NCBI GenBank assembly: GCA_014896535.1 | Contig: JADBKE010000011.1 | Coordinates: 1 to 64,000 of the forward strand | Direction: 5' to 3' | Length of the DNA stretch: 64,000 nucleotides | Origin: Candidatus Fermentithermobacillaceae bacterium | GTDB lineage: Bacteria > Bacillota > Sulfobacillia > Fermentithermobacillales > DUSS01 | In this document: positions 1 through 64,000 of the stretch, one piece after another | Layout: every line of letters begins with the position of its first letter | Numbering within the stretch: the stretch's first letter is position 1 | Notes under the pieces: model-generated | Databases searched by the model: none | The model's input: only the letters and a program-made list of their open reading frames with translations | Told to the model about the DNA's origin: nothing | Translations under genes and position numbers: made by a program

Positions 1-5
1 CGACT

Positions 6-1157
6 ATGCCCCCGTTCAATTGCCATTGCGACGAAATAGACCTGAGGGAATATGCTCTGATGCTGTGGAAGTGGCGGGGCGTTGTAGGTGCCGTCACTTT
101 GGGAGCCGTGGTCGTCAGCGGTCTCCTGAGCTTCTTCGTGCTTCGTCCGGTCTACGAAGCCTCAGTCTACCTGAGAACCGTGCAAGGAGATCTCAAGGAT
201 TTTTCCCCTGCCCAGGTTATAAACACCCAGTATTTCATGGCGGGAGTCATTAACTCCATGGGTCTGATGGGCCAGTACACCCCGCGGGACCTGATGTCGA
301 TGGTTACGGTCCGCGAAGTACCGAATACCCGGATGACCCAGATCACCGTAGAGCACCAGGACCCGTCGTTTGCGTCAAGACTCGCTAATGGTATAGCCGC
401 CCAGTTCGAGGCAGAACTAGAAAGGGCGTCCCGGGAAGCGGTCAAAAAAGCTTCCGGTGGAGCCGAGCAGGCGAAAGCCGAGGCCGAGGCCGAACTCAAG
501 CAGGCCTACGAGGCCAGAGCCTTGCTCGAAACCAGGTTGGCCGTTATCGAGCTGGAAGTAGCACGGCTCGAGAACACAGTTGCGTCATTCAAAAGGTCGA
601 TATCCGACGCCGAACTGCGCAGGGTTGAACTCATGAAGGGGTTGGAGGAGCTCGAAGCCGCGCTGGCCAAGACCCCGAAGATGCTGCCCGGCCCTCCAGA
701 CTGGCAGGGAAGACCGACGGAGGTGCCCAACGAAACGTATCAGAGCCTGGAGCAGCAGATCTCCTCTAACCGGGCAGAACTGGCCCAAGTTGTGGCGAGG
801 ATGGACGAACTAAAAAAGACCATTCCCGGCCTGGAAAAGGAGCTCGCCCGGCGGACGGACGACCTCAGCCGGGTGACCATGGAGAAAGCTGAGCTTGATC
901 AAAGGATCAAGTCCCTCGAGGAAGTGGTTAGAGACTTGTCTCAGCGGCTGGCTCAGTACCAGGCGTCGGTTCCGGTGGTGTCCATCGCCTCCCCTGCAAT
1001 GGTTCCGGACAGGCCGATAAAGCCCAGAAAACTTCTGAATATGGCCGTCGCCGGGGTGCTCGGATTTTTCGTATCTGTGTTGTGGGCGCTGGTGTTTGAA
1101 TCCTGGGTTCGCCCGTCGAGAGCGGACAACCGCCGGTTGCAAGGGTTGGGGACGTAG
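6..1157 (+). CDS. Wzz/chain-length-determinant family protein
   Basis: This is a predicted inner-membrane polysaccharide co-polymerase that would set chain length of a surface polysaccharide. The 383-residue protein has a short cytoplasmic N-terminus with the typical DLREY start motif, a membrane segment at about 26-48, a long extracytoplasmic stretch with heavy Glu/Ala/Lys/Leu coiled coil (about 125-320), and a second membrane segment at about 345-367. The P-x-K-P-R-K motif just before that second segment is the Wzz family signature. No tyrosine-kinase domain follows. It fits with wecA, wecB, tagA and csaB elsewhere in the window. The start lies six bases from the window edge, so an upstream start cannot be excluded. 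Confidence 0.8.
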   Translation: MPPFNCHCDEIDLREYALMLWKWRGVVGAVTLGAVVVSGLLSFFVLRPVYEASVYLRTVQGDLKDFSPAQVINTQYFMAGVINSMGLMGQYTPRDLMSMVTVREVPNTRMTQITVEHQDPSFASRLANGIAAQFEAELERASREAVKKASGGAEQAKAEAEAELKQAYEARALLETRLAVIELEVARLENTVASFKRSISDAELRRVELMKGLEELEAALAKTPKMLPGPPDWQGRPTEVPNETYQSLEQQISSNRAELAQVVARMDELKKTIPGLEKELARRTDDLSRVTMEKAELDQRIKSLEEVVRDLSQRLAQYQASVPVVSIASPAMVPDRPIKPRKLLNMAVAGVLGFFVSVLWALVFESWVRPSRADNRRLQGLGT

Positions 1158-1195
1158 AGAAGTCCGTCTTGCGGGTTACGAAGGCGCCTGACCAT

Positions 1196-1242
1196 AAACA
1201 CCTCCCCCTGTTCATTCGATGTCAAGTGAGGGAGGTGTTTTT
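1196..1242 (+). terminator. terminator-like hairpin that includes the next gene's Shine-Dalgarno
   Basis: An 11-bp stem (1196-1206 with 1230-1240, arms AAACACCTCCC and GGGAGGTGTTT, 23-nt loop) ends in a run of five T (1238-1242). It looks like an intrinsic terminator for the Wzz gene. The 3' arm also contains GGAGGTG, the only good ribosome binding site for the TTG start at 1245, so when folded it would hide that site. Confidence 0.6.
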
Positions 1243-1244
1243 CC

Positions 1245-1940
1245 TTGGCTAACTGCGTGATATGCGGAGCATCCAACCTGATGATGGGGCGAGTCCCCCT
1301 TGTGATCGTCGACTCGCAATGGTACTGCGAAAAGTGCCTTAAAAAAGTCAAAGGGAAGGTAGTCTGCTCCAAATGCGGGGGCGAAGCGTTTGTCGCTGAC
1401 GGGCACTTCAAGACCGTGGACGGTCAGTACATGTGCACCGATTGTATGGAAAAGGCAGGCATAATGAAGAAATACGAATACATAATGCAAGCCAGTACCA
1501 GTTTCAGAGCTCAGGCAGGTGCTGCGAGCAAACAGCCGCCTGCGGCTGGAGCCGGCGACAGCGCCCACGGCGGGATGAGAGCTATTATCGAAAAGGAAAT
1601 AGGTCCCGGTGAGCAGGTCGAGATTTTCATCCTGGGGAACGCAGGCGAAGCCATCGCATGCTCCAAGAACAGGGTTATTGTGGCGAAAACCGGTATAGCC
1701 GCGGGATCCGTCACGGGGCAGAAGGTAAGATCCTTCAAGTGGTCGGAGATTCAAGACCTGGAGCTCAAGATCGGCAATCTATACGGTATCCTCCAGGTTC
1801 GTGGGTCAGGGCTCCCCGATTTCGACCCGGCGAATATAAACGATGCCAAACGAGCTGACAATGCGGTGACGTTTCTGGTTTCGAGGAAGAAGGAATTCGA
1901 GGACGCCGTAGCCGCGATGAAGAGCATCGCCAGAGCCTAG
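1245..1940 (+). CDS. double zinc-ribbon protein with C-terminal PH-like domain
   Basis: The function is unknown. The 231-residue protein opens with two similar Cys4 modules: C4/C7 with C28/C31, then C41/C44 with C64/C67. Each is CxxC-(19-20)-CxxC with an aromatic residue just before the second pair, so each probably binds one zinc. A low-complexity Gln/Ala/Gly linker (about 84-110) leads to a C-terminal half resembling bacterial PH-like domains (SKNRVIVAKTG core, about 112-231). There is no signal peptide or membrane segment, so it is probably cytosolic. The TTG start is chosen because the first CxxC begins at residue 4 and GGAGGTG sits 7 nt upstream; that site lies inside a terminator-like stem. 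Confidence 0.7.
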   Translation: MANCVICGASNLMMGRVPLVIVDSQWYCEKCLKKVKGKVVCSKCGGEAFVADGHFKTVDGQYMCTDCMEKAGIMKKYEYIMQASTSFRAQAGAASKQPPAAGAGDSAHGGMRAIIEKEIGPGEQVEIFILGNAGEAIACSKNRVIVAKTGIAAGSVTGQKVRSFKWSEIQDLELKIGNLYGILQVRGSGLPDFDPANINDAKRADNAVTFLVSRKKEFEDAVAAMKSIARA

Positions 1941-2245
1941 TACCGGTTCATCGCCGACGCGCCGTCGGAGCAAGCAGGTGGGGGATGAAACGTTGTTAAC
2001 GCGCCGCCAGGCCGCACCGTCCAGGCGGGTCGTCTCTGACCTCGAAGGAGCACTCGTTACATCGGGCTGGCGAATCATCTTCGTGTGGAATCTGAGGGGC
2101 CTAACTACGCGCAGGCGACCGGCGAGGAATCTGTTGCTTCCACGGGTGGAGGGCTTCCGCTTTGAAAGGCCGTCCGGTGTACATTTTAAGCAGGGCCGTC
2201 CGGGTGAAATCGGAGGCTCCTTTCAAAACAAAGAGTTCCGGGGCG
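1941..2245 (+). other. intergenic region without a recognised gene
   Basis: About 300 bases between the zinc-ribbon gene and the rpmE promoter. A 104-codon open frame (1978-2292) runs through it, but it resembles nothing known, is rich in Arg, and overlaps the rpmE promoter. I see no RNA-gene signature. In many Firmicutes rho lies upstream of rpmE; it is not here. Confidence 0.4.
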
Positions 2246-2274
2246 TTGTGTGGCTCGGGGGTCGGTGTTATACT
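2246..2274 (+). promoter_or_regulatory. sigma-A-type promoter for rpmE
   Basis: TTGTGT (2246-2251), a 17-nt spacer and TATACT (2269-2274), with TG one base before the -10 (extended -10). It predicts a leader of about 70 nt before the GTG start of rpmE. Confidence 0.65.
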
Positions 2275-2351
2275 AGCATGTGTTCTCACTGACATGTTGC
2301 GGCAAATTGCGGTAAGGGGTGCCGTCTAGTTCGGAAGTATCGGGAGCAGAG

Positions 2352-2822
2352 GTGAAGACGTTGAAACCCAAGATTCATCCGGAATACGGAAAAACGACGA
2401 TAACCTGCGCCTGCGGCGCGGTGTACCACGTTGGCTCGACGAAGAAGAACATCAAGGTAGAAATCTGCGCCAAATGTCATCCGTTCTTCACCGGGGTTCA
2501 GAAGATCGTCGACACTACCGGACGCGTCGAGCGCTTCATGAAGAAGTATGGATATGTTACCGAGGACAAAGAGGGTAAAGGCAAAACCGAGATCAAAGTC
2601 GAGGGTAAGGCCGACGCTGTAGTGGAGACGAAGGCGCCCCCCGCAGGCGAGGCTCCCGCCAAAGCAGAGGTAGTAAAGAACACGGGCGGCGGAGAGACGG
2701 AGCAGAAAGCAGGAGCTGAGAAGACAAAGTCCGCAGGTAAAGCCAAGAAAGCAGGAGGTACCACCGCAGCCAGCGGCAGCGAAGCTCAGGGGACGCCCGG
2801 GACCGCGAAGAAGACCCGGTGA
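2352..2822 (+). CDS. rpmE: 50S ribosomal protein L31 with long Lys/Ala-rich tail
   Basis: Ribosomal protein bL31 of the large subunit, zinc-binding (C+) type. The GTG start at 2352 gives the family N-terminus (M-K[10 protein letters not shown]), and GGGAG lies 5 nt upstream; an in-frame start at 2319 would add 11 atypical residues. The zinc ligands C-x-C and C-x-x-C and the HPFFTG motif are present in the first 60 residues. The protein is about 156 residues, whereas bL31 is usually 65-90. The extra 80 or so residues are a low-complexity Lys/Ala/Glu/Gly tail, probably disordered. It is followed by DUF1385, prfA and prmC, the usual Firmicutes order. Confidence 0.93.
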
Positions 2823-2990
2823 AGGGCGTCTAAAGGCCACAGCAAGGCCGTAGCAGGCGAAGAATAGAAGACCTGGCCGCTGCCGGGGGATTCGTAACCT
2901 GGCGCACAGTCAAACGGAAGCCTGAGAACGCTGCGAGTGCCAAGCAGGTTCCGAAAACCAGAAACGAGCGGGCTGGGCATGGTTGGCGGG
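2823..2990 (+). other. transcribed 3' region of rpmE, content unknown
   Basis: About 170 nt lie between the rpmE stop and the terminator that starts near 2991. There is no open frame with a ribosome binding site and no match to an RNA family I can recall. It could be a long 3' UTR or hold a small RNA. Confidence 0.35.
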
Positions 2991-3029
2991 AAAGAGCATG
3001 TCCTGGAAACGGGGCGTGCTTTTTGTTTT
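2991..3029 (+). terminator. intrinsic terminator downstream of rpmE
   Basis: Nine-bp stem AGCATGTCC (2995-3003) with GGGCGTGCT (3012-3020), extended by A/T pairs on the outside, an 8-nt loop, then TTTTGTTTT. A clear rho-independent terminator separating rpmE from the DUF1385 gene. Confidence 0.75.
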
Positions 3030-3182
3030 AGACGTTTCGGAGCTACCCGGCGTGCTCGCAGGCGAGCTGGGTATGCAACACCGGCGAACCGTGTTATCCT
3101 GAAACAGCTGGAGCGGTTCCGCCGACGGGGTGAGGCCGACGAGGGGCTTGCGAGCCGGCCGGCTGGGAGGCGAGTTCGAGAG

Positions 3183-4175
3183 ATGGATGCTGAATCCGGG
3201 GAATCCACCAGGCAAGACGGGTCCTGCGCCGAGAGGCCCGCGCGGTCTTACGGTGGTCAGGCCGTGATCGAGGGAGTAATGATGAGAGGGCGCAGGAACG
3301 TGACCCTGGCAGTGAGGACCTCTACCGGTGAAATCGTTGTTGAAACGGACAGCATAAGTCCGCTGCGCGTCGACGAGCGGCTGCTCGCAGCGCCCGTTGT
3401 CAGGGGCGCCGTTGCCTTGGCTGACTCGCTCGTTGTGGGAATCAAAGCTATCTTTCGTTCGGCGGAGCTCGCCTCTCCGAAGGAATCCGGAAGACCCGGG
3501 CAGGCCGAAACCGGCCCTTCGACCGCAAAGGTCTGGATGTTTCCTTTAATAGGATTGGCAGTTGCGCTGGCCGTTGCATTGTTTGTAGTCGTCCCGGTGG
3601 TCGCCACTTCCCTGTTGTTGCGGTGGGCCGGTGTTACGGGCAGGATACTCACGAATTTCGTTGAGACGGCAATCCGGCTCCTGATCCTGGGGGCTTACAT
3701 CGCGCTGGTATCGAGAGCCAGGGAGATTCAGAGGGTTCTTCAATACCATGGTGCGGAGCACAAGGTTATATGGGCCTGGGAGACTTTTGCCGATGACGTA
3801 AGAGATTTTGTGAAGAATCCCGAAGAGGCTTCGAAACTCTTGAAGGACAGGGCCAGAAACATGAGTCGGGTACATCCCAGGTGCGGGACGAGCTTCCTGT
3901 TTCTTGCCGTAATTGCAGGTGCGCTCGTGTTTTCCCTGGTGAGTCCCGAGGGACTCTTGCTGAGGATGGTGGCGAGGATCGCGCTCCTGCCGGTAGTCGC
4001 CGGATTCGCCTACGAAATCCTCAAGGCGTCCCCGGGCAAAAAGGGCCTGGTTTTTTCGATTTTGCGCGCGCCCGGTCTCGTACTTCAAAAGATGACTACC
4101 AGAGAACCGGATGACGACGAAATCGAGGTAGCTGCCCTGGCCCTAGCCCATCTCCTTCGTCGAGAAGAGCTTTGA
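3183..4175 (+). CDS. DUF1385 (YqhQ-like) membrane protein
   Basis: A member of the DUF1385 family, whose biochemical role is unsettled; neighbours suggest a link to translation housekeeping only by position. The protein of about 330 residues starts its conserved domain with YGGQAVIEGVMMRG. It has membrane segments at about 115-150 and 155-180, a conserved H-x-x-E motif (YHGAEHK), a PRCGTSF motif, and two further membrane segments near 235-290. The open frame extends upstream to 2937, but that part overlaps the rpmE terminator. ATG 3183, with GGGAGG 12 nt upstream, fits the family length. prfA follows after 122 nt. Confidence 0.88.
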   Translation: MDAESGESTRQDGSCAERPARSYGGQAVIEGVMMRGRRNVTLAVRTSTGEIVVETDSISPLRVDERLLAAPVVRGAVALADSLVVGIKAIFRSAELASPKESGRPGQAETGPSTAKVWMFPLIGLAVALAVALFVVVPVVATSLLLRWAGVTGRILTNFVETAIRLLILGAYIALVSRAREIQRVLQYHGAEHKVIWAWETFADDVRDFVKNPEEASKLLKDRARNMSRVHPRCGTSFLFLAVIAGALVFSLVSPEGLLLRMVARIALLPVVAGFAYEILKASPGKKGLVFSILRAPGLVLQKMTTREPDDDEIEVAALALAHLLRREEL

Positions 4176-4297
4176 GAGAAAGATTGAGTAAAGCTCTTAC
4201 GAAAAATGGGTCCAGTTCCTAAGGCGTAAGGGAGCCTTGAGGAAAAGTTTGAGGGAGTGAAACTACGAGGAGGAGCGGCAGTGGGAGGTGACCCGGT

Positions 4298-5419
4298 ATG
4301 GGAAATGATTTGACGAACCGACCCACGGTTAAAGACCAGCTCGTGGCGAGACTTTCCTTGCTGGAGTTGAGATACGAAGAGGTTACGAGGGCGCTTGCCG
4401 ACCCCGAGGTTTTAGGGGATCCCGAGAGGTACATGGGGTTTGCCCGGGAACACGCCAGGCTTGAGGAGATCGTCACGCCATTCAGGCGATACAAAAAAGT
4501 CTTGGAGGAAATCGAAGAATCCGAAGGACTTTTGGAGACCGAGACCGACCCGGGCATACGCGAGCTCGCCAGAGAGGATCTCAAACGCCTGGAACGAGAG
4601 CGACACGAACTGGAAACCGAGTTGAAGCGCGCTCTCATCCCCGAGGATCCCAACGACCGGAAGCCCGTCATAATGGAAATCAGGGCGGGAACCGGCGGTG
4701 AAGAGGCGGCTCTTTTCGCCGCCGACCTGTTCCGAATGTACGGCCGGTACGCAGAAAGGCACGGCTTCAAGATGGAGGTGCTTTCGTCGAGCCCTACCGA
4801 TCTCGGCGGGCTGAAAGAGGTCATCTTTGCGATCGAAGGCAAAAGAGCCTGGAGCAGGCTTAAATACGAAGGTGGGGTTCACAGGGTTCAGAGGGTTCCC
4901 GTGACCGAATCTCAGGGCAGGATCCACACGTCCACCGCGACCGTCGCGGTCCTTCCCGAGGCGGAAGAGGTAGACGTCAAGATCGACCCGGACGACCTAC
5001 GCATAGATATTTTCTGTTCCTCAGGTCACGGCGGGCAAAGCGTGAACACCACGTATTCGGCGGTGAGGATCACCCACATTCCCACCGGAATAGTGGTGTC
5101 CTGTCAGGATGAGAGGTCTCAGCTTCAAAACAAGCAAAGGGCGATGAGGATCTTGAGGTCCAGGCTGAAGGCCCTCGCCGAGCAGGAGCAAAACCAGAGC
5201 ATAGCCCAGGCGAGGCGGGCCCAGGTCGGCACGGGGGAACGTTCGGAAAAGATCCGTACGTACAACTTCCCTCAAAACCGCGTGACCGATCACCGGATCG
5301 GGTTCACCTCGCATCGCCTGCAAGAGATCCTCGACGGGGACCTCGACGAGATTATCGATGCTCTCGTCGAAGAGGACCAAAAGAAGGCCATTCTGCAGGC
5401 GGCCGGGTTTTCGCGATGA
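4298..5419 (+). CDS. prfA: peptide chain release factor 1 (RF1)
   Basis: Class I release factor that reads UAA and UAG and triggers peptidyl-tRNA hydrolysis. The 373-residue length is close to the usual 355-360. The GGQ motif is at 245-247 in the context [16 protein letters not shown]. The stop-codon recognition tripeptide is P-V-T (in RVPVTESQ), the RF1-type PxT rather than the RF2 SPF. The N-terminal coiled-coil domain and the C-terminal QNRVTDHR motif are intact. The gene comes just before prmC, which methylates the GGQ glutamine. GGGAGGTG lies 12 nt before the ATG. Confidence 0.98.
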
Positions 5420-5484
5420 GCTCCTGGACATCGGGGGAGGGGCGAACCAGACGACCAGCATAGCTGCCGAGGAGCGCTCGCAAC

Positions 5485-6429
5485 ATGAAAACCGTCGGTG
5501 AGATAGGATCGGTCGGACGCAAGCTGCTACGGGGCAGGACGGAGTATCCCGCCAGGGATGCGGCCGTGCTTCTCGGGCACGTACTCGGTAAAGGCAGCGA
5601 CTACGTCTACCTGCACCCGGAAGAACGGGTCCCGGAAGATGCCGAGCGCGAATACCTCGAACTCGTGGATAGGCGAAGCCGCGGTGAGCCGCTGGCTTAT
5701 CTCCGGGGATACCAGGAATTCATGGGGTTTCGCTTCAAAGTGGACAGGAGGGTGCTCATTCCCAGGCCCGAAACGGAGGTCCTGGTGGAAACCGCACAGA
5801 GAAGGCTCGCGATGATGCTGGGTTCGCGCCCGCGCGAAATCCCGAATTTAACACCGTCCCAACTCGGCCCCGCACCCGCCGACGAGTCACGCCTGACACC
5901 CAAGCTCCTCGTTGCCGACGTGTGTTGCGGCTCGGGCAACATCGGCATCTCTTTAGCAAAACTTCTGCCCGGTCTCATTGTGGTCGGGGTCGATATATCC
6001 CGTGATGCGCTTGACGTCGCTCGTGAAAACGCAGAGGCACTCGGAGTCGCCGACAGAGTGACCTTCGTGGAAGGCGACCTTTTCGAACCACTCGAACAGC
6101 TCGGGCTCGCAGGGCAGTTCGACGCCGTGACGGCGAATCCTCCCTACATTCCCGCCGAGACCCTTTCGCTTCTTCCGGCGGAAGTGCGGGACTTCGAGCC
6201 ACTCCAAGCCCTCGACGGCGGCCCGGGCGGGCTGCGGCTCATCCGGCGGGTGGTTTATGAGGCTCCCAGGTACCTGCGACCAGGCGGCGAGCTCTTCATG
6301 GAGATCGGTTTCGACCAAGCCGGCGTCGTACGGGAGTACTTTCGCGAAATGACTGCCGAGTATGACGACGTGACGACCGTGCTGGATTACGCGGGCCGGG
6401 AGAGACTGTTCGTGGCCAGAAAGCGGTAA
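5485..6429 (+). CDS. prmC: release factor glutamine N5-methyltransferase
   Basis: S-adenosylmethionine-dependent methyltransferase that modifies the GGQ glutamine of RF1 and RF2. It is 314 residues, slightly longer than usual because of a Pro-rich insert at about 110-138. The N-terminal helical domain ends in the GEPLAYLRGYQEFMG motif. The SAM-binding DVCCGSGN motif is at about 148-155, and the catalytic NPPY is at 218-221. It lies 65 nt downstream of prfA, which supplies its substrate. Confidence 0.97.
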   Translation: MKTVGEIGSVGRKLLRGRTEYPARDAAVLLGHVLGKGSDYVYLHPEERVPEDAEREYLELVDRRSRGEPLAYLRGYQEFMGFRFKVDRRVLIPRPETEVLVETAQRRLAMMLGSRPREIPNLTPSQLGPAPADESRLTPKLLVADVCCGSGNIGISLAKLLPGLIVVGVDISRDALDVARENAEALGVADRVTFVEGDLFEPLEQLGLAGQFDAVTANPPYIPAETLSLLPAEVRDFEPLQALDGGPGGLRLIRRVVYEAPRYLRPGGELFMEIGFDQAGVVREYFREMTAEYDDVTTVLDYAGRERLFVARKR

Positions 6430-6505
6430 GCGGTTTGGGGAACTGCTCGAAGGCTCCGGGTACCAGGGCATCGAACTCAAATGAAGAACTGAGACCCGAA
6501 TTGAA

Positions 6506-8134
6506 GTGAGGTCGGAATTCATGAAGACAAGGGTCATCCAGGTTGATCCGGTCGAGCCCGACCCCAGGGCGGTAGAAGAAGCTGCCGCCGTTCTGCGGGG
6601 CGGGGGACTCGTTGCGTTTCCCACTGAAACCGTTTACGGACTCGGAGCGAACGCCCTGGACCCCGATGCGGTGACGGGCATATTCCGGGCCAAGGGAAGG
6701 CCCGCGGATAACCCCATTATTGTGCACGTTTCCAGACCCGAAATGCTCAGGCCTCTCGTGACGTCCGTGCCTCCCTCAGCCGAAAAACTCATTTTCCGAT
6801 TTTGGCCCGGACCCCTGACCTTGTTGTTTCCCAAGTCCACCGCGGTTCCGGACATCGTTACGGCGGGCCTCCCACGGGTGGCCATAAGAATGCCCGATCA
6901 TCCCGTAGCCCACTTGCTGATCGATGCCGCCCAGGTCCCGGTGGCTGCCCCTTCGGCCAACGTGTCCGGGAGACCGAGTCCTACATCCGCTTCAGACGTT
7001 CTCGAGGATCTGGATGGGAAGGTAGATGTCGTCCTGGACGGGGGTCCGTGCGAGATCGGCGTCGAATCGACCGTCCTCGACCTTTCCGGCGCGGTGCCGA
7101 GGATCCTGAGACCGGGGGGAATACCGAGGGAAGAGATTGCAGAAGCCCTGGGTGTGCCCGTGGAAGTTGTCTCAGCCGAAGGGGAAGTAGAAGGAGCTCC
7201 GCCGTCGCCGGGGATGAAATACCGCCACTATGCTCCGAGAGGAGAGATGTACCTCTTGAGCGGGCGACCCGAAGAACAAAGGGATACGGCGATTCAGCGG
7301 GCTGAAGAAATCCTCAAGAACGGCATGAGCGTGGCGGTGCTGAGCTCGTCTGAAAACGTTCCCGCTTACCTTGGGCTTAAAGAAAAGTTTCCCGGACTCT
7401 TCCACGTTATCGAACTGGGGCCGCGCTCTGACCCTGCGAAAATCGCTTCCAGACTGTTTTCGAGCATACGGTGGGCAGATAAACTCGGGGCGTCCGTAAT
7501 ACTCTCCGAGTCCTTCGATGAGTCAGGACTGGGTCTGGCCATCGCTAACAGACTCACGAAAGCCTCGGGAGGCAAGATTCTTCCGCCGGCGAGTGCCCAC
7601 CCTTTAACGGTGCTCTTTGTTTGTACGGGGAACACCTGCAGAAGCCCGATGGCGGAAGCGCTGTTGAGGAAGGTGTGGACAGACCGCGGTGCTCCCCGGG
7701 ACCTGCGCGTCTTTTCTCGCGGCACCGGAGCTCTTCCAGGCATACCTGCGGCACGCGAAGCTCAGGCGGTGATGAAGAAACGGGGAGTGGATATGTCGGG
7801 GCATGTCTCGATGCCTCTTCTCCCCTCCGATGTAGAGTCTTCCGATATCATCGTGGCCATGACCAAGGCTCACAAAGAAGCGATCCTGTCCAGGTTCCCG
7901 ACAGCTCAGGGGAAGACGTTTACCCTCCAGGAGCTCGCGGGGGAGGTTGTTCCTGGGGACGTACCGGATCCTCTGGGCCGGGGAGAGCAAGCTTACGAGG
8001 AAACGGCGGCCTTGTTAGAGAAGGCGCTTGAATTGGTCGTTCCGAAGCTGCTGACACATCCCGCGTTGCCGAAGGAACAGGGGGACAGATCCGCTTCCGG
8101 AAGATCTGCTTCCGGAAGATCTGCCTCCGGATAA
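6506..8134 (+). CDS. Sua5/TsaC-type threonylcarbamoyl-AMP synthase fused to a low-MW protein phosphatase
   Basis: One uninterrupted 542-codon frame encodes two enzymes. Residues about 10-205 are a YrdC domain (KGRPADNPIIVH, PSANVSG motifs) and about 210-345 a Sua5 C-terminal domain. Together these make threonylcarbamoyl-AMP for tRNA t6A37. Residues about 370-520 are a low-molecular-weight tyrosine/arginine phosphatase (YwlE type), with the CX5R loop C373-T-G-N-T-C-R379 followed by SPMAEAL, and the general-acid DP in VPDPLGRG. In Bacillus, ywlC and ywlE are separate genes close together. The C-terminus ends in three RSASG repeats. No stop codon or internal start interrupts the join; each half looks catalytically intact. 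Confidence 0.92.
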   Translation: MRSEFMKTRVIQVDPVEPDPRAVEEAAAVLRGGGLVAFPTETVYGLGANALDPDAVTGIFRAKGRPADNPIIVHVSRPEMLRPLVTSVPPSAEKLIFRFWPGPLTLLFPKSTAVPDIVTAGLPRVAIRMPDHPVAHLLIDAAQVPVAAPSANVSGRPSPTSASDVLEDLDGKVDVVLDGGPCEIGVESTVLDLSGAVPRILRPGGIPREEIAEALGVPVEVVSAEGEVEGAPPSPGMKYRHYAPRGEMYLLSGRPEEQRDTAIQRAEEILKNGMSVAVLSSSENVPAYLGLKEKFPGLFHVIELGPRSDPAKIASRLFSSIRWADKLGASVILSESFDESGLGLAIANRLTKASGGKILPPASAHPLTVLFVCTGNTCRSPMAEALLRKVWTDRGAPRDLRVFSRGTGALPGIPAAREAQAVMKKRGVDMSGHVSMPLLPSDVESSDIIVAMTKAHKEAILSRFPTAQGKTFTLQELAGEVVPGDVPDPLGRGEQAYEETAALLEKALELVVPKLLTHPALPKEQGDRSASGRSASGRSASG

Positions 8135-8146
8135 TCTCGTTCCGAA
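8087..8146 (+). repeat. 15-bp tandem repeat, four copies, at the 3' end of the fusion gene
   Basis: Three near-identical units (8087-8101, 8102-8116, 8117-8131; consensus AGATCTGCTTCCGGA) encode R-S-A-S-G three times. A fourth, decayed unit (8132-8146) begins with TAA, the stop codon of the gene. The array is therefore a small minisatellite that extends the protein C-terminus. Confidence 0.9.
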
Positions 8147-8271
8147 AGACCCTGCGCGCCGGGGAGAGGAGTCAGACGGAACGGCAACGCGTTCGGCACT
8201 GGGACCGACCCGGGTCGTTCTGTACCGGGTCGTGGCATCCAGGTTTGTGGTAGGAGAGGGGTGATTCCTCC

Positions 8272-9453
8272 ATGAGGAAGATAGACGAAGCTACGGCGCT
8301 GGCCGCGATTTGGGGTGGGGCGGTCCTGGGAGGGGGCGGAGGAGGCGACCCTCGAGCGGGTTGGGCCATGGCCCGTGCTGCGCTTTTAAGCGGCGAAGTC
8401 ATGTTGGCGACGGTGGACGAAATCGACCCTGCGAAAACCGTTGTTACCGTCGCAATGGTCGGTTCTCCTAAAGCCGGAGGCATGGGGCCCGAACCTCCTC
8501 ATTACTTAGATGCGGTCAGGTTCTTGGCTCGAGCAGGAAACGTTGCCCCGGAAGTTCTGAACTCTAACGAAACCGGCGGCTTTGCCGTAGTTAACGGCTG
8601 GTATCAAGCCGCCTGCCTCGGAATCCCGGTGCTGGATGCGCCCTGCAACGGACGCGCCCATCCGACGGCACTCATGGGAGCGATGGGGCTACACCGGGTG
8701 GAAGGATATGTTTCAAAGCAAGCCTGTAAAGGGAAAAACCTGCTGGCGTACGCTGAGGGTTCGATTCAAGAAGCATCATCGTTAATCCGGTCCGCAGCAG
8801 CCGCGGAAGGCCTCGTGGCGGTAGCGCGCAATCCGGTCTCCTGCGGATATGTTCGGGAACACGGAGCGCCCGGAGCGATCTCAATGGCCATCGAACTTGG
8901 GATAACCATGGCGCGCGAGGTTCGCGATGCGCTGGGGATCGAGCCTCTCGAACCCCGCTTCGTAGGGGGTCTTCCAGAAGATCTGGGGACAGGCGCCAGC
9001 CGGCGATGCCAGCCCGGGTTGGTTGCAGCAGAAGCCGTCGCCCGATCCCTCGGCGGACGCTTGCTTCCTCCGGGGACGGTCACCGGCGTCGAGCTTAACA
9101 CCGAAGGCGGGTTCGACAGGGGCTGGGTCGTCGTGGAGGAGGCGGATTCCGGCAACGGTTACAGGGTTAAGATCGCGTTTGTAAACGAGTATTTGGCGGC
9201 CACTGATGCCGCAGGTGCGCTTTTAGCAGTCTATCCAGACCTCATCGTACTCTTCGACGTGGGTACCGGCTGGCCGGTGAGCTCTGCCGACCTCTGCCGG
9301 GGCCGGACGGTGGTTCCCTTGTTTTGCCCGGCCCGAAATATCCTCCTTGGCGCGGGGGCGGTGGATAAGGAGCTCTACGAGCCTCTCCTGCGCGATCTTG
9401 GGGTGCCGGTGCCCGGGGCTACCCAGGACGGCCCGGGGTCGGCGCAGGAGTGA
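8272..9453 (+). CDS. DUF917 family protein
   Basis: A 393-residue member of the DUF917 family; some members of the wider group are annotated as hydantoinase-related or thiohydantoin desulfurase proteins, but the substrate here cannot be told. Family marks are the N-terminal Gly-rich run (VLGGGGGGDP) at about 18-27, the motif KAGGMGPEPP near 65, and DAPCNGRAHP near 125, which probably forms part of the active site. A C-terminal domain starts near 260. A strong ribosome binding site (GGAGAGGGGTG) precedes the ATG. It interrupts an otherwise conserved housekeeping order between the Sua5/YwlE functions and rpiB, and ends four bases inside the open frame that carries rpiB. Confidence 0.85.
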   Translation: MRKIDEATALAAIWGGAVLGGGGGGDPRAGWAMARAALLSGEVMLATVDEIDPAKTVVTVAMVGSPKAGGMGPEPPHYLDAVRFLARAGNVAPEVLNSNETGGFAVVNGWYQAACLGIPVLDAPCNGRAHPTALMGAMGLHRVEGYVSKQACKGKNLLAYAEGSIQEASSLIRSAAAAEGLVAVARNPVSCGYVREHGAPGAISMAIELGITMAREVRDALGIEPLEPRFVGGLPEDLGTGASRRCQPGLVAAEAVARSLGGRLLPPGTVTGVELNTEGGFDRGWVVVEEADSGNGYRVKIAFVNEYLAATDAAGALLAVYPDLIVLFDVGTGWPVSSADLCRGRTVVPLFCPARNILLGAGAVDKELYEPLLRDLGVPVPGATQDGPGSAQE

Positions 9454-9518
9454 CCGATCTTGGGCCGCGTTGGTGCTTCGAGCAGCCGGGTAGGGTTCGG
9501 AAGGAGGCGCGATCGCAC

Positions 9519-9986
9519 GTGAAAATCGCCATAGCCGCAGATCACGCCGGGTTTCGTTTGAAGGAGAAAATCAAAGAGTATCTCGCTTCCGCCGGTTATC
9601 AGGTACAGGACTTCGGAACTTCCAGCGAAGATCCCGTCGATTACCCCGACTTCGGCCTGACGGCGGCTTCCGCTGTGATGAACGGAAGCTGTGATCTAGG
9701 TATACTCGTATGTGGGACAGGCCTGGGTATGGCCATCGCCGCCAATAAAATCCCTGGCATCAGAGCGGTGACGTGCAGCGATACCTTTTCCGCGAGATCG
9801 TCCAGGGAGCACAACGATGCCAACGTCCTGTGTCTTGGCGCCAGGGTAATCGGCGAGGGCCTGGCCATGGATATCGTCAAAGTGTGGCTCAGCTCGAGTT
9901 TCCAAGGAGGGAGACACGAGCGGCGGGTGAACAAGATTCGTGAGATCGAGGGCAGGTACTTCGGGGGGCGAGGAGACGGTGGATAA
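9519..9986 (+). CDS. rpiB: ribose 5-phosphate isomerase B
   Basis: Interconverts ribose 5-phosphate and ribulose 5-phosphate in the pentose phosphate pathway. The 155-residue protein carries the family start (MKIAIAADHAGF), the active-site Cys in GILVCGTGLGMAIAANK, and the SREHNDANVL motif. The GTG start at 9519 is preferred to the frame opening at 9450 because AAGGAGG precedes it by about 11 nt and homologues begin with KIAIA. It overlaps the YwlG gene by 8 nt, which suggests coupled translation. Confidence 0.95.
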   Translation: MKIAIAADHAGFRLKEKIKEYLASAGYQVQDFGTSSEDPVDYPDFGLTAASAVMNGSCDLGILVCGTGLGMAIAANKIPGIRAVTCSDTFSARSSREHNDANVLCLGARVIGEGLAMDIVKVWLSSSFQGGRHERRVNKIREIEGRYFGGRGDGG

Positions 9987-10608
9987 TCAGGACTTCGAGA
10001 AGTTGAGGGAAGAGGTCAAACGGCAGACGAGGGAAGCCACAGTTTCCCTGCTGCAAGTTGCCAGGCTGAAGCCCGGTCAAATCCTGGTGCTCGGGTGCTC
10101 CACCAGCGAGGTGCTGGGTCACCGCATCGGATCGGCCTCGAACGTGGGAATTGCCCAGGCGATCCTTGAGGGAATCGAGGAAGCGCTGAAAGGAACTGGT
10201 GTCCACCTGGCGGTTCAGTGCTGCGAGCACCTCAACAGGGCTCTGGTGGTGGAAGAGGAGACCGCCGAGAAATACGGGCTGACCGAGGTAACGGTGCTTC
10301 CCGTACCCCATGCTGGGGGAGCTGCTGCTGCGACGGCGTTGAGGAGATTCAAGCACCCGGTAGTAGTGGAATCCATTCAGGCTCACGCCGGGATCGACAT
10401 AGGGGATACGCTCATCGGGATGCATTTGCGCCCGGTGGCGGTTCCGGTCCGCTCGGAGATCAAAAGGATAGGCCAAGCCAACCTGGTTATGGCGCGCACA
10501 AGGCCCAAGCTCATCGGAGGCAAGCGGGCCGTTTACGCCTGGGATGAGGTAGAAGAAAGGTTTGGCAAGAGTGCACCGCCAGCCGAGGAAAGCCCGGGCA
10601 AGTGCTGA
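9979..10608 (+). CDS. ywlG: TIGR01440/UPF0340 (YwlG) family protein
   Basis: A conserved Firmicutes family of unknown function, usually next to rpiB and glyA. The 209-residue protein shows the family motifs LVLGCSTSEVLGHRIG, CCEHLNRALV and QAHAGIDIGDTLIGMHLRPVAVP. No membrane segment or signal peptide is present. GTG 9979 is chosen as start: it follows a GGGGGGCGAGGAG stretch and overlaps the end of rpiB. glyA and upp, common neighbours in Bacillus, are absent here. Confidence 0.92.
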   Translation: MDNQDFEKLREEVKRQTREATVSLLQVARLKPGQILVLGCSTSEVLGHRIGSASNVGIAQAILEGIEEALKGTGVHLAVQCCEHLNRALVVEEETAEKYGLTEVTVLPVPHAGGAAAATALRRFKHPVVVESIQAHAGIDIGDTLIGMHLRPVAVPVRSEIKRIGQANLVMARTRPKLIGGKRAVYAWDEVEERFGKSAPPAEESPGKC

Positions 10609-10650
10609 AACCGCGGTTACGAACTGTGCGAGGAAGGCGGAGGACCAGGC

Positions 10651-11229
10651 ATGGATTGCGAGGAGCGCTTGCGCAACGGGTGTGCCCGCGATGGATGTGC
10701 CCGGGCGGATCGCGAGGACGGCGTATGCGGGTCTGAAAGTTCGCTTACGGCGGGCTCCGGCAGGGGGCTGGCCGCGGTAGACGCAAGACCCGGTTGGGAC
10801 CGCTACTTCATGGAAATAGCCGGGGTCGTGGCCAAACGTTCGACGTGCTTGAGACGCCAGGTTGGCGCCGTTCTCGTGTATGAGAAGCGCATCCTTGCGA
10901 CGGGCTACAACGGCGCCCCTACAGGCCTTCCCCACTGCATCGAAGTAGGTTGCCTGCGGGAAAAGCTGGGGGTTCCGCCCGGGGAACGGCACGAATTGTG
11001 CAGGGGTCTTCACGCCGAACAAAACGCTTTGATTCAGGCGGCCAAGTACGGCATCCCGGTGGCGGGCTCGACCCTATATACAACGGCCGAGCCTTGCAGC
11101 GTTTGCTCGAAAATGTTGATCAATGCCGGGATCAGGAAAATCGTCTTCGGGGAAGAGTACCCTGATGAACTTGGAAGGCAAATGCTAAAGGAAGCGGGCG
11201 TGCTCGTAGAGAAGTTCCGCTCCAGCTAA
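10651..11229 (+). CDS. comEB: ComEB-type dCMP deaminase with Cys-rich N-terminal extension
   Basis: Zinc-dependent deaminase converting dCMP to dUMP. The catalytic HAEQNAL (about 127-133) and zinc-binding PCSVCSK (about 150) motifs are intact, and the domain starts at about residue 48 with [11 protein letters not shown]. The first 45 residues are additional to the usual ComEB and contain four cysteines (C3, C11, C16, C26) and many Arg/Asp. GCGGAGGA lies about 9 nt before the ATG at 10651, supporting this start, and I see no good in-frame start nearer the domain. The wecA gene follows after 13 nt. Confidence 0.92.
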
Positions 11230-11242
11230 AGGTGAGTCAAAC

Positions 11243-12319
11243 ATGGAAAAAGGACTACCGTTTGCAGCAGCTTTCGCTTTGTCGCTGGCGCTGACGCCGG
11301 TCATGAGGTGGGTGGCAAGGCGCACCGGTGCCGTGGCTTACCCGAATTCCCGCTCCGTCCACCGGTATCCCATTCCGTACCTGGGCGGAGTTGCGATATT
11401 CGTCGCATCCCTGGTCGCTCTCGCGCTAGCCGGTTTCAGGGATGGACCCTCCTGGCGGGCCCTGCTTCTGGGCGGTTTTTTCATTCTCATCGTCGGTTTG
11501 CTTGACGACCTCTTGACGTTGACGCCGTGGCAAAAACTCGTGGGGCAAGTAGTTTCTGGTGCCATCGTTGTGGCTGCAGGCGTCAGGGTGAGCTTCATCA
11601 GCAACCCGTTTTCAGGCGAGATACACCTCCTGCCCGGTTGGATAGCCGTGGGTTTCACCATCTTCTGGGTGGTGGCTTTTGAGAACGTCATCAACCTTTC
11701 CGATGGGCTCGATGGCCTGGCTGCGGGCATCGTGGGCATAGCGTCCATCGTGATGGCGCTATCCGCCATCAGATCCGGAAATGCCGAAGTCGTGCCACAG
11801 GCCCTGGCCGTCGCCGGTGCCGTGGCAGGGTTTCTTCCGTACAATTTTCATCCCGCTCGTATCTTCATGGGCGATACGGGCGCAATGTACCTTGGACTTG
11901 CCCTGGCGTGTATATCCGCGGAAGGTCTTGTGAAATCCACCGCGGCCATGGCTTTGCTCGCTCCCATCCTGGCGCTGATCGTGCCCATTTCCGATGCAGC
12001 TTTCGCCATAGTTCGCAGGAGACTTGCGGGTCAGCCCGTGAGCCGGGCCGACCACGATCATATCCACCACAGGCTGCTTGAAATGGGGCTTGGCCACAGG
12101 CAGGTCGTATTGCTCATATACGGCGTTTCGGGTCTCTTGGGCGGGTTGGGGCTGCTTTCCAGCCTGGTTCCGGTGGAGATGGGTGCACCTGCAGCTATCA
12201 TAGGAGTTTCGGTGCTTTACCTGGTCTGCTGGCGGTTCGGCCTCTTCAGTGTGAAGGGGTTCTACGATAAAGAAAAGCTAGGGGAGAAGGGAAGACCGTC
12301 CTCCCGGTTAAATCAATAG
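11243..12319 (+). CDS. tagO: undecaprenyl-phosphate GlcNAc-1-phosphate transferase (WecA/TagO)
   Basis: Polytopic membrane enzyme of the MraY/WecA family that moves GlcNAc-1-phosphate from UDP-GlcNAc to undecaprenyl phosphate, the first step in wall teichoic acid or secondary polymer synthesis. The 358-residue protein has about ten membrane segments. Catalytic loops are visible: GLLDDL at about 90, NLSDGLDGL at about 152, FMGDTGA at about 210, and the His-rich DHDHIHHRL loop at about 272 that marks the GlcNAc-specific branch. wecB/mnaA follows, giving a small polymer-precursor module directly before the ATPase operon. Confidence 0.94.
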   Translation: MEKGLPFAAAFALSLALTPVMRWVARRTGAVAYPNSRSVHRYPIPYLGGVAIFVASLVALALAGFRDGPSWRALLLGGFFILIVGLLDDLLTLTPWQKLVGQVVSGAIVVAAGVRVSFISNPFSGEIHLLPGWIAVGFTIFWVVAFENVINLSDGLDGLAAGIVGIASIVMALSAIRSGNAEVVPQALAVAGAVAGFLPYNFHPARIFMGDTGAMYLGLALACISAEGLVKSTAAMALLAPILALIVPISDAAFAIVRRRLAGQPVSRADHDHIHHRLLEMGLGHRQVVLLIYGVSGLLGGLGLLSSLVPVEMGAPAAIIGVSVLYLVCWRFGLFSVKGFYDKEKLGEKGRPSSRLNQ

Positions 12320-12409
12320 CGGGATGTGGGTCGAGCCTTCTCGGCCCGCGGGCATGCGCTTCCGAACTACCGGGCCCCGGGATTGCGCTGGTGGGGAGTG
12401 TTGGTTACG

Positions 12410-13651
12410 TTGGGCAAAATCAAAGTGATGTCGGTGTTCGGCACGAGACCCGAAGCTATCAAAATGGCCCCTGTTATCAAAGCTCTGGAAGCGGCGCCGG
12501 AAATCGAGTCCCGCGTTACAGTTACCGCTCAGCACCGCGAAATGCTCGACCAGGTGCTCGACTGTTTTTCGATTAAGGTTGACTACGACCTCGACATCAT
12601 GGACTACAACCAAAGTCTCGCCCAGGTAACCGTTCGGGTTCTGGAACGCTTGACGCCCGTCCTGCAAAAGGAGCGACCCCACATTCTCCTGGTGCATGGG
12701 GATACGGCCACCACGGCGGCCTCGGCCCTGGCGGCGTATTACCTCAAAATACCCTGCGGGCACGTAGAGGCCGGACTGAGGACCTACGATAAGTACGCCC
12801 CCTTTCCCGAGGAAATAATGAGGAAGATCGCAGATGACATATCCGATCTTCGCTTCGCCCCGACCCTCAGAGCCAAGGAAAACCTGCTCAAGGAAGGATT
12901 TCCGGAGGAGACCATATTTGTGACGGGAAACACCGCCGTCGATGCGCTGCTCATGACCGTGAGAGATAACCACACTTTCAAGGACGCCCGTTTGCGTGAG
13001 GTCCTGTCCCGTTCGGGGCCGGCCCTTGACCGGGCATCCTACGCCTGCAGCAGCTCAGACGATGAGGGTGGTCGTGGCATCAAAGACATACTGGTGGAAG
13101 TACACCGGCGGGAAAACTTCGGAGCGGGGATGGAGGAGATAGGCCGGGCTCTCAGGTGGATTGCAGAAAACCGGGAGGATGTCCGGCTCCTCGTGTCCGT
13201 GCACCCCAACCCGAACGTCAGAGAGCCCATTACGCGCTGGCTGAAAGACGCTCCCAGGGTCGTCATGTTCGAACCGCTGGACTATCCGGATTACGTAAAC
13301 CTCATGGCCAGGTGCTATCTGGTTATCTCGGACTCCGGCGGAGTTCAGGAAGAAGCGCCCTCGGTCCGCGTGCCGGTGGTTCTGTGCCGGGAGAAAACCG
13401 AGCGACCTGAAGCCGTCGAAGCCGGCGTGGTGGTACTGGTTGGCACCAAGTTTTCCGCCATTACTTCCATGGTTTCGCGTCTTTTGGGCGGAGGACCCGA
13501 TTATGAGGCGATGAGATCCGGGAAAAACCCCTTTGGGGACGGTCTTGCATCCAGGCGTATTGTCGATGCAATTCTGTATCGGTACAATGTAAGTCGTGTG
13601 CGTCCTCACGAGTTCGGCGAAGAGGGGGATGGCGGTGTCCGTATCCACTGA
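12410..13651 (+). CDS. mnaA: UDP-N-acetylglucosamine 2-epimerase
   Basis: Non-hydrolysing epimerase making UDP-ManNAc from UDP-GlcNAc, the donor used by TagA. The TTG at 12410 gives M-G-K-I-K-V-M-S-V-F-G-T-R-P-E-A, matching MnaA, and GGGGAG lies about 11 nt upstream; the frame itself is open from 12326. Catalytic motifs HGDTATT, HVEAGLRT, VHRRENFG and SDSGGVQEEAP are present. Two departures are an extra Ser/Asp/Gly-rich stretch of about 20 residues before the HRREN motif and E-V in place of the usual T-A before HRREN. It overlaps the first V-ATPase gene by about 20 nt. Confidence 0.95.
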   Translation: MGKIKVMSVFGTRPEAIKMAPVIKALEAAPEIESRVTVTAQHREMLDQVLDCFSIKVDYDLDIMDYNQSLAQVTVRVLERLTPVLQKERPHILLVHGDTATTAASALAAYYLKIPCGHVEAGLRTYDKYAPFPEEIMRKIADDISDLRFAPTLRAKENLLKEGFPEETIFVTGNTAVDALLMTVRDNHTFKDARLREVLSRSGPALDRASYACSSSDDEGGRGIKDILVEVHRRENFGAGMEEIGRALRWIAENREDVRLLVSVHPNPNVREPITRWLKDAPRVVMFEPLDYPDYVNLMARCYLVISDSGGVQEEAPSVRVPVVLCREKTERPEAVEAGVVVLVGTKFSAITSMVSRLLGGGPDYEAMRSGKNPFGDGLASRRIVDAILYRYNVSRVRPHEFGEEGDGGVRIH

Positions 13652-13973
13652 GCTTGAGGCCATTCGCAAAGCGGAGGCGGAAGCGGAAAACAGGATAGCG
13701 GAAGCCCGGCGAAAGGCCGGTGAAATCCTCGAGCAAGCTGAAGCGGAAGCTTCGGCAATTTTAGCAAAGGCGAAAGAGAAAGCTGAAAACGAGGCCCGGA
13801 CCATGCTGGCGGAGGCCGAAACTCGGGCCAGGGAAATAGAGGAAAGCCTCGTTGAAGAAGCGGAAAAGGAAGCGTCCCTACTCAGGGAAAAGCTTCAGGC
13901 GAAAATTCCGGACGCCGTCCGGGCGGTGGTCGAAAGGATCGTGAAAGGCCATGGCGGTCGCCCGGATGCGTAA
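13629..13973 (+). CDS. ntpF: V-type ATPase peripheral-stalk subunit G/H (NtpF)
   Basis: A small, highly charged, almost wholly coiled-coil protein (heptads of Ala/Glu/Lys/Arg over residues 8-95). It pairs with subunit E to form the peripheral stalk of A/V-type ATPases. The start could be ATG 13629 or GTG 13635; the AGGGGG upstream is better spaced for the GTG. It overlaps mnaA upstream and ntpI downstream, so the operon is translationally linked. Assignment rests on composition, length and first position in an ntp-ordered cluster. Confidence 0.85.
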   Translation: MAVSVSTELEAIRKAEAEAENRIAEARRKAGEILEQAEAEASAILAKAKEKAENEARTMLAEAETRAREIEESLVEEAEKEASLLREKLQAKIPDAVRAVVERIVKGHGGRPDA

Positions 13974-15948
13974 GGTTTTCATATTTGCCAGTAAAGACCT
14001 CAAGGAGACGATCCTCGAGCGTTTGAGGGACATGGAAATCATGCAGGTTACGGACGTGAGCCTCCCTGAGGGTGAGCATGCGGCAGAGGCTACGCGGCAG
14101 ACGTGGGCAGCCGAGTCCGAGGGCGGAATTGATTCTCACGAGCACGAGATTTCCGCAGTTCTCTCCAAACTTACCTACGTTAAGAACTACCTCACGAGGT
14201 ACAAACCCGTCAGAAAAGGCTTAGTCGAAATGTTCATCGGCTCGAGACCTGAAGTCTCTAGGGCGCGCCTTCAAGAGATTATCCGGGACTTTGACGTGGA
14301 CGCCTGGTTTGAGAAGTGCCGCAAGGCGGATGAAAGGCAAAAGGAGATCGCCCTTGAGGTGTCGCAAATTAGGTCCCGCCTAGACGCCCTTCTTCCGTGG
14401 AAGGCGCTGGACGTTCCCCTCGAATCCATCGGGCCGACCAAATACTGCGAAATGACCCTGGCAATCTTTCCCGTTGCGGTTTGGGAGGACTCGCTCGAAG
14501 CTTTTGCCGAACACGGAGGTCTTCTAGCAGAGGTTTCCCGGGATGCCGCAACTGTGCGGGCTGTGGCAGTGTTTTTACGAGACGAAGAACGCGCGGAACG
14601 CCGGGATCTCGTGAGCTCCCTCGGAGGAGAAAGGGTCATCCTGGGGGGGACGGGGTTTGTCCGCGACATTATCGCCTCTCTGGAGAACGAGATCGCATCC
14701 TTGAACGAGGAGTCGAAGAACCTAGAAAAACAGAGCCACGACTGGGCGGATCATTTGCTCGAGGTGATGGCGCTCTACGACTACCACCTCGACAAGCTGA
14801 ACATCATCCGGGAAGAGGCCAAAGTCTCGAAAACCAGAGAAACCGTTGTGATTCAAGGCTGGGTCAAAAAGCGAGATGTCGGCAGGCTGAGAGAGGGCTT
14901 TTCCGATATCCAGGAAATCGAAATCGTCGACGTTGCGCCCGAACCCGGCGACAACGTGCCGGTGTACCTCGAAAACCCGCCGCTAATACGGCCTTTTGAA
15001 GTCATAACCAACATATTCGGGTACCCCGGATACGATGAGATCGACCCCACGCCGATTCTCGCTCCTTTCTTTTGGGTTTTCTTCGGTATATGTCTCGGAG
15101 ACGCGGTTTACGGCGTGGTTCTCTCCTTGGTGTCCTGGTACTTCCTGAAGCGATACAAACTGAGCGACGGCGGACAGAAGCTCATGCGACTTCTCCTTTA
15201 TTCCGGCATATCCACCATAATCGCAGGAGCTCTCATGGGAAGCTGGCTCGGCGATTTGCCCTCGGTCTTTTTCCCGGGGAGCGCCTTCGAGAGGTTCGTC
15301 TTGAGCATCAAAGTAGTAGACCCCATAGGTGAACCCCTTGTCCTGATGCTGGTATCGTTCCTCATGGGCATCTTTCAGATATGGGTAGGTATCATCGTGA
15401 AAATGTGCTCGTTGATCAGGAGCGGTCAGGTCTTTGAGGGGATAATGTCGCAGGGATCGTGGGTCTTGTTCCTTCCCGGGTTACTCGTATGGGCCGCGTC
15501 TCGCGCGGGCCTCGTCCACGGAGTTTGGCCTCAGTACTGGGCACTCGCCGGGGCCATCATGGTCATGGTAAACGCTGCCAGGGGTCAAAAGAACTGGTTG
15601 TTGAAGCCGTTCTCCGGAATATACGGCCTTTATGGCGTGGTTGGTTACTTCTCAGACACGATGTCCTATGCGCGGCTTCTGGCTCTCGGTCTGTCCAGCG
15701 GAGTGGTGGCTGTCGTCGTGAACAAGCTGGCGCAGCTCGTGGTGACCATGATCCCCGTCGTCGGATGGGGCATCGTTCCCATCGTGCTGCTGGCGGGCCA
15801 TGTGTTTAACCTGGTGATAAACGCTCTCGGAAGTTTCATCCACTCAGGGCGTTTGCAGTTTGTAGAGTTCTTCACCAAGTTCTTCGAGGGAGGGGGGAAG
15901 CCCTTTAAGCCTCTGACGCGGCACAGTCAATTCGTCTCGATTCAGTAA
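13951..15948 (+). CDS. ntpI: V-type ATPase subunit I (a-subunit)
   Basis: The 665-residue stator membrane subunit that carries the ion half-channels. Residues 1 to about 350 are the cytoplasmic domain (MAVARMRKV start, coiled coils at about 85-130 and 230-270), and about 370-650 contain seven or eight membrane helices, including the conserved SYARLLALGLSSGV motif with the essential Arg. The motif NPPLIRPFEVITNIFGYP at the domain border is typical. It overlaps ntpF by 23 nt. Confidence 0.96.
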   Translation: MAVARMRKVFIFASKDLKETILERLRDMEIMQVTDVSLPEGEHAAEATRQTWAAESEGGIDSHEHEISAVLSKLTYVKNYLTRYKPVRKGLVEMFIGSRPEVSRARLQEIIRDFDVDAWFEKCRKADERQKEIALEVSQIRSRLDALLPWKALDVPLESIGPTKYCEMTLAIFPVAVWEDSLEAFAEHGGLLAEVSRDAATVRAVAVFLRDEERAERRDLVSSLGGERVILGGTGFVRDIIASLENEIASLNEESKNLEKQSHDWADHLLEVMALYDYHLDKLNIIREEAKVSKTRETVVIQGWVKKRDVGRLREGFSDIQEIEIVDVAPEPGDNVPVYLENPPLIRPFEVITNIFGYPGYDEIDPTPILAPFFWVFFGICLGDAVYGVVLSLVSWYFLKRYKLSDGGQKLMRLLLYSGISTIIAGALMGSWLGDLPSVFFPGSAFERFVLSIKVVDPIGEPLVLMLVSFLMGIFQIWVGIIVKMCSLIRSGQVFEGIMSQGSWVLFLPGLLVWAASRAGLVHGVWPQYWALAGAIMVMVNAARGQKNWLLKPFSGIYGLYGVVGYFSDTMSYARLLALGLSSGVVAVVVNKLAQLVVTMIPVVGWGIVPIVLLAGHVFNLVINALGSFIHSGRLQFVEFFTKFFEGGGKPFKPLTRHSQFVSIQ

Positions 15949-16569
<621 letters not shown>

Positions 16570-16585
16570 GGAGGCCTGAAGCGGA

Positions 16586-17200
16586 ATGGGCCTTTCCGAC
16601 ATAATCAGGAAAATCGAAGAAAAGTCGAGGCAGGAGGCTGATGATATTCTCTCCTCCGCCCGGCGACAAGCGGAAGAGAAGATCGCCGCCGCACGCTCAG
16701 AGGGCGAAGCTCTCATCAAACGAAAGCGCGAGGATACGCTGAAGATGGTTGCTTCAATCGAAAAGACCGCGCGCGGGCGGGGCGAGATGAAAGCGCGTCA
16801 GGTCATGCAGCGGACCAAGGCCCAGATCATCGACGAGGTCCTGGATAGATGCCTCCGTGAACTCCAGGAGATGCCGGCTCCGGACTACCGGAAGTTCATT
16901 TTGGAACTCGTCGCTTCCCAGGCCCGCGGCGACGAGGAGCTCGTCCTGGAAGAGGCCGATAAGGAGCGACTCGGAGAGGATTTCCCCGAGGTTGTTTCGG
17001 AAAAGGTTCGAGAGCGAACGGGAAAGACTGGTCTCAAGGTAGTGTTTGAGCGGACTCCTTTGGGTGGAGGATTTCTCTTGAGGTCCGGGGGAATCGAACT
17101 CGACTCGACGTTTCCTGCGATCATGCGGAGCATGAGGGATTCGCTCGAACTTTTCCTGGCACGTTTCCTTTTCGGAGTGAACGAGGATGGACGAGTATAA
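16586..17200 (+). CDS. ntpE: V-type ATPase subunit E
   Basis: Peripheral-stalk subunit, 204 residues. The first 90 residues are a long charged helix (IIRKIEEKSRQEADDIL start) that would pair with NtpF; the C-terminal globular part has the GGGFLLRSGGIELD segment common to the family. GAGGAGG lies upstream, and the gene overlaps ntpC by 14 nt. Confidence 0.94.
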   Translation: MGLSDIIRKIEEKSRQEADDILSSARRQAEEKIAAARSEGEALIKRKREDTLKMVASIEKTARGRGEMKARQVMQRTKAQIIDEVLDRCLRELQEMPAPDYRKFILELVASQARGDEELVLEEADKERLGEDFPEVVSEKVRERTGKTGLKVVFERTPLGGGFLLRSGGIELDSTFPAIMRSMRDSLELFLARFLFGVNEDGRV

Positions 17201-18287
17201 CTGGGCTGCATCGGTAGGTCATGTCAGGATTCTGGAAATGGGTCTTCTGACGGGCGCGGATCTTTCGAGGCTGGCCGAGACCCAGGATCTCCGCACAGCC
17301 GTTTCGGCTCTGAGGGACACAAACTACGGTAAACACCTGGAGACCCTGGGGAATTTAGAAGAATTCGCTCCGGCGCTCGAGCGGGCGCTTCAGGACGAGT
17401 ATGAATATGTGCTCTCCTTTTCTCCCGAACCTGGGCTCATCCTGGCTTTTCTCTCAAAATATGACTTTCACAATCTGAAAGTGCTGGGAAAAGAGTTGCT
17501 GGCAGGTATGCCGATGGAACCGAGGGCGGTTTCCTCCCTTTCGGTAATCCCCTTCGACGGTCTAAGGGGAGCATGCTCCAAAGGGGAGGACGGAGCACCG
17601 AGTCTGATTCGGGAGATCCTCGAACGGGCCGGGTCGAGGTACGGAACACGTAACGGTCGCGGAGAGGAGGTCACCTCATTCATTTCAAAACACCTTGTTC
17701 CCGCACTGGTCAATGCCTTTGAGGAAGCACGCCGGGAGGTGCTGGAGGGAGGGGGTCCCTTCGAGCTTGACTCCGCGATAGACAGGGCCTGGATGTCCTG
17801 GGTGAGTCATTACTACCGGAAAAGCGGCTATCAACTCCTTGGTGACTCGGTCGCCGCGGAAGCGGATCTGATCAATCTGAGGATTGTCATGAGGTCCATG
17901 TCTCACGGGCTGGGTCCGGCAATCGTGACGAAAATCCTTCTACCCGGGGGGACTATTTCCGCGCGGGACATAGGGAACGCTTATGCTGTCGGTCCCGAAG
18001 CTCTTGAGATGCTCTATCTCCGTACGCCGTGGGGAACGCTTTTCAGACAAGGTGTCGATAGACTGCGGAAACGTGAACCTCTCACTCAATGGGAAAAGGA
18101 ATGCGAGGAGACCCTAGTCGAAATCTACCGGACGCTGCGCACCAGGGCGCTTGGCCCGGAACCGGTTCTCGGGTTTTTATACGGGAAAGAAAACGAGGTG
18201 AAAAACCTCCGGATAATCCTTTCGGGCAAGCAGTCTCAGGCGCCTAAAGAACGGATTTTAGCGAGGATTCGCAAGAGTTACGCCTGA
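17187..18287 (+). CDS. ntpC: V-type ATPase subunit C
   Basis: Subunit C (d-type), 366 residues, which couples the central shaft to the rotor ring. Family signs are the N-terminal YNWAASVGHVRILEMGLL, the YLRTPWG-like segment near 275, and the C-terminal GKENEVKNLRIIL. The start ATG overlaps the end of ntpE. It is followed by a 154-nt gap, the widest inside the operon, in which I see no gene or hairpin with a T tract. Confidence 0.94.
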   Translation: MDEYNWAASVGHVRILEMGLLTGADLSRLAETQDLRTAVSALRDTNYGKHLETLGNLEEFAPALERALQDEYEYVLSFSPEPGLILAFLSKYDFHNLKVLGKELLAGMPMEPRAVSSLSVIPFDGLRGACSKGEDGAPSLIREILERAGSRYGTRNGRGEEVTSFISKHLVPALVNAFEEARREVLEGGGPFELDSAIDRAWMSWVSHYYRKSGYQLLGDSVAAEADLINLRIVMRSMSHGLGPAIVTKILLPGGTISARDIGNAYAVGPEALEMLYLRTPWGTLFRQGVDRLRKREPLTQWEKECEETLVEIYRTLRTRALGPEPVLGFLYGKENEVKNLRIILSGKQSQAPKERILARIRKSYA

Positions 18288-18441
18288 TCATCCCGGCAGA
18301 AGCCGATGGGAGTGCAACCGGGTGGATGGTTTGCTGATGGCTTGCCTCCGAGAGACGCGCGGGTGGCGCCTGTGAGCTCGGACGGTTCGCGCCGCCGCTG
18401 TTCCCTGAGGGTGGTGGCCGTAAAAGCGAGAGAAAGGATGC

Positions 18442-18774
18442 GTGAAACACATGCCTCAAGTGGCGATTCTCGGGCCAAAAGACGCCGTTTTGGGTCTGAA
18501 AGCTTCGGGGGTGCGCGCTTTTGTCGCGGATAATCCGGCGGAAGCCCGGGAAGCTCTCTCTCGCATCCTCGAGGGTGGCTACGCAGTCCTTTTTGTAACC
18601 GAAGGCGTGTACCGTATGGTCGAAGAGGAGATTCGCCCCATCCAGGAAAGGAGCCTGCCCATTGTATCCATTCTGACCGACGTCAGGAATCCTCAGGGAA
18701 TCGGCAGGTCCCTTCTGAAACGATATGTGGAGCGGGCAGTGGGGACCGAATTAGCTTTTAAGGGAGAGGAATGA
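18442..18774 (+). CDS. ntpG: V-type ATPase subunit F (NtpG)
   Basis: Small central-shaft subunit of about 110 residues with the Rossmann-like fold. The motif [18 protein letters not shown] at the start and LPIVSILTD in the middle fit the family. GTG 18442 or ATG 18451 could be the start; spacing from AAAGGA does not decide. The stop overlaps the ntpA start (ATGA). Confidence 0.93.
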
Positions 18775-20561
18775 TGGCGATGGCTCGGGATACCGGTATC
18801 ATCGGCAAAATTGTGCGAGTCTCCGGACCCCTTGTCGTGGCGTCGGGGATGTCCGGTGCCAGGATGTTCGACGTAGTGAGGGTTGGAGAAAAGCGGGTCA
18901 TCGGGGAGATAATCGAACTCCGGGGAGATACCGCTTCCATACAGGTGTACGAAGAGACATCCGGGATCGGACCGGGCGAGCCCGTAGTTTCGACCGGGGC
19001 ACCCCTGAGCGTTGAACTCGGACCCGGACTCATCAGCTCGATCTTTGACGGAATACAGAGGCCGTTGAACGTCATTCACTCCATCGCCGGTGACTATATT
19101 ACGAGAGGCATCGATGTTCCCGGACTGGACAGGGAGAGGAAATGGCACTTCGTACCGGCTGTGAAACCCGGGGACGCCGTCGGGCCCGGGGATGTGCTCG
19201 GAACGGTCCAGGAAACCCCCCTCGTGCTGCACAAGATCATGGTACCCCCCGGAGTGGAGAACGCAAAGGTGGCGGAGATCAGAGAGGGTGACTTCACGGT
19301 CGAAGAGATCGTGGCTGTCCTCGAAGTGGGCGGGCAGAAAAAGCCTCTGACCATGATGCAGAAGTGGCCCGTTCGCGTCCCCAGGCCCGTCCGGGAGAAG
19401 CTTCCTCCGGAAGAACAGCTCGTTACAGGCCAGCGCGTCATCGACGCGTTTTTCCCGATAGCCAAGGGTGGGACAGCCTGCGTGCCCGGGCCGTTCGGGT
19501 CCGGAAAGACCGTGATTCAGCACCAACTGGCCAAATGGTCGGACGCTCAGATCATCGTGTTCGTCGGATGTGGTGAGCGGGGCAACGAGATGACCGACGT
19601 GCTTCTGGAATTCCCCGAACTCACCGACCCCAGAAGCGGAAGGCCCCTGATGGAGAGGACGGTCCTCGTGGCCAACACATCTAACATGCCGGTTGCCGCA
19701 AGGGAAGCTTCCATTTACACCGGTATAACCCTGGCTGAATATTTCCGGGACATGGGATACAGCGTCGCCCTCATGGCCGATTCGACTTCCCGGTGGGCCG
19801 AGGCGCTGAGGGAGATCTCCGGACGCCTGGAGGAAATGCCCGGAGAAGAAGGGTATCCCGCATATCTCGGCTCGCGATTAGCTGAGTTCTACGAGCGGGC
19901 CGGCAGAGTAGTTGCCCTCGGGAGCGATCGGAGGGAAGGTGCGCTGAGCGTCATCGGAGCAGTCTCGCCTCCCGGCGGCGACCTGTCCGAGCCTGTGACT
20001 CAGGCGACGTTGAGGATCGTCAAAGTGTTCTGGGGGTTGGACGACAGGCTGGCTGCGAGGAAGCATTTCCCCGCCATCAACTGGCTCACCAGCTATTCGC
20101 TGTACACGGACAGGCTTGACTCCTACTTCAGAAAGGTTCTGGGCGACGATTTTCCGGAAATGCGCGACGAAGCGATGGCCATTCTCCAGCAGGAGGAGGA
20201 ACTTCGGGAAATAGTGCGCCTGGTCGGGATCGACGCCCTGGGCGGAAGAGACAGGATGATCCTGGAGACGGCTAAATCCCTTCGGGAAGACTTCCTGTAC
20301 CAGAGCGCATTTCACGAGGTGGACACATACTGCTCGCAGCGGAAGATGTACGGGATTCTCGAGGTCATCTTGATGAGGCATCATAAGGCCATGGAAGCTA
20401 TCGAGGCCGGCGCGGACCTCGAACCGATCCTCGAAGATCCCGTCAAGGAAAAGATCGCCCGGGCCAGGGTAACGCCGGAAGAGGAATGGCCCAAGCTTCA
20501 CGATGAGATCGTCGCCGCGATTCGACACGGTTATTCGGCCAGGACCAGGGCTGTCTCGTAA
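18771..20561 (+). CDS. ntpA: V-type ATPase catalytic subunit A
   Basis: The nucleotide-hydrolysing subunit, 596 residues. The Walker A motif GPFGSGKT is at about 238-245, preceded by the non-homologous insert domain (about 115-190) that separates V/A-type A subunits from F-type beta. The Walker B region [20 protein letters not shown] is intact. AGGGAGAGGA lies directly before the ATG and the start overlaps the ntpG stop, so the two are coupled. With ntpB it would form the A3B3 headpiece. Confidence 0.98.
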
Positions 20562-20574
20562 GGAGTGATGGAAC

Positions 20575-21966
20575 GTGCCGCTAGAGTACACAACCATCAG
20601 CCAGATTTCCGGTCCTCTCATCATGGTGGAGCAGGTGAGAGAGGTTCACTATGATGAGCTCGTGGAGGTTGAGACTCAGACGGGGGAGATCCGCAGAGGC
20701 CGGGTTCTGGAAGCGCAGGAGGGAAGGGCCCTCGTCCAGCTTTTCGAGGGCACCGCGGGACTGGATGTTTCCCGATCTAAAGTAAGATTCCTCGGGCGAG
20801 TCCTGGAGATTCCCGTCAGCCGGGATATGCTTGGCAGAATTTTCGACGGGGCGGGCAGACCCATAGACGGCGGTCCCCGCGTCGTGCCCGAGAAACGCCT
20901 TGACATAAACGGCAGCCCCATCAACCCTTACGCCAGGGCGTATCCGTCGGAGTTCATCCAGACCGGTATATCCGCTATCGACTGCATGAACCCGCTGGTT
21001 CGCGGTCAAAAGCTGCCCATCTTCTCGGGCGCCGGACTTCCCCACGCCGCGATGGCGGCGCAGATAGCCAGGCAAGCTACCGTGCTGGGTTCTCAGGAAC
21101 CCTTTGCGGTGGTGTTCGCCGCCATGGGGATAACTTTCGAGGAGGCCGACTACTTTATCTCCGACTTCAGGAGGACCGGCGCTCTGGAGAGAGCGGTCCT
21201 GTTTGTGAACCTTGCGAACGACCCGGTTATCGAGAGGATTGCAACTCCGAGGATGGCCCTGACCGTTGCCGAGTACCTGGCCTTTGATCTTGATATGCAC
21301 GTGCTGGTCATCATGACCGACATGACGAATTACGCGGAAGCTCTCAGAGAAGTTTCCGCCGCTCGAAAAGAAGTGCCGGGCCGGCGCGGCTATCCCGGTT
21401 ACATGTATACCGACCTCGCAACCATGTACGAACGAGCCGGCAGAATAAAGGGCAAGAAGGGGTCTATAACCCAGATCCCCATCCTGACCATGCCAGAAGA
21501 CGACAAAACCCATCCCATTCCGGACCTGACCGGATACATTACCGAGGGGCAAATCATCCTCTCCAGAGACCTTCATAAGAAGGGCATTTACCCCCCGGTG
21601 AATGTCTCGATTTCCCTGTCCAGGTTGAAAGACAAGGGAATTGGCAAGGGTAAAACCCGTGAAGACCACGCCGACGTGCTTAACCAGCTGTCCGATGCTT
21701 ACGACAGAGGCAAAGAAGCGAGAGAACTGGCGGTAGTGCTGGGAGAAGCGGCGCTGACTCCCACGGACAGGCTGTTTTTGAAGTTCGCAGACGAGTTCGA
21801 ACGGAGATTTATCAAGCAGGGGCCGAACGAAAACAGACCCATTGAGAAGACGCTGGACCTCGGCTGGGAGCTCCTGGCAATGCTACCCAGGTCCGAGTTG
21901 AAGCGCCTGTCCGAGAGAAACATCGAGAAGTATATGCCGAAAACGCAGGCAGCAGCCGGCGACTGA
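20575..21966 (+). CDS. ntpB: V-type ATPase regulatory subunit B
   Basis: Non-catalytic partner of NtpA, 463 residues. The P-loop position holds [19 protein letters not shown], which lacks the Walker A lysine, as is normal for B subunits. The conserved arginine-finger region [11 protein letters not shown] is present near 340. The GTG start has AAGGAG about 10 nt upstream and lies 13 nt after ntpA. Confidence 0.98.
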
Positions 21967-22073
21967 TCTGGCGGCCACGGACGTCGAATCGACCTGCCCG
22001 GGGCAGGACCTGTGGTTCCGGTCCCGGGTAACGTCAAGAGGCCCGTGGGCCATGCCAAGGGGGATGCAATACC

Positions 22074-22712
22074 GTGGAGATAAGGGTGAACGCCACCCGC
22101 CAGGAGCTCACGAGGCTCAAGGCGAGGCTTAAGACGGCTCGAAGAGGCCATAAACTGTTGAAGGATAAACGAGACGAGCTCATGAGGGAATTTCTGGCCC
22201 TGATCGACGAGGCGCGAAAGCTCCGGGAGCAGGTGGACGCAAAGCTTTCTGCGGCGTACCGCGACTTCTCCATGGCCAGGGCTGTACTTTCTCCCGCAGT
22301 GCTCGAAGAAGCCCTGATGGCCGGCCGGAAGCCGGTAGAGGTTTCCGTGCGTTTCAGGCAAATCATGAATGTCCGGGTTCCGGAGATAGAGATAGACTCC
22401 TCCGGCGACATCCCCGGGGCTTCCGCGGTTCCCCCTTACGGTTTCGCCGCCACTTCCAGCGATCTCGACTCTGCCATCGAGGCTTTTTCGGAGGTCCTGG
22501 TGGATATGCTTAAAATGGCGGAGCTTGAGAAGAAATGCGAGCTCCTTGCGGGGGAGATCGAGAAGACCCGGCGCAGGGTCAACGCTCTGGAATACGTCCT
22601 CATCCCCGAGCTGGAGCGAGCGGCAAAAGATGTGCAGATGCGTCTGTCGGAGATGGAGCGCGCCAACGCCTCAAGGCTCATGAGGATCAAGGAGATAGTG
22701 AGAGCTCATTAG
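22074..22712 (+). CDS. ntpD: V-type ATPase central-shaft subunit D
   Basis: Rotor shaft subunit, 212 residues, mostly two long antiparallel helices (about 5-75 and 135-205). The family start VNATRQELTRLKARL is present. GTG 22074 is used as start; the 107 nt before it contain no gene. This is the last gene of the ntp cluster; no ntpH or ntpJ homologue follows. Confidence 0.95.
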   Translation: MEIRVNATRQELTRLKARLKTARRGHKLLKDKRDELMREFLALIDEARKLREQVDAKLSAAYRDFSMARAVLSPAVLEEALMAGRKPVEVSVRFRQIMNVRVPEIEIDSSGDIPGASAVPPYGFAATSSDLDSAIEAFSEVLVDMLKMAELEKKCELLAGEIEKTRRRVNALEYVLIPELERAAKDVQMRLSEMERANASRLMRIKEIVRAH

Positions 22713-22945
22713 TCAGCCACGCCGACCGGCTCCCTACCGGTTCCTCCCATTCCAGCGGTATGCCCCTCTTTAAAGGTTCCCGAGAGGGAAAAGCCCCGGG
22801 AAATGTGAGCTCCGTCCCGCCCGCGTCAGAACGTCGCTGACTTGATGCTGCCCGGATACCCACGCACCGGCGGGAGCCTTCCGCGCCGGATATCTTCGCT
22901 TCATCCGGTCCGACAATATAAGGGAGCTTCGGCGAGGGGTAATGC

Positions 22946-24208
22946 ATGGAGAAGATCGTCATCGAGGGGCAGGTACCGCTCAGGGGAAAGGTGCGTTGTG
23001 AGGGGGCCAAGAACGCGGCCCTCCCGATAATGGCGGCTACGCTGCTTTGCGAGGAGCCCTGCATTTTGTCGGGCGTGCCGCCCCTCAAGGACGTCGAGAC
23101 CATGTCGAGGGTGCTTTGCTCCATCGGCCTCGATGTCAGAATCGAAGACGGTACCATCAGCGTTCGCCAGCGAGGCCCTCTCGGGCTCGAGCCTCCCTAC
23201 GAAGCCGTCAGGGCAATGAGAGCCTCCTTCCTAGTCCTCGGTCCCCTCCTTTGCCGCCTGGGTGCGGCCAGGATCCCGCTGCCGGGAGGCTGTGATATCG
23301 GTCAAAGACCGGTGGACCTTCACTTAAAGGGACTTCAAGCCATGGGGGCCAGCATCGAATTGAAGGGCGGCTACGTCGAGGCCAAAGCCAGACGACTTTC
23401 CGGTGCCACAATATACCTGGACTTTCCCTCGGTCGGTGCCACGGAAAACCTGATGATGGCAGCCAGTCAAGCCTTCGGAGAGACCATCATAGAAAACGCC
23501 GCCCAGGAACCGGAAGTCGTTGACCTGGCTAATTTCCTCAATACCATAGGCGCCAACGTTCGGGGAGCGGGAACCTCGCGAATCCGCATCACAGGGCGGA
23601 GAGGGTTTGGAGGAGGTGAGTACACCATCATACCCGACAGGCTTGAAGCTGCTACTTACCTCCTCGCCGGAATCGCGACCGGTGGTTCCATCAGGGTAGA
23701 AAACGTCATACCGGAGCACCTCACCGCCTTTCTCGCCAAGATTCAGGAGGCCGGGGCCGAAGTCAGCACGGGCCTCAGGTACGTGGCGGCGTCCATGGAG
23801 GGGAGAGCCAATCCCGTAACCGTGAAAACTCTGCCGTATCCCGGCTTTCCCACTGACCTTCAGGCTCCGATAATGTCGTTTCTCGCAACCGCAAGAGGAA
23901 CAAGCATCATTATCGAAAGCGTCTTCGAGAGGCGCTTTGCTCATGTGGAGGAGCTGAACAGGATGGGGGCCAAAATCCGGGCCGAGGGTTCTCACGCAGT
24001 CATCGAGGGTGTCGAGGAGCTCACGGGCGCCTCGGTGGAAGCTTCGGATTTGAGAGCGGGTGCTGCCCTGGTTCTGGCGGGTCTGCAGGCCAGAGGAAGA
24101 ACCGAAGTATCCGGTGTTTCCCACATCAAGAGGGGCTATTATCAGCTGGTGGAAAAGCTCAAGCGCGTCGGGGCCCGGATTGAGGTCCGGTGTGAAGAAA
24201 ACGCTTGA
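22946..24208 (+). CDS. murA: UDP-GlcNAc 1-carboxyvinyltransferase
   Basis: First committed step of peptidoglycan synthesis: transfers enolpyruvate from PEP to UDP-GlcNAc. The 420-residue protein has the GAKNAALPIMAA motif and the active-site loop LPGGCDIGQRPVDLH with Cys116. That Cys is the fosfomycin target in the family, so natural resistance by Asp replacement is not expected. It follows the ATPase operon as in other Firmicutes and precedes spoIID. A TATAAG (22916-22921) lies 25 nt upstream, but without a clear -35. Confidence 0.98.
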   Translation: MEKIVIEGQVPLRGKVRCEGAKNAALPIMAATLLCEEPCILSGVPPLKDVETMSRVLCSIGLDVRIEDGTISVRQRGPLGLEPPYEAVRAMRASFLVLGPLLCRLGAARIPLPGGCDIGQRPVDLHLKGLQAMGASIELKGGYVEAKARRLSGATIYLDFPSVGATENLMMAASQAFGETIIENAAQEPEVVDLANFLNTIGANVRGAGTSRIRITGRRGFGGGEYTIIPDRLEAATYLLAGIATGGSIRVENVIPEHLTAFLAKIQEAGAEVSTGLRYVAASMEGRANPVTVKTLPYPGFPTDLQAPIMSFLATARGTSIIIESVFERRFAHVEELNRMGAKIRAEGSHAVIEGVEELTGASVEASDLRAGAALVLAGLQARGRTEVSGVSHIKRGYYQLVEKLKRVGARIEVRCEENA

Positions 24209-24372
24209 AGGCAGCCACAGCTTCCGGCTGCAGCTTTTGGCCAGGGACATGCCTCATCCCCGGCATCCCGCATACGCACGGGGCGTTTGCCGAACGTCCT
24301 TACCTTGTGGCGTTGCCCGAGACATACATCGTCCGCCGGTCCAATATCCATTGAAAGACTGGAGGACTTATC

Positions 24373-25359
24373 ATGAAGAAGGCTGTTCTTTTCTTGTTGT
24401 TCATCGCCGGTTTGCTTGTCGGCCTCGGCACCGGCGGACAAATGACTGACGGTGGGGCGCTTTTGCCGCTGCCCCGCCCGTCAAAAGGCCTGCCGTTCCT
24501 CCGGATAGACGTGTATTACGTACCCCAGGGAAAAGTGATCAGCCTGGACCTAGAGGAATACGTAAAAGGGGTTGTGGCTTCAGAAATGCCTCCCACCTTC
24601 CACTACGAAGCCCTCAAAGCCCAGGCCATATTGGCCCGGACATACGCCATCAGGAAAATGAAAATCTTCGGGGGAACCCCTTCCCGACCTGACGCCGACG
24701 TCGTGTCCGACCCCAACGTAGACCAGGCCTGGGCCTCCGAGTCCGAAATAAAGAAGAAATGGGGCATACTCTTCGCCTGGAGATACTGGGCCAAAGTGTG
24801 CAGAGCCGTGGAGGAGACCAATGGGCTGGTCCTGGCATACAATGGGATGCCAGCTGAGGCCGTTTATCATTCCACATCCGCGGGTCCCACCGAGTCCGCG
24901 GTAGACGTCTGGGGCCGAGATGTGCCGTATCTCAAGAGCGTGCCATGCGACTTCTGCTCCCACTCGCCCTATTACAACCCCGTGACCGTGAAAATACCCG
25001 TCGCCACGGTGGCTAAAAACCTCAGTTCGGTCGGGATCGCTGTACCCGTGGCCCGGCTGGTCGACGCCAGTTTCATGGTGCCGACCGAGATTTCTCCTAC
25101 CGGGCGGGTCAAAGAGGTCACCGTATCGGGTACAAAGATACGGGGTCTCGAGTTCAGAAAAGCCCTTGGACTTAAGTCTACCAAGATCTACTGGGAGCTA
25201 AGCGGCGAAGATCTGGTCGTTACCGTACGGGGTTACGGGCACGGAGTAGGCATGTGCCAGTACGGTGCGGATGGTTTAGCTCGACTCGGGAAAACCTATC
25301 TCGACATCCTCTCCTACTATTACCCTGGCACCCAGGTAGTCTACATTTTCGACGAGTAG
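24373..25359 (+). CDS. spoIID: stage II sporulation protein D (lytic transglycosylase)
   Basis: Membrane-anchored peptidoglycan lytic transglycosylase needed for engulfment, made in the mother cell. The 328-residue protein starts with a membrane anchor (about 4-20). The SpoIID domain carries the catalytic Glu71 in VVASEMPP, the ALKAQAILARTYA helix, the STSAGPTESA motif, and the C-terminal GYGHGVGMCQYGA signature. A CATACATC (24323-24330) resembling a sigma-E -10 lies upstream, without a convincing -35. murA, spoIID, spoIIQ, spoIIID, mbl is the Bacillus order. Confidence 0.97.
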   Translation: MKKAVLFLLFIAGLLVGLGTGGQMTDGGALLPLPRPSKGLPFLRIDVYYVPQGKVISLDLEEYVKGVVASEMPPTFHYEALKAQAILARTYAIRKMKIFGGTPSRPDADVVSDPNVDQAWASESEIKKKWGILFAWRYWAKVCRAVEETNGLVLAYNGMPAEAVYHSTSAGPTESAVDVWGRDVPYLKSVPCDFCSHSPYYNPVTVKIPVATVAKNLSSVGIAVPVARLVDASFMVPTEISPTGRVKEVTVSGTKIRGLEFRKALGLKSTKIYWELSGEDLVVTVRGYGHGVGMCQYGADGLARLGKTYLDILSYYYPGTQVVYIFDE

Positions 25360-25466
25360 GGTTCAGGCCCCCGGTCCTCCCGTTGTGGTTCCGTTACGCC
25401 AGGACTACAGGTGTCACGCGAATACCTCCGGCAAATTATGGCAATGCTTTAGCCGGAGGTGTCCAT

Positions 25467-26291
25467 ATGCGGGATCGACTGAGAAAAGCGTTTTCCCAAT
25501 TCCTCGCGCTCGCGCAGAGCCGCCGCGCAATCGCGATGAGATGGGCAAAGGCGACAGCCGTCATTCTCACGTGCCTCACCATGTTTTGCACGGGGTTGTA
25601 CCTGGGTCTGTGGTCTGCCCTTAAGGTGGCAGTCTTTCCGCGGCTCCCCGGAGCCGACAACGCCGCCCCGGGCGGCACGGGGGCCGCCCCGCCCGCCGGG
25701 ACGACGGACGATCAGGCGCGCTCCGGTACCTCCTCGACGACCACGGCAACCGTGGGGAAAACGAGTTCCGGGCAATCAGGGGCAGGTCCTGCAGGGCAGG
25801 GCTCGAACCCGGGGGCGACCGGAACGCCTCCCGTGGAACCGGAAGCAAGTCAGGTGACCCTCAAAACGAAGACCCTGGCGGAGATCCTGAAGGGGTTATC
25901 TCTGCCGGTTGAGGGCCAAATACTCAGAAAGGAAGGCTGGTACTACCTGGAGGCCTTTTCCGAGTGGAGGTACCATAGGGGAATCGACTTTAAGGCTCCA
26001 GGCGGACACCCCGTCAAAGCGCCCCTCGAGGGAACCGTAAAGGACGTCTACCGGAACGTCCAGCTCGGAACAGTTGTCGTTCTTTCGCACGAAGGCGATG
26101 TAGAGACGCTTTACGGTTGCATTACCCCCGGCGAAGATATCGTTCCCGGCAGGAAAGTCGTCAAAGGAGAAGTGCTCGGGTACATTTCCGATTCCGGGCC
26201 CCGCGAAGGAGATGCTGCACCTCACCTTCATTTCGAGGTTCACTTTCGGGGTGAATTGGTTGCTTCCGACCGCTACCTTGGGACGCGCTGA
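25467..26291 (+). CDS. spoIIQ: SpoIIQ-like M23 (LytM) endopeptidase
   Basis: Forespore engulfment protein by position between spoIID and spoIIID. ATG 25467 has GGAGGTG 6 nt upstream; the frame is open further upstream but overlaps spoIID. The 274-residue protein has one membrane segment (about 27-50), a Gly/Ala/Ser/Thr-rich linker (about 60-130) and a LytM domain. Zinc ligands H170-x-x-x-D174 and H253-L-H255 are present, so this LytM site looks intact. In Bacillus subtilis the SpoIIQ site is incomplete, while clostridial proteins often keep it. Confidence 0.9.
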   Translation: MRDRLRKAFSQFLALAQSRRAIAMRWAKATAVILTCLTMFCTGLYLGLWSALKVAVFPRLPGADNAAPGGTGAAPPAGTTDDQARSGTSSTTTATVGKTSSGQSGAGPAGQGSNPGATGTPPVEPEASQVTLKTKTLAEILKGLSLPVEGQILRKEGWYYLEAFSEWRYHRGIDFKAPGGHPVKAPLEGTVKDVYRNVQLGTVVVLSHEGDVETLYGCITPGEDIVPGRKVVKGEVLGYISDSGPREGDAAPHLHFEVHFRGELVASDRYLGTR

Positions 26292-26351
26292 GTCAACATC
26301 CCGGAAACCCGGCTTGAGAGCACCGGGGACGGGAGATCTGCAAATGGCCGG

Positions 26352-26379
26352 ATACGCACCCCTTTGGGCTGCATATATA
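26352..26379 (+). promoter_or_regulatory. possible sigma-E promoter for spoIIID
   Basis: ATA (26352-26354), 17 nt, then CATATATA (26372-26379) resembles the sigma-E pattern ATA-N16-CATACANT. spoIIID is sigma-E dependent in Bacillus. The match is partial. Confidence 0.35.
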
Positions 26380-26411
26380 TTTAGCGTAACTCTGACGAGG
26401 GAGGCCGGGCT

Positions 26412-26657
26412 ATGAATGACGCGATATACAAACGCGCGGTCGACGTGGGTGAGTACATCTACGAGAACCGGGCAACGGTCCGGGATGCGGCCCGGGCATT
26501 CGGAGTCTCCAAGAGTACGGTGCACAAAGACGTGACGGATCGACTTCCAATCATCCGGCCAGCTCTGGCGAAGTTAGTCCGCCAAATCCTGGACGTGAAT
26601 AAAGCGGAGCGACATATACGGGGCGGTGAAGCCACGCGGAGAAAATACAGGAAATGA
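26412..26657 (+). CDS. spoIIID: sporulation transcription factor SpoIIID
   Basis: Mother-cell DNA-binding regulator acting with sigma-E. The 81-residue protein has the SpoIIID helix-turn-helix: RATVRDAARAFGVSKSTVHKDV at about 20-41, followed by the DRLP turn and a basic C-terminus (RRKYRK). GGGAGG lies 10 nt before the ATG. Length and sequence match the family throughout. Confidence 0.97.
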   Translation: MNDAIYKRAVDVGEYIYENRATVRDAARAFGVSKSTVHKDVTDRLPIIRPALAKLVRQILDVNKAERHIRGGEATRRKYRK

Positions 26658-26860
26658 GGGACGCCTGTTCCCCTGACGGTCCGGTGCTGCAACGACGGAT
26701 GGAATTCGGAAGCGCACTTGAACCAGCTCGCGGGTGATACGCGAATCTTTGAGTCGCTTCGTCGAATATCGGCACGTTTACAGGAAATCCCCGGTCTTTG
26801 TAGAAAGATTGGCTTAGGTGAGCGAAGCGACTCCCACCGAAACCGGAGGAGGCCTCATCA

Positions 26861-27883
26861 ATGTTTCCCATATTCGGACCGGGAGACGTAGCTATCGATC
26901 TCGGAACGTGTACCGTGCTTGTTTACATAAAAGGCCGCGGCGTGGTGTTGAACGAGCCATCCGTTATCGCAAGAGACCACCATACAGGGGCCGTTCTTGC
27001 AGTAGGCAATGAAGCGCGCAAAATGATCGGTCGCACACCTGGCACCATCGATGCGATTCGACCCCTCAGGGCGGGAGTCATTTCGGACTTCGAAGCTACG
27101 GAGATCATGTTGCGCTACTTCCTGAGAAAGGCCATAGGCGGCAGGATCTACCTGAAGCCCAGGGTGATCATATGCGTTCCCACCGCAGTCACTTCTGTAG
27201 AAAGACGGGCGGTCCTTCAGGCGGGCCTCAGCGCGGGCGCCAGGAAGGTTTACCTGGTTGAAGAGCCTCTCGCCGCTGCCCTGGGAGCCGGACTGGACAT
27301 CAGCGGGGCTTCAGGGTACATGGTCGTGGATGTCGGAGGAGGTACCACCGACATCGCCGTCCTTTCCCTTAACGGCGTCGTCGTCAGCACCTCAACCCGT
27401 ATAGGCGGAGATGCCCTGGACGAGGCCATAGTCAGGTACGTGAAGAAGACTTATCAGCTCGCCATCGGTGAGCCCACGGCTGAACTGGCTCGGATTACGG
27501 CGGGGACCCTTGTGCAAGGTAGCAGGAACGAGCAGTACGAAATCCGCGGAAGAGACCTGGTTACTGGGCTTCCCAGGAGCATCGTCGTAACTTCGGACGA
27601 TCTGGCAAGAGCTATGGAGGAGCCGGCCGCCCTCATCGTCGAAGCCTGCCGGCAGGTCCTGGAGAAGACCCCTCCGGAAATTGCCTCCGACATCGTAGAC
27701 CACGGTATCGTCTTAACGGGCGGAGGAGCGCTTACTCATGGCATGGACATGCTCCTGCAGAAAGGGACCGGATTAAAAGTCTCTGTCGCGGAAGACCCGG
27801 TCACCTGCGTGGTGAGAGGGGCGGGGCTCGTCCTGGAGAATATCCCCAAGTATGAGGAACACATCCGGAGTTTGACGGTGTAG
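26861..27883 (+). CDS. mbl: MreB/Mbl-type cell-shape protein
   Basis: Actin-like filament protein directing lateral wall synthesis, 340 residues. Position after spoIIID and before flgF is that of Bacillus mbl. Nucleotide-binding motifs are visible: IDLGTCTVLVY (about 11-21), MVVDVGGGTTDIAV (about 155) and ITGGGA-like LTGGGALTHG (about 285). The first loop reads G-T-C-T-V where Mbl/MreB normally has G-T-A-N-(V/T), so the conserved Asn is replaced. About 200 nt lie between spoIIID and this gene, with no gene found in it. Confidence 0.95.
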   Translation: MFPIFGPGDVAIDLGTCTVLVYIKGRGVVLNEPSVIARDHHTGAVLAVGNEARKMIGRTPGTIDAIRPLRAGVISDFEATEIMLRYFLRKAIGGRIYLKPRVIICVPTAVTSVERRAVLQAGLSAGARKVYLVEEPLAAALGAGLDISGASGYMVVDVGGGTTDIAVLSLNGVVVSTSTRIGGDALDEAIVRYVKKTYQLAIGEPTAELARITAGTLVQGSRNEQYEIRGRDLVTGLPRSIVVTSDDLARAMEEPAALIVEACRQVLEKTPPEIASDIVDHGIVLTGGGALTHGMDMLLQKGTGLKVSVAEDPVTCVVRGAGLVLENIPKYEEHIRSLTV

Positions 27884-27897
27884 AGCTAAACAATCGG

Positions 27898-27929
27898 CTT
27901 CCCTCTTTCGATAAGGAGTAAGAGGGGGG
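27898..27929 (+). promoter_or_regulatory. hairpin covering the flgF ribosome binding site
   Basis: Bases 27898-27907 can pair with 27920-27929 over ten pairs (two G-U). The 3' arm is AAGAGGGGGG, the Shine-Dalgarno for the ATG at 27938. The 12-nt loop contains AAGGAG, so a GGA is presented in a loop, the arrangement favoured by CsrA. Confidence 0.5.
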
Positions 27930-27937
27930 AACGCTTC

Positions 27938-28678
27938 ATGTTTCGAGGCGTTTTAGCTGGCATCACGGGGATGCGCGCGCAGCTCTTGCGGCAGGACGTT
28001 ATCGCCAATAACCTGGCAAATGCAGCCACACCCGGATACAGGCAGGACACGGTAGCGTTTTCTACTTATCTGGACACATACATGTACAGAGCTGACCAGC
28101 GAGGATTGACTTACCTCGGGAACTTCACTCCCGCCATGGTGCTTTACGAAACCAAGACCATTCACGTGCCAGGACCCATCGAGACCACCGGCAATCCTCT
28201 GGATATAACTTTGTCGCCCGGTGCCTACCTGGCAGTGGAGGCCCCCGGCGGAGTCCGGTACACGAGGAGGGGAGATCTCACCCTTTCGGCCGAAGGCTAC
28301 CTGGAGGTCGGAGGGTACAGAGTCTTAGGGCGCTCAGGGCAGATCAGGATACCTGACCAGGCAGGCCCGGTTCACATCGGTCAAGACGGGACCGTTTTCT
28401 GCGGTGAAGAAGAAGTGGATAAGCTGGCGATAGTTGGTTTTGAGGACGAGTCGATGTTGCGGAAAGAAGGTTCTTGCCTGTTCGCAGCCGACGAAGGAGC
28501 CGCCCGCGAGGCAGAAGCCAGCGTGTTAAGCGGCTGCCTGGAGAAATCCTCGGTGGACGCGGTGATGGAGATGGTTCACCTCGTAGATGCGTTCAGGGCC
28601 TACGAAGCTTCCCAGCGGGCGATTCAGGCGCAGGACGAAGCTACTGCTGCAGCTGTGAACAGAGTTGGAAAGGTTTAA
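27938..28678 (+). CDS. flgF: flagellar rod protein, FlgF type (FlhO)
   Basis: Proximal rod component, 246 residues. The N-terminal flagellar rod motif IANNLANAATPGYRQ (about 24-38) and the C-terminal helix ending DAFRAYEASQRAIQAQDE are intact. It is the first of two rod/hook paralogues (FlhO/FlhP in Bacillus) directly after mbl. flgG follows after 17 nt. Confidence 0.93.
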   Translation: MFRGVLAGITGMRAQLLRQDVIANNLANAATPGYRQDTVAFSTYLDTYMYRADQRGLTYLGNFTPAMVLYETKTIHVPGPIETTGNPLDITLSPGAYLAVEAPGGVRYTRRGDLTLSAEGYLEVGGYRVLGRSGQIRIPDQAGPVHIGQDGTVFCGEEEVDKLAIVGFEDESMLRKEGSCLFAADEGAAREAEASVLSGCLEKSSVDAVMEMVHLVDAFRAYEASQRAIQAQDEATAAAVNRVGKV

Positions 28679-28695
28679 AACAGGAGGCGAAAGCA

Positions 28696-29466
28696 ATGCT
28701 CAGAGCTTTGTGGACCGGTGCAACCGGCATGAATGCCCAACAGTTCATGATCGACACGATCGCTAACAACCTGGCCAACGTGAACACGACCGGGTATAAG
28801 CGGCAGCGGGTTAACTTTAAGGATCTCTACTATCAGGAACTTCGGATGGGTCAGAACGACGTCATTTCGATAGGTCACGGGTCCAGAGTTTCGGATTCCA
28901 CGAGGAGCTTTGCCCCTGGTAACCTGGAGAAGACGGACGACCCGCTTTCTCTGGCCATTGAAGGTCTGGGGTTTTTCTGCGTCGAGCTTCCGGACGGCAC
29001 CGCTTACACCAGGGATGGGAACTTCCGAGTGGACGGTGAAGGGGTGCTGGTCACGTCCGATGGATACCCGGTCGTCTCGGAAGGCGGCTATGGAGGAGAG
29101 ATTACCATCCCTCAGGATGCCACCGAAGTCACGGTCTCGCCCGACGGAACGGTCCTTGCCAGGGTAGGTGACGAGCTCAGGAACGTGGGCCAAATACGAT
29201 TGGCCATGTTTCCAAATCCGGCCGGGCTGGAAGCCATCGGGAGAAACCTTTTCAAGGCCACCGTGGCGTCGGGTGACCCCAGGACCGTTGTTCCGGGGGA
29301 AGAAGGGAGCGGAAGGATTCTGTCGGGCTTCCTTGAGACCTCCAATGTTCAAATAGTCACGGAAATGGTGAACCTGATAGTGGCTCAGCGCGCCTTCGAA
29401 CTTAACTCCAAGGCAGTTGAAACGGCCGACCAGATGCTGGGTATAGCCAATAATCTCAAGCGGTGA
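28696..29466 (+). CDS. flgG: flagellar distal rod protein FlgG
   Basis: Distal rod protein, 256 residues. ATG 28696 has CAGGAGG 9 nt upstream and gives the family start MLRALWTGATGMNAQQ. The rod motif IANNLANVNTTGYKR and the C-terminal LIVAQRAFELNSKAVETADQ are textbook FlgG. The frame is open upstream but only by overlap with flgF. Confidence 0.97.
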   Translation: MLRALWTGATGMNAQQFMIDTIANNLANVNTTGYKRQRVNFKDLYYQELRMGQNDVISIGHGSRVSDSTRSFAPGNLEKTDDPLSLAIEGLGFFCVELPDGTAYTRDGNFRVDGEGVLVTSDGYPVVSEGGYGGEITIPQDATEVTVSPDGTVLARVGDELRNVGQIRLAMFPNPAGLEAIGRNLFKATVASGDPRTVVPGEEGSGRILSGFLETSNVQIVTEMVNLIVAQRAFELNSKAVETADQMLGIANNLKR

Positions 29467-29487
29467 CCGTGGGAGGCGGAACGATAA

Positions 29488-29835
29488 ATGGTGACGGACC
29501 CTTCGAGCCGGCTCCCAGGCGTTGCAGGTGCGCCGGGTAATCTGAGATCTGATGGCGCTCCGCGCAGGCTTCAGGAGGCCTCCAGTGATGCGGCGGCGCA
29601 GAAGAAAGACGACTTTCAGCTCATGAAAGCTTGTCGCGAGTTCGAGGGAATATTCCTTTCGATTCTCTTCAGAGCTATGATGAAGACGACCGGCGCGAAA
29701 GATCAGGGACCGTATGGGACCATTGCGGAACAGGCTTTCGGTCAGAAAATGGCCGAGGCGGGTGGCATAGGACTGGCGAAGGTGTTGTTCAATTCTCTGG
29801 CGAAATCATCTCCCGAGATTCAACGCAGGAGATGA
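29488..29835 (+). CDS. FlgJ-type rod-binding protein (no muramidase domain)
   Basis: A 115-residue protein matching only the rod-binding N-terminal domain of FlgJ. The core is about 47-108, with CREFEGIFLSILFRAMMKTT and the GIGLAKVLFNSLA helix. The first 40 residues are disordered. The muramidase half found in proteobacterial FlgJ is absent, as is usual in Firmicutes. It likely caps or assists rod assembly with FlgF and FlgG. Confidence 0.85.
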   Translation: MVTDPSSRLPGVAGAPGNLRSDGAPRRLQEASSDAAAQKKDDFQLMKACREFEGIFLSILFRAMMKTTGAKDQGPYGTIAEQAFGQKMAEAGGIGLAKVLFNSLAKSSPEIQRRR

Positions 29836-29847
29836 TCGTAACGGGAG

Positions 29848-30354
29848 ATGATCGTAATGGAGGAGAGCTGCCTGCCTGACGGGAGCGGGCCGCCCGACGC
29901 CGACGAAGTTCTCTCTGGCGGACCGGAGTGGATCACCGAAATACTTCCGCACCGGGAGCCGTTTTTGTTTATATCCAGGGTGATTTCGGTTGTCCCGGGG
30001 AAGGAAGCTACGGCCGAGTACGACGTTCCCAAGGACTTTGACGTTTTCCGGGGGCACTTTCCCGGCCACCCCATCATGCCGGGGGTCCTCATCCTCGAGT
30101 TCATGGCCCAAACGGGAGCTTTAGCGCTGTTGTCTCTGCCTCAGTACAGAGGAAAAATAGCTTACCTGGCCGGCATAGACCGAGCGAGATTCAAGCGCCC
30201 GGTGTGGCCCGGCACCACTTTAAGGGCGCGGGTTAAAATAGGTGCGATGCGCAGGGGTATCGGAAGGGGCAGTGCCAGCGCGTTTGTGGGGGAGGACGAA
30301 ATCGCCAGCGCCACAATGGTTTTTGCCGTCGTTCTCGAGGAGGCCGGGGTTTGA
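29848..30354 (+). CDS. fabZ: 3-hydroxyacyl-ACP dehydratase FabZ
   Basis: Hot-dog-fold dehydratase of type II fatty acid synthesis. The catalytic HFPGHPIMPGVL motif with its His, and the Glu in ILEFMAQTGA, are present. It is 168 residues, about 25 longer at the N-terminus than usual. The start region lies in a 15-bp duplication (GGAGATGATCGTAAC / GGAGATGATCGTAAT), so ATG 29848 and ATG 29857 are both possible. Position after the flagellar rod genes matches Bacillus (ywpB). Confidence 0.95.
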   Translation: MIVMEESCLPDGSGPPDADEVLSGGPEWITEILPHREPFLFISRVISVVPGKEATAEYDVPKDFDVFRGHFPGHPIMPGVLILEFMAQTGALALLSLPQYRGKIAYLAGIDRARFKRPVWPGTTLRARVKIGAMRRGIGRGSASAFVGEDEIASATMVFAVVLEEAGV

Positions 30355-30380
30355 CGAGCTTTTGCCATCCGTGCTAAGAT
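30351..30380 (+). promoter_or_regulatory. sigma-A promoter for metK
   Basis: TTGACG (30351-30356, overlapping the fabZ stop), 18-nt spacer, TAAGAT (30375-30380) with an extended -10 TG at 30372-30373. Transcription would begin near 30387, about 28 nt before the riboswitch. Confidence 0.7.
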
Positions 30381-30414
30381 GAAGCGACCCGCAATCCGTA
30401 GGCACATTGTGCCG

Positions 30415-30536
30415 CTCTTATCAAGAGAAGGGTGAGGGAACCGGCCCGATGAACCCTCGGCAACCGGCCCGATGGGCACGGTGCCAAGCCCGGCGGATGA
30501 ATGGTGCGGTGTCGCGCCAAATCCGAAGGATAGGAG
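30415..30536 (+). promoter_or_regulatory. SAM-I (S-box) riboswitch
   Basis: Binds S-adenosylmethionine and controls metK, the gene that makes it. The P1 arms are CTCTTATC (30415-30422) and GATAGGAG (30529-30536). The conserved core reads CAAGAGAAGG, GAGGGA, GGCCCGATGAA, CGGCAACC and GGTGCCAA, in the order of the S-box family. P4 pairs CGGAT (about 30493-30497) with ATCCG (30520-30524). Confidence 0.96.
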
Positions 30537-30540
30537 TTCA

Positions 30541-30597
30541 CTTCCCTTCGGAAACGCACAAGCGCATCGTGAAAGGAACCTCTTCTTCGAAGGGAGG
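30541..30597 (+). promoter_or_regulatory. metK expression platform that hides the ribosome binding site
   Basis: CTTCCCTTCG (30541-30550) pairs with CGAAGGGAGG (30588-30597), ten pairs plus two more inside, burying the GGGAGG Shine-Dalgarno of metK. The same 5' arm can instead pair with TCCGAAGG (30522-30529 with 30545-30552), which belongs to P4/P1 of the riboswitch. These two folds exclude each other. No T tract follows, so the control looks translational. Confidence 0.75.
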
Positions 30598-30606
30598 ACG
30601 ACATCT

Positions 30607-31794
30607 ATGCCCACTATGGGTCCGGGTCGCAGGCTATTTACGTCAGAATCCGTGACGGAAGGACACCCCGACAAGATTGCGGACCAAATCGCTGACGCTG
30701 TCCTAGACGCCATTCTCGAGAAAGACCCCGTTGCCAGAGTCGCGTGTGAATGCCTGGTCAAGACCGGTTTCGTGCTGATCGCTGGCGAGATATCCACCGA
30801 GTGTTATGTGGATATGCCTCAAATCGCCAGATCCAAGATTAAAGAGATCGGTTATACCAGAGCTAAATACGGCTTCGACGGGGATACTTGCGCCGTGCTG
30901 ACCGCCATCGAGGACCAGTCGCCCGACATTGCGCTGGGGGTGGACAGGGCGCTCGAGTCCAAGCAGGGGGAAATGGCGGATACGCTCGGTGCCGGTGACC
31001 AGGGCATGATGTTTGGGTACGCTTGCACCGAGACGGACGTTCTCATGCCTCTGCCCATTTTCCTGGCTCATCAGATGGCCAGAAGGCTGGCTAAAGTAAG
31101 GAAGGAGAAAGTGCTTCCGTACCTCCGTCCCGATGGGAAAACCCAGGTCACCGTGGAGTACGAGGACGGAATACCCAAGCGGATAGACAGCGTGATAGTG
31201 TCTGCGCAGCATGCCGGCGAAGTTCCCCTTGAGATAGTCCGCGCCGACATAGAAAAGCACGTTATCAGGCCGTCGATACCCGAAAACCTTCTGGACGAGA
31301 AGACCAAGTTCTTCGTTAACGCCACCGGCCGGTTCGTCATCGGCGGTCCCCAGGGAGATTCGGGCCTGAGCGGAAGGAAGATCATCGTGGACACCTACGG
31401 CGGATACGCGCGGCACGGTGGAGGTTCTTTCTCGGGGAAGGACCCCACGAAGGTTGACCGGAGCGCAAGTTACGCCGCAAGATACGTCGCCAAAAACATC
31501 GTCGCTGCGGGACTGGCCTCAGAGTGCGAGGTCATGGTTTCCTACGTCATCGGTGTGGCAAGGCCGACCGCGGTCGTAGTAGACACCAAAGGAACGGGCA
31601 AATACCCGGACGAAAAAATCCTCGACGCCGTTCTGGCATGCTTCGACTTCCGCCCGGCCGCCATAATAGAAAGGTTCGACCTGAGGAGACCCATATACTC
31701 CCAGGTGTCGGTGTACGGGCACTTCGGCAGGCCGGACCTGGACCTCCCCTGGGAAAAGACAGACCTTGCCGAGGAAATCCTGAGGAGGTTGTAA
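30607..31794 (+). CDS. metK: S-adenosylmethionine synthetase
   Basis: Makes SAM from methionine and ATP. ATG 30607 has GGGAGG 9 nt upstream; the frame stays open back to 30472, but that part is riboswitch. The 395-residue protein shows the signature motifs [33 protein letters not shown] and [19 protein letters not shown]-like sequence, with the active-site loop between. It lies between fabZ and the comF/flagellar block. Confidence 0.98.
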
Positions 31795-31886
31795 AACAGG
31801 ATACGGTCGACGGCGGAAATAGAGGTGATCCCTTCTCCCCGTTTCACACATATACTGCGTCAGAAGCGGGGAGAGGGGGGACCCAC

Positions 31887-32261
31887 GTGACGTCGGCAGA
31901 ACATCTGGTCCTGATCGCATTAGCTATCGTCGCAGCATACGATGTCCTCATCTCGCTCAGAGCAAGATCGCAGAAAGGTTGGCAGCCCCTAATAGTGGTC
32001 CTTGTTACCAGCAACTCAGCTAACGTAGCCGAAGGAACCGTTCGACGTATCTTATGGGAGGACCTCAAGTCGAGGAGTCAGGGTCTGGAAATCCAGGCAA
32101 TAGACTTGGGTTCGTGCGACGAAACGCCTGAGATTCTGGCTCTCCTTGAACGCGACGAAGTGCTGTCGATGCTGTCGCCGTCCGACCCGTTGGGTGCTGA
32201 CGCCGTCGTCTTAAACCTACAGGACGTAGATGGAGGAGAGGGGAAAAACGTACCTCATTAA
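31887..32261 (+). CDS. small membrane-anchored protein with glycosyltransferase-2-like fold fragment
   Basis: Not a named family I can be sure of. The 124-residue protein has one N-terminal membrane segment (about 6-22) and a short cytoplasmic domain. There, PLIVVLVTSNS and IDLGSCDETPEIL resemble the first nucleotide-binding half of family 2 glycosyltransferases, in which DDGSTDxTP is typical. It is too short to be a full enzyme. The GTG start has GAGAGGGGGG upstream. It lies between metK and a diguanylate cyclase, from which it is separated by 12 nt. Confidence 0.6.
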   Translation: MTSAEHLVLIALAIVAAYDVLISLRARSQKGWQPLIVVLVTSNSANVAEGTVRRILWEDLKSRSQGLEIQAIDLGSCDETPEILALLERDEVLSMLSPSDPLGADAVVLNLQDVDGGEGKNVPH

Positions 32262-32273
32262 GGGGGTCTTCCC

Positions 32274-33956
32274 TTGGACCCGAAAGTATCCAAGACTTAC
32301 GCCTGGGCCGTAGGTGCGGCCGGAGCTCTATTTTTAATCGTCGTGTTTTTGAACCACCCAGGCGACTACGAATTTCTCGGTACAAGCTCATTTATCCTGT
32401 TTTTCCTGCTGGAAATCGCGCTCACGATAGGCGCGATACCCGTGGGTAAGTTCCACGTGTCCCTGGATTTCTCGATTGTCTTGGCCACTTACATGATCCA
32501 CGGATTCGTTGCGGCATGCTTAGTTAATCTAGCGGTAATTCCCGCCCTGATCCTTCGCAAACGTCCCATAAGGATAATCGCAATGGACGTGGGGGCTCTC
32601 ATATCGTCCACCGCGATGGCGGGGTCGTTCGCATCTGCCCTTAACGGTCACATCGAAAAGTCGGCAGGCGACGGATTCACCCTCGCGTTCGTGCGAGAGG
32701 TGGTATTGTTCACGGTCATCAGCTACCTGGTCAATACCGCCTTGATCGTCCTTTACGCGCTGATATCGGCCAGGCCGTCCGACAGCGTGAGGAGCCGGGA
32801 GCTTATTCAGACATCTGGTTTCAACGCCGTCTGCACGATCCTGGGCGCGCTCCTGGGGATCGTCATTGCCTTGAACCTTCCCAAGTGGGGTAACGTCGAG
32901 CTATACCTGTTCTCGGTTTCCCTAGGAGGTCTTGTGTTCCTCACCGCCATTCTCGGTCGCATGGCGAGAACCCACGCCGACTTGGCTCGCCTTTACGAAG
33001 CTGCCTCCGCGATCAACGCTGTGATGCGACTGGAGGATGTATTTACCAAGTCATGTGATGCCGTGTCTCAGTTCGACAAGTGGGACTTCTGGTGGCTCAC
33101 TCTTCAGGGCGCCGATGGCGAGGCGCGCATCTTCAAGACGAAGACCGGGCCGGGTCTGTCGGAGAAGGAAGCTTTAGAGTGGCTCGAACAAATGCAGGCG
33201 CGGCGGAAGATCGTGGAGGCAAGGACGAGGTACTACTGGAACAAAGAACGGTGTCCCTCCGAGCAGTCTTCGCTTTTTGGGGCAGCGCTGTTCATGCCGC
33301 TCACCAGGGGAGACAGGTTGATCGGAGAGTTCGGGGTTGCCAGGGTTTCCTCCGAGGAGATCGACGCGGACAACCTGCGGCTTTATGCGCTTCTTTCTGC
33401 GCAAATATCTCTCGCCGTGGATAACGCCACCCAATGGGAAAGAGTGACGGAGCTTGCGGCGCGGGATCCCTTAACGGGCCTTTATAACTACAGGGAGTTT
33501 TGCTCCCGGTTGGCATGGGCCATCGAAAAAGCTAAGGTTTCCGGTTCCAAGGTGTCGCTGATCTTCATCGACCTCGACCATTTCCGAAGGGTGAATAATC
33601 TCTACGGCCACATCGTCGGCGACGAAGCTCTCAAAGAAATCGCCGATAGCATACGACGAACGGTTCGAGACACCGACTACGCGTGCAGATATGGCGGAGA
33701 CGAGTTCACCATCATCCTCCCGTCGGCGGGAAAGGACGGCGCACGAAAAGTAGCCGAGAGGATCATGAGGAATATCGCGGAGACGAGGATCTCTTACAAG
33801 GGAGAACCTCTCGACCTTACAGGAGTAATATCGGCGTCGTGGGGTATCGCTACGTTTCCGGAAGACGGGGAGACTCCGGAAGAGCTGGTGAACAAAGCCG
33901 ATCTGGCCATGTACTCGGTTAAAAGAGAATCAGAGGAGAGTTCGGAGAAAGGATGA
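32274..33956 (+). CDS. membrane diguanylate cyclase with GAF-like and GGDEF domains
   Basis: Predicted to make c-di-GMP. The 560-residue protein has six to eight membrane helices at about 10-230, a GAF-like region at about 235-390, and a GGDEF domain at about 400-555. The active-site GGDEF is intact at about 473-477, and an R-D-T-D inhibitory site precedes it by exactly five residues, so product inhibition is expected. The membrane part resembles in order and spacing that of the HD-GYP protein at 44.9 kb. It lies just ahead of comF and the flagellar block. Confidence 0.92.
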   Translation: MDPKVSKTYAWAVGAAGALFLIVVFLNHPGDYEFLGTSSFILFFLLEIALTIGAIPVGKFHVSLDFSIVLATYMIHGFVAACLVNLAVIPALILRKRPIRIIAMDVGALISSTAMAGSFASALNGHIEKSAGDGFTLAFVREVVLFTVISYLVNTALIVLYALISARPSDSVRSRELIQTSGFNAVCTILGALLGIVIALNLPKWGNVELYLFSVSLGGLVFLTAILGRMARTHADLARLYEAASAINAVMRLEDVFTKSCDAVSQFDKWDFWWLTLQGADGEARIFKTKTGPGLSEKEALEWLEQMQARRKIVEARTRYYWNKERCPSEQSSLFGAALFMPLTRGDRLIGEFGVARVSSEEIDADNLRLYALLSAQISLAVDNATQWERVTELAARDPLTGLYNYREFCSRLAWAIEKAKVSGSKVSLIFIDLDHFRRVNNLYGHIVGDEALKEIADSIRRTVRDTDYACRYGGDEFTIILPSAGKDGARKVAERIMRNIAETRISYKGEPLDLTGVISASWGIATFPEDGETPEELVNKADLAMYSVKRESEESSEKG

Positions 33957-33960
33957 TCCG

Positions 33961-34695
33961 GTGACCGCCTTGATAAGCGAGACCGCCAGACGCCTTATGG
34001 ATTTTTTCATGGGAGTGACGTGTCGCTGCGCTCTTTGCGGAGACGTCCTATCCGGTGACGTACTGGACACGGGAATCTGTCGTGCCTGCCTGAACCATAT
34101 GGCGGCGGAGATGAGGTGGACCTGTGGAACGTGCGGTGTGCCCGTGCGACCCGGTCAGGCCTACTGCCCGGTGTGCATTACCAGAGGCTACTGGTTCGAT
34201 GCCGTAAAAGCCGCCGGAGTGTACCGTGGCAACCTCAAAGACGCAATAATCAGGATGAAGTACCGGGGAGAAAGGGATCTCAGGAGGCCCCTGGGGAAGC
34301 TGCTCGTAAACGTAGCTCAATGCCTTCCTCCGTGTGACGTGATAGTGCCGGTGCCAATAGACCCGGCTCGGAAGGGGTTGCGTGGGTTCGACCAGGCCTG
34401 CGATCTCGCCGAGGAGCTGTCGCAGGCTCTGGGACTGGACGTGGATAACGCGCTCAAGCGGCGGAGGTCCAACATATCCATGACCGCTCTTTCCAGACGG
34501 GATAGATGGGAGGAAGTCAAAAACACGATAGAGCTTGCTCGTTCGTCGCGGGCAGGCCGCTTTGTGGGGTCTAGAGTGCTTCTGGTGGATGACGTGGTGA
34601 CGACCGGTGCTACCGTCAACGCTTGCAGTCGGGTGCTGAAAGAAGCAGGCGCAGCGGAGGTTTATGTCGTAGCTGTTGCCAGGACGGTACTGTAG
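33961..34695 (+). CDS. comFC: ComF family phosphoribosyltransferase-like protein
   Basis: A ComFC homologue, associated with DNA uptake in Bacillus. The 244-residue protein has an N-terminal zinc module (CRCALCG, CRACL, CGTCG, CPVC) at about 20-75 and a C-terminal phosphoribosyltransferase domain with the VLLVDDVVTTGAT signature at about 203-215. comFA and comFB are not upstream here. It is followed by yvyF and flgM, as in Bacillus. Confidence 0.95.
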   Translation: MTALISETARRLMDFFMGVTCRCALCGDVLSGDVLDTGICRACLNHMAAEMRWTCGTCGVPVRPGQAYCPVCITRGYWFDAVKAAGVYRGNLKDAIIRMKYRGERDLRRPLGKLLVNVAQCLPPCDVIVPVPIDPARKGLRGFDQACDLAEELSQALGLDVDNALKRRRSNISMTALSRRDRWEEVKNTIELARSSRAGRFVGSRVLLVDDVVTTGATVNACSRVLKEAGAAEVYVVAVARTVL

Positions 34696-34708
34696 AGGTG
34701 AGCCTCAG

Positions 34709-35158
34709 ATGGATTCGATAAGGCCGGAAGTCCGGAACTGTCAGCGCTGCGGAAAGCTTTTCAGATACGTCGGAGTTCCGATTTGCCGGGAGTGTCAGGC
34801 CAAGGAAGAAGAGCAATATGCGGCCGTAAAAGCTTATCTCAAGGAGAATCCCGGCGCCACGGTTCCGGAGGTCAACAAAGCCACCGGAGTACCGGTTGAG
34901 GTCATCGTGGATTTCGTGAAAAAGGGATTGTTGGTCATCGCCGGCACCGGCGATCTGCAGCCGAGGTGCAGGATATGCGGGAAGCCCATACCAGCCGGGC
35001 AGGTTTGTTCCCAGTGCCTCGAAACCCTATCCTCTTTGAGCCGGGAGGGAAGCCCAAAGGCGGACGAACCCAGGACGGTTTCCGTGAAGGAGCAGGGCGA
35101 AAAAGTTTCTGGACAGGTATACATCATGGACATGATATCCAGACGCAGGAAGACCTGA
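34709..35158 (+). CDS. yvyF: YvyF/TIGR03826 flagellar-operon protein
   Basis: Conserved flagellar-operon protein of unsettled role. The 149-residue protein opens with a zinc ribbon (C12-x-x-C and C-x-x-C around residues 11-33), continues with a winged-helix-like segment (about 40-77, VPEVNKATGVPVEVIVDFVKKG), and then carries a second CxxC pair (CRICGKP, CSQCL at about 87-108). ATG 34709 has GAGGTG 9 nt upstream. Confidence 0.92.
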   Translation: MDSIRPEVRNCQRCGKLFRYVGVPICRECQAKEEEQYAAVKAYLKENPGATVPEVNKATGVPVEVIVDFVKKGLLVIAGTGDLQPRCRICGKPIPAGQVCSQCLETLSSLSREGSPKADEPRTVSVKEQGEKVSGQVYIMDMISRRRKT

Positions 35159-35243
35159 GGCCCCGGCTGACCCGAAGAAAAAACGTGGTGTGGAAAAACA
35201 GCGCATTGTGACGGCCTTCTCAGAACAGACTCGCACAGGAAGC

Positions 35244-35271
35244 TAAACGACACCGTCCCGTTCTCCGATGA
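35244..35271 (+). promoter_or_regulatory. sigma-D (sigma-28) type promoter for flgM
   Basis: TAAA (35244-35247), 16 nt, then TCCGATGA (35264-35271), against the sigma-28 pattern TAAA-N15-GCCGATAA. In Bacillus flgM has its own sigma-D promoter at this place. Transcription would start near 35279, after an upstream in-frame ATG at 35272, supporting the start at 35317. Confidence 0.5.
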
Positions 35272-35316
35272 ATGAAAGTGGACGGTGGCCTAGGCAGAGA
35301 AAGAGGTTGGAGTCGT

Positions 35317-35622
35317 ATGATGATATCGCGTGCCCAGATCAATCAGATTCTCAAGGTGTACAGGACCTCTTCGGCGGGAAAGCTCAGCCCGAGTGCTCGT
35401 CCGGAAGAGTTACCCGCGGGAGGACCCTCCGACGCCTTGTCCATCTCAGTGTCACCTCAGGATGTGGAGATGGTAAAGAGCGTGGTAAAGGCCATCCCCG
35501 AAGTCCGCGAAGAGAAGGTGCGGGAGATATCCCGCCGCCTGCGGGAGGGGACCTATCACGTAAAGCCTGAGGAAGTTGCAGAAAAGCTTCTGGGCAGGTT
35601 GATGGCGGATAGACTTCGCTAA
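35317..35622 (+). CDS. flgM: anti-sigma-28 factor FlgM
   Basis: Binds and holds the flagellar sigma factor until the hook is complete. The 101-residue protein starts with MMISRAQINQILKVYR, has a disordered middle, and carries the conserved C-terminal sigma-binding helices (VREISRRLREGTYHVKPEEVAEKLL at about 68-92). The start at 35317 is preferred because AAGAGG is properly placed and a sigma-D-like promoter lies just upstream. Confidence 0.92.
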   Translation: MMISRAQINQILKVYRTSSAGKLSPSARPEELPAGGPSDALSISVSPQDVEMVKSVVKAIPEVREEKVREISRRLREGTYHVKPEEVAEKLLGRLMADRLR

Positions 35623-35650
35623 CCAGGCCGCCGTCCCGGGAGGGACGGGA

Positions 35651-36121
35651 ATGAGCGAGGTCTCGAAGATAATTCCGCTTCTTGAAGAAATTCTAGCTCT
35701 CCTTCAGAATCTCTTGTCCCTGGCCTCGCGGCAGATGAACGTGCTGGTCTACGGCAACGTCGTCGAGATCCAGGATATCAACGCAAAGCAAGAAGCGATT
35801 CTCGAACAGCTCAAGGAACTCGAAGAGAAGCGGCTTTCCATAATTTCTTCGTGCTTTGAAGGAGACCCGTCCAGCATCACGTTGTCCCGCCTTTACCCGC
35901 ACCTCGACCCAGCGGAACAGGCCAGGCTGTCTGTTCTGGCCGACAGACTGAACACCACCAGCGCCTGCCTCAAAGTGTTAGGGAAGCGAAACCAGGAGCT
36001 TGCCCGGCGCAGCCTGGAGATCGTCCAGAAAGAACTGAGCCTCTTGCTGCCAGAGCAATCCTATCAGCCGACCGGAGAGAAAAAGGTCATGAAATCCCTG
36101 GTTCTAGACAGAAAAACCTGA
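35651..36121 (+). CDS. flgN: FlgN-type flagellar export chaperone
   Basis: Chaperone for the hook-associated proteins FlgK and FlgL. The 156-residue protein is all alpha-helical with long amphipathic coiled coils (about 5-70 and 85-130). Position between flgM and flgK matches yvyG in Bacillus. Sequence similarity alone is weak, as is usual for this family. Confidence 0.85.
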   Translation: MSEVSKIIPLLEEILALLQNLLSLASRQMNVLVYGNVVEIQDINAKQEAILEQLKELEEKRLSIISSCFEGDPSSITLSRLYPHLDPAEQARLSVLADRLNTTSACLKVLGKRNQELARRSLEIVQKELSLLLPEQSYQPTGEKKVMKSLVLDRKT

Positions 36122-36224
36122 CTTGAGGGGTGCGAACCGGAGAGCCTGGTCGAAGCGACGAGGACAGGGGTTACTGTCCGCCATGGGACGGAGGCAATGA
36201 GTGGTACAAAAGGGGGAATATCGA

Positions 36225-37670
36225 GTGCCGTCGACCTTTGCCGCGCTGCAAATAGGCTTGACCGGACTGCGGGCTCACAGGCGAGCCATGGAGGTGACCG
36301 GACACAACGTGGCCAACGCCGCGACAGAAGGTTACTCCAGGCAGGAAGTACTTCTCGAGCCCATCATTCAAACCAACATGACGCCGGAAGCGGGCGTCGC
36401 CGGTCTGGGCGTACGCATAAGGGATGTGAGGCGCGTGAGAGACAGGTTCATCGACGCGATCCTCAGGGGAGAGCAGTCGCGCAAGACCGCGCTGGAATCA
36501 GAGAAAGTCGTCCTCGACCACCTGCAAGTACTCGTGGGCGAGCCTTCGGACTCGGGCATCCAATCGGCCTTAAACGACTTCTGGGCTTCCTGGCATGACC
36601 TCGCCTCGGAGCCGCACCTGGTGTCAGCCAGAGCCACGGTGATGGAGAGGGGCAGGAACCTGGTGAGCCTGTTCAAGAGCCTCGGAACCCAGATGGACTC
36701 GATGGCTCACGATATCGAGGTGGATATCAAAGCTGCCGTTGCGAGAGTGAACTACCTGTCCGGAGAGATAGCCAAGACCACCCTGGAGATCCAACGGGCC
36801 CTGGCCAGGCACGAGCCTCTGGGCGATCTCCTCGACAAGCGCGACCTCATGCTGGACGAATTAACCGCTCTCACAGGTGCAACCGTAACGCTAAAGGACG
36901 CTGAGTCGTTGCGCGTGACGGTGGGAGGTCTCCCTCTCGTCGATGGCCAGGTTGTTTACCAGCTGGATGTCGCATTTACCAGTTCCGGCACGGAATTCAG
37001 GTGGCGGCCGCTTTCTTCCCCCAGCGACCAGTACGAAAAGGTTACCGCCATGGGGGGCAAGCTGGGAGGGCTGAAAACCGCCAGGGACGAGACGGTTTAC
37101 GGTTTTAAGGCTCAAATCGAGGGGCTCTTCAAGGACTTCGTAGACCAGGTCAACCGTCAACATGCCCAGGGCTACCACCTCTACTCGACCTCGGGGGAGC
37201 CGGCCCCGGATCCAAATGACCCCGCCAACTGGTTCTTCTCGGTGGGGGATCCTGCAGACTACCTGGATTCGGTTGAGGTGAATCCGTCGATAGCTGCGGA
37301 TCCTGGGTACATACGAGCTTCTAGCGTGGCTGGGGATCCCCTGAACGGGCGCAACGCTCTGGAGATTGGGGACCTAATCGAGGGGGCGAATAATCCCTCT
37401 AACGTGCCGACGTTCAACGAAAGATGGCAGTCAGTGGTGGGGAGCCTGGGGGTTACGGCGCAGAAGGTTCAGTCAGGCATTACCACTCAAGAGCTGCTCG
37501 TCAAGGAGCTTGCGAATCGAAGGGATTCCATAAGCGGTGTGTCCACGGATGAAGAAATGGCCAACCTCATACGGTTCCAGCACGCGTACGAGGCGTGCGC
37601 CAGGGTCATAACGGTCGCCGATGAAATGCTGGATACCATCATCAATCGCATGGGCATCAGCGGGAGGTAG
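36225..37670 (+). CDS. flgK: flagellar hook-associated protein 1 (FlgK)
   Basis: Joins hook and filament. The protein is about 481 residues. The start motif PSTFAALQIGLTGLRAHRRAMEVTGHNVANAATEGYSRQ and the C-terminal LIRFQHAYEACARVITVADEMLDTIIN are classic. GTG 36225 begins exactly at the family N-terminus, with GGGGGAA 8 nt upstream. GTG 36201 with GGAGG is an alternative that adds eight residues. Confidence 0.95.
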   Translation: MPSTFAALQIGLTGLRAHRRAMEVTGHNVANAATEGYSRQEVLLEPIIQTNMTPEAGVAGLGVRIRDVRRVRDRFIDAILRGEQSRKTALESEKVVLDHLQVLVGEPSDSGIQSALNDFWASWHDLASEPHLVSARATVMERGRNLVSLFKSLGTQMDSMAHDIEVDIKAAVARVNYLSGEIAKTTLEIQRALARHEPLGDLLDKRDLMLDELTALTGATVTLKDAESLRVTVGGLPLVDGQVVYQLDVAFTSSGTEFRWRPLSSPSDQYEKVTAMGGKLGGLKTARDETVYGFKAQIEGLFKDFVDQVNRQHAQGYHLYSTSGEPAPDPNDPANWFFSVGDPADYLDSVEVNPSIAADPGYIRASSVAGDPLNGRNALEIGDLIEGANNPSNVPTFNERWQSVVGSLGVTAQKVQSGITTQELLVKELANRRDSISGVSTDEEMANLIRFQHAYEACARVITVADEMLDTIINRMGISGR

Positions 37671-37679
37671 GCGAGGGCG

Positions 37680-38519
37680 ATGAGGATAACGGACAACATG
37701 GTAGAGAGGAATGTCCTGTTCGAACTGAGTTATGCGGAGCGCCGGTTGCTGAGGCTTCAGGACATGGCTTCCTGCGGCAAGAGGATCTCGAGACCGGAAG
37801 ACGATCCTGTGGGAACCGAGCGATCGATGTCCCTGAGGACTCACATGTCCCGCAATGACCAGTTCATGCGCAATCTGGTGCGGGCCAGAGGCTGGATGGA
37901 ACAAATCGAAGAATCCCTTTCGGAGCTGAGCTCGGTGTTGACCAGGGCCAGGGAACTCGGAATCTACGGAGCTACCGACTCCACATCGCCTCAGGCGCGG
38001 CAGGCACTGGCAGCGGAAGTATCCCAACTGGCCGAAGAGGTGCTGAATATCGGCAACGCGGAAACGGAGGGACGCAAGCTCTTAACCGGCACTCGCCCCG
38101 AGTGGAAGCTCGGTCCGGGAGTCGTCGTCACAGTCGAGAATCACGGCCCGGTGGCCGAGGGAGGAACCGGGCTCCTAGATGAGATATACTCGGGCCTCAA
38201 AAACCTCGAGGCAGCTCTGGTGGCAGGTGGTACGGGCGATACGTCGCTCATCGCATCGGCCACGCAAGCTCTGGATGATTGCATAGATAGAGTATTGTCC
38301 TACCGCGTAATAAACGGGGCCCGATTGAGGAGGCTCGATATCCTCGATGCTCGCGGTAAGGAAACAAACATAGAGTACACCAAGCTCTTGTCGGACACGG
38401 AGGACGTGGACCTGTCTTACGTCCTTGTAGATTTGCAGGCGAAGGAGGCAGCTTACAGAGCTACTCTGGGTGTGGCAGCCAGGATCATCCAGCCCACCCT
38501 CCTCGACTTCCTCAAATGA
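37680..38519 (+). CDS. flgL: flagellar hook-associated protein 3 (FlgL)
   Basis: Second hook-filament junction protein, 279 residues, close to the usual 290-300. It has the flagellin-like N-terminal D0/D1 helices (MRITDNMVERNVLFEL, then SCGKRISRPEDDPVGTERSMSLR) and a matching C-terminal helix (DLSYVLVDLQAKEAAYRATLGVAARI). The gene follows flgK by 9 nt. It has the flagellin fold but lacks a large variable central domain, so it is not the filament gene. Confidence 0.94.
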   Translation: MRITDNMVERNVLFELSYAERRLLRLQDMASCGKRISRPEDDPVGTERSMSLRTHMSRNDQFMRNLVRARGWMEQIEESLSELSSVLTRARELGIYGATDSTSPQARQALAAEVSQLAEEVLNIGNAETEGRKLLTGTRPEWKLGPGVVVTVENHGPVAEGGTGLLDEIYSGLKNLEAALVAGGTGDTSLIASATQALDDCIDRVLSYRVINGARLRRLDILDARGKETNIEYTKLLSDTEDVDLSYVLVDLQAKEAAYRATLGVAARIIQPTLLDFLK

Positions 38520-38575
38520 CCGCAGGATGAAGGGGACAAGGGATGGTTGGGGTTTGACTCAGAGGTGGTGTCGGG

Positions 38576-39031
38576 ATGGAAGTGATAAACACGGCATTCG
38601 GGCCGCAATACGTGGAGCCTGAGAAGGTAATCACTTTTCCCTCAGGGCTCATAGGTTTCCCCCAATTTCACCGCTACGTCGTGATCGACCGGGAAGGCGG
38701 AGAGGGGGTGTTCAAGTACCTCCAGTGCCTGGACGAGCCCTCCCTGGGCTTCGTGACCCTCGATCCCCGACTCCTGTTTACGGATTACGCTCCGGAAATG
38801 CCCCGGGAAGACCTGGAATCCATCGGGGTTTCCTCCCTCGATGAAGCTCTCTTGCTTTGCGTAGTGGTGGTGCCTCCGGACGTCACGAAGATGACCTGCA
38901 ACCTCCGGGCGCCCGTCGTGGTGAATCCCGAGACAAGGATGGCAAAGCAAATCATCAGTATATCGCCGGAGTACGAAACCAGGTATTACGTGTTTCCGGT
39001 CCTCGAGAGCTTCCTGCAAAGGACTGGATAG
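38576..39031 (+). CDS. fliW: flagellar assembly factor FliW
   Basis: Binds flagellin and antagonises CsrA. The 151-residue protein carries the family motifs ITFPSGLIGFPQFHRYVV and MTCNLRAPVVVNPETRMAKQII. It sits 2 nt before csrA, so the two are probably translated together. This adjacency is the standard FliW-CsrA switch arrangement. Confidence 0.96.
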   Translation: MEVINTAFGPQYVEPEKVITFPSGLIGFPQFHRYVVIDREGGEGVFKYLQCLDEPSLGFVTLDPRLLFTDYAPEMPREDLESIGVSSLDEALLLCVVVVPPDVTKMTCNLRAPVVVNPETRMAKQIISISPEYETRYYVFPVLESFLQRTG

Positions 39032-39033
39032 CC

Positions 39034-39315
39034 ATGCTCGTTCTCACGAGGAAAGTAAACGAGGCGATAATCGTCGGAAACGATGTCATCATCAGAGTTC
39101 TCGAGGTGAAGGGCGCCGGGGCGAAGGCTTCGGTGAAACTGGGGATCCAAGCGCCCCGGGGGACGAAGGTTCTGAGAGAAGAAATAGAGAGAGAAGTTGC
39201 TCAGGAGATGTCCCGGGCAGCTTCGGCCGGCAAAGACATAGCCACGGTCATGACACGAGTTAAAGAAGAAGCGGAGAAACGAGAGAAGCGCGAAAACCCT
39301 CAAGACCAGAGGTGA
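39034..39315 (+). CDS. csrA: carbon storage regulator CsrA with extended C-terminus
   Basis: RNA-binding translational repressor. ATG 39034 gives the CsrA start MLVLTRKVNEAIIVG, and the core (residues 1-55) includes KLGIQAPRGTKVLREEI with the RNA-contacting region. The protein is about 93 residues; CsrA is usually 60-75, so about 20 residues of charged C-terminal helix are extra. In Bacillus it represses flagellin (hag) translation and is relieved by FliW; hag is not next to it here. Confidence 0.95.
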   Translation: MLVLTRKVNEAIIVGNDVIIRVLEVKGAGAKASVKLGIQAPRGTKVLREEIEREVAQEMSRAASAGKDIATVMTRVKEEAEKREKRENPQDQR

Positions 39316-39321
39316 AAGGTC

Positions 39322-40713
39322 ATGTCGGAGCTGAGAGTGCTACCCACGTTGACCGGGCTGGACACGGAAGCCATAATTCAACAACTCATGAGCGTGGAGC
39401 GGCGCCCCATCGCGCTCCTAACCGAACGCCAGTCGTTGCTAAGCCAACAGAAGCAGGCGTGGGATGAGGTAAGATCCAGCCTCGAGGCCCTCGCCTCCAA
39501 GATCACGCCGCTGACCTACTCGTTTAACTTTTACAAGAAGACGGTGGAGGTGGGAGATCAGTCTGTCCTCACAGCTACAGCGTCAACGGATGCGGCCAAT
39601 GCCTCGTACGAAATCAAAATAACGAGCCTCGCCCGGGCCCAGGTAATCCAGTCGCGGGCCTACGCCGATCCCGCCGCCTCCCTTGGGCTTGTAGGAACCA
39701 TCAGCATCAATGGGAAAGACGTGGTTGTTGCCGCTGAGGACAGCCTCAACTTGCTGGCCCAGAAGATAAATGGGACGACCGGAGTAGGGGCTCAAGCATC
39801 TGTCGTTCAGGTAGCACCCGGCGACTACAGGCTCCTTATCACCTCGTCTCAGACAGGCACCGCCAACAAACTTTCCCTCGGAGGAGACATGGCCTTATGG
39901 CAGGAGCTGGGCTTTGTCGACACCACCGGAAAGGTTAACGAAGTGGTCGCCGCCGCTGACGCGGTGTTCACCATCAACGGGGTGCAGTTTACCAGACCCA
40001 CCAACGTCGTCTCCGACGCCATACCCGGAGTCACGTTGAGCTTAAAGACGCAGGCGGATCCGGTGACGGGGGCGGGGGGCATTACGCTCCTGACGGTAAC
40101 GTGGGACGATTCGTCCCTAATCCAACAGGTTAAAGACCTCATCGCCGCTTACAACTCCTTTATCGATACGGCGCGCAAGTACAGCGGCTGGGACCCGGCG
40201 ACCCTGAAAGGCGGCATCCTGTTTGGCGACCCGCTCCTTCGACGACTTTTGGCGGAGATCAGGCGGCTCATATTTAACCAAGTTCCGGGATCGACTCCGG
40301 GTTACGAATCCGCGGTGATGGTGGGCATATCGACCGGGCCGCTTGGGGCGTTTTCTAAAGAAGGCAAGCTCAGCTTCGACGAGACCAAGTTTGCCGACAA
40401 GCTTAAAGCCAACCGGGATGCCGTAGCGTACCTTTTCACCTCCGCGGATGGTATCGCTTCATCTCTTTCAAAGGGTATTTCCGCCTACACCAAGAGCGAC
40501 GGGTATCTCGAGGGGCGCATAACCCGGCTCACAGAAGAGGACAGGTCGATATCCCAGCGAATCGAGGACCTGGAAAGGCGGCTTGACATCCGCCTTGCTA
40601 CCCTCCGGAGGCAATTCACGGCCCTTCAAACCATGCTGGTGAAGATGAACTCACTGGGCACGTGGTTAGCCCAGCAAGTTGCCAGCATGACGCAGGGAAC
40701 CACGACAGCCTAA
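39322..40713 (+). CDS. fliD: flagellar filament cap protein FliD
   Basis: Caps the filament tip and folds exported flagellin. The 463-residue protein has the N-terminal motif LTGLDTEAIIQQLMSVERRPI, a central variable domain, and the C-terminal coiled coil (IEDLERRLDIRLATLRRQFTALQTMLVKMN at about 410-445). AGAGGTGAAAGG precedes the ATG. It directly follows csrA. Confidence 0.95.
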   Translation: MSELRVLPTLTGLDTEAIIQQLMSVERRPIALLTERQSLLSQQKQAWDEVRSSLEALASKITPLTYSFNFYKKTVEVGDQSVLTATASTDAANASYEIKITSLARAQVIQSRAYADPAASLGLVGTISINGKDVVVAAEDSLNLLAQKINGTTGVGAQASVVQVAPGDYRLLITSSQTGTANKLSLGGDMALWQELGFVDTTGKVNEVVAAADAVFTINGVQFTRPTNVVSDAIPGVTLSLKTQADPVTGAGGITLLTVTWDDSSLIQQVKDLIAAYNSFIDTARKYSGWDPATLKGGILFGDPLLRRLLAEIRRLIFNQVPGSTPGYESAVMVGISTGPLGAFSKEGKLSFDETKFADKLKANRDAVAYLFTSADGIASSLSKGISAYTKSDGYLEGRITRLTEEDRSISQRIEDLERRLDIRLATLRRQFTALQTMLVKMNSLGTWLAQQVASMTQGTTTA

Positions 40714-40767
40714 AGGTTGCGAGCAGGGTGACCGCAGCACGACCATGAGGCCTGAGAGGTGAGCACA

Positions 40768-41181
40768 ATGGCATACCCAGCCGGTGCGGTGGAAAAGAAG
40801 GCGCTGGATGTTTACGCGCAATCCAGGGTGTCAACCGCTTCGCCTTCAGAACTGGTGCTTATGATGTACGATGCGGCCATTAAAAACATGAAAGCGGCGT
40901 CGGAATACATTGCCAAGAAGGATTTCTCGGCGGCCAACGTTGCCATTACCAGAGCCGAGGACATAGTGGAAGAGCTGCGGTCGTCGCTGAATGTGGACGC
41001 GGGGGAAGTGGCTCTGGCTCTCGATTCCATTTACGATTACGTGTACAGAAGTCTCATCATGTCCAACGTCAAGAAAGACGCGGAGATTCTCTCCGCATGT
41101 ATCAAAGTGCTGGAGCAGATCAGAGGGGCCTGGGCCGAATTGGCGCGAACGGGCGCCCGTCCCGGACAAGCCAGGGGGTGA
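40768..41181 (+). CDS. fliS: flagellin chaperone FliS
   Basis: Binds flagellin C-terminus before export. The 137-residue helical protein has the family patterns VYAQSRVSTASPSELVLMMYDAAIKNMKAA and IYDYVYRSLIMSNVKKDAEIL. ATG 40768 is chosen, with GAGAGGTG about 7 nt upstream. Its presence implies that a flagellin is encoded elsewhere in the genome. Confidence 0.94.
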   Translation: MAYPAGAVEKKALDVYAQSRVSTASPSELVLMMYDAAIKNMKAASEYIAKKDFSAANVAITRAEDIVEELRSSLNVDAGEVALALDSIYDYVYRSLIMSNVKKDAEILSACIKVLEQIRGAWAELARTGARPGQARG

Positions 41182-41191
41182 CCCACCCGCC

Positions 41192-41536
41192 ATGCTGGAG
41201 GCTTACTGCAGGATGCTGGACCTGGCAAAAGCCCAGCGCGATGCAGTGATGAAGGGTGATTTCGACGCGGGTCAGGCGCTTTTGGAGCGCCAGGAAGCTC
41301 TGGCCAAGTCCATGTCAACGGAGAACGGGGGAGGAATACCCGAAGAGGAAAAGGAGGAAATTCTCGAGACCATCCGCGAAATACAGCGAATTCACGAGGA
41401 AATCTGTTCGCGGCTCCGGGAAGAGCTGAGGGCGCGCAGCGAGGCGATTTTGTCCACCATCGGCCAGCAAAGGGCCCTGGAGGCTTACGGGCAGTCCGAC
41501 GGGGAAGCGGATACGCGCTTCGACAGGAGAAAATGA
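41192..41536 (+). CDS. FliT-like flagellar protein
   Basis: A 114-residue, mostly helical, charged protein directly downstream of fliS, the position of fliT in Bacillus. GGGGGTG lies about 11 nt before the ATG, and the start is 10 nt after the fliS stop. Sequence conservation in FliT is low, so the call rests on size, helical content and place. FliT acts as a chaperone for FliD. Confidence 0.65.
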   Translation: MLEAYCRMLDLAKAQRDAVMKGDFDAGQALLERQEALAKSMSTENGGGIPEEEKEEILETIREIQRIHEEICSRLREELRARSEAILSTIGQQRALEAYGQSDGEADTRFDRRK

Positions 41537-41538
41537 AA

Positions 41539-41565
41539 GGTCCCGGCCGACCAACGGCCGGGACC
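41539..41565. terminator. bidirectional terminator between fliT-like gene and cspA
   Basis: Perfect 11-bp inverted repeat GGTCCCGGCCG (41539-41549) / CGGCCGGGACC (41555-41565) with a 5-nt loop, located between convergent genes. On the minus strand it is followed by TTTCATTTTC and serves cspA well; on the plus strand it is followed by the weaker ACCCGTTTT. Confidence 0.8.
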
Positions 41566-41580
41566 ACCCGTTTTCCGACG

Positions 41581-41781
41581 TCAGGAAATCTTTACGACGT
41601 TAGCTGCCTGAAGGCCGCGCGGCCCCTGAACGATCTCGAATTCCACGATGTCACCCTGGTTAAGGCTGCGAAAGCCCTGACTCTGGATGGCCGTGTAATG
41701 AACGAAAACGTCAGGTCCGTCCGCCCTCTCGATAAACCCGTAGCCCTTCTCCGCGTTAAACCACTTGACTTTACCTTGCAT
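41581..41781 (-). CDS. cspA: cold-shock domain protein
   Basis: RNA chaperone of 66 residues, a single cold-shock domain. The RNA-binding motifs KGYGFIE (RNP1-like) and VFVHYTAI (RNP2-like) are present, with the start [19 protein letters not shown] lies 11 nt before the ATG on the minus strand. A consensus promoter lies about 80 bases upstream, giving a leader of about 72 nt, and a strong hairpin terminator follows. It is one of only two minus-strand genes in the window. Confidence 0.97.
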
Positions 41782-42164
41782 GTCGGGGCATTCCTCCTAA
41801 TTCTCGACGACCGGTTCCCAGCCGAGTCGCCAGCGAGCCACTTTCAGGCCCGTGCTCGCACTATAGCATGCCCCGAAGTAATCGTCAACAGACGTTTAAA
41901 TAATGCGTCTTGTGGATATTGTGAATAACTCTGTTGATAAGCAGCACAAGGCGTAAATGCGCTTGGGATTATATTGTGGACTGTCGAATCAACGCGGTAT
42001 AGGATGAATTCTGTCGAAGCACCGGAGAATCTATCTACCGTCCGGGCTTCAAACTCGGCCCGTCTCGGGCCGCTTCTGCGCGGAGAGGGGGTGCTTTGGA
42101 AGGATTTAGCTAGGGCTGCGGGAATACTGATCTTTGAAGACGGGGAATCGGGAGGAGAGAGCTC
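41782..42164. other. divergent intergenic region between cspA and hpf
   Basis: The left part holds the cspA leader and promoter (minus strand). The right part, to the hpf start, is AT-richer near 41890-42000 and has small hairpins (AGACG...CGTCT at about 41890-41910; GGCCC...GGGCC near 42057-42071). I could not define an hpf promoter with confidence. Confidence 0.4.
41860..41888 (-). promoter_or_regulatory. strong sigma-A promoter for cspA
   Basis: On the minus strand TTGACG (41888-41883), 17-nt spacer, TATAGT (41865-41860) with extended -10 TG. It is the best sigma-A match seen in the window. Confidence 0.85.
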
Positions 42165-42698
42165 ATGAGAGTCATCGTAACCGGTAAAAACATGGATATC
42201 AGCCCGGCGTTACGAGATTATGCTGAAAAGAAGTTGAAGAAGCTTTCGAAGTACGTGAAGCAATCCGTCACGGCCCAGGCCACCTTCAGCACGGAACGAG
42301 GCCGGTACATACTCGAAGTTACCGCGCCTCTCGATGGATATCTCCTTCGCGGCGAGGAGCAAGCTGCCGACCCTATGGCGTGCGTAGACCAGGTTGTAGA
42401 GAAGCTCGAAAGGCAGCTGGAAAAGCATAAAACGAAATTGTTAAAACGGGGCAAATCCCCTGTTCAGGCGCCAGTTGAAGAGGGGCCCGAAGCGTCCGCC
42501 GAAAAGCCTGATGGAAACGGGATGATCGTTAAAGTGAAGAGGTTTGCCATGAAGCCGATGTCTCCTGAAGAAGCTGTTACCCAGATGGACCTCCTGGGTC
42601 ATGACTTTTTCGTTTTCACCAACGCCGAAACGGGACTGGTAAGCGTCGTCTACAGGCGTAAGGACGGAAACTACGGACTGATCGAGCCCGAAACATAG
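42165..42698 (+). CDS. hpf: ribosome hibernation promoting factor, long form
   Basis: Binds 30S subunits in stationary phase and pairs ribosomes into inactive 100S dimers. The 177-residue protein has the N-terminal RaiA-fold domain (about 1-100, MRVIVTGKNMDISPALRDYAEKKL-type start) and the C-terminal dimerisation domain (about 118-175, VKRFAMKPMSPEEAVTQMDLLGHDFFVF). A Pro/Glu linker joins them. GGGAGGAG lies before the ATG. secA and prfB follow further down, as in Bacillus (yvyD). Confidence 0.97.
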   Translation: MRVIVTGKNMDISPALRDYAEKKLKKLSKYVKQSVTAQATFSTERGRYILEVTAPLDGYLLRGEEQAADPMACVDQVVEKLERQLEKHKTKLLKRGKSPVQAPVEEGPEASAEKPDGNGMIVKVKRFAMKPMSPEEAVTQMDLLGHDFFVFTNAETGLVSVVYRRKDGNYGLIEPET

Positions 42699-42734
42699 GT
42701 TTTAATCGTCCAGGAAGGGGAGGGGGCGCGCTTT

Positions 42735-43895
42735 TTGAAGAAACCAACGGTCACGGCGGTTGTGTTCGAAGGTGGACAAGCCCATTCCGACATCGAAGAA
42801 GAGATCGCGCAGGTTCGGAAGGAAGTATGTTTGGATACCCTTGAAAAGCTCACGCACGTTCCCGAAATCGACGGCGTGATTCTGGTCACCAACCATCAGG
42901 ACCTAGCCCGTCGCGCCGAGGATCTCGGCGTCCTGACCCGCCTGACCGGACGACGGAAGTTCCATTTCGGCAGCGAGCTCCGAGACGTAATAGTGGATCA
43001 CGGCATCGAAAACGTCCTCTACTTGAGCGGCGGGGCCGTTCCGCTCCTCACGGAGAGCGAGTTTTTGCAGATCGCTCTCGAACTCAAGAGGCGAAAAAAC
43101 GTAGTCGTGATGAACAATGTACAGTCTGCGGACCTCATCGCTTTTTCCCCGGCCAGAGCGGTGGACGAAATCCCTCTGCCGGACAGGGACAATCCTTTAG
43201 GCACGCTCCTCAAAGACATCGGGCTCAGGCGCGTTCTCATACCCAATTCGGGGCGGGTGAACTTCGACGTGGACACGCCCACCGATGTCCTCATCCTCGG
43301 CCTTCATCCGAGCTGCGGGAAAAGGGCGAAAAAAGCTATACAAAGCCTCTCGTGGAATCGAGAAAACATTATGAAGGCGTGGGATTTGCTCCGCGACGGT
43401 TGTAGGGAGATTGCGGTGTTGGGGAGGGTGGGACCGTCGGTCATCACTTATATCAATTCCAACATGGTTCACAGGATGCGGGTGTTTTCGGAAGAGCGCG
43501 GGATGAAAGCCCTGGGCAGGGAGGATCAGGGAACCGTCGTGTCACTCATCGGGCATGTCATCGAAGCTTTGGGCGCGAGACAGTTTTTCCGCTATCTCGG
43601 CTCGGTGGCGGATTGCGCCTTTTTCGATACGAGGGTGGTGTTCTCCCACCTGAAGAAGCGTTTTCCCGACCGGGACCGCTTTAACTCCGACCTCATGAGG
43701 TGGGATCTGATCGAGGATCCCTGGTTGAGGGATTTTACCAGGGCCGCTCAGGAGGCGCCCGTACCGATCGTGCTTGGAGGTCACAGCTTGGTGTCGGCGG
43801 GACTCTGGGTGATGGCGGAGACCGTTGTAGCGGAGCGAGGACAACCGGATTACCAGAGAGGAACCGAGATTATGCCCAGGGTGATCACATCATAG
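42735..43895 (+). CDS. uncharacterised protein with NTP-transferase-like N-terminal domain
   Basis: I do not recognise a named function. The 386-residue protein opens with a domain (about 1-195) patterned like small nucleotidyltransferases of the MobA/CofC kind: alternating beta strands and helices, a GGAVPLLTESEF segment at about 98-109, and FDVDTPTDVLIL at about 176-187, where such enzymes carry a metal-binding N-x-D-TP-x-D motif. The usual N-terminal Gly-rich NTP loop is not evident (VVFEGGQAHSD instead), so activity is uncertain. A second helical domain (about 200-386) has conserved-looking motifs GRVGPSVITYINSN and LGGHSLVSAGLW. The start codon is TTG, with GGAAGGGGAGG upstream. Confidence 0.6.
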   Translation: MKKPTVTAVVFEGGQAHSDIEEEIAQVRKEVCLDTLEKLTHVPEIDGVILVTNHQDLARRAEDLGVLTRLTGRRKFHFGSELRDVIVDHGIENVLYLSGGAVPLLTESEFLQIALELKRRKNVVVMNNVQSADLIAFSPARAVDEIPLPDRDNPLGTLLKDIGLRRVLIPNSGRVNFDVDTPTDVLILGLHPSCGKRAKKAIQSLSWNRENIMKAWDLLRDGCREIAVLGRVGPSVITYINSNMVHRMRVFSEERGMKALGREDQGTVVSLIGHVIEALGARQFFRYLGSVADCAFFDTRVVFSHLKKRFPDRDRFNSDLMRWDLIEDPWLRDFTRAAQEAPVPIVLGGHSLVSAGLWVMAETVVAERGQPDYQRGTEIMPRVITS

Positions 43896-43987
43896 GTTCT
43901 TCTTACAGGGCTCCGGAGCGCGCTATGCACCAGCGGAGGCAAGCGAAGAGCCAGTTCTTACGCTCCATGGCGAGAGAGGTTGGTTCG

Positions 43988-44629
43988 ATGAATGACAGAT
44001 ACGAGGACCGGGGGCGCCTGTACGAGGAGACTTTGAAGAAGATTCGGGGTGTGATCGGCTGCAGGGTTGTCCTGAACTCGAACGGCGAGATCGAAGAAAT
44101 CCATATCCTGGCCCAGGACGTGCGGCCGGCAAAACGCCTTTTACGGGACGTGGAGTCGGCGTTGATGGCGGGGCACGGGGTCTCCTTTGACAGGCGCAAG
44201 GTATCTATAGCTCTGGTATCCCAGGAAAAGGTCGCAAGCTCCGGCCGAGTCCGCCTCACAAAGACAGAAATGATCGCCGAAGACAGAGTCTATCGGGTCA
44301 AAGTGACGCTGGTGCTTGGTTCAGACGAGGTGACGGGAGAAGCGTGGGAGGAGAAGAGCGAGCGGGGATGGATTAGAGCGGCCGTTCGCGCTTGCCTGGA
44401 AGCCCTGAGCTTGCTCATTTCCCGTCAGGCCCGGATTTCTCTGATTGACGCGCACGTGGTCAGGATGAAGGACAGGGACATCGCTCTGGTGGCGCTGTGG
44501 TGTGCCGTCGGGCGCGAGGAGCATCTTTTGACCGGGTCGTGTCCGGTGGGAACGGACGAACGCGAGGCGGCTATCAAGGCTACCCTCGACGCCATCAACC
44601 GGAAGCTGCCTCTGTTGCTCAAGGGGTGA
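43988..44629 (+). CDS. uncharacterised conserved-looking protein
   Basis: Function unknown. ATG 43988 has GAGAGAGG about 9 nt upstream; the frame is open far upstream without a better start. In the 213-residue protein, residues 10-85 form a recurring bacterial domain pattern: IEEIHILAQDVRPAKRLLRDVESAL followed by a D-x-R-K-V-S-I-A motif. I recall this from several Firmicutes and Chloroflexi hypotheticals. A second alpha/beta part follows (about 95-213), ending LDAINRKLPLLL. There is no membrane segment. It follows the NTP-transferase-like gene by 92 nt and may act with it. Confidence 0.6.
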   Translation: MNDRYEDRGRLYEETLKKIRGVIGCRVVLNSNGEIEEIHILAQDVRPAKRLLRDVESALMAGHGVSFDRRKVSIALVSQEKVASSGRVRLTKTEMIAEDRVYRVKVTLVLGSDEVTGEAWEEKSERGWIRAAVRACLEALSLLISRQARISLIDAHVVRMKDRDIALVALWCAVGREEHLLTGSCPVGTDEREAAIKATLDAINRKLPLLLKG

Positions 44630-44639
44630 TTTTTCGAAG

Positions 44640-44752
44640 CTCCGTAAAAACGGTGAAGGAAACTCCTACGGCCCTATCGAATACTCGATTGGGCCGGTTA
44701 CCCCCGGGTTTTCAGCGAAGAGTTACCCTGATAGCGGCTAGGGATTGCCTAG
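44640..44752 (+). promoter_or_regulatory. structured leader of the micro-ORF/HD-GYP operon
   Basis: Two hairpins can be read: 44669-44679 with 44686-44696 (ten pairs, one mismatch, 6-nt loop), and CTAGG/CCTAG at 44738-44752, whose end touches the AGGGGAGG of the micro-ORF. No c-di-GMP or other riboswitch consensus matches. Confidence 0.4.
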
Positions 44753-44770
44753 GGGAGGTCAAACCTTACA

Positions 44771-44848
44771 ATGAGAAAGATCTGGAAGCTCATCTTGGCC
44801 CTTCTCGCCCTCATCCTCTCCGGCGCTGCAACCTGGCAGTACGGCTAA
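44771..44848 (+). CDS. 25-residue hydrophobic peptide
   Basis: A very short frame starting M-R-K-I-W-K-L-I-L and ending W-Q-Y-G. It has a basic start and one stretch of Leu/Ala/Ile long enough to cross a membrane. AGGGGAGG lies 12 nt before the ATG, preceded by a small hairpin. It ends 55 nt before the HD-GYP gene. It could be a real single-span micropeptide, a leader peptide coupling translation to the HD-GYP gene, or chance; the good ribosome binding site and the hydrophobic pattern favour it being real. Confidence 0.5.
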   Translation: MRKIWKLILALLALILSGAATWQYG

Positions 44849-44903
44849 TCCCCATCGCTAAATGAGCCGGCCCCCTTTTGACGGGCTGTCCGGGAGGAGT
44901 CAC

Positions 44904-46190
44904 ATGAAGCCGGATAATCCTGCGGAGAAGGTGTTTACATACGTAGTCGGCGCTGTAGGGGTTGCTTTTTTGGTGCTGCATTTCCCAAGTGTCGAGTTGC
45001 TGAAGAGATTTTGGCCGCAGGCTCTGTTCCTCGCGGGGCTTGTCGGTATTGTGGAAGCCTTTCCCGTGCAGGCCTCGGGGAGTCGCCTGTCTACCTCGGT
45101 TGGTGTTCCCTTGTTACACGCCTGCGTTGTGCTTTGCGGAAGGGAGATCGGAATGCTCGTCGCAGCCCTGGCTACGTTTAGAAAAAAAGATCTGTCCGGT
45201 CAGACACCATGGAACGTAGTTCTTTTCAACCGGGGCATGCTAGTACTGTCGAATTATGCGTTTGGCTTAACGTACTACGGGCTCGGGGGTACGGCGGGGG
45301 CATTCGCGTGCACACGGGACATGGCGTTTTTTGCGCTTGGGGCGCTGGCGGATGTTGTTGTTAACGGGTACCTGGTTTCCCAGGTCATCGCCCTCTACGA
45401 AGGGAGCTCCCTTATGAGCGCCTGGAGGAAAAACCTCCGGTGGACGCTCCCCAGTAAAATCGCCGTCATTCCGCTGGGGATTCTTGTGGTGGTGCTGTAT
45501 CAGTCGTACGGGCTACTCAGCGTGGCGATGCTGCTGTTGCCTCTGGCGCTGGCCAGGTACTCGCTGGACCGATTCAGACTGCTGAGGGAGGTTTACGCGG
45601 AGCTTGGCGCCACCCTCTCCCAGGCCATAGAACACAGAGACGGTTACACCCACGGACACTCCCTGAGGGTCTCCCAGTATGCCGTGTTGCTGGGTAAAGA
45701 AATGGGACTGCCCGACGACGAGGTAGAGCTCCTCCATTACGCGGGGCTCCTCCACGATATCGGCAAGATAGGCATAAGGGACAGCATCATGAAAAAAGAC
45801 GGGCGGTACACGGTGGATGAGTACGAAGAGATGAAGGGCCACGCAGCGATGGGTGCGGAGATGGTGAGGGGGATGAAGTTCCTCGGGAAGGCTGAGAAAT
45901 GGATCAGGCATCACCATGAACGGTGGGACGGTACCGGGTATCCCCAGGGACTCAAGGGGCAAGATATTCCCCTTGGAGCGCGCATCATCGCGTGTGCGGA
46001 CTCCTTCGACGCCATGACATCCGACAGGCCTTACAAAGACGCGATAACCTGGGAAGAAGCCAGAAGGGAACTGCTCGACAAGAGCGGAGCGCAGTTCGAT
46101 CCGGAAGTGGTCAAGGCGATGCTCAAAGTCATCGATAAACTTTCCTCTCAAAAGGACAAGCCCGTCAAATTTCCGGGGCGTGTCTGGTGA
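44904..46190 (+). CDS. membrane HD-GYP phosphodiesterase
   Basis: Predicted c-di-GMP phosphodiesterase. The 428-residue protein has six to eight membrane helices at about 8-225 and an HD-GYP domain at about 235-415. Motifs are H-x-HSLRVSQYA, LLHDIGKIGI at about 283 (HD pair), and HHERWDGTGYPQGLKG at about 335 (the HHExxDGxGYP signature). ATG 44904 has GGGAGGAG just upstream. The membrane part resembles that of the GGDEF protein at 32.3 kb. The stop lies 1 nt before the DUF5317 start. Confidence 0.95.
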   Translation: MKPDNPAEKVFTYVVGAVGVAFLVLHFPSVELLKRFWPQALFLAGLVGIVEAFPVQASGSRLSTSVGVPLLHACVVLCGREIGMLVAALATFRKKDLSGQTPWNVVLFNRGMLVLSNYAFGLTYYGLGGTAGAFACTRDMAFFALGALADVVVNGYLVSQVIALYEGSSLMSAWRKNLRWTLPSKIAVIPLGILVVVLYQSYGLLSVAMLLLPLALARYSLDRFRLLREVYAELGATLSQAIEHRDGYTHGHSLRVSQYAVLLGKEMGLPDDEVELLHYAGLLHDIGKIGIRDSIMKKDGRYTVDEYEEMKGHAAMGAEMVRGMKFLGKAEKWIRHHHERWDGTGYPQGLKGQDIPLGARIIACADSFDAMTSDRPYKDAITWEEARRELLDKSGAQFDPEVVKAMLKVIDKLSSQKDKPVKFPGRVW

Positions 46191-46191
46191 A

Positions 46192-46764
46192 ATGTTTCTT
46201 GTGGCAGCTGTCGTCGCCGTTGGTTTGGCTTTGGCGCTGGGTGGGAAGCTCTCCAATCTGGCTCGGGTCGAGGTGCGGGGATTGCCATATATCGTCGCCT
46301 CGCTAGGGGTGAGACTCGCCGGCGTTTTGCTAACAGGGAAAGTGCTCCCGTCGGTCGCGCTCTGCACCGGCATCCACGTGATATCGTACGGTCTTCTGCT
46401 CTACGGCCTTTATCTCAACTTCTCCATCCCCGAGTTCCGCCTTATTGCGCTGGGGAGCTTTCTTAACTTCCTGGTCATCGTGGTGAACGGTGGACGAATG
46501 CCCGTTTTGCCTCAAGCGATCGATCCGGTCGACCCATCCAACGCAGTCCTGTTTTCCAACATGAGTCTAACCCACCAGATCATCAATGAATCCACGCGCC
46601 TGGTATTTCTATGCGACATCTTCAAATTCTCGTTTCTCCAAAGGACTCCCAAAGCCTTCAGCCCGGGAGACGCGATAATGGTGGCAGGACTCGTCCCCTT
46701 TATCGTCCGGTCAATGAAGGGGAGGTTTTCGTCCCCGGGTCCGCATGGTACAATGGATGACTGA
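46192..46764 (+). CDS. DUF5317 membrane protein
   Basis: A 190-residue polytopic membrane protein with about five helices and the NGGRMPV motif (about 98-104) that marks DUF5317. The function of the family is unknown. The ATG lies 1 nt after the stop of the HD-GYP gene, so the two are probably translated together. A strong terminator follows 6 nt after the stop, closing this operon before secA. Confidence 0.85.
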   Translation: MFLVAAVVAVGLALALGGKLSNLARVEVRGLPYIVASLGVRLAGVLLTGKVLPSVALCTGIHVISYGLLLYGLYLNFSIPEFRLIALGSFLNFLVIVVNGGRMPVLPQAIDPVDPSNAVLFSNMSLTHQIINESTRLVFLCDIFKFSFLQRTPKAFSPGDAIMVAGLVPFIVRSMKGRFSSPGPHGTMDD

Positions 46765-46770
46765 CGGATG

Positions 46771-46806
46771 GCCGGCAGCGCCTTACAAGGCTACGGCCGG
46801 CTTTTT
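46771..46806 (+). terminator. intrinsic terminator after DUF5317 gene
   Basis: GCCGGC (46771-46776) pairs with GCCGGC (46796-46801), with an inner GCCT/AGGC pairing, followed by TTTTT (46802-46806). Confidence 0.88.
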
Positions 46807-46947
46807 ATTCCAGGCCATCCTGTCCCGTCGGATGCCTTTTAAACCGGACCCGGGTACGTGATCTTTCGGTTGCGACCCGTGATAGCTTTTGGCCTGATGC
46901 CCGAAGATGCCTGGAAGTGATACAACGACCTCAGAGGACGAGAGAAC

Positions 46948-49782
46948 ATGATCAAAGCCATAGCTGGTTTGTTCAACGCTAATGAGCGGGAATTGAGAAA
47001 ACTCCGGCCCATCGTGGAAGCGGTTAACTCGTGGGAGCCGCAGGTGATGGGACTATCCGATGACCAGCTCAAAGCGAAGACGGCTGAATTCAGGGAAAGG
47101 ATAGCCCGGGGTGAAAGCCCCGATTCCATCCTGCCGGAGGCTTTTGCGGTCGTGAGGGAGGCCGCCCGGCGGACTCTGGACATGCGCCCCTTCGACGTGC
47201 AGGTCATGGGAGCAATTGTGCTTCACCAGGGGCGCATCGCCGAAATGCAGACCGGCGAGGGTAAGACCCTGGTAGCCACAATGCCCGCGTATCTCAACGC
47301 CGTCTCCGGCAGGACGGTGCACGTGGTCACGGTCAACGACTATCTGGCCCGCCGCGACCGGGAATGGATGGGCCAGGTCTACAGATTCCTCGGCCTCGAC
47401 GTCGGGCTGGTGATCCCGGGCATGAGCGCCGAGGCGAAAAAGGCATCGTACAGGTGTCCCATTATTTACGGAACCAACACCGAATTCGGCTTCGACTACC
47501 TCAGAGACCATATGTGCTGGCGCAAGGAGGACATGGTCCAGGGTGTCCTAGATTACGCCATCATCGACGAGGTGGATTCCATCCTCATCGATGAAGCCAG
47601 GACACCTCTCATCATTTCGGGAGAAGCTTCGGGAACAGAGGAGGTTTACAAGAAATTCGCGAGGCTTGCCTCGCTGATGAAAAGGGACCAGCACTACACC
47701 GTGGAGGAAAAAACCAGGGTGGTCGCCCTCACAGAAGAGGGAGTAGCTTTCGCCGAGCGGTGGCTGGGGATCGACAACCTCTATTCCCAAGAACACATGG
47801 ACCTCTCTCATTACCTTATCCAGGCCATACGGGCCAAAGAGTTGATGAAGCGGGATGTGGACTACATCGTCAAAGACGGGGAGGTTCTGATAGTCGACGA
47901 ATTCACCGGGAGGATCCTGTACGGCAGGCGCTTTTCCGATGGGCTCCATCAAGCTATCGAAGCTAAAGAGGGCGTACGGTGCCGGGTGGAAGCTCAAACC
48001 CTCGCCACCATCACCGTTCAGAACTTCTTCCGCATGTACAAAAAGCTTGCGGGCATGACCGGAACGGCGGCGACCGAAGAAGCCGAGTTCATAGAGATTT
48101 ACGGGCTCGACGTCGTGTCGATACCCACAAACAAACCCCTCATAAGGACCAACTATCCCGATTCCATCTGGAAGACGGAGAGAGCGAAGTTCAAGGCAGT
48201 TGTAGAGGAAATCCGCCAGTGTTACGAAAAGGGCAGGCCGGTGCTGGTCGGGACGATTTCCATCGAAAAGTCCGAGAAGCTTTCGGAGCTTTTGAAGAAA
48301 GAGGGCATACCTCACCAGGTTCTCAACGCCAAACACCATGAACGCGAAGCCGAGATAGTGGCGCAAGCTGGAAGGATAGGCGCGGTCACCATAGCCACGA
48401 ACATGGCCGGCCGCGGCACCGATATCCTCCTAGGCGGAAACCCGGCCTTTCTGGCCAAGGAGAAGCTCAGGCAAAAGGGCTATCCACCCGAGGTGATCCA
48501 GGTAGCGTCGGAATACGTTCTACCGGAGGAAGTGAGAAGGCAAATCGAGTCGGGTAATCCCGATGACTTCGCGAAGCAAGTAATGGAGGCGAGGGAACTT
48601 TACGCCCGGTACTACCAGGAAGCGAAAGAGATCACCGATGCTGAGCACGACCGGGTTGTAAGCCTTGGGGGACTCCACGTCATTGGTACCGAGCGACACG
48701 AAGCCCGAAGGATCGACAACCAGCTGCGCGGTCGCGCTGGTCGTCAGGGCGACCCGGGATCTTCCCGCTTTTATCTGTCCCTCGAAGACGATCTGATGAG
48801 GCTCTTTGGGGGAGACCAGATTTCCGCCCTGATGGAGCGGCTGGGTTTCACGGAAGACGAGCCAATCGAGCATCCGCTTGTTACCAAGGCGGTGGAGACG
48901 GCCCAGAAACGGCTCGAGTCCCATAACTTTTCGATCCGGAAGAGCGTTCTCGAATACGACAACGTTTTGAACAAACAAAGGGAAACGATTTACCGGGATA
49001 GGACGAAGGTCCTCGAGGCCGAGGATCTGTCCGAAATCGTCCTGGGAATGGCCAGAAGGTGTGTAGAGCGGGCCGCTACTACGTATCTCTCACCGCCAAC
49101 CGGGGAGGAAGCTGATGTCCGGGGGTTCCTGGCCTACGTTTCCGAGCTGTGTCCCGACCTAGCCCCGGGCGATCCGCGGCTTTTCGCTGTCTTCGAGATC
49201 TCGGGGCGTAAGGGTAACAAAACCCTCGTTGAGGACGTCACCGAGCGCGTGTTTTCGGCTATTAAAGAGGTTTACCAGGAGAAATCCCGCGCCCTCGGGG
49301 AAAACATGAAACTCCTGGAGAGGCTGGTCCTCTTGCGGGTAATCGACTCCAAATGGGTGGACCACCTGTCGGCCATGGAGGACCTGAGGGAAGGCATAGG
49401 ACTCCGCGCCTACGGGCAGAAGGATCCGCTAGTTGAGTACCAAATGGAGGCTTTCGAGCTGTTCAACCGCATGGTGCAGAGCATCGAAGAAGATGTAGTG
49501 AGATATATCTTCCGGATGACGGTCCGCGAGAGATCCGGCGGGCAGACGCCCGCTGCCGGCAGCCGGGGTGGCCGCCAGGAGGTGAGCCGGGCAGGGATCA
49601 GCGACATCGAAAACCGGGAAAGCCGGGAACAGGCAGGGGTTATATCGGGCAAAGGGTCGAAAAAAGGACGAGACCAAGTTGCTGCGGGACCGGTCGTACG
49701 GGGGACAAAAAAGGTGGGAAGAAATGATCCGTGCCCGTGCGGCAGCAAGAAGAAGTATAAGAACTGCTGCGGCAAGCTGTGA
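46948..49782 (+). CDS. secA: preprotein translocase ATPase SecA
   Basis: Motor of the Sec export pathway, 944 residues. Walker A is [11 protein letters not shown] (about 97-107) and the DEAD-type motif is [21 protein letters not shown] (about 205). The [13 protein letters not shown] and [27 protein letters not shown] motifs are intact. The C-terminus has the zinc-binding SEC-C motif [16 protein letters not shown]. It is about 100 residues longer than Bacillus SecA, mainly in the second half. prfB follows after 15 nt, the widespread secA-prfB order. Confidence 0.98.
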
Positions 49783-49797
49783 AAGGGGAGATTTGCA

Positions 49798-50926
49798 GTG
49801 TACGAAGATGTTTTGAGGAGACTCGAGTTGCTTTCCGAGAAAACTTCCAGCTTAAGGAGGTCTCTTTGACATCCCCGGGAGGGAAAAGGAGATCCGGGAG
49901 CTGAAAGCCCGTCTTGAAGACCCAGCTATCTGGTCGAGACCCGGGGAGGCCGCATCCATCGGGTCAAAGCTGAAGAGAGAGGAGACGCTGGTCAAAAGCT
50001 TTCTAGATCTCGAGTCCCAGATCCAGAACACCGCAGACCTCGCCAAAATGGCGGAGGAGGAAGGGGACCCTTCGCTTCTGGATGAGCTTGCGAACACCGC
50101 AGCGAACCTTGAGAGCCTTACCCGGGAGATGGAGCTCCGCGTGTATCTTTCGGGCAAGTACGACGCCTCCGATGCTATTTTGTCCCTTCACTCCGGGGCT
50201 GGCGGAACAGATGCGATGGACTGGGTGGAAATGCTCTACCGGATGTACACGCGCTGGGCCGACCAGCGGGGATACTCTGTGGAAACCCTCGATATGCTTC
50301 CCGGGGAAGAGGCGGGGCTGAAGAGCGTCAGCTTCCTCGTGAAAGGCGACTACGCTTACGGTTACCTTCGAGGCGAAAAAGGTGTTCACAGGCTCGTCAG
50401 GATTTCCCCCTTTGACGCTTCGGGCAGGCGCCATACGTCCTTCGCGTCCGTGGACGTTTTGCCCGATTTAGAGGAAGACCTCGAGGTTGAAATCAATCCC
50501 GACGACCTCAGGATCGATACTTTTCGTTCATCCGGCGCCGGGGGTCAGCACGTCAACAAGACCGATTCGGCGGTGAGGATAACCCACTTACCCACGGGCA
50601 TCGTCGTTACCTGCCAAAACGAGAGATCGCAGCACGCCAACAGGCTCGTGGCGATGAGGATTCTCAAGGCGAAACTCCGGGCACTGAAGGAAGAGGAACG
50701 GAGAAAGGAAATTGAGAGTCTCCGCGGTCCCCACAAAGAAATCGCATGGGGAAACCAGATCCGCTCTTACGTTCTTCAGCCGTTTACGCTGGTGAAAGAT
50801 CACCGGACCGACTACGAGACGAGTAACGTCCAAAAGGTGCTGGATGGAGACATCGACGATTTTATATACGCTTTTCTCAAGAAGGACCTGGAGAAGCGGG
50901 GGCTGCGGGAAACATCACCGGGGTAG
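49798..50926 (+). CDS. prfB: peptide chain release factor 2 (RF2), made by +1 frameshift
   Basis: Class I release factor for UGA and UAA. It is read as 49798-49866 joined to 49868-50926. The first frame (GTG start, 23 codons) meets an in-frame TGA at 49867-49869, and a +1 shift continues into DIPGREKEIREL. The total is about 375 residues. The SPF recognition tripeptide (RISPFD) and GGQ at 248-250 confirm RF2. When RF2 is scarce the ribosome pauses at the UGA and shifts, so the protein controls its own level. The 3' end overlaps csaB (minus) by 12 nt. Confidence 0.97.
49854..49870 (+). promoter_or_regulatory. prfB programmed +1 frameshift site
   Basis: AAGGAGG (49854-49860), three bases, then CTT TGA C (49864-49870). 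The internal Shine-Dalgarno, its spacing and the CUU-UGA-C slip site match the E. coli prfB site. Confidence 0.96.
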
Positions 50927-52009
50927 AAGGGAGAGGGCGAGGTCCAGGTTCCGCCAGGCGCGGCTCCGGAATTCGGGGAGCTTTGCCTCCAGCGACCTTC
51001 TGATGTTCTCTTCCTTCGAGATGAGGTCTTCAAGAACGGCGGGAAGATCGCCCGGTCGGACTGCGGACGGAGCGGGTGCGGGGACAAGTCCCGCAGCCTT
51101 GAGGAACGAAGTTATTTTGGGGTCCAGCTCCACACCTGCTGCCGGAACCCCGCCCATCGCCGCCAGGATCAGAGAATGAAGCCTCATGCCGATGAGGAAC
51201 CTCCCCTCGCTGATCAGAGCCAACGCGTCCTCGGGTCGGGATGCCTTCATCACCGGCACGGGCGGTTGGCCCGAGGTCCGGAGCAGCTCGTTTACCCGGG
51301 AAGCTTCCCTGCCGTCGCTTGATTCCTGCATGAGAAAGAAAACGGGTTCAAGACCGCGGTTCCTCGCGCTCAGGATGAGATCGATTACCGACAACGTCCA
51401 GGTTTCGCCTGAAGCGGGTCTCAGCGAAAGCCACAGTATGTTGTTTGCCCCGAGCAACCCGTGTGACCGGAGCGCAGCGAGAGCCACTTCCCTCGGACCG
51501 GGTTTGAGGAGGAAGACGGGATCTGCCGTAACGTGGATTTCCCGCCCGACCACGCCCATGGCCCGAAGCTCGGCCGCCGAATCCTCGTCTCTTACGGTTA
51601 TGATGTCAGCTCTGGAAACCGCGTCCGCCACCATTTTCCTTCCGGTCGGCCACCGCACCGGACCGACCCCGTTGGCGTAAATCATCACGCGGCGCGCCAG
51701 GAACCGCGCGAGTTTGAGAACGGCGAGGTAATACAGCAGGGAGCGTTTGGAGGTCACGTCCTGCAACAGACTGCCGCCCCCGAAAAGGACCAGGTCAGCG
51801 TCGTGAAGAGCTTTAAAGACCCCCAAGGGTGACATCCGGTGAAAGGCTTCCAGACCATAAGCGCTGGCCGTCCCTTGAGGGTCGGCGGATAGCACGACCA
51901 GTCTGAGATCGTCCCTGGCGTGTCTCAAAACACTCACGGTGGCGGCAAGGATGGCCTCGTCTCCCGTGTTGTGCATGCCATAGTAACCGGCAAGGACGAC
52001 CTTTTGCAT
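50915..52009 (-). CDS. csaB: polysaccharide pyruvyl transferase CsaB
   Basis: Adds ketal-pyruvate to a secondary cell-wall polymer, which lets SLH-domain S-layer proteins attach. The 364-residue protein has the family motifs GYYGMHNTGDEAIL at the start, FGGGSLLQD at about 75-83, and the C-terminal GMRLHSLILAAMGGVPAAGVELDPKI. It is transcribed from the minus strand and converges on prfB, with the last 12 bases shared. A TTTACA-18-TATCAT promoter lies about 130 bases upstream. tagA diverges from the same region. Confidence 0.95.
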   Translation of the reverse strand: MQKVVLAGYYGMHNTGDEAILAATVSVLRHARDDLRLVVLSADPQGTASAYGLEAFHRMSPLGVFKALHDADLVLFGGGSLLQDVTSKRSLLYYLAVLKLARFLARRVMIYANGVGPVRWPTGRKMVADAVSRADIITVRDEDSAAELRAMGVVGREIHVTADPVFLLKPGPREVALAALRSHGLLGANNILWLSLRPASGETWTLSVIDLILSARNRGLEPVFFLMQESSDGREASRVNELLRTSGQPPVPVMKASRPEDALALISEGRFLIGMRLHSLILAAMGGVPAAGVELDPKITSFLKAAGLVPAPAPSAVRPGDLPAVLEDLISKEENIRRSLEAKLPEFRSRAWRNLDLALSLLPR

Positions 52010-52112
52010 AACAAAGCTCCTTCGTCACGAGCTCCCTTGGCGGTCTGGTTTCCTCGGGGGCAGATGTCGCCAAATCAAACAAGCGCCGCTAACACAGGCG
52101 ATTTGAACGAAT

Positions 52113-52145
52113 TTCTCGAGAACGAAATGGATTCTTCGAGAACGA
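52113..52145. repeat. pair of direct repeats, possible operator
   Basis: TCGAGAACGA occurs at 52116-52125 and again at 52136-52145, a spacing of 20 bp (two helical turns). The first copy lies in the perfect palindrome TTCTCGAGAA. The second abuts the -10 of the csaB promoter. Confidence 0.5.
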
Positions 52146-52174
52146 TGATAGCACCGGCCCCAGTTGTGTGTAAA
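52145..52174 (-). promoter_or_regulatory. promoter for csaB
   Basis: On the minus strand TTTACA (52174-52169), 18-nt spacer, TATCAT (52150-52145). Leader of about 130 nt. Confidence 0.5.
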
Positions 52175-52282
52175 CTTGACCGCCCGCAGAAACCGGGCCA
52201 GGGTTCTCATGAGCCTGTCGGAGCTGGCGGTCGCGGAGTGCACGAATTAAGTCCCTGGCCTCCTGCAAGAAACCCGCCAGCA

Positions 52283-52311
52283 TTTATCGCGAGCATAGTT
52301 TGGTCTATTAT
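52283..52311 (+). promoter_or_regulatory. promoter for tagA
   Basis: TTTATC (52283-52288), 17-nt spacer, TATTAT (52306-52311). The -10 is good and the -35 weak. Transcription would begin about 40 nt before the GTG start. Confidence 0.45.
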
Positions 52312-52358
52312 TGAAGTGATTTGTCGAAAGGAGACGGATTGCAGGAAGGTGGGTCCGT

Positions 52359-53117
52359 GTGCGGGGAACCGTCATACTCGGGGTCGAGTTTTATCCGCTA
52401 ACCCTCAAGGGCGCGCTGAACGCCATCGACTGGATGCTGGAGCGAGATGATGGAATCACGAGGCTGGTGGTAACTGCCAACCCGATCATGCTCTGCCAAT
52501 CCTTGAGAGACCCCGAGTTCCGGGCGCTCCTGGAGGAGGCCGACCTCATCACTCCGGACGGGCAGGGGATCCTTTGGGCGGCGAGGAAGCTCGGGGGTTT
52601 CTTGCCCGAACGAGTAACCGGAATCGACCTGGCCCACGCTTTGTTCCGGCACCGGCCAGACGCCGGGTACTTTTTCCTCGGGGGAAAGCCGGGTGTTGCC
52701 GAGAAGGCGGCCGAGCGAGTCAGATCGCAGAATCCGGCTGTAAAGATCCTCGGGACCCACCACGGTTACTTCAGGCCGGAGGAAGAGGAACGAGTCGTCT
52801 CCCGGATAAGGGAGTCCGGTGCCCGCGTCCTCTTTGCCTGCATGGGCAGTCCCGCTCAGGAGAAATTTATCTCGCGGAACTCCAGAAGGCTTGGCGCCAG
52901 GGTGGGTATAGGCCTTGGCGGCGTTCTAGACGTCCTGGCGGGGAAGGTGCCGAGAGCGCCTGAAAAGTTCCAGCGGTTGGGCATCGAGTGGTTGTATCGC
53001 CTCATCAGGGAGCCCAGGAGGTTACCGAAAGATCTGTTACTCCTGGAGTTCGTCCTGAGAGTGTTACGGGCATCCAAGGACTCCCGCAAGGTTCGAGGAA
53101 AGGTTGGCGAAGAGTGA
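52359..53117 (+). CDS. tagA: WecG/TagA/CpsF family glycosyltransferase
   Basis: Transfers ManNAc (from UDP-ManNAc made by MnaA) onto lipid-linked GlcNAc (made by TagO), the second step of wall-polymer linkage synthesis. The 252-residue protein shows VVTANPIMLCQSLRDPEF, the conserved TPDGQGILWA, and the GVGGVLD-type GIGLGGVLDVLAGKVPRAPE segment. The GTG start has GGAAGGTGGG upstream. The transketolase genes follow at once. Confidence 0.94.
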   Translation: MRGTVILGVEFYPLTLKGALNAIDWMLERDDGITRLVVTANPIMLCQSLRDPEFRALLEEADLITPDGQGILWAARKLGGFLPERVTGIDLAHALFRHRPDAGYFFLGGKPGVAEKAAERVRSQNPAVKILGTHHGYFRPEEEERVVSRIRESGARVLFACMGSPAQEKFISRNSRRLGARVGIGLGGVLDVLAGKVPRAPEKFQRLGIEWLYRLIREPRRLPKDLLLLEFVLRVLRASKDSRKVRGKVGEE

Positions 53118-53981
53118 ATGGAACGGAAGGACAGATGCGAAGCTGTGACGCGGACGCAATTCTCGAAGAAAGCGGAGGAAATCCGGCGCGTGTGCCGGGA
53201 AGTGAGGAAAAACGTGCTGATCATGATAGGCACCGCCGGATCTGGTCATCCCGGGGGGTCACTGTCCTGCGTCGAAATCATCTCGACGCTTTACTTCGGC
53301 GTCATGCGGGTGAAGCCCGAGGACCCGAACTGGCCCGACAGGGATAGGTTCGTGCTGTCCAAGGGCCACGCTGCCCCCACCCTTTACGCCGTCCTCGCTG
53401 AAAAGGGATTCTTCTCCAAGGACTTGCTACCGACGCTGCGAAAATTCGGATCCCCTCTTCAGGGTCACCCTGACGCCAAGAAAACCCCGGGGGTGGAGGT
53501 GTCTACCGGTTCCCTGGGGCAGGGGCTCTCGATGGCGGTGGGGATGGCTTTGGCCGGGAAACTCGACCGGAAGACGTACCGAGTATGGGCGCTCCTTGGA
53601 GACGGGGAGTGCCAGGAGGGGCAGGTTTGGGAAGCGGCGATGGCAGCTTCGCACTATAAGCTCGACAATCTTGCGGCTTTCATCGATTTCAACGGTCTTC
53701 AAATCGATGGCCGTGTTGAAGAGATAATGAATCCGTCGCCCCTGGCCGACAAGTGGCGGGCGTTCGGCTGGCGCGTCCTCGAAGTCGACGGGCACGATGT
53801 GGAGGCCCTGCTCGAGGCCGCTTCCTATGCGTCGGAGTCTCTGGGGGCCCCTACTGCGATCATCGCCAGAACCGTGAAGGGAAAAGGCGTCTCCTTCATG
53901 GAGGGGCAGCGAGAGTGGCACGGAAAGGCTCCGAAAGGCGAGGAGCTGTCCCGGGCCTTGCAGGAGGTAGCGAAATCGTAA
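53118..53981 (+). CDS. transketolase, N-terminal (TPP-binding) subunit
   Basis: First half of a split transketolase, which moves two-carbon units between sugar phosphates. The 287-residue protein has AGSGHPGGSLS near the start, STGSLGQGLSMAVGMA, and the TPP/metal motif GDGECQEGQVWEAA ending in FIDFNGLQIDG. The ATG abuts the tagA stop. The second half is the next gene, 16 nt on. Split transketolases are common in Clostridia and archaea. Confidence 0.95.
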   Translation: MERKDRCEAVTRTQFSKKAEEIRRVCREVRKNVLIMIGTAGSGHPGGSLSCVEIISTLYFGVMRVKPEDPNWPDRDRFVLSKGHAAPTLYAVLAEKGFFSKDLLPTLRKFGSPLQGHPDAKKTPGVEVSTGSLGQGLSMAVGMALAGKLDRKTYRVWALLGDGECQEGQVWEAAMAASHYKLDNLAAFIDFNGLQIDGRVEEIMNPSPLADKWRAFGWRVLEVDGHDVEALLEAASYASESLGAPTAIIARTVKGKGVSFMEGQREWHGKAPKGEELSRALQEVAKS

Positions 53982-53997
53982 TCGGGAGGATGCGGAG

Positions 53998-54990
53998 ATG
54001 AAAGCGACGCGAGAAGCATACGGCGAAACCCTCGTTGAACTCGGCAGAGAACATCCCGAAATAGTGGTACTGGACGCAGACTTGTCGTCTTCGACCATGA
54101 CATCAAAGTTTGCCAAGGAATTTCCCGAAAGATTCTTTAACTTCGGGATCGCCGAGGCCAACATGATGGGCGCTGCGGCGGGTCTGGCGAGGTCGGGAAA
54201 GGTGCCTTTTGCCTCCACTTTTGCGGTATTCGCGTCCGGAAGAGCTTATGACCAGGTGCGGCAGTCTATTGCCTATCCGGGCTTCAACGTCAAGATCGCC
54301 GCCTCTCACGGCGGATTGACAGTCGGTCCTGACGGCGCATCCCATCAAGCTCTGGAAGATGTAGCGTTAATGCGGGTCATACCCGGTATGACCGTGATAG
54401 TGCCGGCGGATGCCGAGGAAACGAGGCAGGTGGTGCGGTGGGCTGCCGCTCATGACGGGCCTGTCTACATCAGACTCGGAAGATCGCCCGTTCCCGATGT
54501 GTTTCCCCAGGGCGCGAAGATCCAGCCGGGAAAAGCTAGCGTCGTAAAGGACGCAAAGGGGCGCGGTTTTGGGGAAATGCGACCGGAGGGAGAACGGGAT
54601 GGCCTTGATGCGGACGTGGCTATCCTGGCCAACGGGATCATGGTTTCGAAGTGTCTGGAGGCATGGGAGATCCTGACTGCCGAAGGGATTAAGTCAGTTG
54701 TGGTGGATGTGGCATTCGTGAAGCCGCTGGATGAGAAGACCCTCATCGAACTCGCCGAGCGGTGCGGGGCCTTCGTCACGGCCGAAGAGCACAGCGTGAT
54801 AGGGGGATTGGGGGGTGCCGTGACGGAGTTCCTTTCGGAAAACCGCCCTTGTCCTGTGGTGCGTGTTGGAGTGCGGGACAGGTTCGGCCAGTCGGGAACG
54901 CCCGAGGAACTTCTGGTCGAATACGGTCTGACTCCAGGACACGTAGCCGAGGCGGCCCGCAAAGCTGTCCGTTTAAAATGGGCGGTATGA
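53998..54990 (+). CDS. transketolase, C-terminal (pyrimidine-binding) subunit
   Basis: Second half of the split transketolase, 330 residues. Typical motifs are VVLDADLSSST, the catalytic-Glu region FNFGIAEANMMGAAAGLA, and SHGGLTVGPDGASHQALEDVALMR. An insert of about 20 charged residues (about 180-200, KGRGFGEMRPEGERDGLD) lies between the pyrimidine-binding and C-terminal domains. GGGAGG lies before the ATG. Confidence 0.95.
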   Translation: MKATREAYGETLVELGREHPEIVVLDADLSSSTMTSKFAKEFPERFFNFGIAEANMMGAAAGLARSGKVPFASTFAVFASGRAYDQVRQSIAYPGFNVKIAASHGGLTVGPDGASHQALEDVALMRVIPGMTVIVPADAEETRQVVRWAAAHDGPVYIRLGRSPVPDVFPQGAKIQPGKASVVKDAKGRGFGEMRPEGERDGLDADVAILANGIMVSKCLEAWEILTAEGIKSVVVDVAFVKPLDEKTLIELAERCGAFVTAEEHSVIGGLGGAVTEFLSENRPCPVVRVGVRDRFGQSGTPEELLVEYGLTPGHVAEAARKAVRLKWAV

Positions 54991-55124
54991 ATTTCCACAC
55001 TTCAAGTGCGCTTTGCGGAACAGGATCGTGTCGAGCGCTGTCGAAGAATATATAGAATCGGGACAAGCAGTTCTCCACCCGTTCGGGAGCGGGTTTGGTC
55101 GGAAGATTCGGGGGGAGAGGGTTT

Positions 55125-55805
55125 TTGATTCGCCTCACAAACGTCGAAAAGACGTATAACGGACACATCACCGCCCTTTCCGGCATCAACTTGCAGGTGG
55201 AGAAAGGCGAATTCGTATTTTTGGTCGGGCCCAGCGGAGCGGGAAAGTCCACCCTGATCAAGCTCCTTTACCGCGAGGAAGTTCCCACCAAAGGGCAGGT
55301 GTACGTTTTAGGGGAGGACCTGGGCCGCATGCGGAGGAGCCAGATTCCTTTCTTCAGGCGCAGGATAGGGGTGGTCTTTCAGGACTTCAAGCTCCTCGAG
55401 GACAGGACCGTGTATGAAAACGTGGCGTTTGCTTTGCGCGTGACCAACTGCCCTGCCCGGGAAATACAGAAACGGGTGATGAACGCCCTACATATCGTAA
55501 ATCTTCGAGACAGACGCGACGCGTATCCGCAGGAACTTTCCGGGGGAGAGCAGCAACGAGTGGCCATCGCCAGGGCGCTGGTGAGAAAACCCGAGATACT
55601 TCTGGCGGACGAACCCACCGGCAATCTAGACCCCTCGACTTCGATGGAGATTTTCCAGTTGCTCGAGCGGGCCAACCTCTACGGTACCACCGTGGTGGTT
55701 GCAACGCACGCCCGAGCTTTTGTCGATGCGATGAAAAAACGGGTGGTCGAGCTGAGAGAGGGCAGAATCGTACGGGACGTCCGGCGCGGATCTTACTCTG
55801 AGTGA
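55125..55805 (+). CDS. ftsE: cell-division ABC transporter ATPase FtsE
   Basis: ATPase of the FtsEX complex, which drives wall hydrolases. The TTG at 55125 gives [13 protein letters not shown], the family start, with GGGGGAGAGG upstream; the frame is open from 55095. The 226-residue protein has Walker [10 protein letters not shown] (35-43), signature [15 protein letters not shown] and Walker [13 protein letters not shown]. ftsX follows after about 10 nt. Confidence 0.97.
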
Positions 55806-55815
55806 GGTCATTGTG

Positions 55816-56688
55816 ATGTTTCACGCATTTGCCGAAGCATGGAAAGGCTTGAGGAGAAACGGCCTTTCTTCGTTCTTGTCCCTCTTGACCACATTCATCG
55901 CCTTGTCCCTTGTGGGCGCCACGTTTCTGGTGGAAGCGAACCTTAAATACATGTTCAAAACGGTCGAACAGGGGATGGACGTTCAGGCGTTCCTGAAAAA
56001 GGGCATCTCCCCCGCGGAGGTCGATGGAATACTCGCGGCCGTCAAGAAAATACCCGGGGTAAGAGATGTGACGTATGTGAGCCCTGAGGATGGCCTCAAA
56101 GAATTGCGGGAAATGTTTCAGGATATGGCGTCCGTACTGGATGGTCTCGAGGCAAACAACCCGCTTCCGCCGAAAATCGAAGTGAAAACCACCGGCGTTG
56201 AGCAGATAGTTTCCGTAGCTTCTGCACTGAGAGAGATAGCCGGCGTAGAGGATGTGATTTACCAGAAAGAAGCTCAGAAAAAGCTCGAGGCCATAGGAAG
56301 AGTTCTGCAAATGGCGGGTCTCGCAGGAGTCATTTCCATGGGTGCAGTTTCGGTCCTGGTCATCGGCAACAGCATCAGGCTTACCATCTTCGCCCGCCGA
56401 CATGAGGTGGCAATCATGAAGCTGGTCGGTGCCACCGACGGATTCATCACGGCCCCCTTTTTCTGCGAAGGACTGCTACTGGGGTTTTTTGGAGCTCTTG
56501 CCGCTTCCGGAATGCTCATCGGGGTGTACTACTGGCTCTCGCGGTGGCTTGCGGCGACCTTACCTTACCTTCCCGTTCTTCCCCTGGACAGTGACTTGAC
56601 CGCCGACATCCTGACTATCCTGGTGATCACCGGTCTTGCTGTGGGTGGGTTCGGGTCCGCTTTGTCGCTGAGAAAGTACCTCACCTAG
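55816..56688 (+). CDS. ftsX: cell-division protein FtsX
   Basis: Membrane partner of FtsE, about 290 residues. It has one membrane helix at about 20-42, an extracytoplasmic domain (about 45-165) that would contact the hydrolase, and three C-terminal helices (about 170-285), the MacB/FtsX pattern. ATG 55816 is favoured over GTG 55813 by spacing from GAGGTC. The adjacent M23 gene is the likely activated enzyme. Confidence 0.96.
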   Translation: MFHAFAEAWKGLRRNGLSSFLSLLTTFIALSLVGATFLVEANLKYMFKTVEQGMDVQAFLKKGISPAEVDGILAAVKKIPGVRDVTYVSPEDGLKELREMFQDMASVLDGLEANNPLPPKIEVKTTGVEQIVSVASALREIAGVEDVIYQKEAQKKLEAIGRVLQMAGLAGVISMGAVSVLVIGNSIRLTIFARRHEVAIMKLVGATDGFITAPFFCEGLLLGFFGALAASGMLIGVYYWLSRWLAATLPYLPVLPLDSDLTADILTILVITGLAVGGFGSALSLRKYLT

Positions 56689-56701
56689 GAGGGCGGTTCT
56701 G

Positions 56702-57892
56702 TTGAGGCTTCAAAAGGGAAAGACAGGTACGTTGAAAAACGGGGCCGGTTTCGTCCGCCCGGCTTGTTTCCTCCTTATGGCAGCGCTCCTTGTGGTGACG
56801 CTGGCGACCCCTGTTCGCCGGTGTCGCGCCACCGGTGATGTGCTCGATGAGAAGCTTCGGCAACTGGACGAACTTCAAAGGGAAATAGAACAATACAAAA
56901 AGGACATCGAATCGAAGAAGAAGACGGAGCGCTCGCTGGCGGCCGAAATCGCCCGTCTCGAACGGGAAATCGAGTTGACGAACAAAGAGATCGCTTACAT
57001 AGAAGTGCGAACGGAATACCTGAATGCGAGGCTGGACAAGACGAGGAAAGAGATTGCCGCCACGGAAGCGAAGCTCCAGACTCAGCAGAAACTGTTTGAG
57101 GACCGCCTCGTCGCAATGTACAAGGTCGGAAGCGTTTCCTATGTGGAACTGCTTCTCAGCGCCAAAAGTCTCACGGATCTCATGACCCGTGCCAGATACC
57201 TCAAGGAAATTGCGCGCCAGGACGCGTCCATCATCGAAGAGTACAAGAAAACGAAAGACCAGCTAAATGCTTTGAAACAGAGTCTCGAGGGCGACATTCG
57301 GGAGCTGGCAAACCTCAGGATCGACCGGGAGAGAAAGGTCCATCAGGTGGCTTCAAGAGCCAAGGAGAGAGAGACATATCTCGCCCAGATCCAGTCGGAC
57401 CGAAAGAAACTCGAGGAGGCCCTGGATGAGCTCGAGAGAGAGTCCCAGCTCCTCGCCGAGGAAATCGAGAGACTACAGGCCCAGTCGTCCAGACCGGGCA
57501 AGGCGAACCTTTCCATGATCTGGCCGGTCCAGGGAACGATCACATCGTACTTCGGCAACCGCATCCATCCGATTCTCGGAGACGCCCGTTTCCACGCGGG
57601 GATCGACATAGCGGCGGGGTACGGAACCCCCATACGGGCAGCGGAGGACGGCAGGGTTTTGGTAGCGAGGTACGAAGGCGGATACGGAAACTACGTAGTC
57701 CTGGACCACGGAGGCGGGATATCCACGGTGTACGCCCATTGTCAGAGCCTTCTCGTCAAGGTGGGTCAGGAGGTCACCCGCGGGCAGGTGATTGCCAAGG
57801 TTGGTAGCACCGGGCTGAGTACCGGGCCACACCTTCACTTCGAAGTCCGGGTGCAGGGCCAACCCACGAATCCCCTGAACTATTTGCCTTGA
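56702..57892 (+). CDS. FtsEX-linked M23 peptidoglycan hydrolase (coiled-coil/LytM)
   Basis: Secreted wall endopeptidase or hydrolase activator of the EnvC/CwlO kind. The 396-residue protein has a signal peptide (about 1-45), a long coiled coil (about 48-270, two arms as in EnvC), and a LytM domain (about 275-396). Zinc ligands are visible in FHAGIDIA (H-x-x-x-D) and TGPHLHFEV (H-x-H), so the domain looks catalytic. It starts 13 nt after ftsX with TTG and GGAGGG upstream. Gene order ftsE-ftsX-M23 supports direct control by FtsEX. Confidence 0.92.
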   Translation: MRLQKGKTGTLKNGAGFVRPACFLLMAALLVVTLATPVRRCRATGDVLDEKLRQLDELQREIEQYKKDIESKKKTERSLAAEIARLEREIELTNKEIAYIEVRTEYLNARLDKTRKEIAATEAKLQTQQKLFEDRLVAMYKVGSVSYVELLLSAKSLTDLMTRARYLKEIARQDASIIEEYKKTKDQLNALKQSLEGDIRELANLRIDRERKVHQVASRAKERETYLAQIQSDRKKLEEALDELERESQLLAEEIERLQAQSSRPGKANLSMIWPVQGTITSYFGNRIHPILGDARFHAGIDIAAGYGTPIRAAEDGRVLVARYEGGYGNYVVLDHGGGISTVYAHCQSLLVKVGQEVTRGQVIAKVGSTGLSTGPHLHFEVRVQGQPTNPLNYLP

Positions 57893-57974
57893 CCAGGACG
57901 ATCTCAAAACCCGTTTTAGCGTTCTTCCCGAGACGGACCAGGAAAACCGGCCCGTAGTCCCTCCGGTTGAGGTA

Positions 57975-57983
57975 TGCTACACT
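57975..57983 (+). promoter_or_regulatory. possible extended -10 promoter for ctp
   Basis: TGCTACACT (57975-57983) fits TGnTAnAnT. No -35 is visible at the right distance. Confidence 0.3.
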
Positions 57984-58122
57984 AGCATTGTCGCAAAAAC
58001 AGGCCGAAGATGACAGTTTGCGTCAACATCCGGCACGGCAGTCCCGGATGAAGCGTCAGGCGTTTGTTGGTCGTGCGTCGGCCCATCGAAATGCTGTGGC
58101 CATCGGAGTGGTGACGAACTGT

Positions 58123-59259
58123 ATGCCCAAGAAGAGAGTTTTCTTACTTTGCGCCGTGACGGCCATCGTCGCGCTGGCCGTCGGCGCCGCTGGAACGGCC
58201 ATCGGAATCCTCATGTGGAGCCCCTGGGGAAAACTCGTCCGCATTTCCCGACTGGTGGAGGCTACTTATTACAAGCCGATTGATCCGGCTATTTTACCGG
58301 AGGGAGCGGCACGCGGCATCCTTCAGTCGCTGGAGGACCCGTATTCCGAGTATCTGACCGCGGCCGAATGGCGGGAGTTCAAAGTGAGAAGCGCCGGAGA
58401 GTACTCCGGGGTGGGTATCACCATCCAGGAAGACAAGGATGGCAGGGTAATAGTGGTTTCACCGATGAAGGGGAGCCCCGCTGAAAAAGCCGGTGTCCTT
58501 CCCAAAGACGTAATTATCGAGGTGGACGGCGTTCCGGTGAAATCCAGCGACGATGCGGCGGTGCGCATAAGAGGGCCGCAAGGGACCCAGGTTAACATCA
58601 CCGTGCTGCGCGGTGAAGAAAAGATAACCTTCACGTTGACCAGAGCGGTCATCGTCGTCCCGGCTGCGGAATGGCGGATGGCGGAGCCGGAGATAGGGTA
58701 CGTGAAACTCATCAGCTTTACCGAGCGGGCATATCATGACACGGCCGAAGCTATCCAGGATCTCCGGGCGAAAGGAGCCAAAGCTATTATCCTCGACCTC
58801 CGGGATAACGGAGGAGGGGACCTCGATCAATGCGTGAAGGTGGCGGGCCTTTTTATCCCCAAAGGTCCGGTGGTTACTCTCAAGGGAAGAGCTTATCCCC
58901 CCAAGACTTACCAAACCGAGGGCGAAGGATTGGGAATGCCTCTGGTGGTGCTGGTGAACGACCTTACGGCTAGCGCTTCGGAGATCCTGGCCGGGGCCAT
59001 ACAGGACACCAAGAGCGGGACGATTGTGGGCGTCACCACTTTCGGGAAAGGGGTTGTCCAACAACTATTCCCCCAGCCGGACGGATCGTGCGTTAAAGTG
59101 ACGACCTTTGAGTATTTTACGCCTTCTGGCCGGTCAATCCATGAAAAAGGGATTGTTCCCGACGTGATAGTGGAGAACCCCGAGCCCGGTGCGGAAACGG
59201 ATAGGCAGCTGGAGAAGGCGCTGGAGCTGGCGAGGGAAGCTTTGCGGCATCCTTCTTAG
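58123..59259 (+). CDS. ctpB: C-terminal processing peptidase (S41, CtpA/CtpB type)
   Basis: Secreted serine protease with PDZ domain. ATG 58123 has GGAGTGGTG about 10 nt upstream and gives a normal signal/anchor (about 4-28); longer in-frame starts (58048, 57967) are possible but put a hydrophilic tail before the anchor. The 378-residue protein has a PDZ domain (about 85-165, YSGVGITIQED) and the catalytic Ser in NDLTASASEILAGA and Lys in TTFGKGVVQ. In Bacillus, CtpB at this locus takes part in sporulation signalling. Confidence 0.94.
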   Translation: MPKKRVFLLCAVTAIVALAVGAAGTAIGILMWSPWGKLVRISRLVEATYYKPIDPAILPEGAARGILQSLEDPYSEYLTAAEWREFKVRSAGEYSGVGITIQEDKDGRVIVVSPMKGSPAEKAGVLPKDVIIEVDGVPVKSSDDAAVRIRGPQGTQVNITVLRGEEKITFTLTRAVIVVPAAEWRMAEPEIGYVKLISFTERAYHDTAEAIQDLRAKGAKAIILDLRDNGGGDLDQCVKVAGLFIPKGPVVTLKGRAYPPKTYQTEGEGLGMPLVVLVNDLTASASEILAGAIQDTKSGTIVGVTTFGKGVVQQLFPQPDGSCVKVTTFEYFTPSGRSIHEKGIVPDVIVENPEPGAETDRQLEKALELAREALRHPS

Positions 59260-59308
59260 GCAGGTGCCTGATTTAAGAGGTCCCCGGGCGGAGGGAGGTT
59301 GTGCTGGT

Positions 59309-60565
59309 GTGGGAGCTTTTTCCGATCTCGTCAAGGCGGTCATCCGGTCCTACGGACAGTTGTTGCTTGACCCTGTTACGGGGCTCTTGTTCCTCATCGT
59401 AGTGACGATTGTAGGGACCCAGTACGTACGAATTGAAGTCAGCGAGAAAAAGTCGTTCGGTTACGCCTTTAACAAGGCCCTTCCCCAGATGGTGAAATCC
59501 ATGGCTTTCGGACTGTTGGGAGGGCTTCTGTCTTCGGTCTTGGTGGTACTCATTGGAGTGTCGCTAACCGACAGCGGCGTCCAGTACGTTCTCCCCACTG
59601 CCCTGGCGTTGTACCTAATAAACCCCAGGTTTCTGTGTTTCTCATACGCCGGCGGAATCCTCAGCGTTCTCCACCTTGTCACAGGGTGGCCCCGGGTGAA
59701 CGTGCCTGTCATCACCGGTCTCGTAGCTTGCCTGCACGCCGTGGAATCCCTTTTGATAAGACTAAGCGGGGCTACCTGCGCAAGTCCCGTGGTCTTGAAA
59801 CGGAAAGAGGGCGACGTCGTAGGAGGCTTTGTTTTGCAGCGCTTTTGGCCGGTTCCCCTGATACTGCTCGCTCTCACTACGGTGCCGGAGGGCTCGGTCC
59901 TTCCCGGAGACGTAATAACCCTTCCCGACTGGTGGCCTCTCTTACGTGCTCCGATACCCGAGGGTCCGGGTGTGCCCATCTTCGTGATGACCCCGATCAT
60001 GGCGGGCCTCGGGTATTCCGATCTCGCCCTCACCACCACTCCGGAAAAGCGCTCGCGGGAGACTTCCCGCGCGCTGGCCGTGTATAGCGTAACCCTCCTG
60101 GGGCTTTCGATTTTGTCTTCGCGCCTGGCCCCGCTCCGGTGGGTCGCGGCGCTGTTCGCTCCGGCCGCCCACGAGTTCGTGATATGGATGGGCGTCAGAA
60201 AGGAACGAGAAGGCAAACCCTATTACGTGTCCGCCGAAGGTGTGGGCGCCACCATCCTCGAGGTTGTACCCGGCTCCGAGGCGTCCAGAGCTGGGCTCAA
60301 GCGAGGCAATGTCATAACCTCGATATCCGGCGCGGTGGTCACTCGAGAAAGTCTGGCGAGCTTGAGACAGATAAACGAGGTGGTCCTCGAGGTCGCCACT
60401 TCACCGGAAGACCCGCGGCGAACCACGGTGCACCTGACCAGACAGGGAGATGCGCCGTTCGGATTCTTCACGGCGCCGATGCCTGGAGACCAACCCCTGG
60501 TGGAACTGGGACGCCAGAGCCCCCTCGTCGGCTTCATAAAGAGGATTCTGAGGAGAAGTCGTTGA
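59309..60565 (+). CDS. PDZ-domain membrane protein, MinJ-like
   Basis: A 418-residue protein with seven or eight membrane helices (about 15-300) and a C-terminal PDZ domain (about 310-385, GATILEVVPGSEASRAGLKRGNVITSI). The order ctp, this gene, uvrB equals that of Bacillus minJ, which links MinCD to DivIVA at division sites. GTG 59309 is chosen because GGAGGGAGG lies 10 nt upstream. Sequence similarity to MinJ outside the PDZ domain cannot be judged by eye. Confidence 0.8.
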   Translation: MGAFSDLVKAVIRSYGQLLLDPVTGLLFLIVVTIVGTQYVRIEVSEKKSFGYAFNKALPQMVKSMAFGLLGGLLSSVLVVLIGVSLTDSGVQYVLPTALALYLINPRFLCFSYAGGILSVLHLVTGWPRVNVPVITGLVACLHAVESLLIRLSGATCASPVVLKRKEGDVVGGFVLQRFWPVPLILLALTTVPEGSVLPGDVITLPDWWPLLRAPIPEGPGVPIFVMTPIMAGLGYSDLALTTTPEKRSRETSRALAVYSVTLLGLSILSSRLAPLRWVAALFAPAAHEFVIWMGVRKEREGKPYYVSAEGVGATILEVVPGSEASRAGLKRGNVITSISGAVVTRESLASLRQINEVVLEVATSPEDPRRTTVHLTRQGDAPFGFFTAPMPGDQPLVELGRQSPLVGFIKRILRRSR

Positions 60566-60733
60566 CCGAGCGCCGGCAAACTTCCCCGGGAGAACTTCCT
60601 GCGTTGGAACAGGGTGATAACGTCTGTGCCCATACGATACCTGCTGCCGGGTTGGTCGAGTGGTCGCCCTGGCCGCGCTCCCCTCATTTCCGGCCCCGCG
60701 CAGCAAGGACATGGGAAGGAGAAGGCCAGGGTA

Positions 60734-60747
60734 CGAACATCTGTTGG
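60734..60747 (+). promoter_or_regulatory. LexA (DinR) SOS box upstream of uvrB
   Basis: CGAAC-ATCT-GTTGG against the Gram-positive box CGAAC-N4-GTTCG, one mismatch. It covers the place of the -35 of the TATAAT at 60764, so LexA binding would block the promoter. uvrB is a LexA target in Bacillus. Confidence 0.7.
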
Positions 60748-60763
60748 GTGGCCCCCCGGGGTG

Positions 60764-60769
60764 TATAAT
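60764..60769 (+). promoter_or_regulatory. uvrB promoter -10 element
   Basis: TATAAT, 20 bases before the TTG start, with a weak -35 (CTGTTG at 60741-60746, 17-nt spacer). The leader would be only about 14 nt. Confidence 0.5.
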
Positions 60770-60789
60770 ACTAAATCGAGGGATGAGGC

Positions 60790-62781
<1,992 letters not shown>

Positions 62782-62864
62782 CGTGTCTCACTGGCCAGGA
62801 TGTTCGGGCCGAGCTGCGCGGTCGGAGCTCAAATGTACCGGCGCGATGCGGGATGGTGGCGCGG

Positions 62865-64000
62865 ATGACAGCTGGCAAGATAGTGATAAAGGGCGCACGC
62901 CAGCACAACCTCAAAAACATCGATCTCGAAGTCCCCAGGAACACCCTGACGGTGATCACTGGCATATCCGGGTCGGGGAAGAGCTCGCTTGCCTTCGATA
63001 CCATCTACGCCGAGGGACAGAGGCGGTACGTCGAGTCTCTTTCCGCCTACGCAAGGCAGTTCCTGGGGCTGATGGATAAGCCCGACGTTGACTACATCGA
63101 GGGTCTTTCTCCCGCGATATCCATCGACCAGAAAGCGGGCTCTCGAAACCCCAGGTCCACGGTGGCGACGGTTACGGAAATCTACGATTACCTGCGGCTT
63201 TTGTTCGCAAGGATAGGACATCCCCACTGTCCTTCGTGCGGCAAACCGATTTCCAGGCAGACGGTGGACCAGATAGCCGACCAGATTATGTCGCTGCCGG
63301 AGGGGACCAGGTTTTCGGTCCTGGCCCCGCTGGTGAGAGGAAGGAAAGGCGAATACGAGAAAGTCTTTCAGGATGTGCAGCGGGCCGGGTACCTCAGGGT
63401 GAGGGTGGATGGAGTCACCGCAGAGGTATCCCAGTTCGTCGGCAAGCGCTTGGAGAAGCAGAAGAAGCACAACATAGACGTCGTGGTCGACAGGCTCGTG
63501 GTCAAACCGGGTATCCGGGAGCGGCTTGTAGACTCGCTTGAGGCTGCCTTGTCCCTGTCGGGCAAACTCGTGGGGATAGAAATACCCGGACAGGAAGATA
63601 TGCTCTGGAGTCCCGAACTTTACTGCCCCGAGTGTGGCGTCAGCATAGCCGAGCTCGAGCCGAGGCTCTTCTCCTTTAACAATCCGTTTGGAGCCTGCAA
63701 AGTGTGCAACGGTCTCGGCGTTAACATGGAAATCGATCCCGACCTGGTTATTCCCGATAAGCGGAAGTCCATAGCCGACGGAGCCATTGCTCCGTGGAGC
63801 AGCTCGCCGGACGGGTATTACGCTCAGTTGCTCGAGGCAGTAGCGAATCACTTCGGGTTTTCCACAGAGGTGCCGGTGAGCGAGCTTACCGACGAGCAGC
63901 TCAACATCATCTTGTACGGGGCTCCCGGGGAGCGCATCCTCTTCAGGTACGAAAACGCCTACGGAAGGGTCAGGGAAAGCTGGATCGAATTCGAGGGGGT
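62865..64000 (+). CDS. uvrA: excinuclease ABC subunit A (partial, runs off the window)
   Basis: The first 378 or so residues of UvrA, the damage-recognition ATPase. The start reads [21 protein letters not shown]. Walker A GISGSGKS is at 33-40, followed by [26 protein letters not shown], and the first zinc module starts with CPSCGKP at about residue 125. The frame is open to the last base with no stop, so the gene continues beyond 64000. A long minus-strand open frame covers the same bases but is a shadow. Confidence 0.97.

Follow-up and report, generated by a model that had tools for sequence, protein, structure and literature searches.

Can a tRNA-modification enzyme and a protein phosphatase be made as one polypeptide, and does it matter to the cell that they are? 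The question is raised by one gene in a window of 64,000 nucleotides (the whole stretch of DNA that was analysed, from a Candidatus Fermentithermobacillaceae bacterium), which joins Sua5, the enzyme for the first step of tRNA t6A synthesis, to a low-molecular-weight phosphatase (LMWP). Answering it requires that the joint be real, that the phosphatase be identified, and that the fused and unfused forms be compared among relatives.

The fusion gene and its domains

The features of the locus are listed below.

4298..5419, + strand: prfA, upstream neighbour (TIGR00019)
5485..6429, + strand: prmC, upstream neighbour (TIGR03534)
6506..8134, + strand: predicted Sua5-YwlE fusion gene, one open frame (Pfam and NCBIfam domain matches)
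6590..7117, + strand: TsaC/YrdC-like TC-AMP synthase domain, aa 29-204, with K63/R65 and S150/N152 (PF01300, TIGR00057, alignment)
7121..7570, + strand: SUA5 domain, aa 206-355 (PF03481; Foldseek to P. abyssi Sua5 6f87/6f89)
7571..7609, + strand: short interdomain linker, aa 356-368, without internal ATG (domain bounds and junction reading)
7610..8029, + strand: low-molecular-weight phosphatase domain, most likely of YwlE type, aa 369-508 (PF01451; YwlE 4pic/4kk3)
7622..7645, + strand: P-loop C373-T-G-N-T377-C-R379-S, T377 being the putative pArg-selecting position (alignment; consulted part of PMC8001253)
7967..7972, + strand: predicted general-acid Asp-Pro, D488-P489 (alignment; role of Asp from the consulted part of PMC8001253)
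8087..8149, + strand: 15-bp tandem repeat, 4.2 copies, coding for a disordered (R)SASG tail and extending past the stop (repeat search; model)
8272..9453, + strand: S-methyl-thiohydantoin-desulfurase-like protein, between the fusion and rpiB (PF06032/PF20906; NCBIfam matches below cut-off)
9450..9986, + strand: rpiB (ywlF) (TIGR01120)
9940..10608, + strand: ywlG, DUF436/TIGR01440 (Pfam and NCBIfam)

The initial annotation had proposed a single uninterrupted gene with both active-site motifs intact, and both points were borne out. The frame, read from a GTG start, encodes 542 aa without any internal stop codon, and carries three Pfam domains in order, Sua5_yciO_yrdC (PF01300, aa 29-204, E 7.5e-62), Sua5_C (PF03481, aa 206-355, E 2.5e-29) and LMWPc (PF01451, aa 369-508, E 6.5e-34); TIGR00057 also matched above its cut-off. 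An in-frame ATG at 6521, five codons on and with GAGG 9 nt upstream, may be the true start, and would give a protein of 537 aa. Judged from sequence only, the N-terminal part has the attributes of a Sua5-type TC-AMP synthase, namely a TsaC-like domain followed by a SUA5 domain and the KxR/SxN active-site motif that the consulted part of PMC10321239 names for these synthases. The C-terminal part has those of a YwlE-type enzyme, with an LMW-PTP fold, a C(X)4CR(S/T) P-loop and DP acid, Thr at position 5 of the loop, and McsB in the genome. In alignment A1, whose 14 fusions were picked for intact motifs, K63, R65, S150 and N152 are invariant, as are C373, G375, N376, T377, C378, R379, S380, D488 and P489. 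We therefore take it as confirmed, at the level of sequence, that the gene encodes a complete Sua5 and a complete LMWP, and both enzymatic activities would be expected of its product. The fusion is the sole Sua5 match and the sole LMWPc match over cut-off in its own genome (92.6% complete).

The AlphaFold model of the fusion (pTM 0.69, domain orientation without confidence) aligned with P. abyssi Sua5 6f87/6f89 at TMt 0.95/0.93 in Foldseek. The solved Sua5 proteins, from Pyrococcus abyssi (6f87/6f89), Sulfolobus tokodaii (2eqa/3aje) and Thermotoga maritima (TsaC2, 9d3h), share with it the TsaC-like and SUA5 domains over about aa 1-360 and the motifs, at Foldseek identities of 38-46%; however, they end after the SUA5 domain, whereas in the window protein the phosphatase begins within 13 residues. 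Similarly, YwlE (B. subtilis 1zgg/4kk3, G. stearothermophilus 4pic) and S. aureus PtpB are alike in fold, CTGNTCRS P-loop, DP motif and a genome with McsB, but these occur as free-standing enzymes of some 150 aa, while the window domain lies C-terminal to Sua5. TsaN (TsaD-TsaC-SUA5-TcdA, 8ide) is likewise a natural fusion of Sua5 with t6A-pathway parts, although by its PDB title the joined parts are TsaD and TcdA and a phosphatase is not named. HypF and TobZ also place a TsaC/YrdC-like domain in a multidomain protein, but serve carbamoylation with a Kae1-like partner domain and not t6A, according to the consulted parts of PMC10321239 and PMC9654439. Sua5 and YwlE are each well-known families; we found no paper on their fusion in the open-licence PMC literature, the consulted parts of those two articles included.

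Continuity of the junction and origin of the fusion

The initial annotation had also raised a possible frameshift at about 7590. We searched 41 genomes of relatives, 17 of the same order and 24 others of the class. A match was found in 15 of the 17, and the genes were fused in all 15 (L001-L012, G004, G006, G015), among them the complete chromosome CP062796.1 of Ca. Fermentithermobacillus carboniphilus; the genome search gave no match in G013 and G016. Because the frame crosses the junction in 15/15 matching genomes, one of them a closed chromosome, a frameshift or assembly error was ruled out and the fusion is not a sequencing artefact.

In the rest of the class, 11 loci were read in the 24 genomes; one was fused (G023) and 10 were separate. 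The initial annotation had described the two functions as neighbouring genes in Bacillus, and they are neighbours in most outgroups read. Seven of the 10 separate pairs abut or overlap by ≤11 bases: sua5 and ywlE overlap by 4 nt in G024, G032, G036 and G037, by 1 nt in G040 and by 11 nt in G030, and in G025 they abut in frame with the stop codon alone between them. The overlap in G029 is ∼14-23 nt, depending on the choice of start, and a gap separates the genes in G019 and G039. The simplest route to the fusion would be removal of a stop codon, as G025 would need, or of a frame break, between genes that lie side by side, often with overlapping ends, in an old operon, prfA-prmC-sua5-ywlE-rpiB-ywlG.

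Such an arrangement also suits an explanation without functional coupling, in which operon neighbours were joined at no cost and the domains work independently: where the ends abut or overlap, loss of a stop or frame break could join the genes repeatedly. Fusion linkers that vary from 3 to 65 aa are consistent with this reading. Against it stand the presence of the fusion in every matching genome of the order together with its recurrence elsewhere, and the printed link of YwlE to the t6A enzyme TsaD (PMC7546277, consulted in part). We give neutral joining somewhat less than an even chance, and prefer, with modest confidence, a bifunctional Sua5 and pArg phosphatase that arose by joining of operon neighbours and couples TC-AMP synthesis to TsaD protection. 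The fusion may also place the two functions under shared control or at one location, as the initial annotation had supposed.

In the genus of the window (L001-L003) the former ywlE start has no ATG. In L007, L008 and L009 an in-frame ATG is kept there, with a purine-rich stretch upstream, and thus free phosphatase might also be translated in these three.

Spread of fused and separate forms

The architecture is found more than once, in Fermentithermobacillia, in Lachnospiraceae and in some 'Clostridiaceae' MAGs. Among the best 80 loci of a scan of named genomes plus 12 relatives (92 loci), 33 fusions and 36 separate pairs were counted, and at the other 23 the fetched stretch contained no LMWP; of the 33 fusions, L013 and L014 are duplicates (same contigs as L004 and L007) and L023 is unsafe, because two undetermined bases (N) lie in its linker. 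L020, the sister of L023, is unfused. The best-80 list was ranked by similarity to the whole fusion and hence over-represents fusions. We also drew 90 genomes evenly from the family of G060 (the same genome as L034), Muricomes intestini, a Lachnospiraceae, being among them. Open-frame length was dropped as a flag of fusion and the ORFs were read instead, which gave 6 fusions in the draw, where the sua5 region was read for 86 genomes.

On a Sua5 tree of 141 rows, built by a quick method without bootstrap, the fusion label has to change 12 times, and supported branches force at least 5 of these changes; without L023 the number is 11, with still at least 5 on supported branches. The tree does not tell gains from losses of fusion. 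A one-off fusion is ruled out by the at least 5 supported label changes.

Assignment of the phosphatase

The P-loop reads C-T-G-N-T-C-R-S, and position 5 is Thr. According to the consulted part of PMC8001253, Thr at this position selects pArg and Ile selects pTyr. The top Foldseek matches of the modelled phosphatase domain are the YwlE structures 4pic and 4kk3 (TMt 0.88/0.94), and its nearest solved relatives by sequence are 4egs and YwlE structures. We noted that 4egs, an LMWP of T. tengcongensis and the best PDB sequence match, was deposited under the name RpiB. This naming hints at a fusion of LMWP with the other operon neighbour elsewhere, which would suit neutral joining; we looked for such an LMWP-RpiB fusion and obtained no confirmation.

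The window genome itself has an McsB match with an NEEDH loop, set in an intact operon of the order ctsR-mcsA-mcsB-clpC (ctsR, mcsA and clpC being identified from their frames by eye), and McsB is present in 17/17 genomes of the order. The domain is thus most likely a YwlE-type protein-arginine phosphatase. The initial annotation had left its substrate as protein arginine or tyrosine; we favour the arginine half, because of the Thr at position 5, the intact McsB, and the co-degeneration with McsB described below, all of which indicate pArg rather than pTyr as the probable substrate.

Co-degeneration of the phosphatase and McsB

We tabulated the phosphatase at sua5, fused or separate, against the state of McsB in 133 clostridial genomes, with L023 counted as fused. 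McsB was called intact at ≤4 substitutions, a threshold fixed after the distribution had been seen, over 40 sites invariant in 20 reference McsBs. Among 29 genomes with a canonical P-loop, McsB was intact in 26, or 27 counting L035, whose McsB is partly masked; in L017 and G098 the phosphatase is canonical and two McsB profiles found no McsB. The other 104 genomes comprise 55 with the Cys or Arg lost, 7 with an altered loop keeping both, and 42 counted as absent because the region fetched around sua5 showed no phosphatase (the remainder of the genome was checked for G116 alone, which has an LMWP away from sua5). McsB was intact in 0 of these 104, degenerate in 23 and not found in 81.

The 30 Lachnospiraceae-type McsBs divide in the same way: the 7 with a canonical phosphatase next to them carry 1-3 substitutions at the 40 sites, compared with 6-19 in the 23 whose neighbouring phosphatase is non-canonical or missing. 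In the latter (L099-L101, L151-L170) invariant sites are lost and the NEED loop is often broken, NEEDH frequently being changed to NGDDH or similar, so that these homologues are likely pseudokinases; the NEED loop is taken to have the role in McsB that it has in guanidino kinases. The consulted literature, including the available part of PMC8370763, held nothing useful on McsB catalytic residues. When reference McsBs were left out one at a time, they differed at 0-4 sites, except for 17 in the window's own; these 17 would correspond to 17 N-terminal columns that are gaps in the fetched references (57 versus 40 sites).

Searches with PF00217 and NF002194 gave no match in the B. subtilis control, though the literature works on its McsB, and we therefore repeated the search with our own profile A4. 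This profile again found McsB in 24 draw genomes, the same ones as before, added a weak fragment of 98 positions in G171, gave no match in the 23 named negatives and matched both positive controls. After correction for the tree the support was thin: on supported branches 5 independent pairs remained, of which 4 agree and 0 disagree (p 0.125, not significant); without L023 there were 3 pairs, ∼2 agreeing and 0 disagreeing (p 0.5, not significant). Left out of the 133 were 7 of the 57 LMWP-bearing loci (L019, L031, L048, L050, L053, L089, L091), L046 (McsB truncated where the contig ends), G060 and G079 (duplicates of the L034 and L060 genomes), G091 and G096 (partial match, region not fetched), and G129 and G134 (no Sua5 match).

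These counts bear on whether the domain could be a phosphatase of tyrosine or small molecules that has nothing to do with McsB. The canonical loops of L017 and G098, with McsB not found, are what such an enzyme would leave; however, position 5 is Thr and not Ile, and intact McsB accompanies 26 of 29 canonical phosphatases (27 with L035) versus 0 of 104 non-canonical or absent ones, so that we consider this reading improbable. Taken as an arginine phosphatase, the enzyme at sua5 would be McsB's partner, to which the co-degeneration points. Because unfused pairs co-degenerate with McsB as well, as neutral joining would also have it, the pattern identifies the phosphatase and does not show that the fusion matters. 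The co-degeneration also suggests that sequence could be used to predict in which bacteria arginine phosphorylation of the McsB type is still in use.

Degenerate phosphatase domains retained on Sua5

In many Lachnospiraceae the LMWP beside or fused to Sua5 is without the P-loop Cys or Arg. Among fusions in the 133-genome table, 18 of 25 are without a canonical P-loop (16 with Cys or Arg lost, 2 with an altered loop and both kept), and intact McsB is found with 0 of these 18. The remainder of the domain appears to be kept. The block SRG.VVLF.EP.N.KAE (residues 392-412 of L034) is common to Lachnospiraceae-type LMWPs, even with a destroyed P-loop, and in alignment A2 (15 rows, 14 non-canonical) eight of its residues, G394, V396, V397, F399, E401, P402, N404 and K406 of L034, are invariant. 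Pairs of non-canonical domains, with dS close to saturation, gave a dN/dS of 0.06-0.16 in 6 cases out of 7, the seventh not being computable, versus 0.10-0.25 in 6 pairs of live domains. The dead fusion L034 yields a confident model (pLDDT 86.9), whose phosphatase domain matches YwlE. On these alignments the domain of the eighteen fusions with a lost canonical active site is still constrained, and a putative conserved pseudophosphatase is marked in a number of Lachnospiraceae, attached to their TC-AMP synthase.

Such constraint would be expected if the LMWP domain were a structural or protein-binding part of Sua5 or of t6A synthesis, its catalysis being secondary and the domain a pseudophosphatase in Lachnospiraceae that have no McsB. 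The 18 non-canonical fusions, the invariant eight-residue block, the dN/dS values and the L034 model all favour this. Nevertheless, the same block is present in unfused and live relatives and need not be tied to fusion or to loss of activity; moreover, in 42 of 84 draw genomes no LMWP could be recognised in the region fetched around sua5, and G116 carries one elsewhere, hence the domain is dispensable at that place. We regard a structural role as rather unlikely. A combined form is about equally doubtful: the YwlE fold would have a second, non-catalytic t6A role, having been recruited repeatedly by docking on the TC-AMP/TsaD machinery and retained as a pseudophosphatase after loss of McsB and the active site, and in the window organism this docking would deliver arginine dephosphorylation to TsaD.

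Possible coupling to t6A synthesis through TsaD

Sua5 makes TC-AMP, which is consumed by TsaD in the established t6A pathway. The initial annotation held that no link between t6A and arginine dephosphorylation was established, yet one is in print for TsaD of B. subtilis. By the consulted part of PMC7546277, this protein is Arg-phosphorylated at R282, and McsB, YwlE and ClpCP set its stability, which is lowered by loss of YwlE; loss of McsB or ClpC, or the change R282K, stabilises it. In the open-licence PMC literature we found no paper naming both the YdiB/TsaE kinase and YwlE.

In the bifunctional reading that we prefer, the N-terminal two thirds (TsaC-like and SUA5 domains) are predicted to be the cell's TC-AMP synthase for t6A, and the C-terminal third a YwlE-type phosphatase that strips McsB-added phosphate from protein arginines, by which marked proteins would be rescued from ClpCP. 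Since Sua5 makes TC-AMP for TsaD and YwlE protects TsaD in B. subtilis, a single chain could match the supply of TC-AMP to the protection of TsaD, and this would be its benefit. By analogy with B. subtilis, TsaD is a possible target of the phosphatase in the window organism, although we hold this only tentatively.

TsaD, a TsaB candidate and TsaE of the window genome lie on the same contig. Among 29 TsaD rows (L123, L145 and L146 were disregarded, having been read in the wrong frame), the Arg of GGVxxNxxLR is present in the window genome's own TsaD and also in TsaDs where McsB is absent, so this residue does not discriminate. It is probably R282 of B. subtilis TsaD, by its spacing in three rows (271, 270 and 273 residues). 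The single-chain protein would fix two activities in one molecule and offers a handle for asking whether arginine phosphorylation of proteins tunes decoding by way of t6A, for which bacteria with phosphatase and McsB broken together are natural controls.

Gene neighbourhood and C-terminal repeat

The gene order in the window resembles the ywl order of Bacillus, with ywlD replaced. A similar S-methyl-thiohydantoin-desulfurase-like frame was seen by eye 3′ of the fusion in L003 and L004. The last ∼20 residues of the fusion protein have pLDDT <40 in the AlphaFold model; among genus relatives, the 15-bp repeat that encodes the (R)SASG tail is missing from L003 and present as one copy in L002.

Follow-up and report, generated by a model that had tools for sequence, protein, structure and literature searches.

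The metK leader

The window analyzed here, a 64-kb stretch of DNA taken as a whole, contains metK, which is identified as a methionine adenosyltransferase gene by NCBIfam TIGR01034 at 571 bits and by Pfam. Upstream of it (26861–30354), Pfam identifies an MreB/Mbl gene and a FabA/FabZ-like gene; between them are two ORFs whose products, by reading, resemble flagellar hook/rod proteins. The order resembles the mbl-flhO-flhP-fabZ arrangement of Bacillus. The metK leader carries a SAM-I (S-box) aptamer at positions 30415–30536 of the + strand, within the stretch (30415–30606) where a preliminary description made from the sequence had placed an S-box riboswitch. In the Rfam covariance-model search this aptamer matches the SAM-I model RF00162 over its full length (model positions 1–108) with a score of 78.6 bits (gathering score 44.4; E 8.4e-17), and it is the sole Rfam match within the window; SAM-III (SMK box, RF01767) gave no match at threshold there. 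The position of the aptamer, 70 nt 5′ of a SAM-metabolism gene, fits the S-box class, and the match to RF00162 suggests that the RNA would bind SAM. The features of the leader are as follows.

30351–30380, + strand: likely promoter of metK, TTGACG-N18-TAAGAT, its second hexamer preceded by TG (consensus match)
30415–30422 with 30529–30536, + strand: aptamer helix P1, all pairs standard
30521–30525, + strand: 3′ strand of aptamer helix P4, from the P4 fold
30522–30529, + strand: anti-sequestor 5′ arm UCCGAAGG, overlapping the P4 and P1 3′ strands; pairs with 30545–30552
30541–30552, + strand: switching arm CUUCCCUUCGGA, comprising the sequestor 5′ arm (30541–30550) and the anti-sequestor 3′ arm (30545–30552)
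30579–30597, + strand: weak local hairpin CCUCUU/GGGAGG at the Shine-Dalgarno (SD) sequence, predicted when the anti-sequestor has formed (−5.7 kcal/mol)
30588–30597, + strand: sequestor 3′ arm CGAAGGGAGG, holding the metK SD; pairs with 30541–30550
30592–30597, + strand: metK SD, GGGAGG
30607–31794, + strand: metK, the regulated gene (395 aa; Pfam N, M and C domains; TIGR01034)

The promoter-like site is the only one across 29800–32000, and metK transcription would start near 30387. Its −10 region, TGCTAAGAT, and a TTGAC −35 element recur 5′ of metK in several genomes of the same order.

Two helices that compete for one arm

The preliminary description had proposed that the arm following the aptamer covers the metK SD and can alternatively pair with the 3′ side of the aptamer, and both pairings stand, the first at exactly the coordinates proposed. 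All ten positions of 30541–30550 can pair with 30588–30597 (one pair is G-U; local fold −20.1 kcal/mol), and this sequestor helix covers GGGAGG. Within the same arm, 30545–30552 can form eight of eight Watson-Crick pairs with 30522–30529 (local hairpin −14.7 kcal/mol), so that bases 30545–30550 are used by both helices. To form, the anti-sequestor must borrow bases from the 3′ strand of P4, together with the first base in the 3′ strand of P1, which sets it in competition with the folded aptamer. Such antisequestor/sequestor logic has been described before, as have SAM-I riboswitches with the ribosome binding site (RBS) within P1 (PMC2258182); the latter arrangement is ruled out here by the position of the SD, 56 nt past P1.

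Complementarity of this quality is rarely matched in randomized sequence. Of 5000 dinucleotide shuffles of the linker, 23 equalled the SD pairing, 87 equalled the pairing with the 3′ side of the aptamer, and 1 equalled both; the corresponding counts for 5000 random 48-mers from the window were 32, 180 and 3. The leader is also kept in both other genomes of the genus (G001 and G002). Across the three congeneric genomes all 34 arm positions are constant, whereas 87 of the 191 four-fold degenerate sites in metK differ (Fisher p 1e-8). The linker is conserved as a whole, and 7 of its 48 non-arm positions vary (p 0.04 for arms versus the remaining linker). Since the three genomes are near-identical, covariation cannot show among them, and support for the helices comes instead from conservation: the arms of both switching helices are identical in G001 and G002. 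Complementarity to the SD in related genomes was a check proposed at the outset, and here the sequestor arms (30541–30550 and 30588–30597) are invariant in both congeners. Judged by sequence, we regard these mutually exclusive predicted pairings as genuine, kept in all three genomes of the genus and unlikely to have arisen by chance.

Folding energies and a predicted co-transcriptional switch

For the full leader without SAM, ViennaRNA, which models neither the aptamer pseudoknot, the kink-turn nor SAM, gives an equilibrium probability of 0.998 that the SD is paired; with P1 forced, a comparison that the preliminary description had suggested, the value is 0.99. Opening the SD costs 10.1 kcal/mol in the P1/sequestor state versus 4.1 kcal/mol in the anti-sequestor state, where the residual cost is due to the local hairpin 30579–30584:30592–30597 (−5.7 kcal/mol). 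In transcripts ending at 30556–30572, in which the SD has not yet been made, the anti-sequestor is better than P1 by 0.5–2.2 kcal/mol without SAM, and the two states are about equal in transcripts ending at 30578–30584. The ordering of energies is the same at 50–70 °C, with smaller differences. Because the sequestor wins at the calculated equilibrium without SAM, the calculation predicts no simple equilibrium switch; because the finished RNA favors the sequestor with or without SAM, these models suggest that the fold is probably chosen co-transcriptionally.

Such a switch could operate as follows. At low SAM, the growing RNA would form the anti-sequestor (30522–30529:30545–30552) in place of P1/P4, which would occupy the switching arm and allow ribosomes to reach an SD held by the weak local hairpin alone. 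At high SAM, binding could reverse the 0.5–2.2 kcal/mol lead of the anti-sequestor and tip the early transcript to P1; with P1 locked, the arm would be left free to capture the emerging SD (30541–30550:30588–30597) and turn metK off. The original proposal that SAM favors hiding of the RBS is supported by the exclusive, conserved helices and the lack of an intrinsic terminator in the linker, but not in the form of a simple equilibrium switch, given an SD that is 0.998 paired without SAM. The best reading is thus that this S-box riboswitch represses metK translation as a translational OFF switch, to which we assign a probability of roughly 0.8.

Alternative outputs

It is conceivable, if unlikely, that the main output is instead SAM-dependent Rho termination or mRNA decay, in which hiding of the SD leaves early metK mRNA untranslated, Rho or RNases act on it, and transcript length or amount changes. 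Rho is encoded in the genome (661.8 bits), so SAM could shorten transcripts indirectly, via the translational block, and the authors of the Xanthomonas SAM-I riboswitch study noted a slight effect on transcription and were unable to rule out Rho (PMC7270179). However, the SD-sequestering helix is specific and conserved, and a Rho-linked output would operate by way of this translational block and not replace it.

We give still less credence to a sequestor that is effectively constitutive, leaving metK poorly translated at any SAM level and the aptamer adding little. This would account for the near-complete pairing of the SD both without SAM and with P1 forced, and a hairpin around the SD is common, too, in genomes of the order whose metK has no S-box. 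Yet the genus has kept the aptamer along with both switching helices, early transcripts favor the anti-sequestor, and the folding energies leave out tertiary contacts and the ligand.

Least probable of all is a non-canonical intrinsic terminator, with transcriptional control as in relatives that have terminators at this place. Candidates would be, for instance, the stem 30542–30577 followed by CCUCUUCUUC, where our lenient scan pairs CUUCC with GGAAG ahead of a CU-mixed tail (−8.5 to −12.7 kcal/mol), or the sequestor hairpin itself. But the stem is 4–5 bp with a long loop and no U run, one arm-base change weakens it in G002, and the sequestor hairpin is followed by ACGACATC. Applied to controls, the lenient rule calls a terminator in 21 of 103 coding and 41 of 107 shuffled sequences. 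This weak stem, the only one flagged in the linker by the lenient scan, was accordingly discarded, and the terminator scan of the linker found no intrinsic terminator between the aptamer and metK, which agrees with the non-terminator output claimed in the preliminary description.

Terminators at related S-boxes

Firmicutes riboswitches act predominantly by transcription attenuation, and attenuation of translation is frequent outside this group (PMC2258182). We surveyed 61 genomes of the class, examining 107 of the 108 S-boxes above the cut-off. The lenient rule finds a terminator-like hairpin at 102 of the 107; because it fires on controls, uncertain S-boxes were also judged by reading. By the other rule, terminators are present at the S-boxes of G046 and G034, and a few of the terminators counted have strong stems with poor U tails (for example, G056:C74 and G027:C209). 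At metK in G001, the lenient rule picked up the weak stem that G000 and G002 also have. Four S-boxes of the class lack a credible terminator, and all are at metK: those of the three genomes of this genus and that of one further MAG, G045.

The preliminary description had also held that S-boxes of Firmicutes mostly end in terminators, and for metK this is so. Terminators follow 14 of the 18 S-boxes directly 5′ of metK in the class, as well as all 48 S-boxes found close upstream of metK in named genomes, where the loci considered are the best 80 among the matches listed and not an even sample. The strict terminator rule is passed by 42 of these 48; the other six were accepted by eye, L189 and L156 being the weakest.

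Complementarity between linker and SD among the 18 class metK S-boxes is significant only in the three congeners (p about 0.005–0.007, z about −3), and the others have none beyond their composition. In the G045 metK leader (L093), which holds a second metK S-box without a terminator, UCCCCUCC can pair with GGAGGGGG at the SD; because this linker is pyrimidine-rich, the pairing is unremarkable by shuffling (p 0.13).

The genome under study has one other S-box (C3:3570–3692, − strand), located before an ABC transporter ATPase gene (L001, 746–1438, − strand) and accompanied by a terminator-like hairpin. MetN is the NCBIfam family that this ATPase matches best, with 216 bits, short of the cut-off of 500. 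A single genome would combine a terminator-like S-box with a predicted translational one at metK, while close relatives have terminators on metK. Nature here supplies a comparison through which to ask how the ligand affinity and timing that an aptamer needs change with its output.

Evolution of metK control

We examined 14 genomes of a sister family within the order. In the leaders that were read, metK again lies downstream of the fabZ-like gene, and several genomes keep the same promoter. No S-box was found at metK in these 14 genomes. Leaders that carry the promoter are short, and their SD usually lies in a small hairpin such as CCUCC-UGAA-GGAGG; in several same-order genomes without a metK S-box, a short SD hairpin occupies the place matching 30579–30597. 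At loci L035–L044, from genomes of the order, the leader 5′ of metK is about 40–70 nt long and usually holds the SD in a small hairpin, which is CCUCC-UGAA-GGAGG in L040, L042 and L044; no riboswitch was matched there by Rfam, at the gathering score or in a lax scan.

Elsewhere in the class, metK is under terminator S-boxes. The simplest history would have this genus turning a terminator platform into one that captures the SD, with loss of the S-box in the sister family; alternatively, the S-box may have been gained in this genus. Tentatively, and with more doubt than confidence, we suggest that within one order metK control may have shifted among three forms at a conserved fabZ-metK site, namely a terminator S-box (the form seen in the remainder of the class), an S-box with its terminator arm re-aimed at the SD (this genus) and a short SD-hairpin leader (sister family). 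The translational S-box of this genus would then be under kinetic control and have arisen on top of an SD hairpin that was already there.

Relation to known SAM riboswitches

To our knowledge, few studies have dealt with SAM-I riboswitches that act on translation. RBS-sequestering S-box platforms that differ from transcriptional ones in ligand binding were reportedly described by Bhagdikar, Grundy and Henkin (2020; J Biol Chem 295:6849). In lactic acid bacteria, the SAM-III riboswitch (SMK box) lies 5′ of metK and places the metK SD under translational SAM control, and RF01767 was matched in named Lactobacillaceae loci. SAM-III differs in having another aptamer, with the SD as part of the ligand-binding fold, whereas RF00162 alone is matched in the window.

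The Bacillota metK S-boxes of the terminator type (48 named, 14 in the class) share with this leader the same aptamer, the same gene and an arm rich in pyrimidines, such as CCCCUUC, which directly follows P1 and is able to pair with the 3′ side of the aptamer. What differs is the second arm, which builds a U-tailed terminator in those leaders and is the metK SD here.

A translational SAM-I riboswitch has been demonstrated at the met operon of Xanthomonas campestris; this RNA, SAM-IXcc, is reported to act mainly on translation and also binds uncharged initiator tRNA (PMC7270179). The metK leader is predicted from its sequence to resemble SAM-IXcc in combining a SAM-I aptamer, the absence of an intrinsic terminator and an anti-SD platform that hides the SD, but differs in that the gene is metK in Bacillota rather than the met operon of a Gram-negative bacterium. 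RBS-hiding SAM-I riboswitches are thus already described, in Xanthomonas, and the present leader is a well-supported predicted further case, in a group where they are rare.

Two smaller features of the leader deserve mention. The metK frame is open in the 5′ direction into the aptamer, giving an ORF of 440 aa from 30472, and is open upstream in both congeners as well. The open frame across 30472–30606 is probably due to chance at this G+C content, and we rejected the 440-aa extension as a probable translated product; the Pfam domains of the enzyme start downstream of 30607. Positions 30401–30413, which lie 3′ of the likely transcription start and 5′ of the aptamer, form a short inverted repeat, GGCACATTGTGCC, whose arms are kept in both congeners with one central change.
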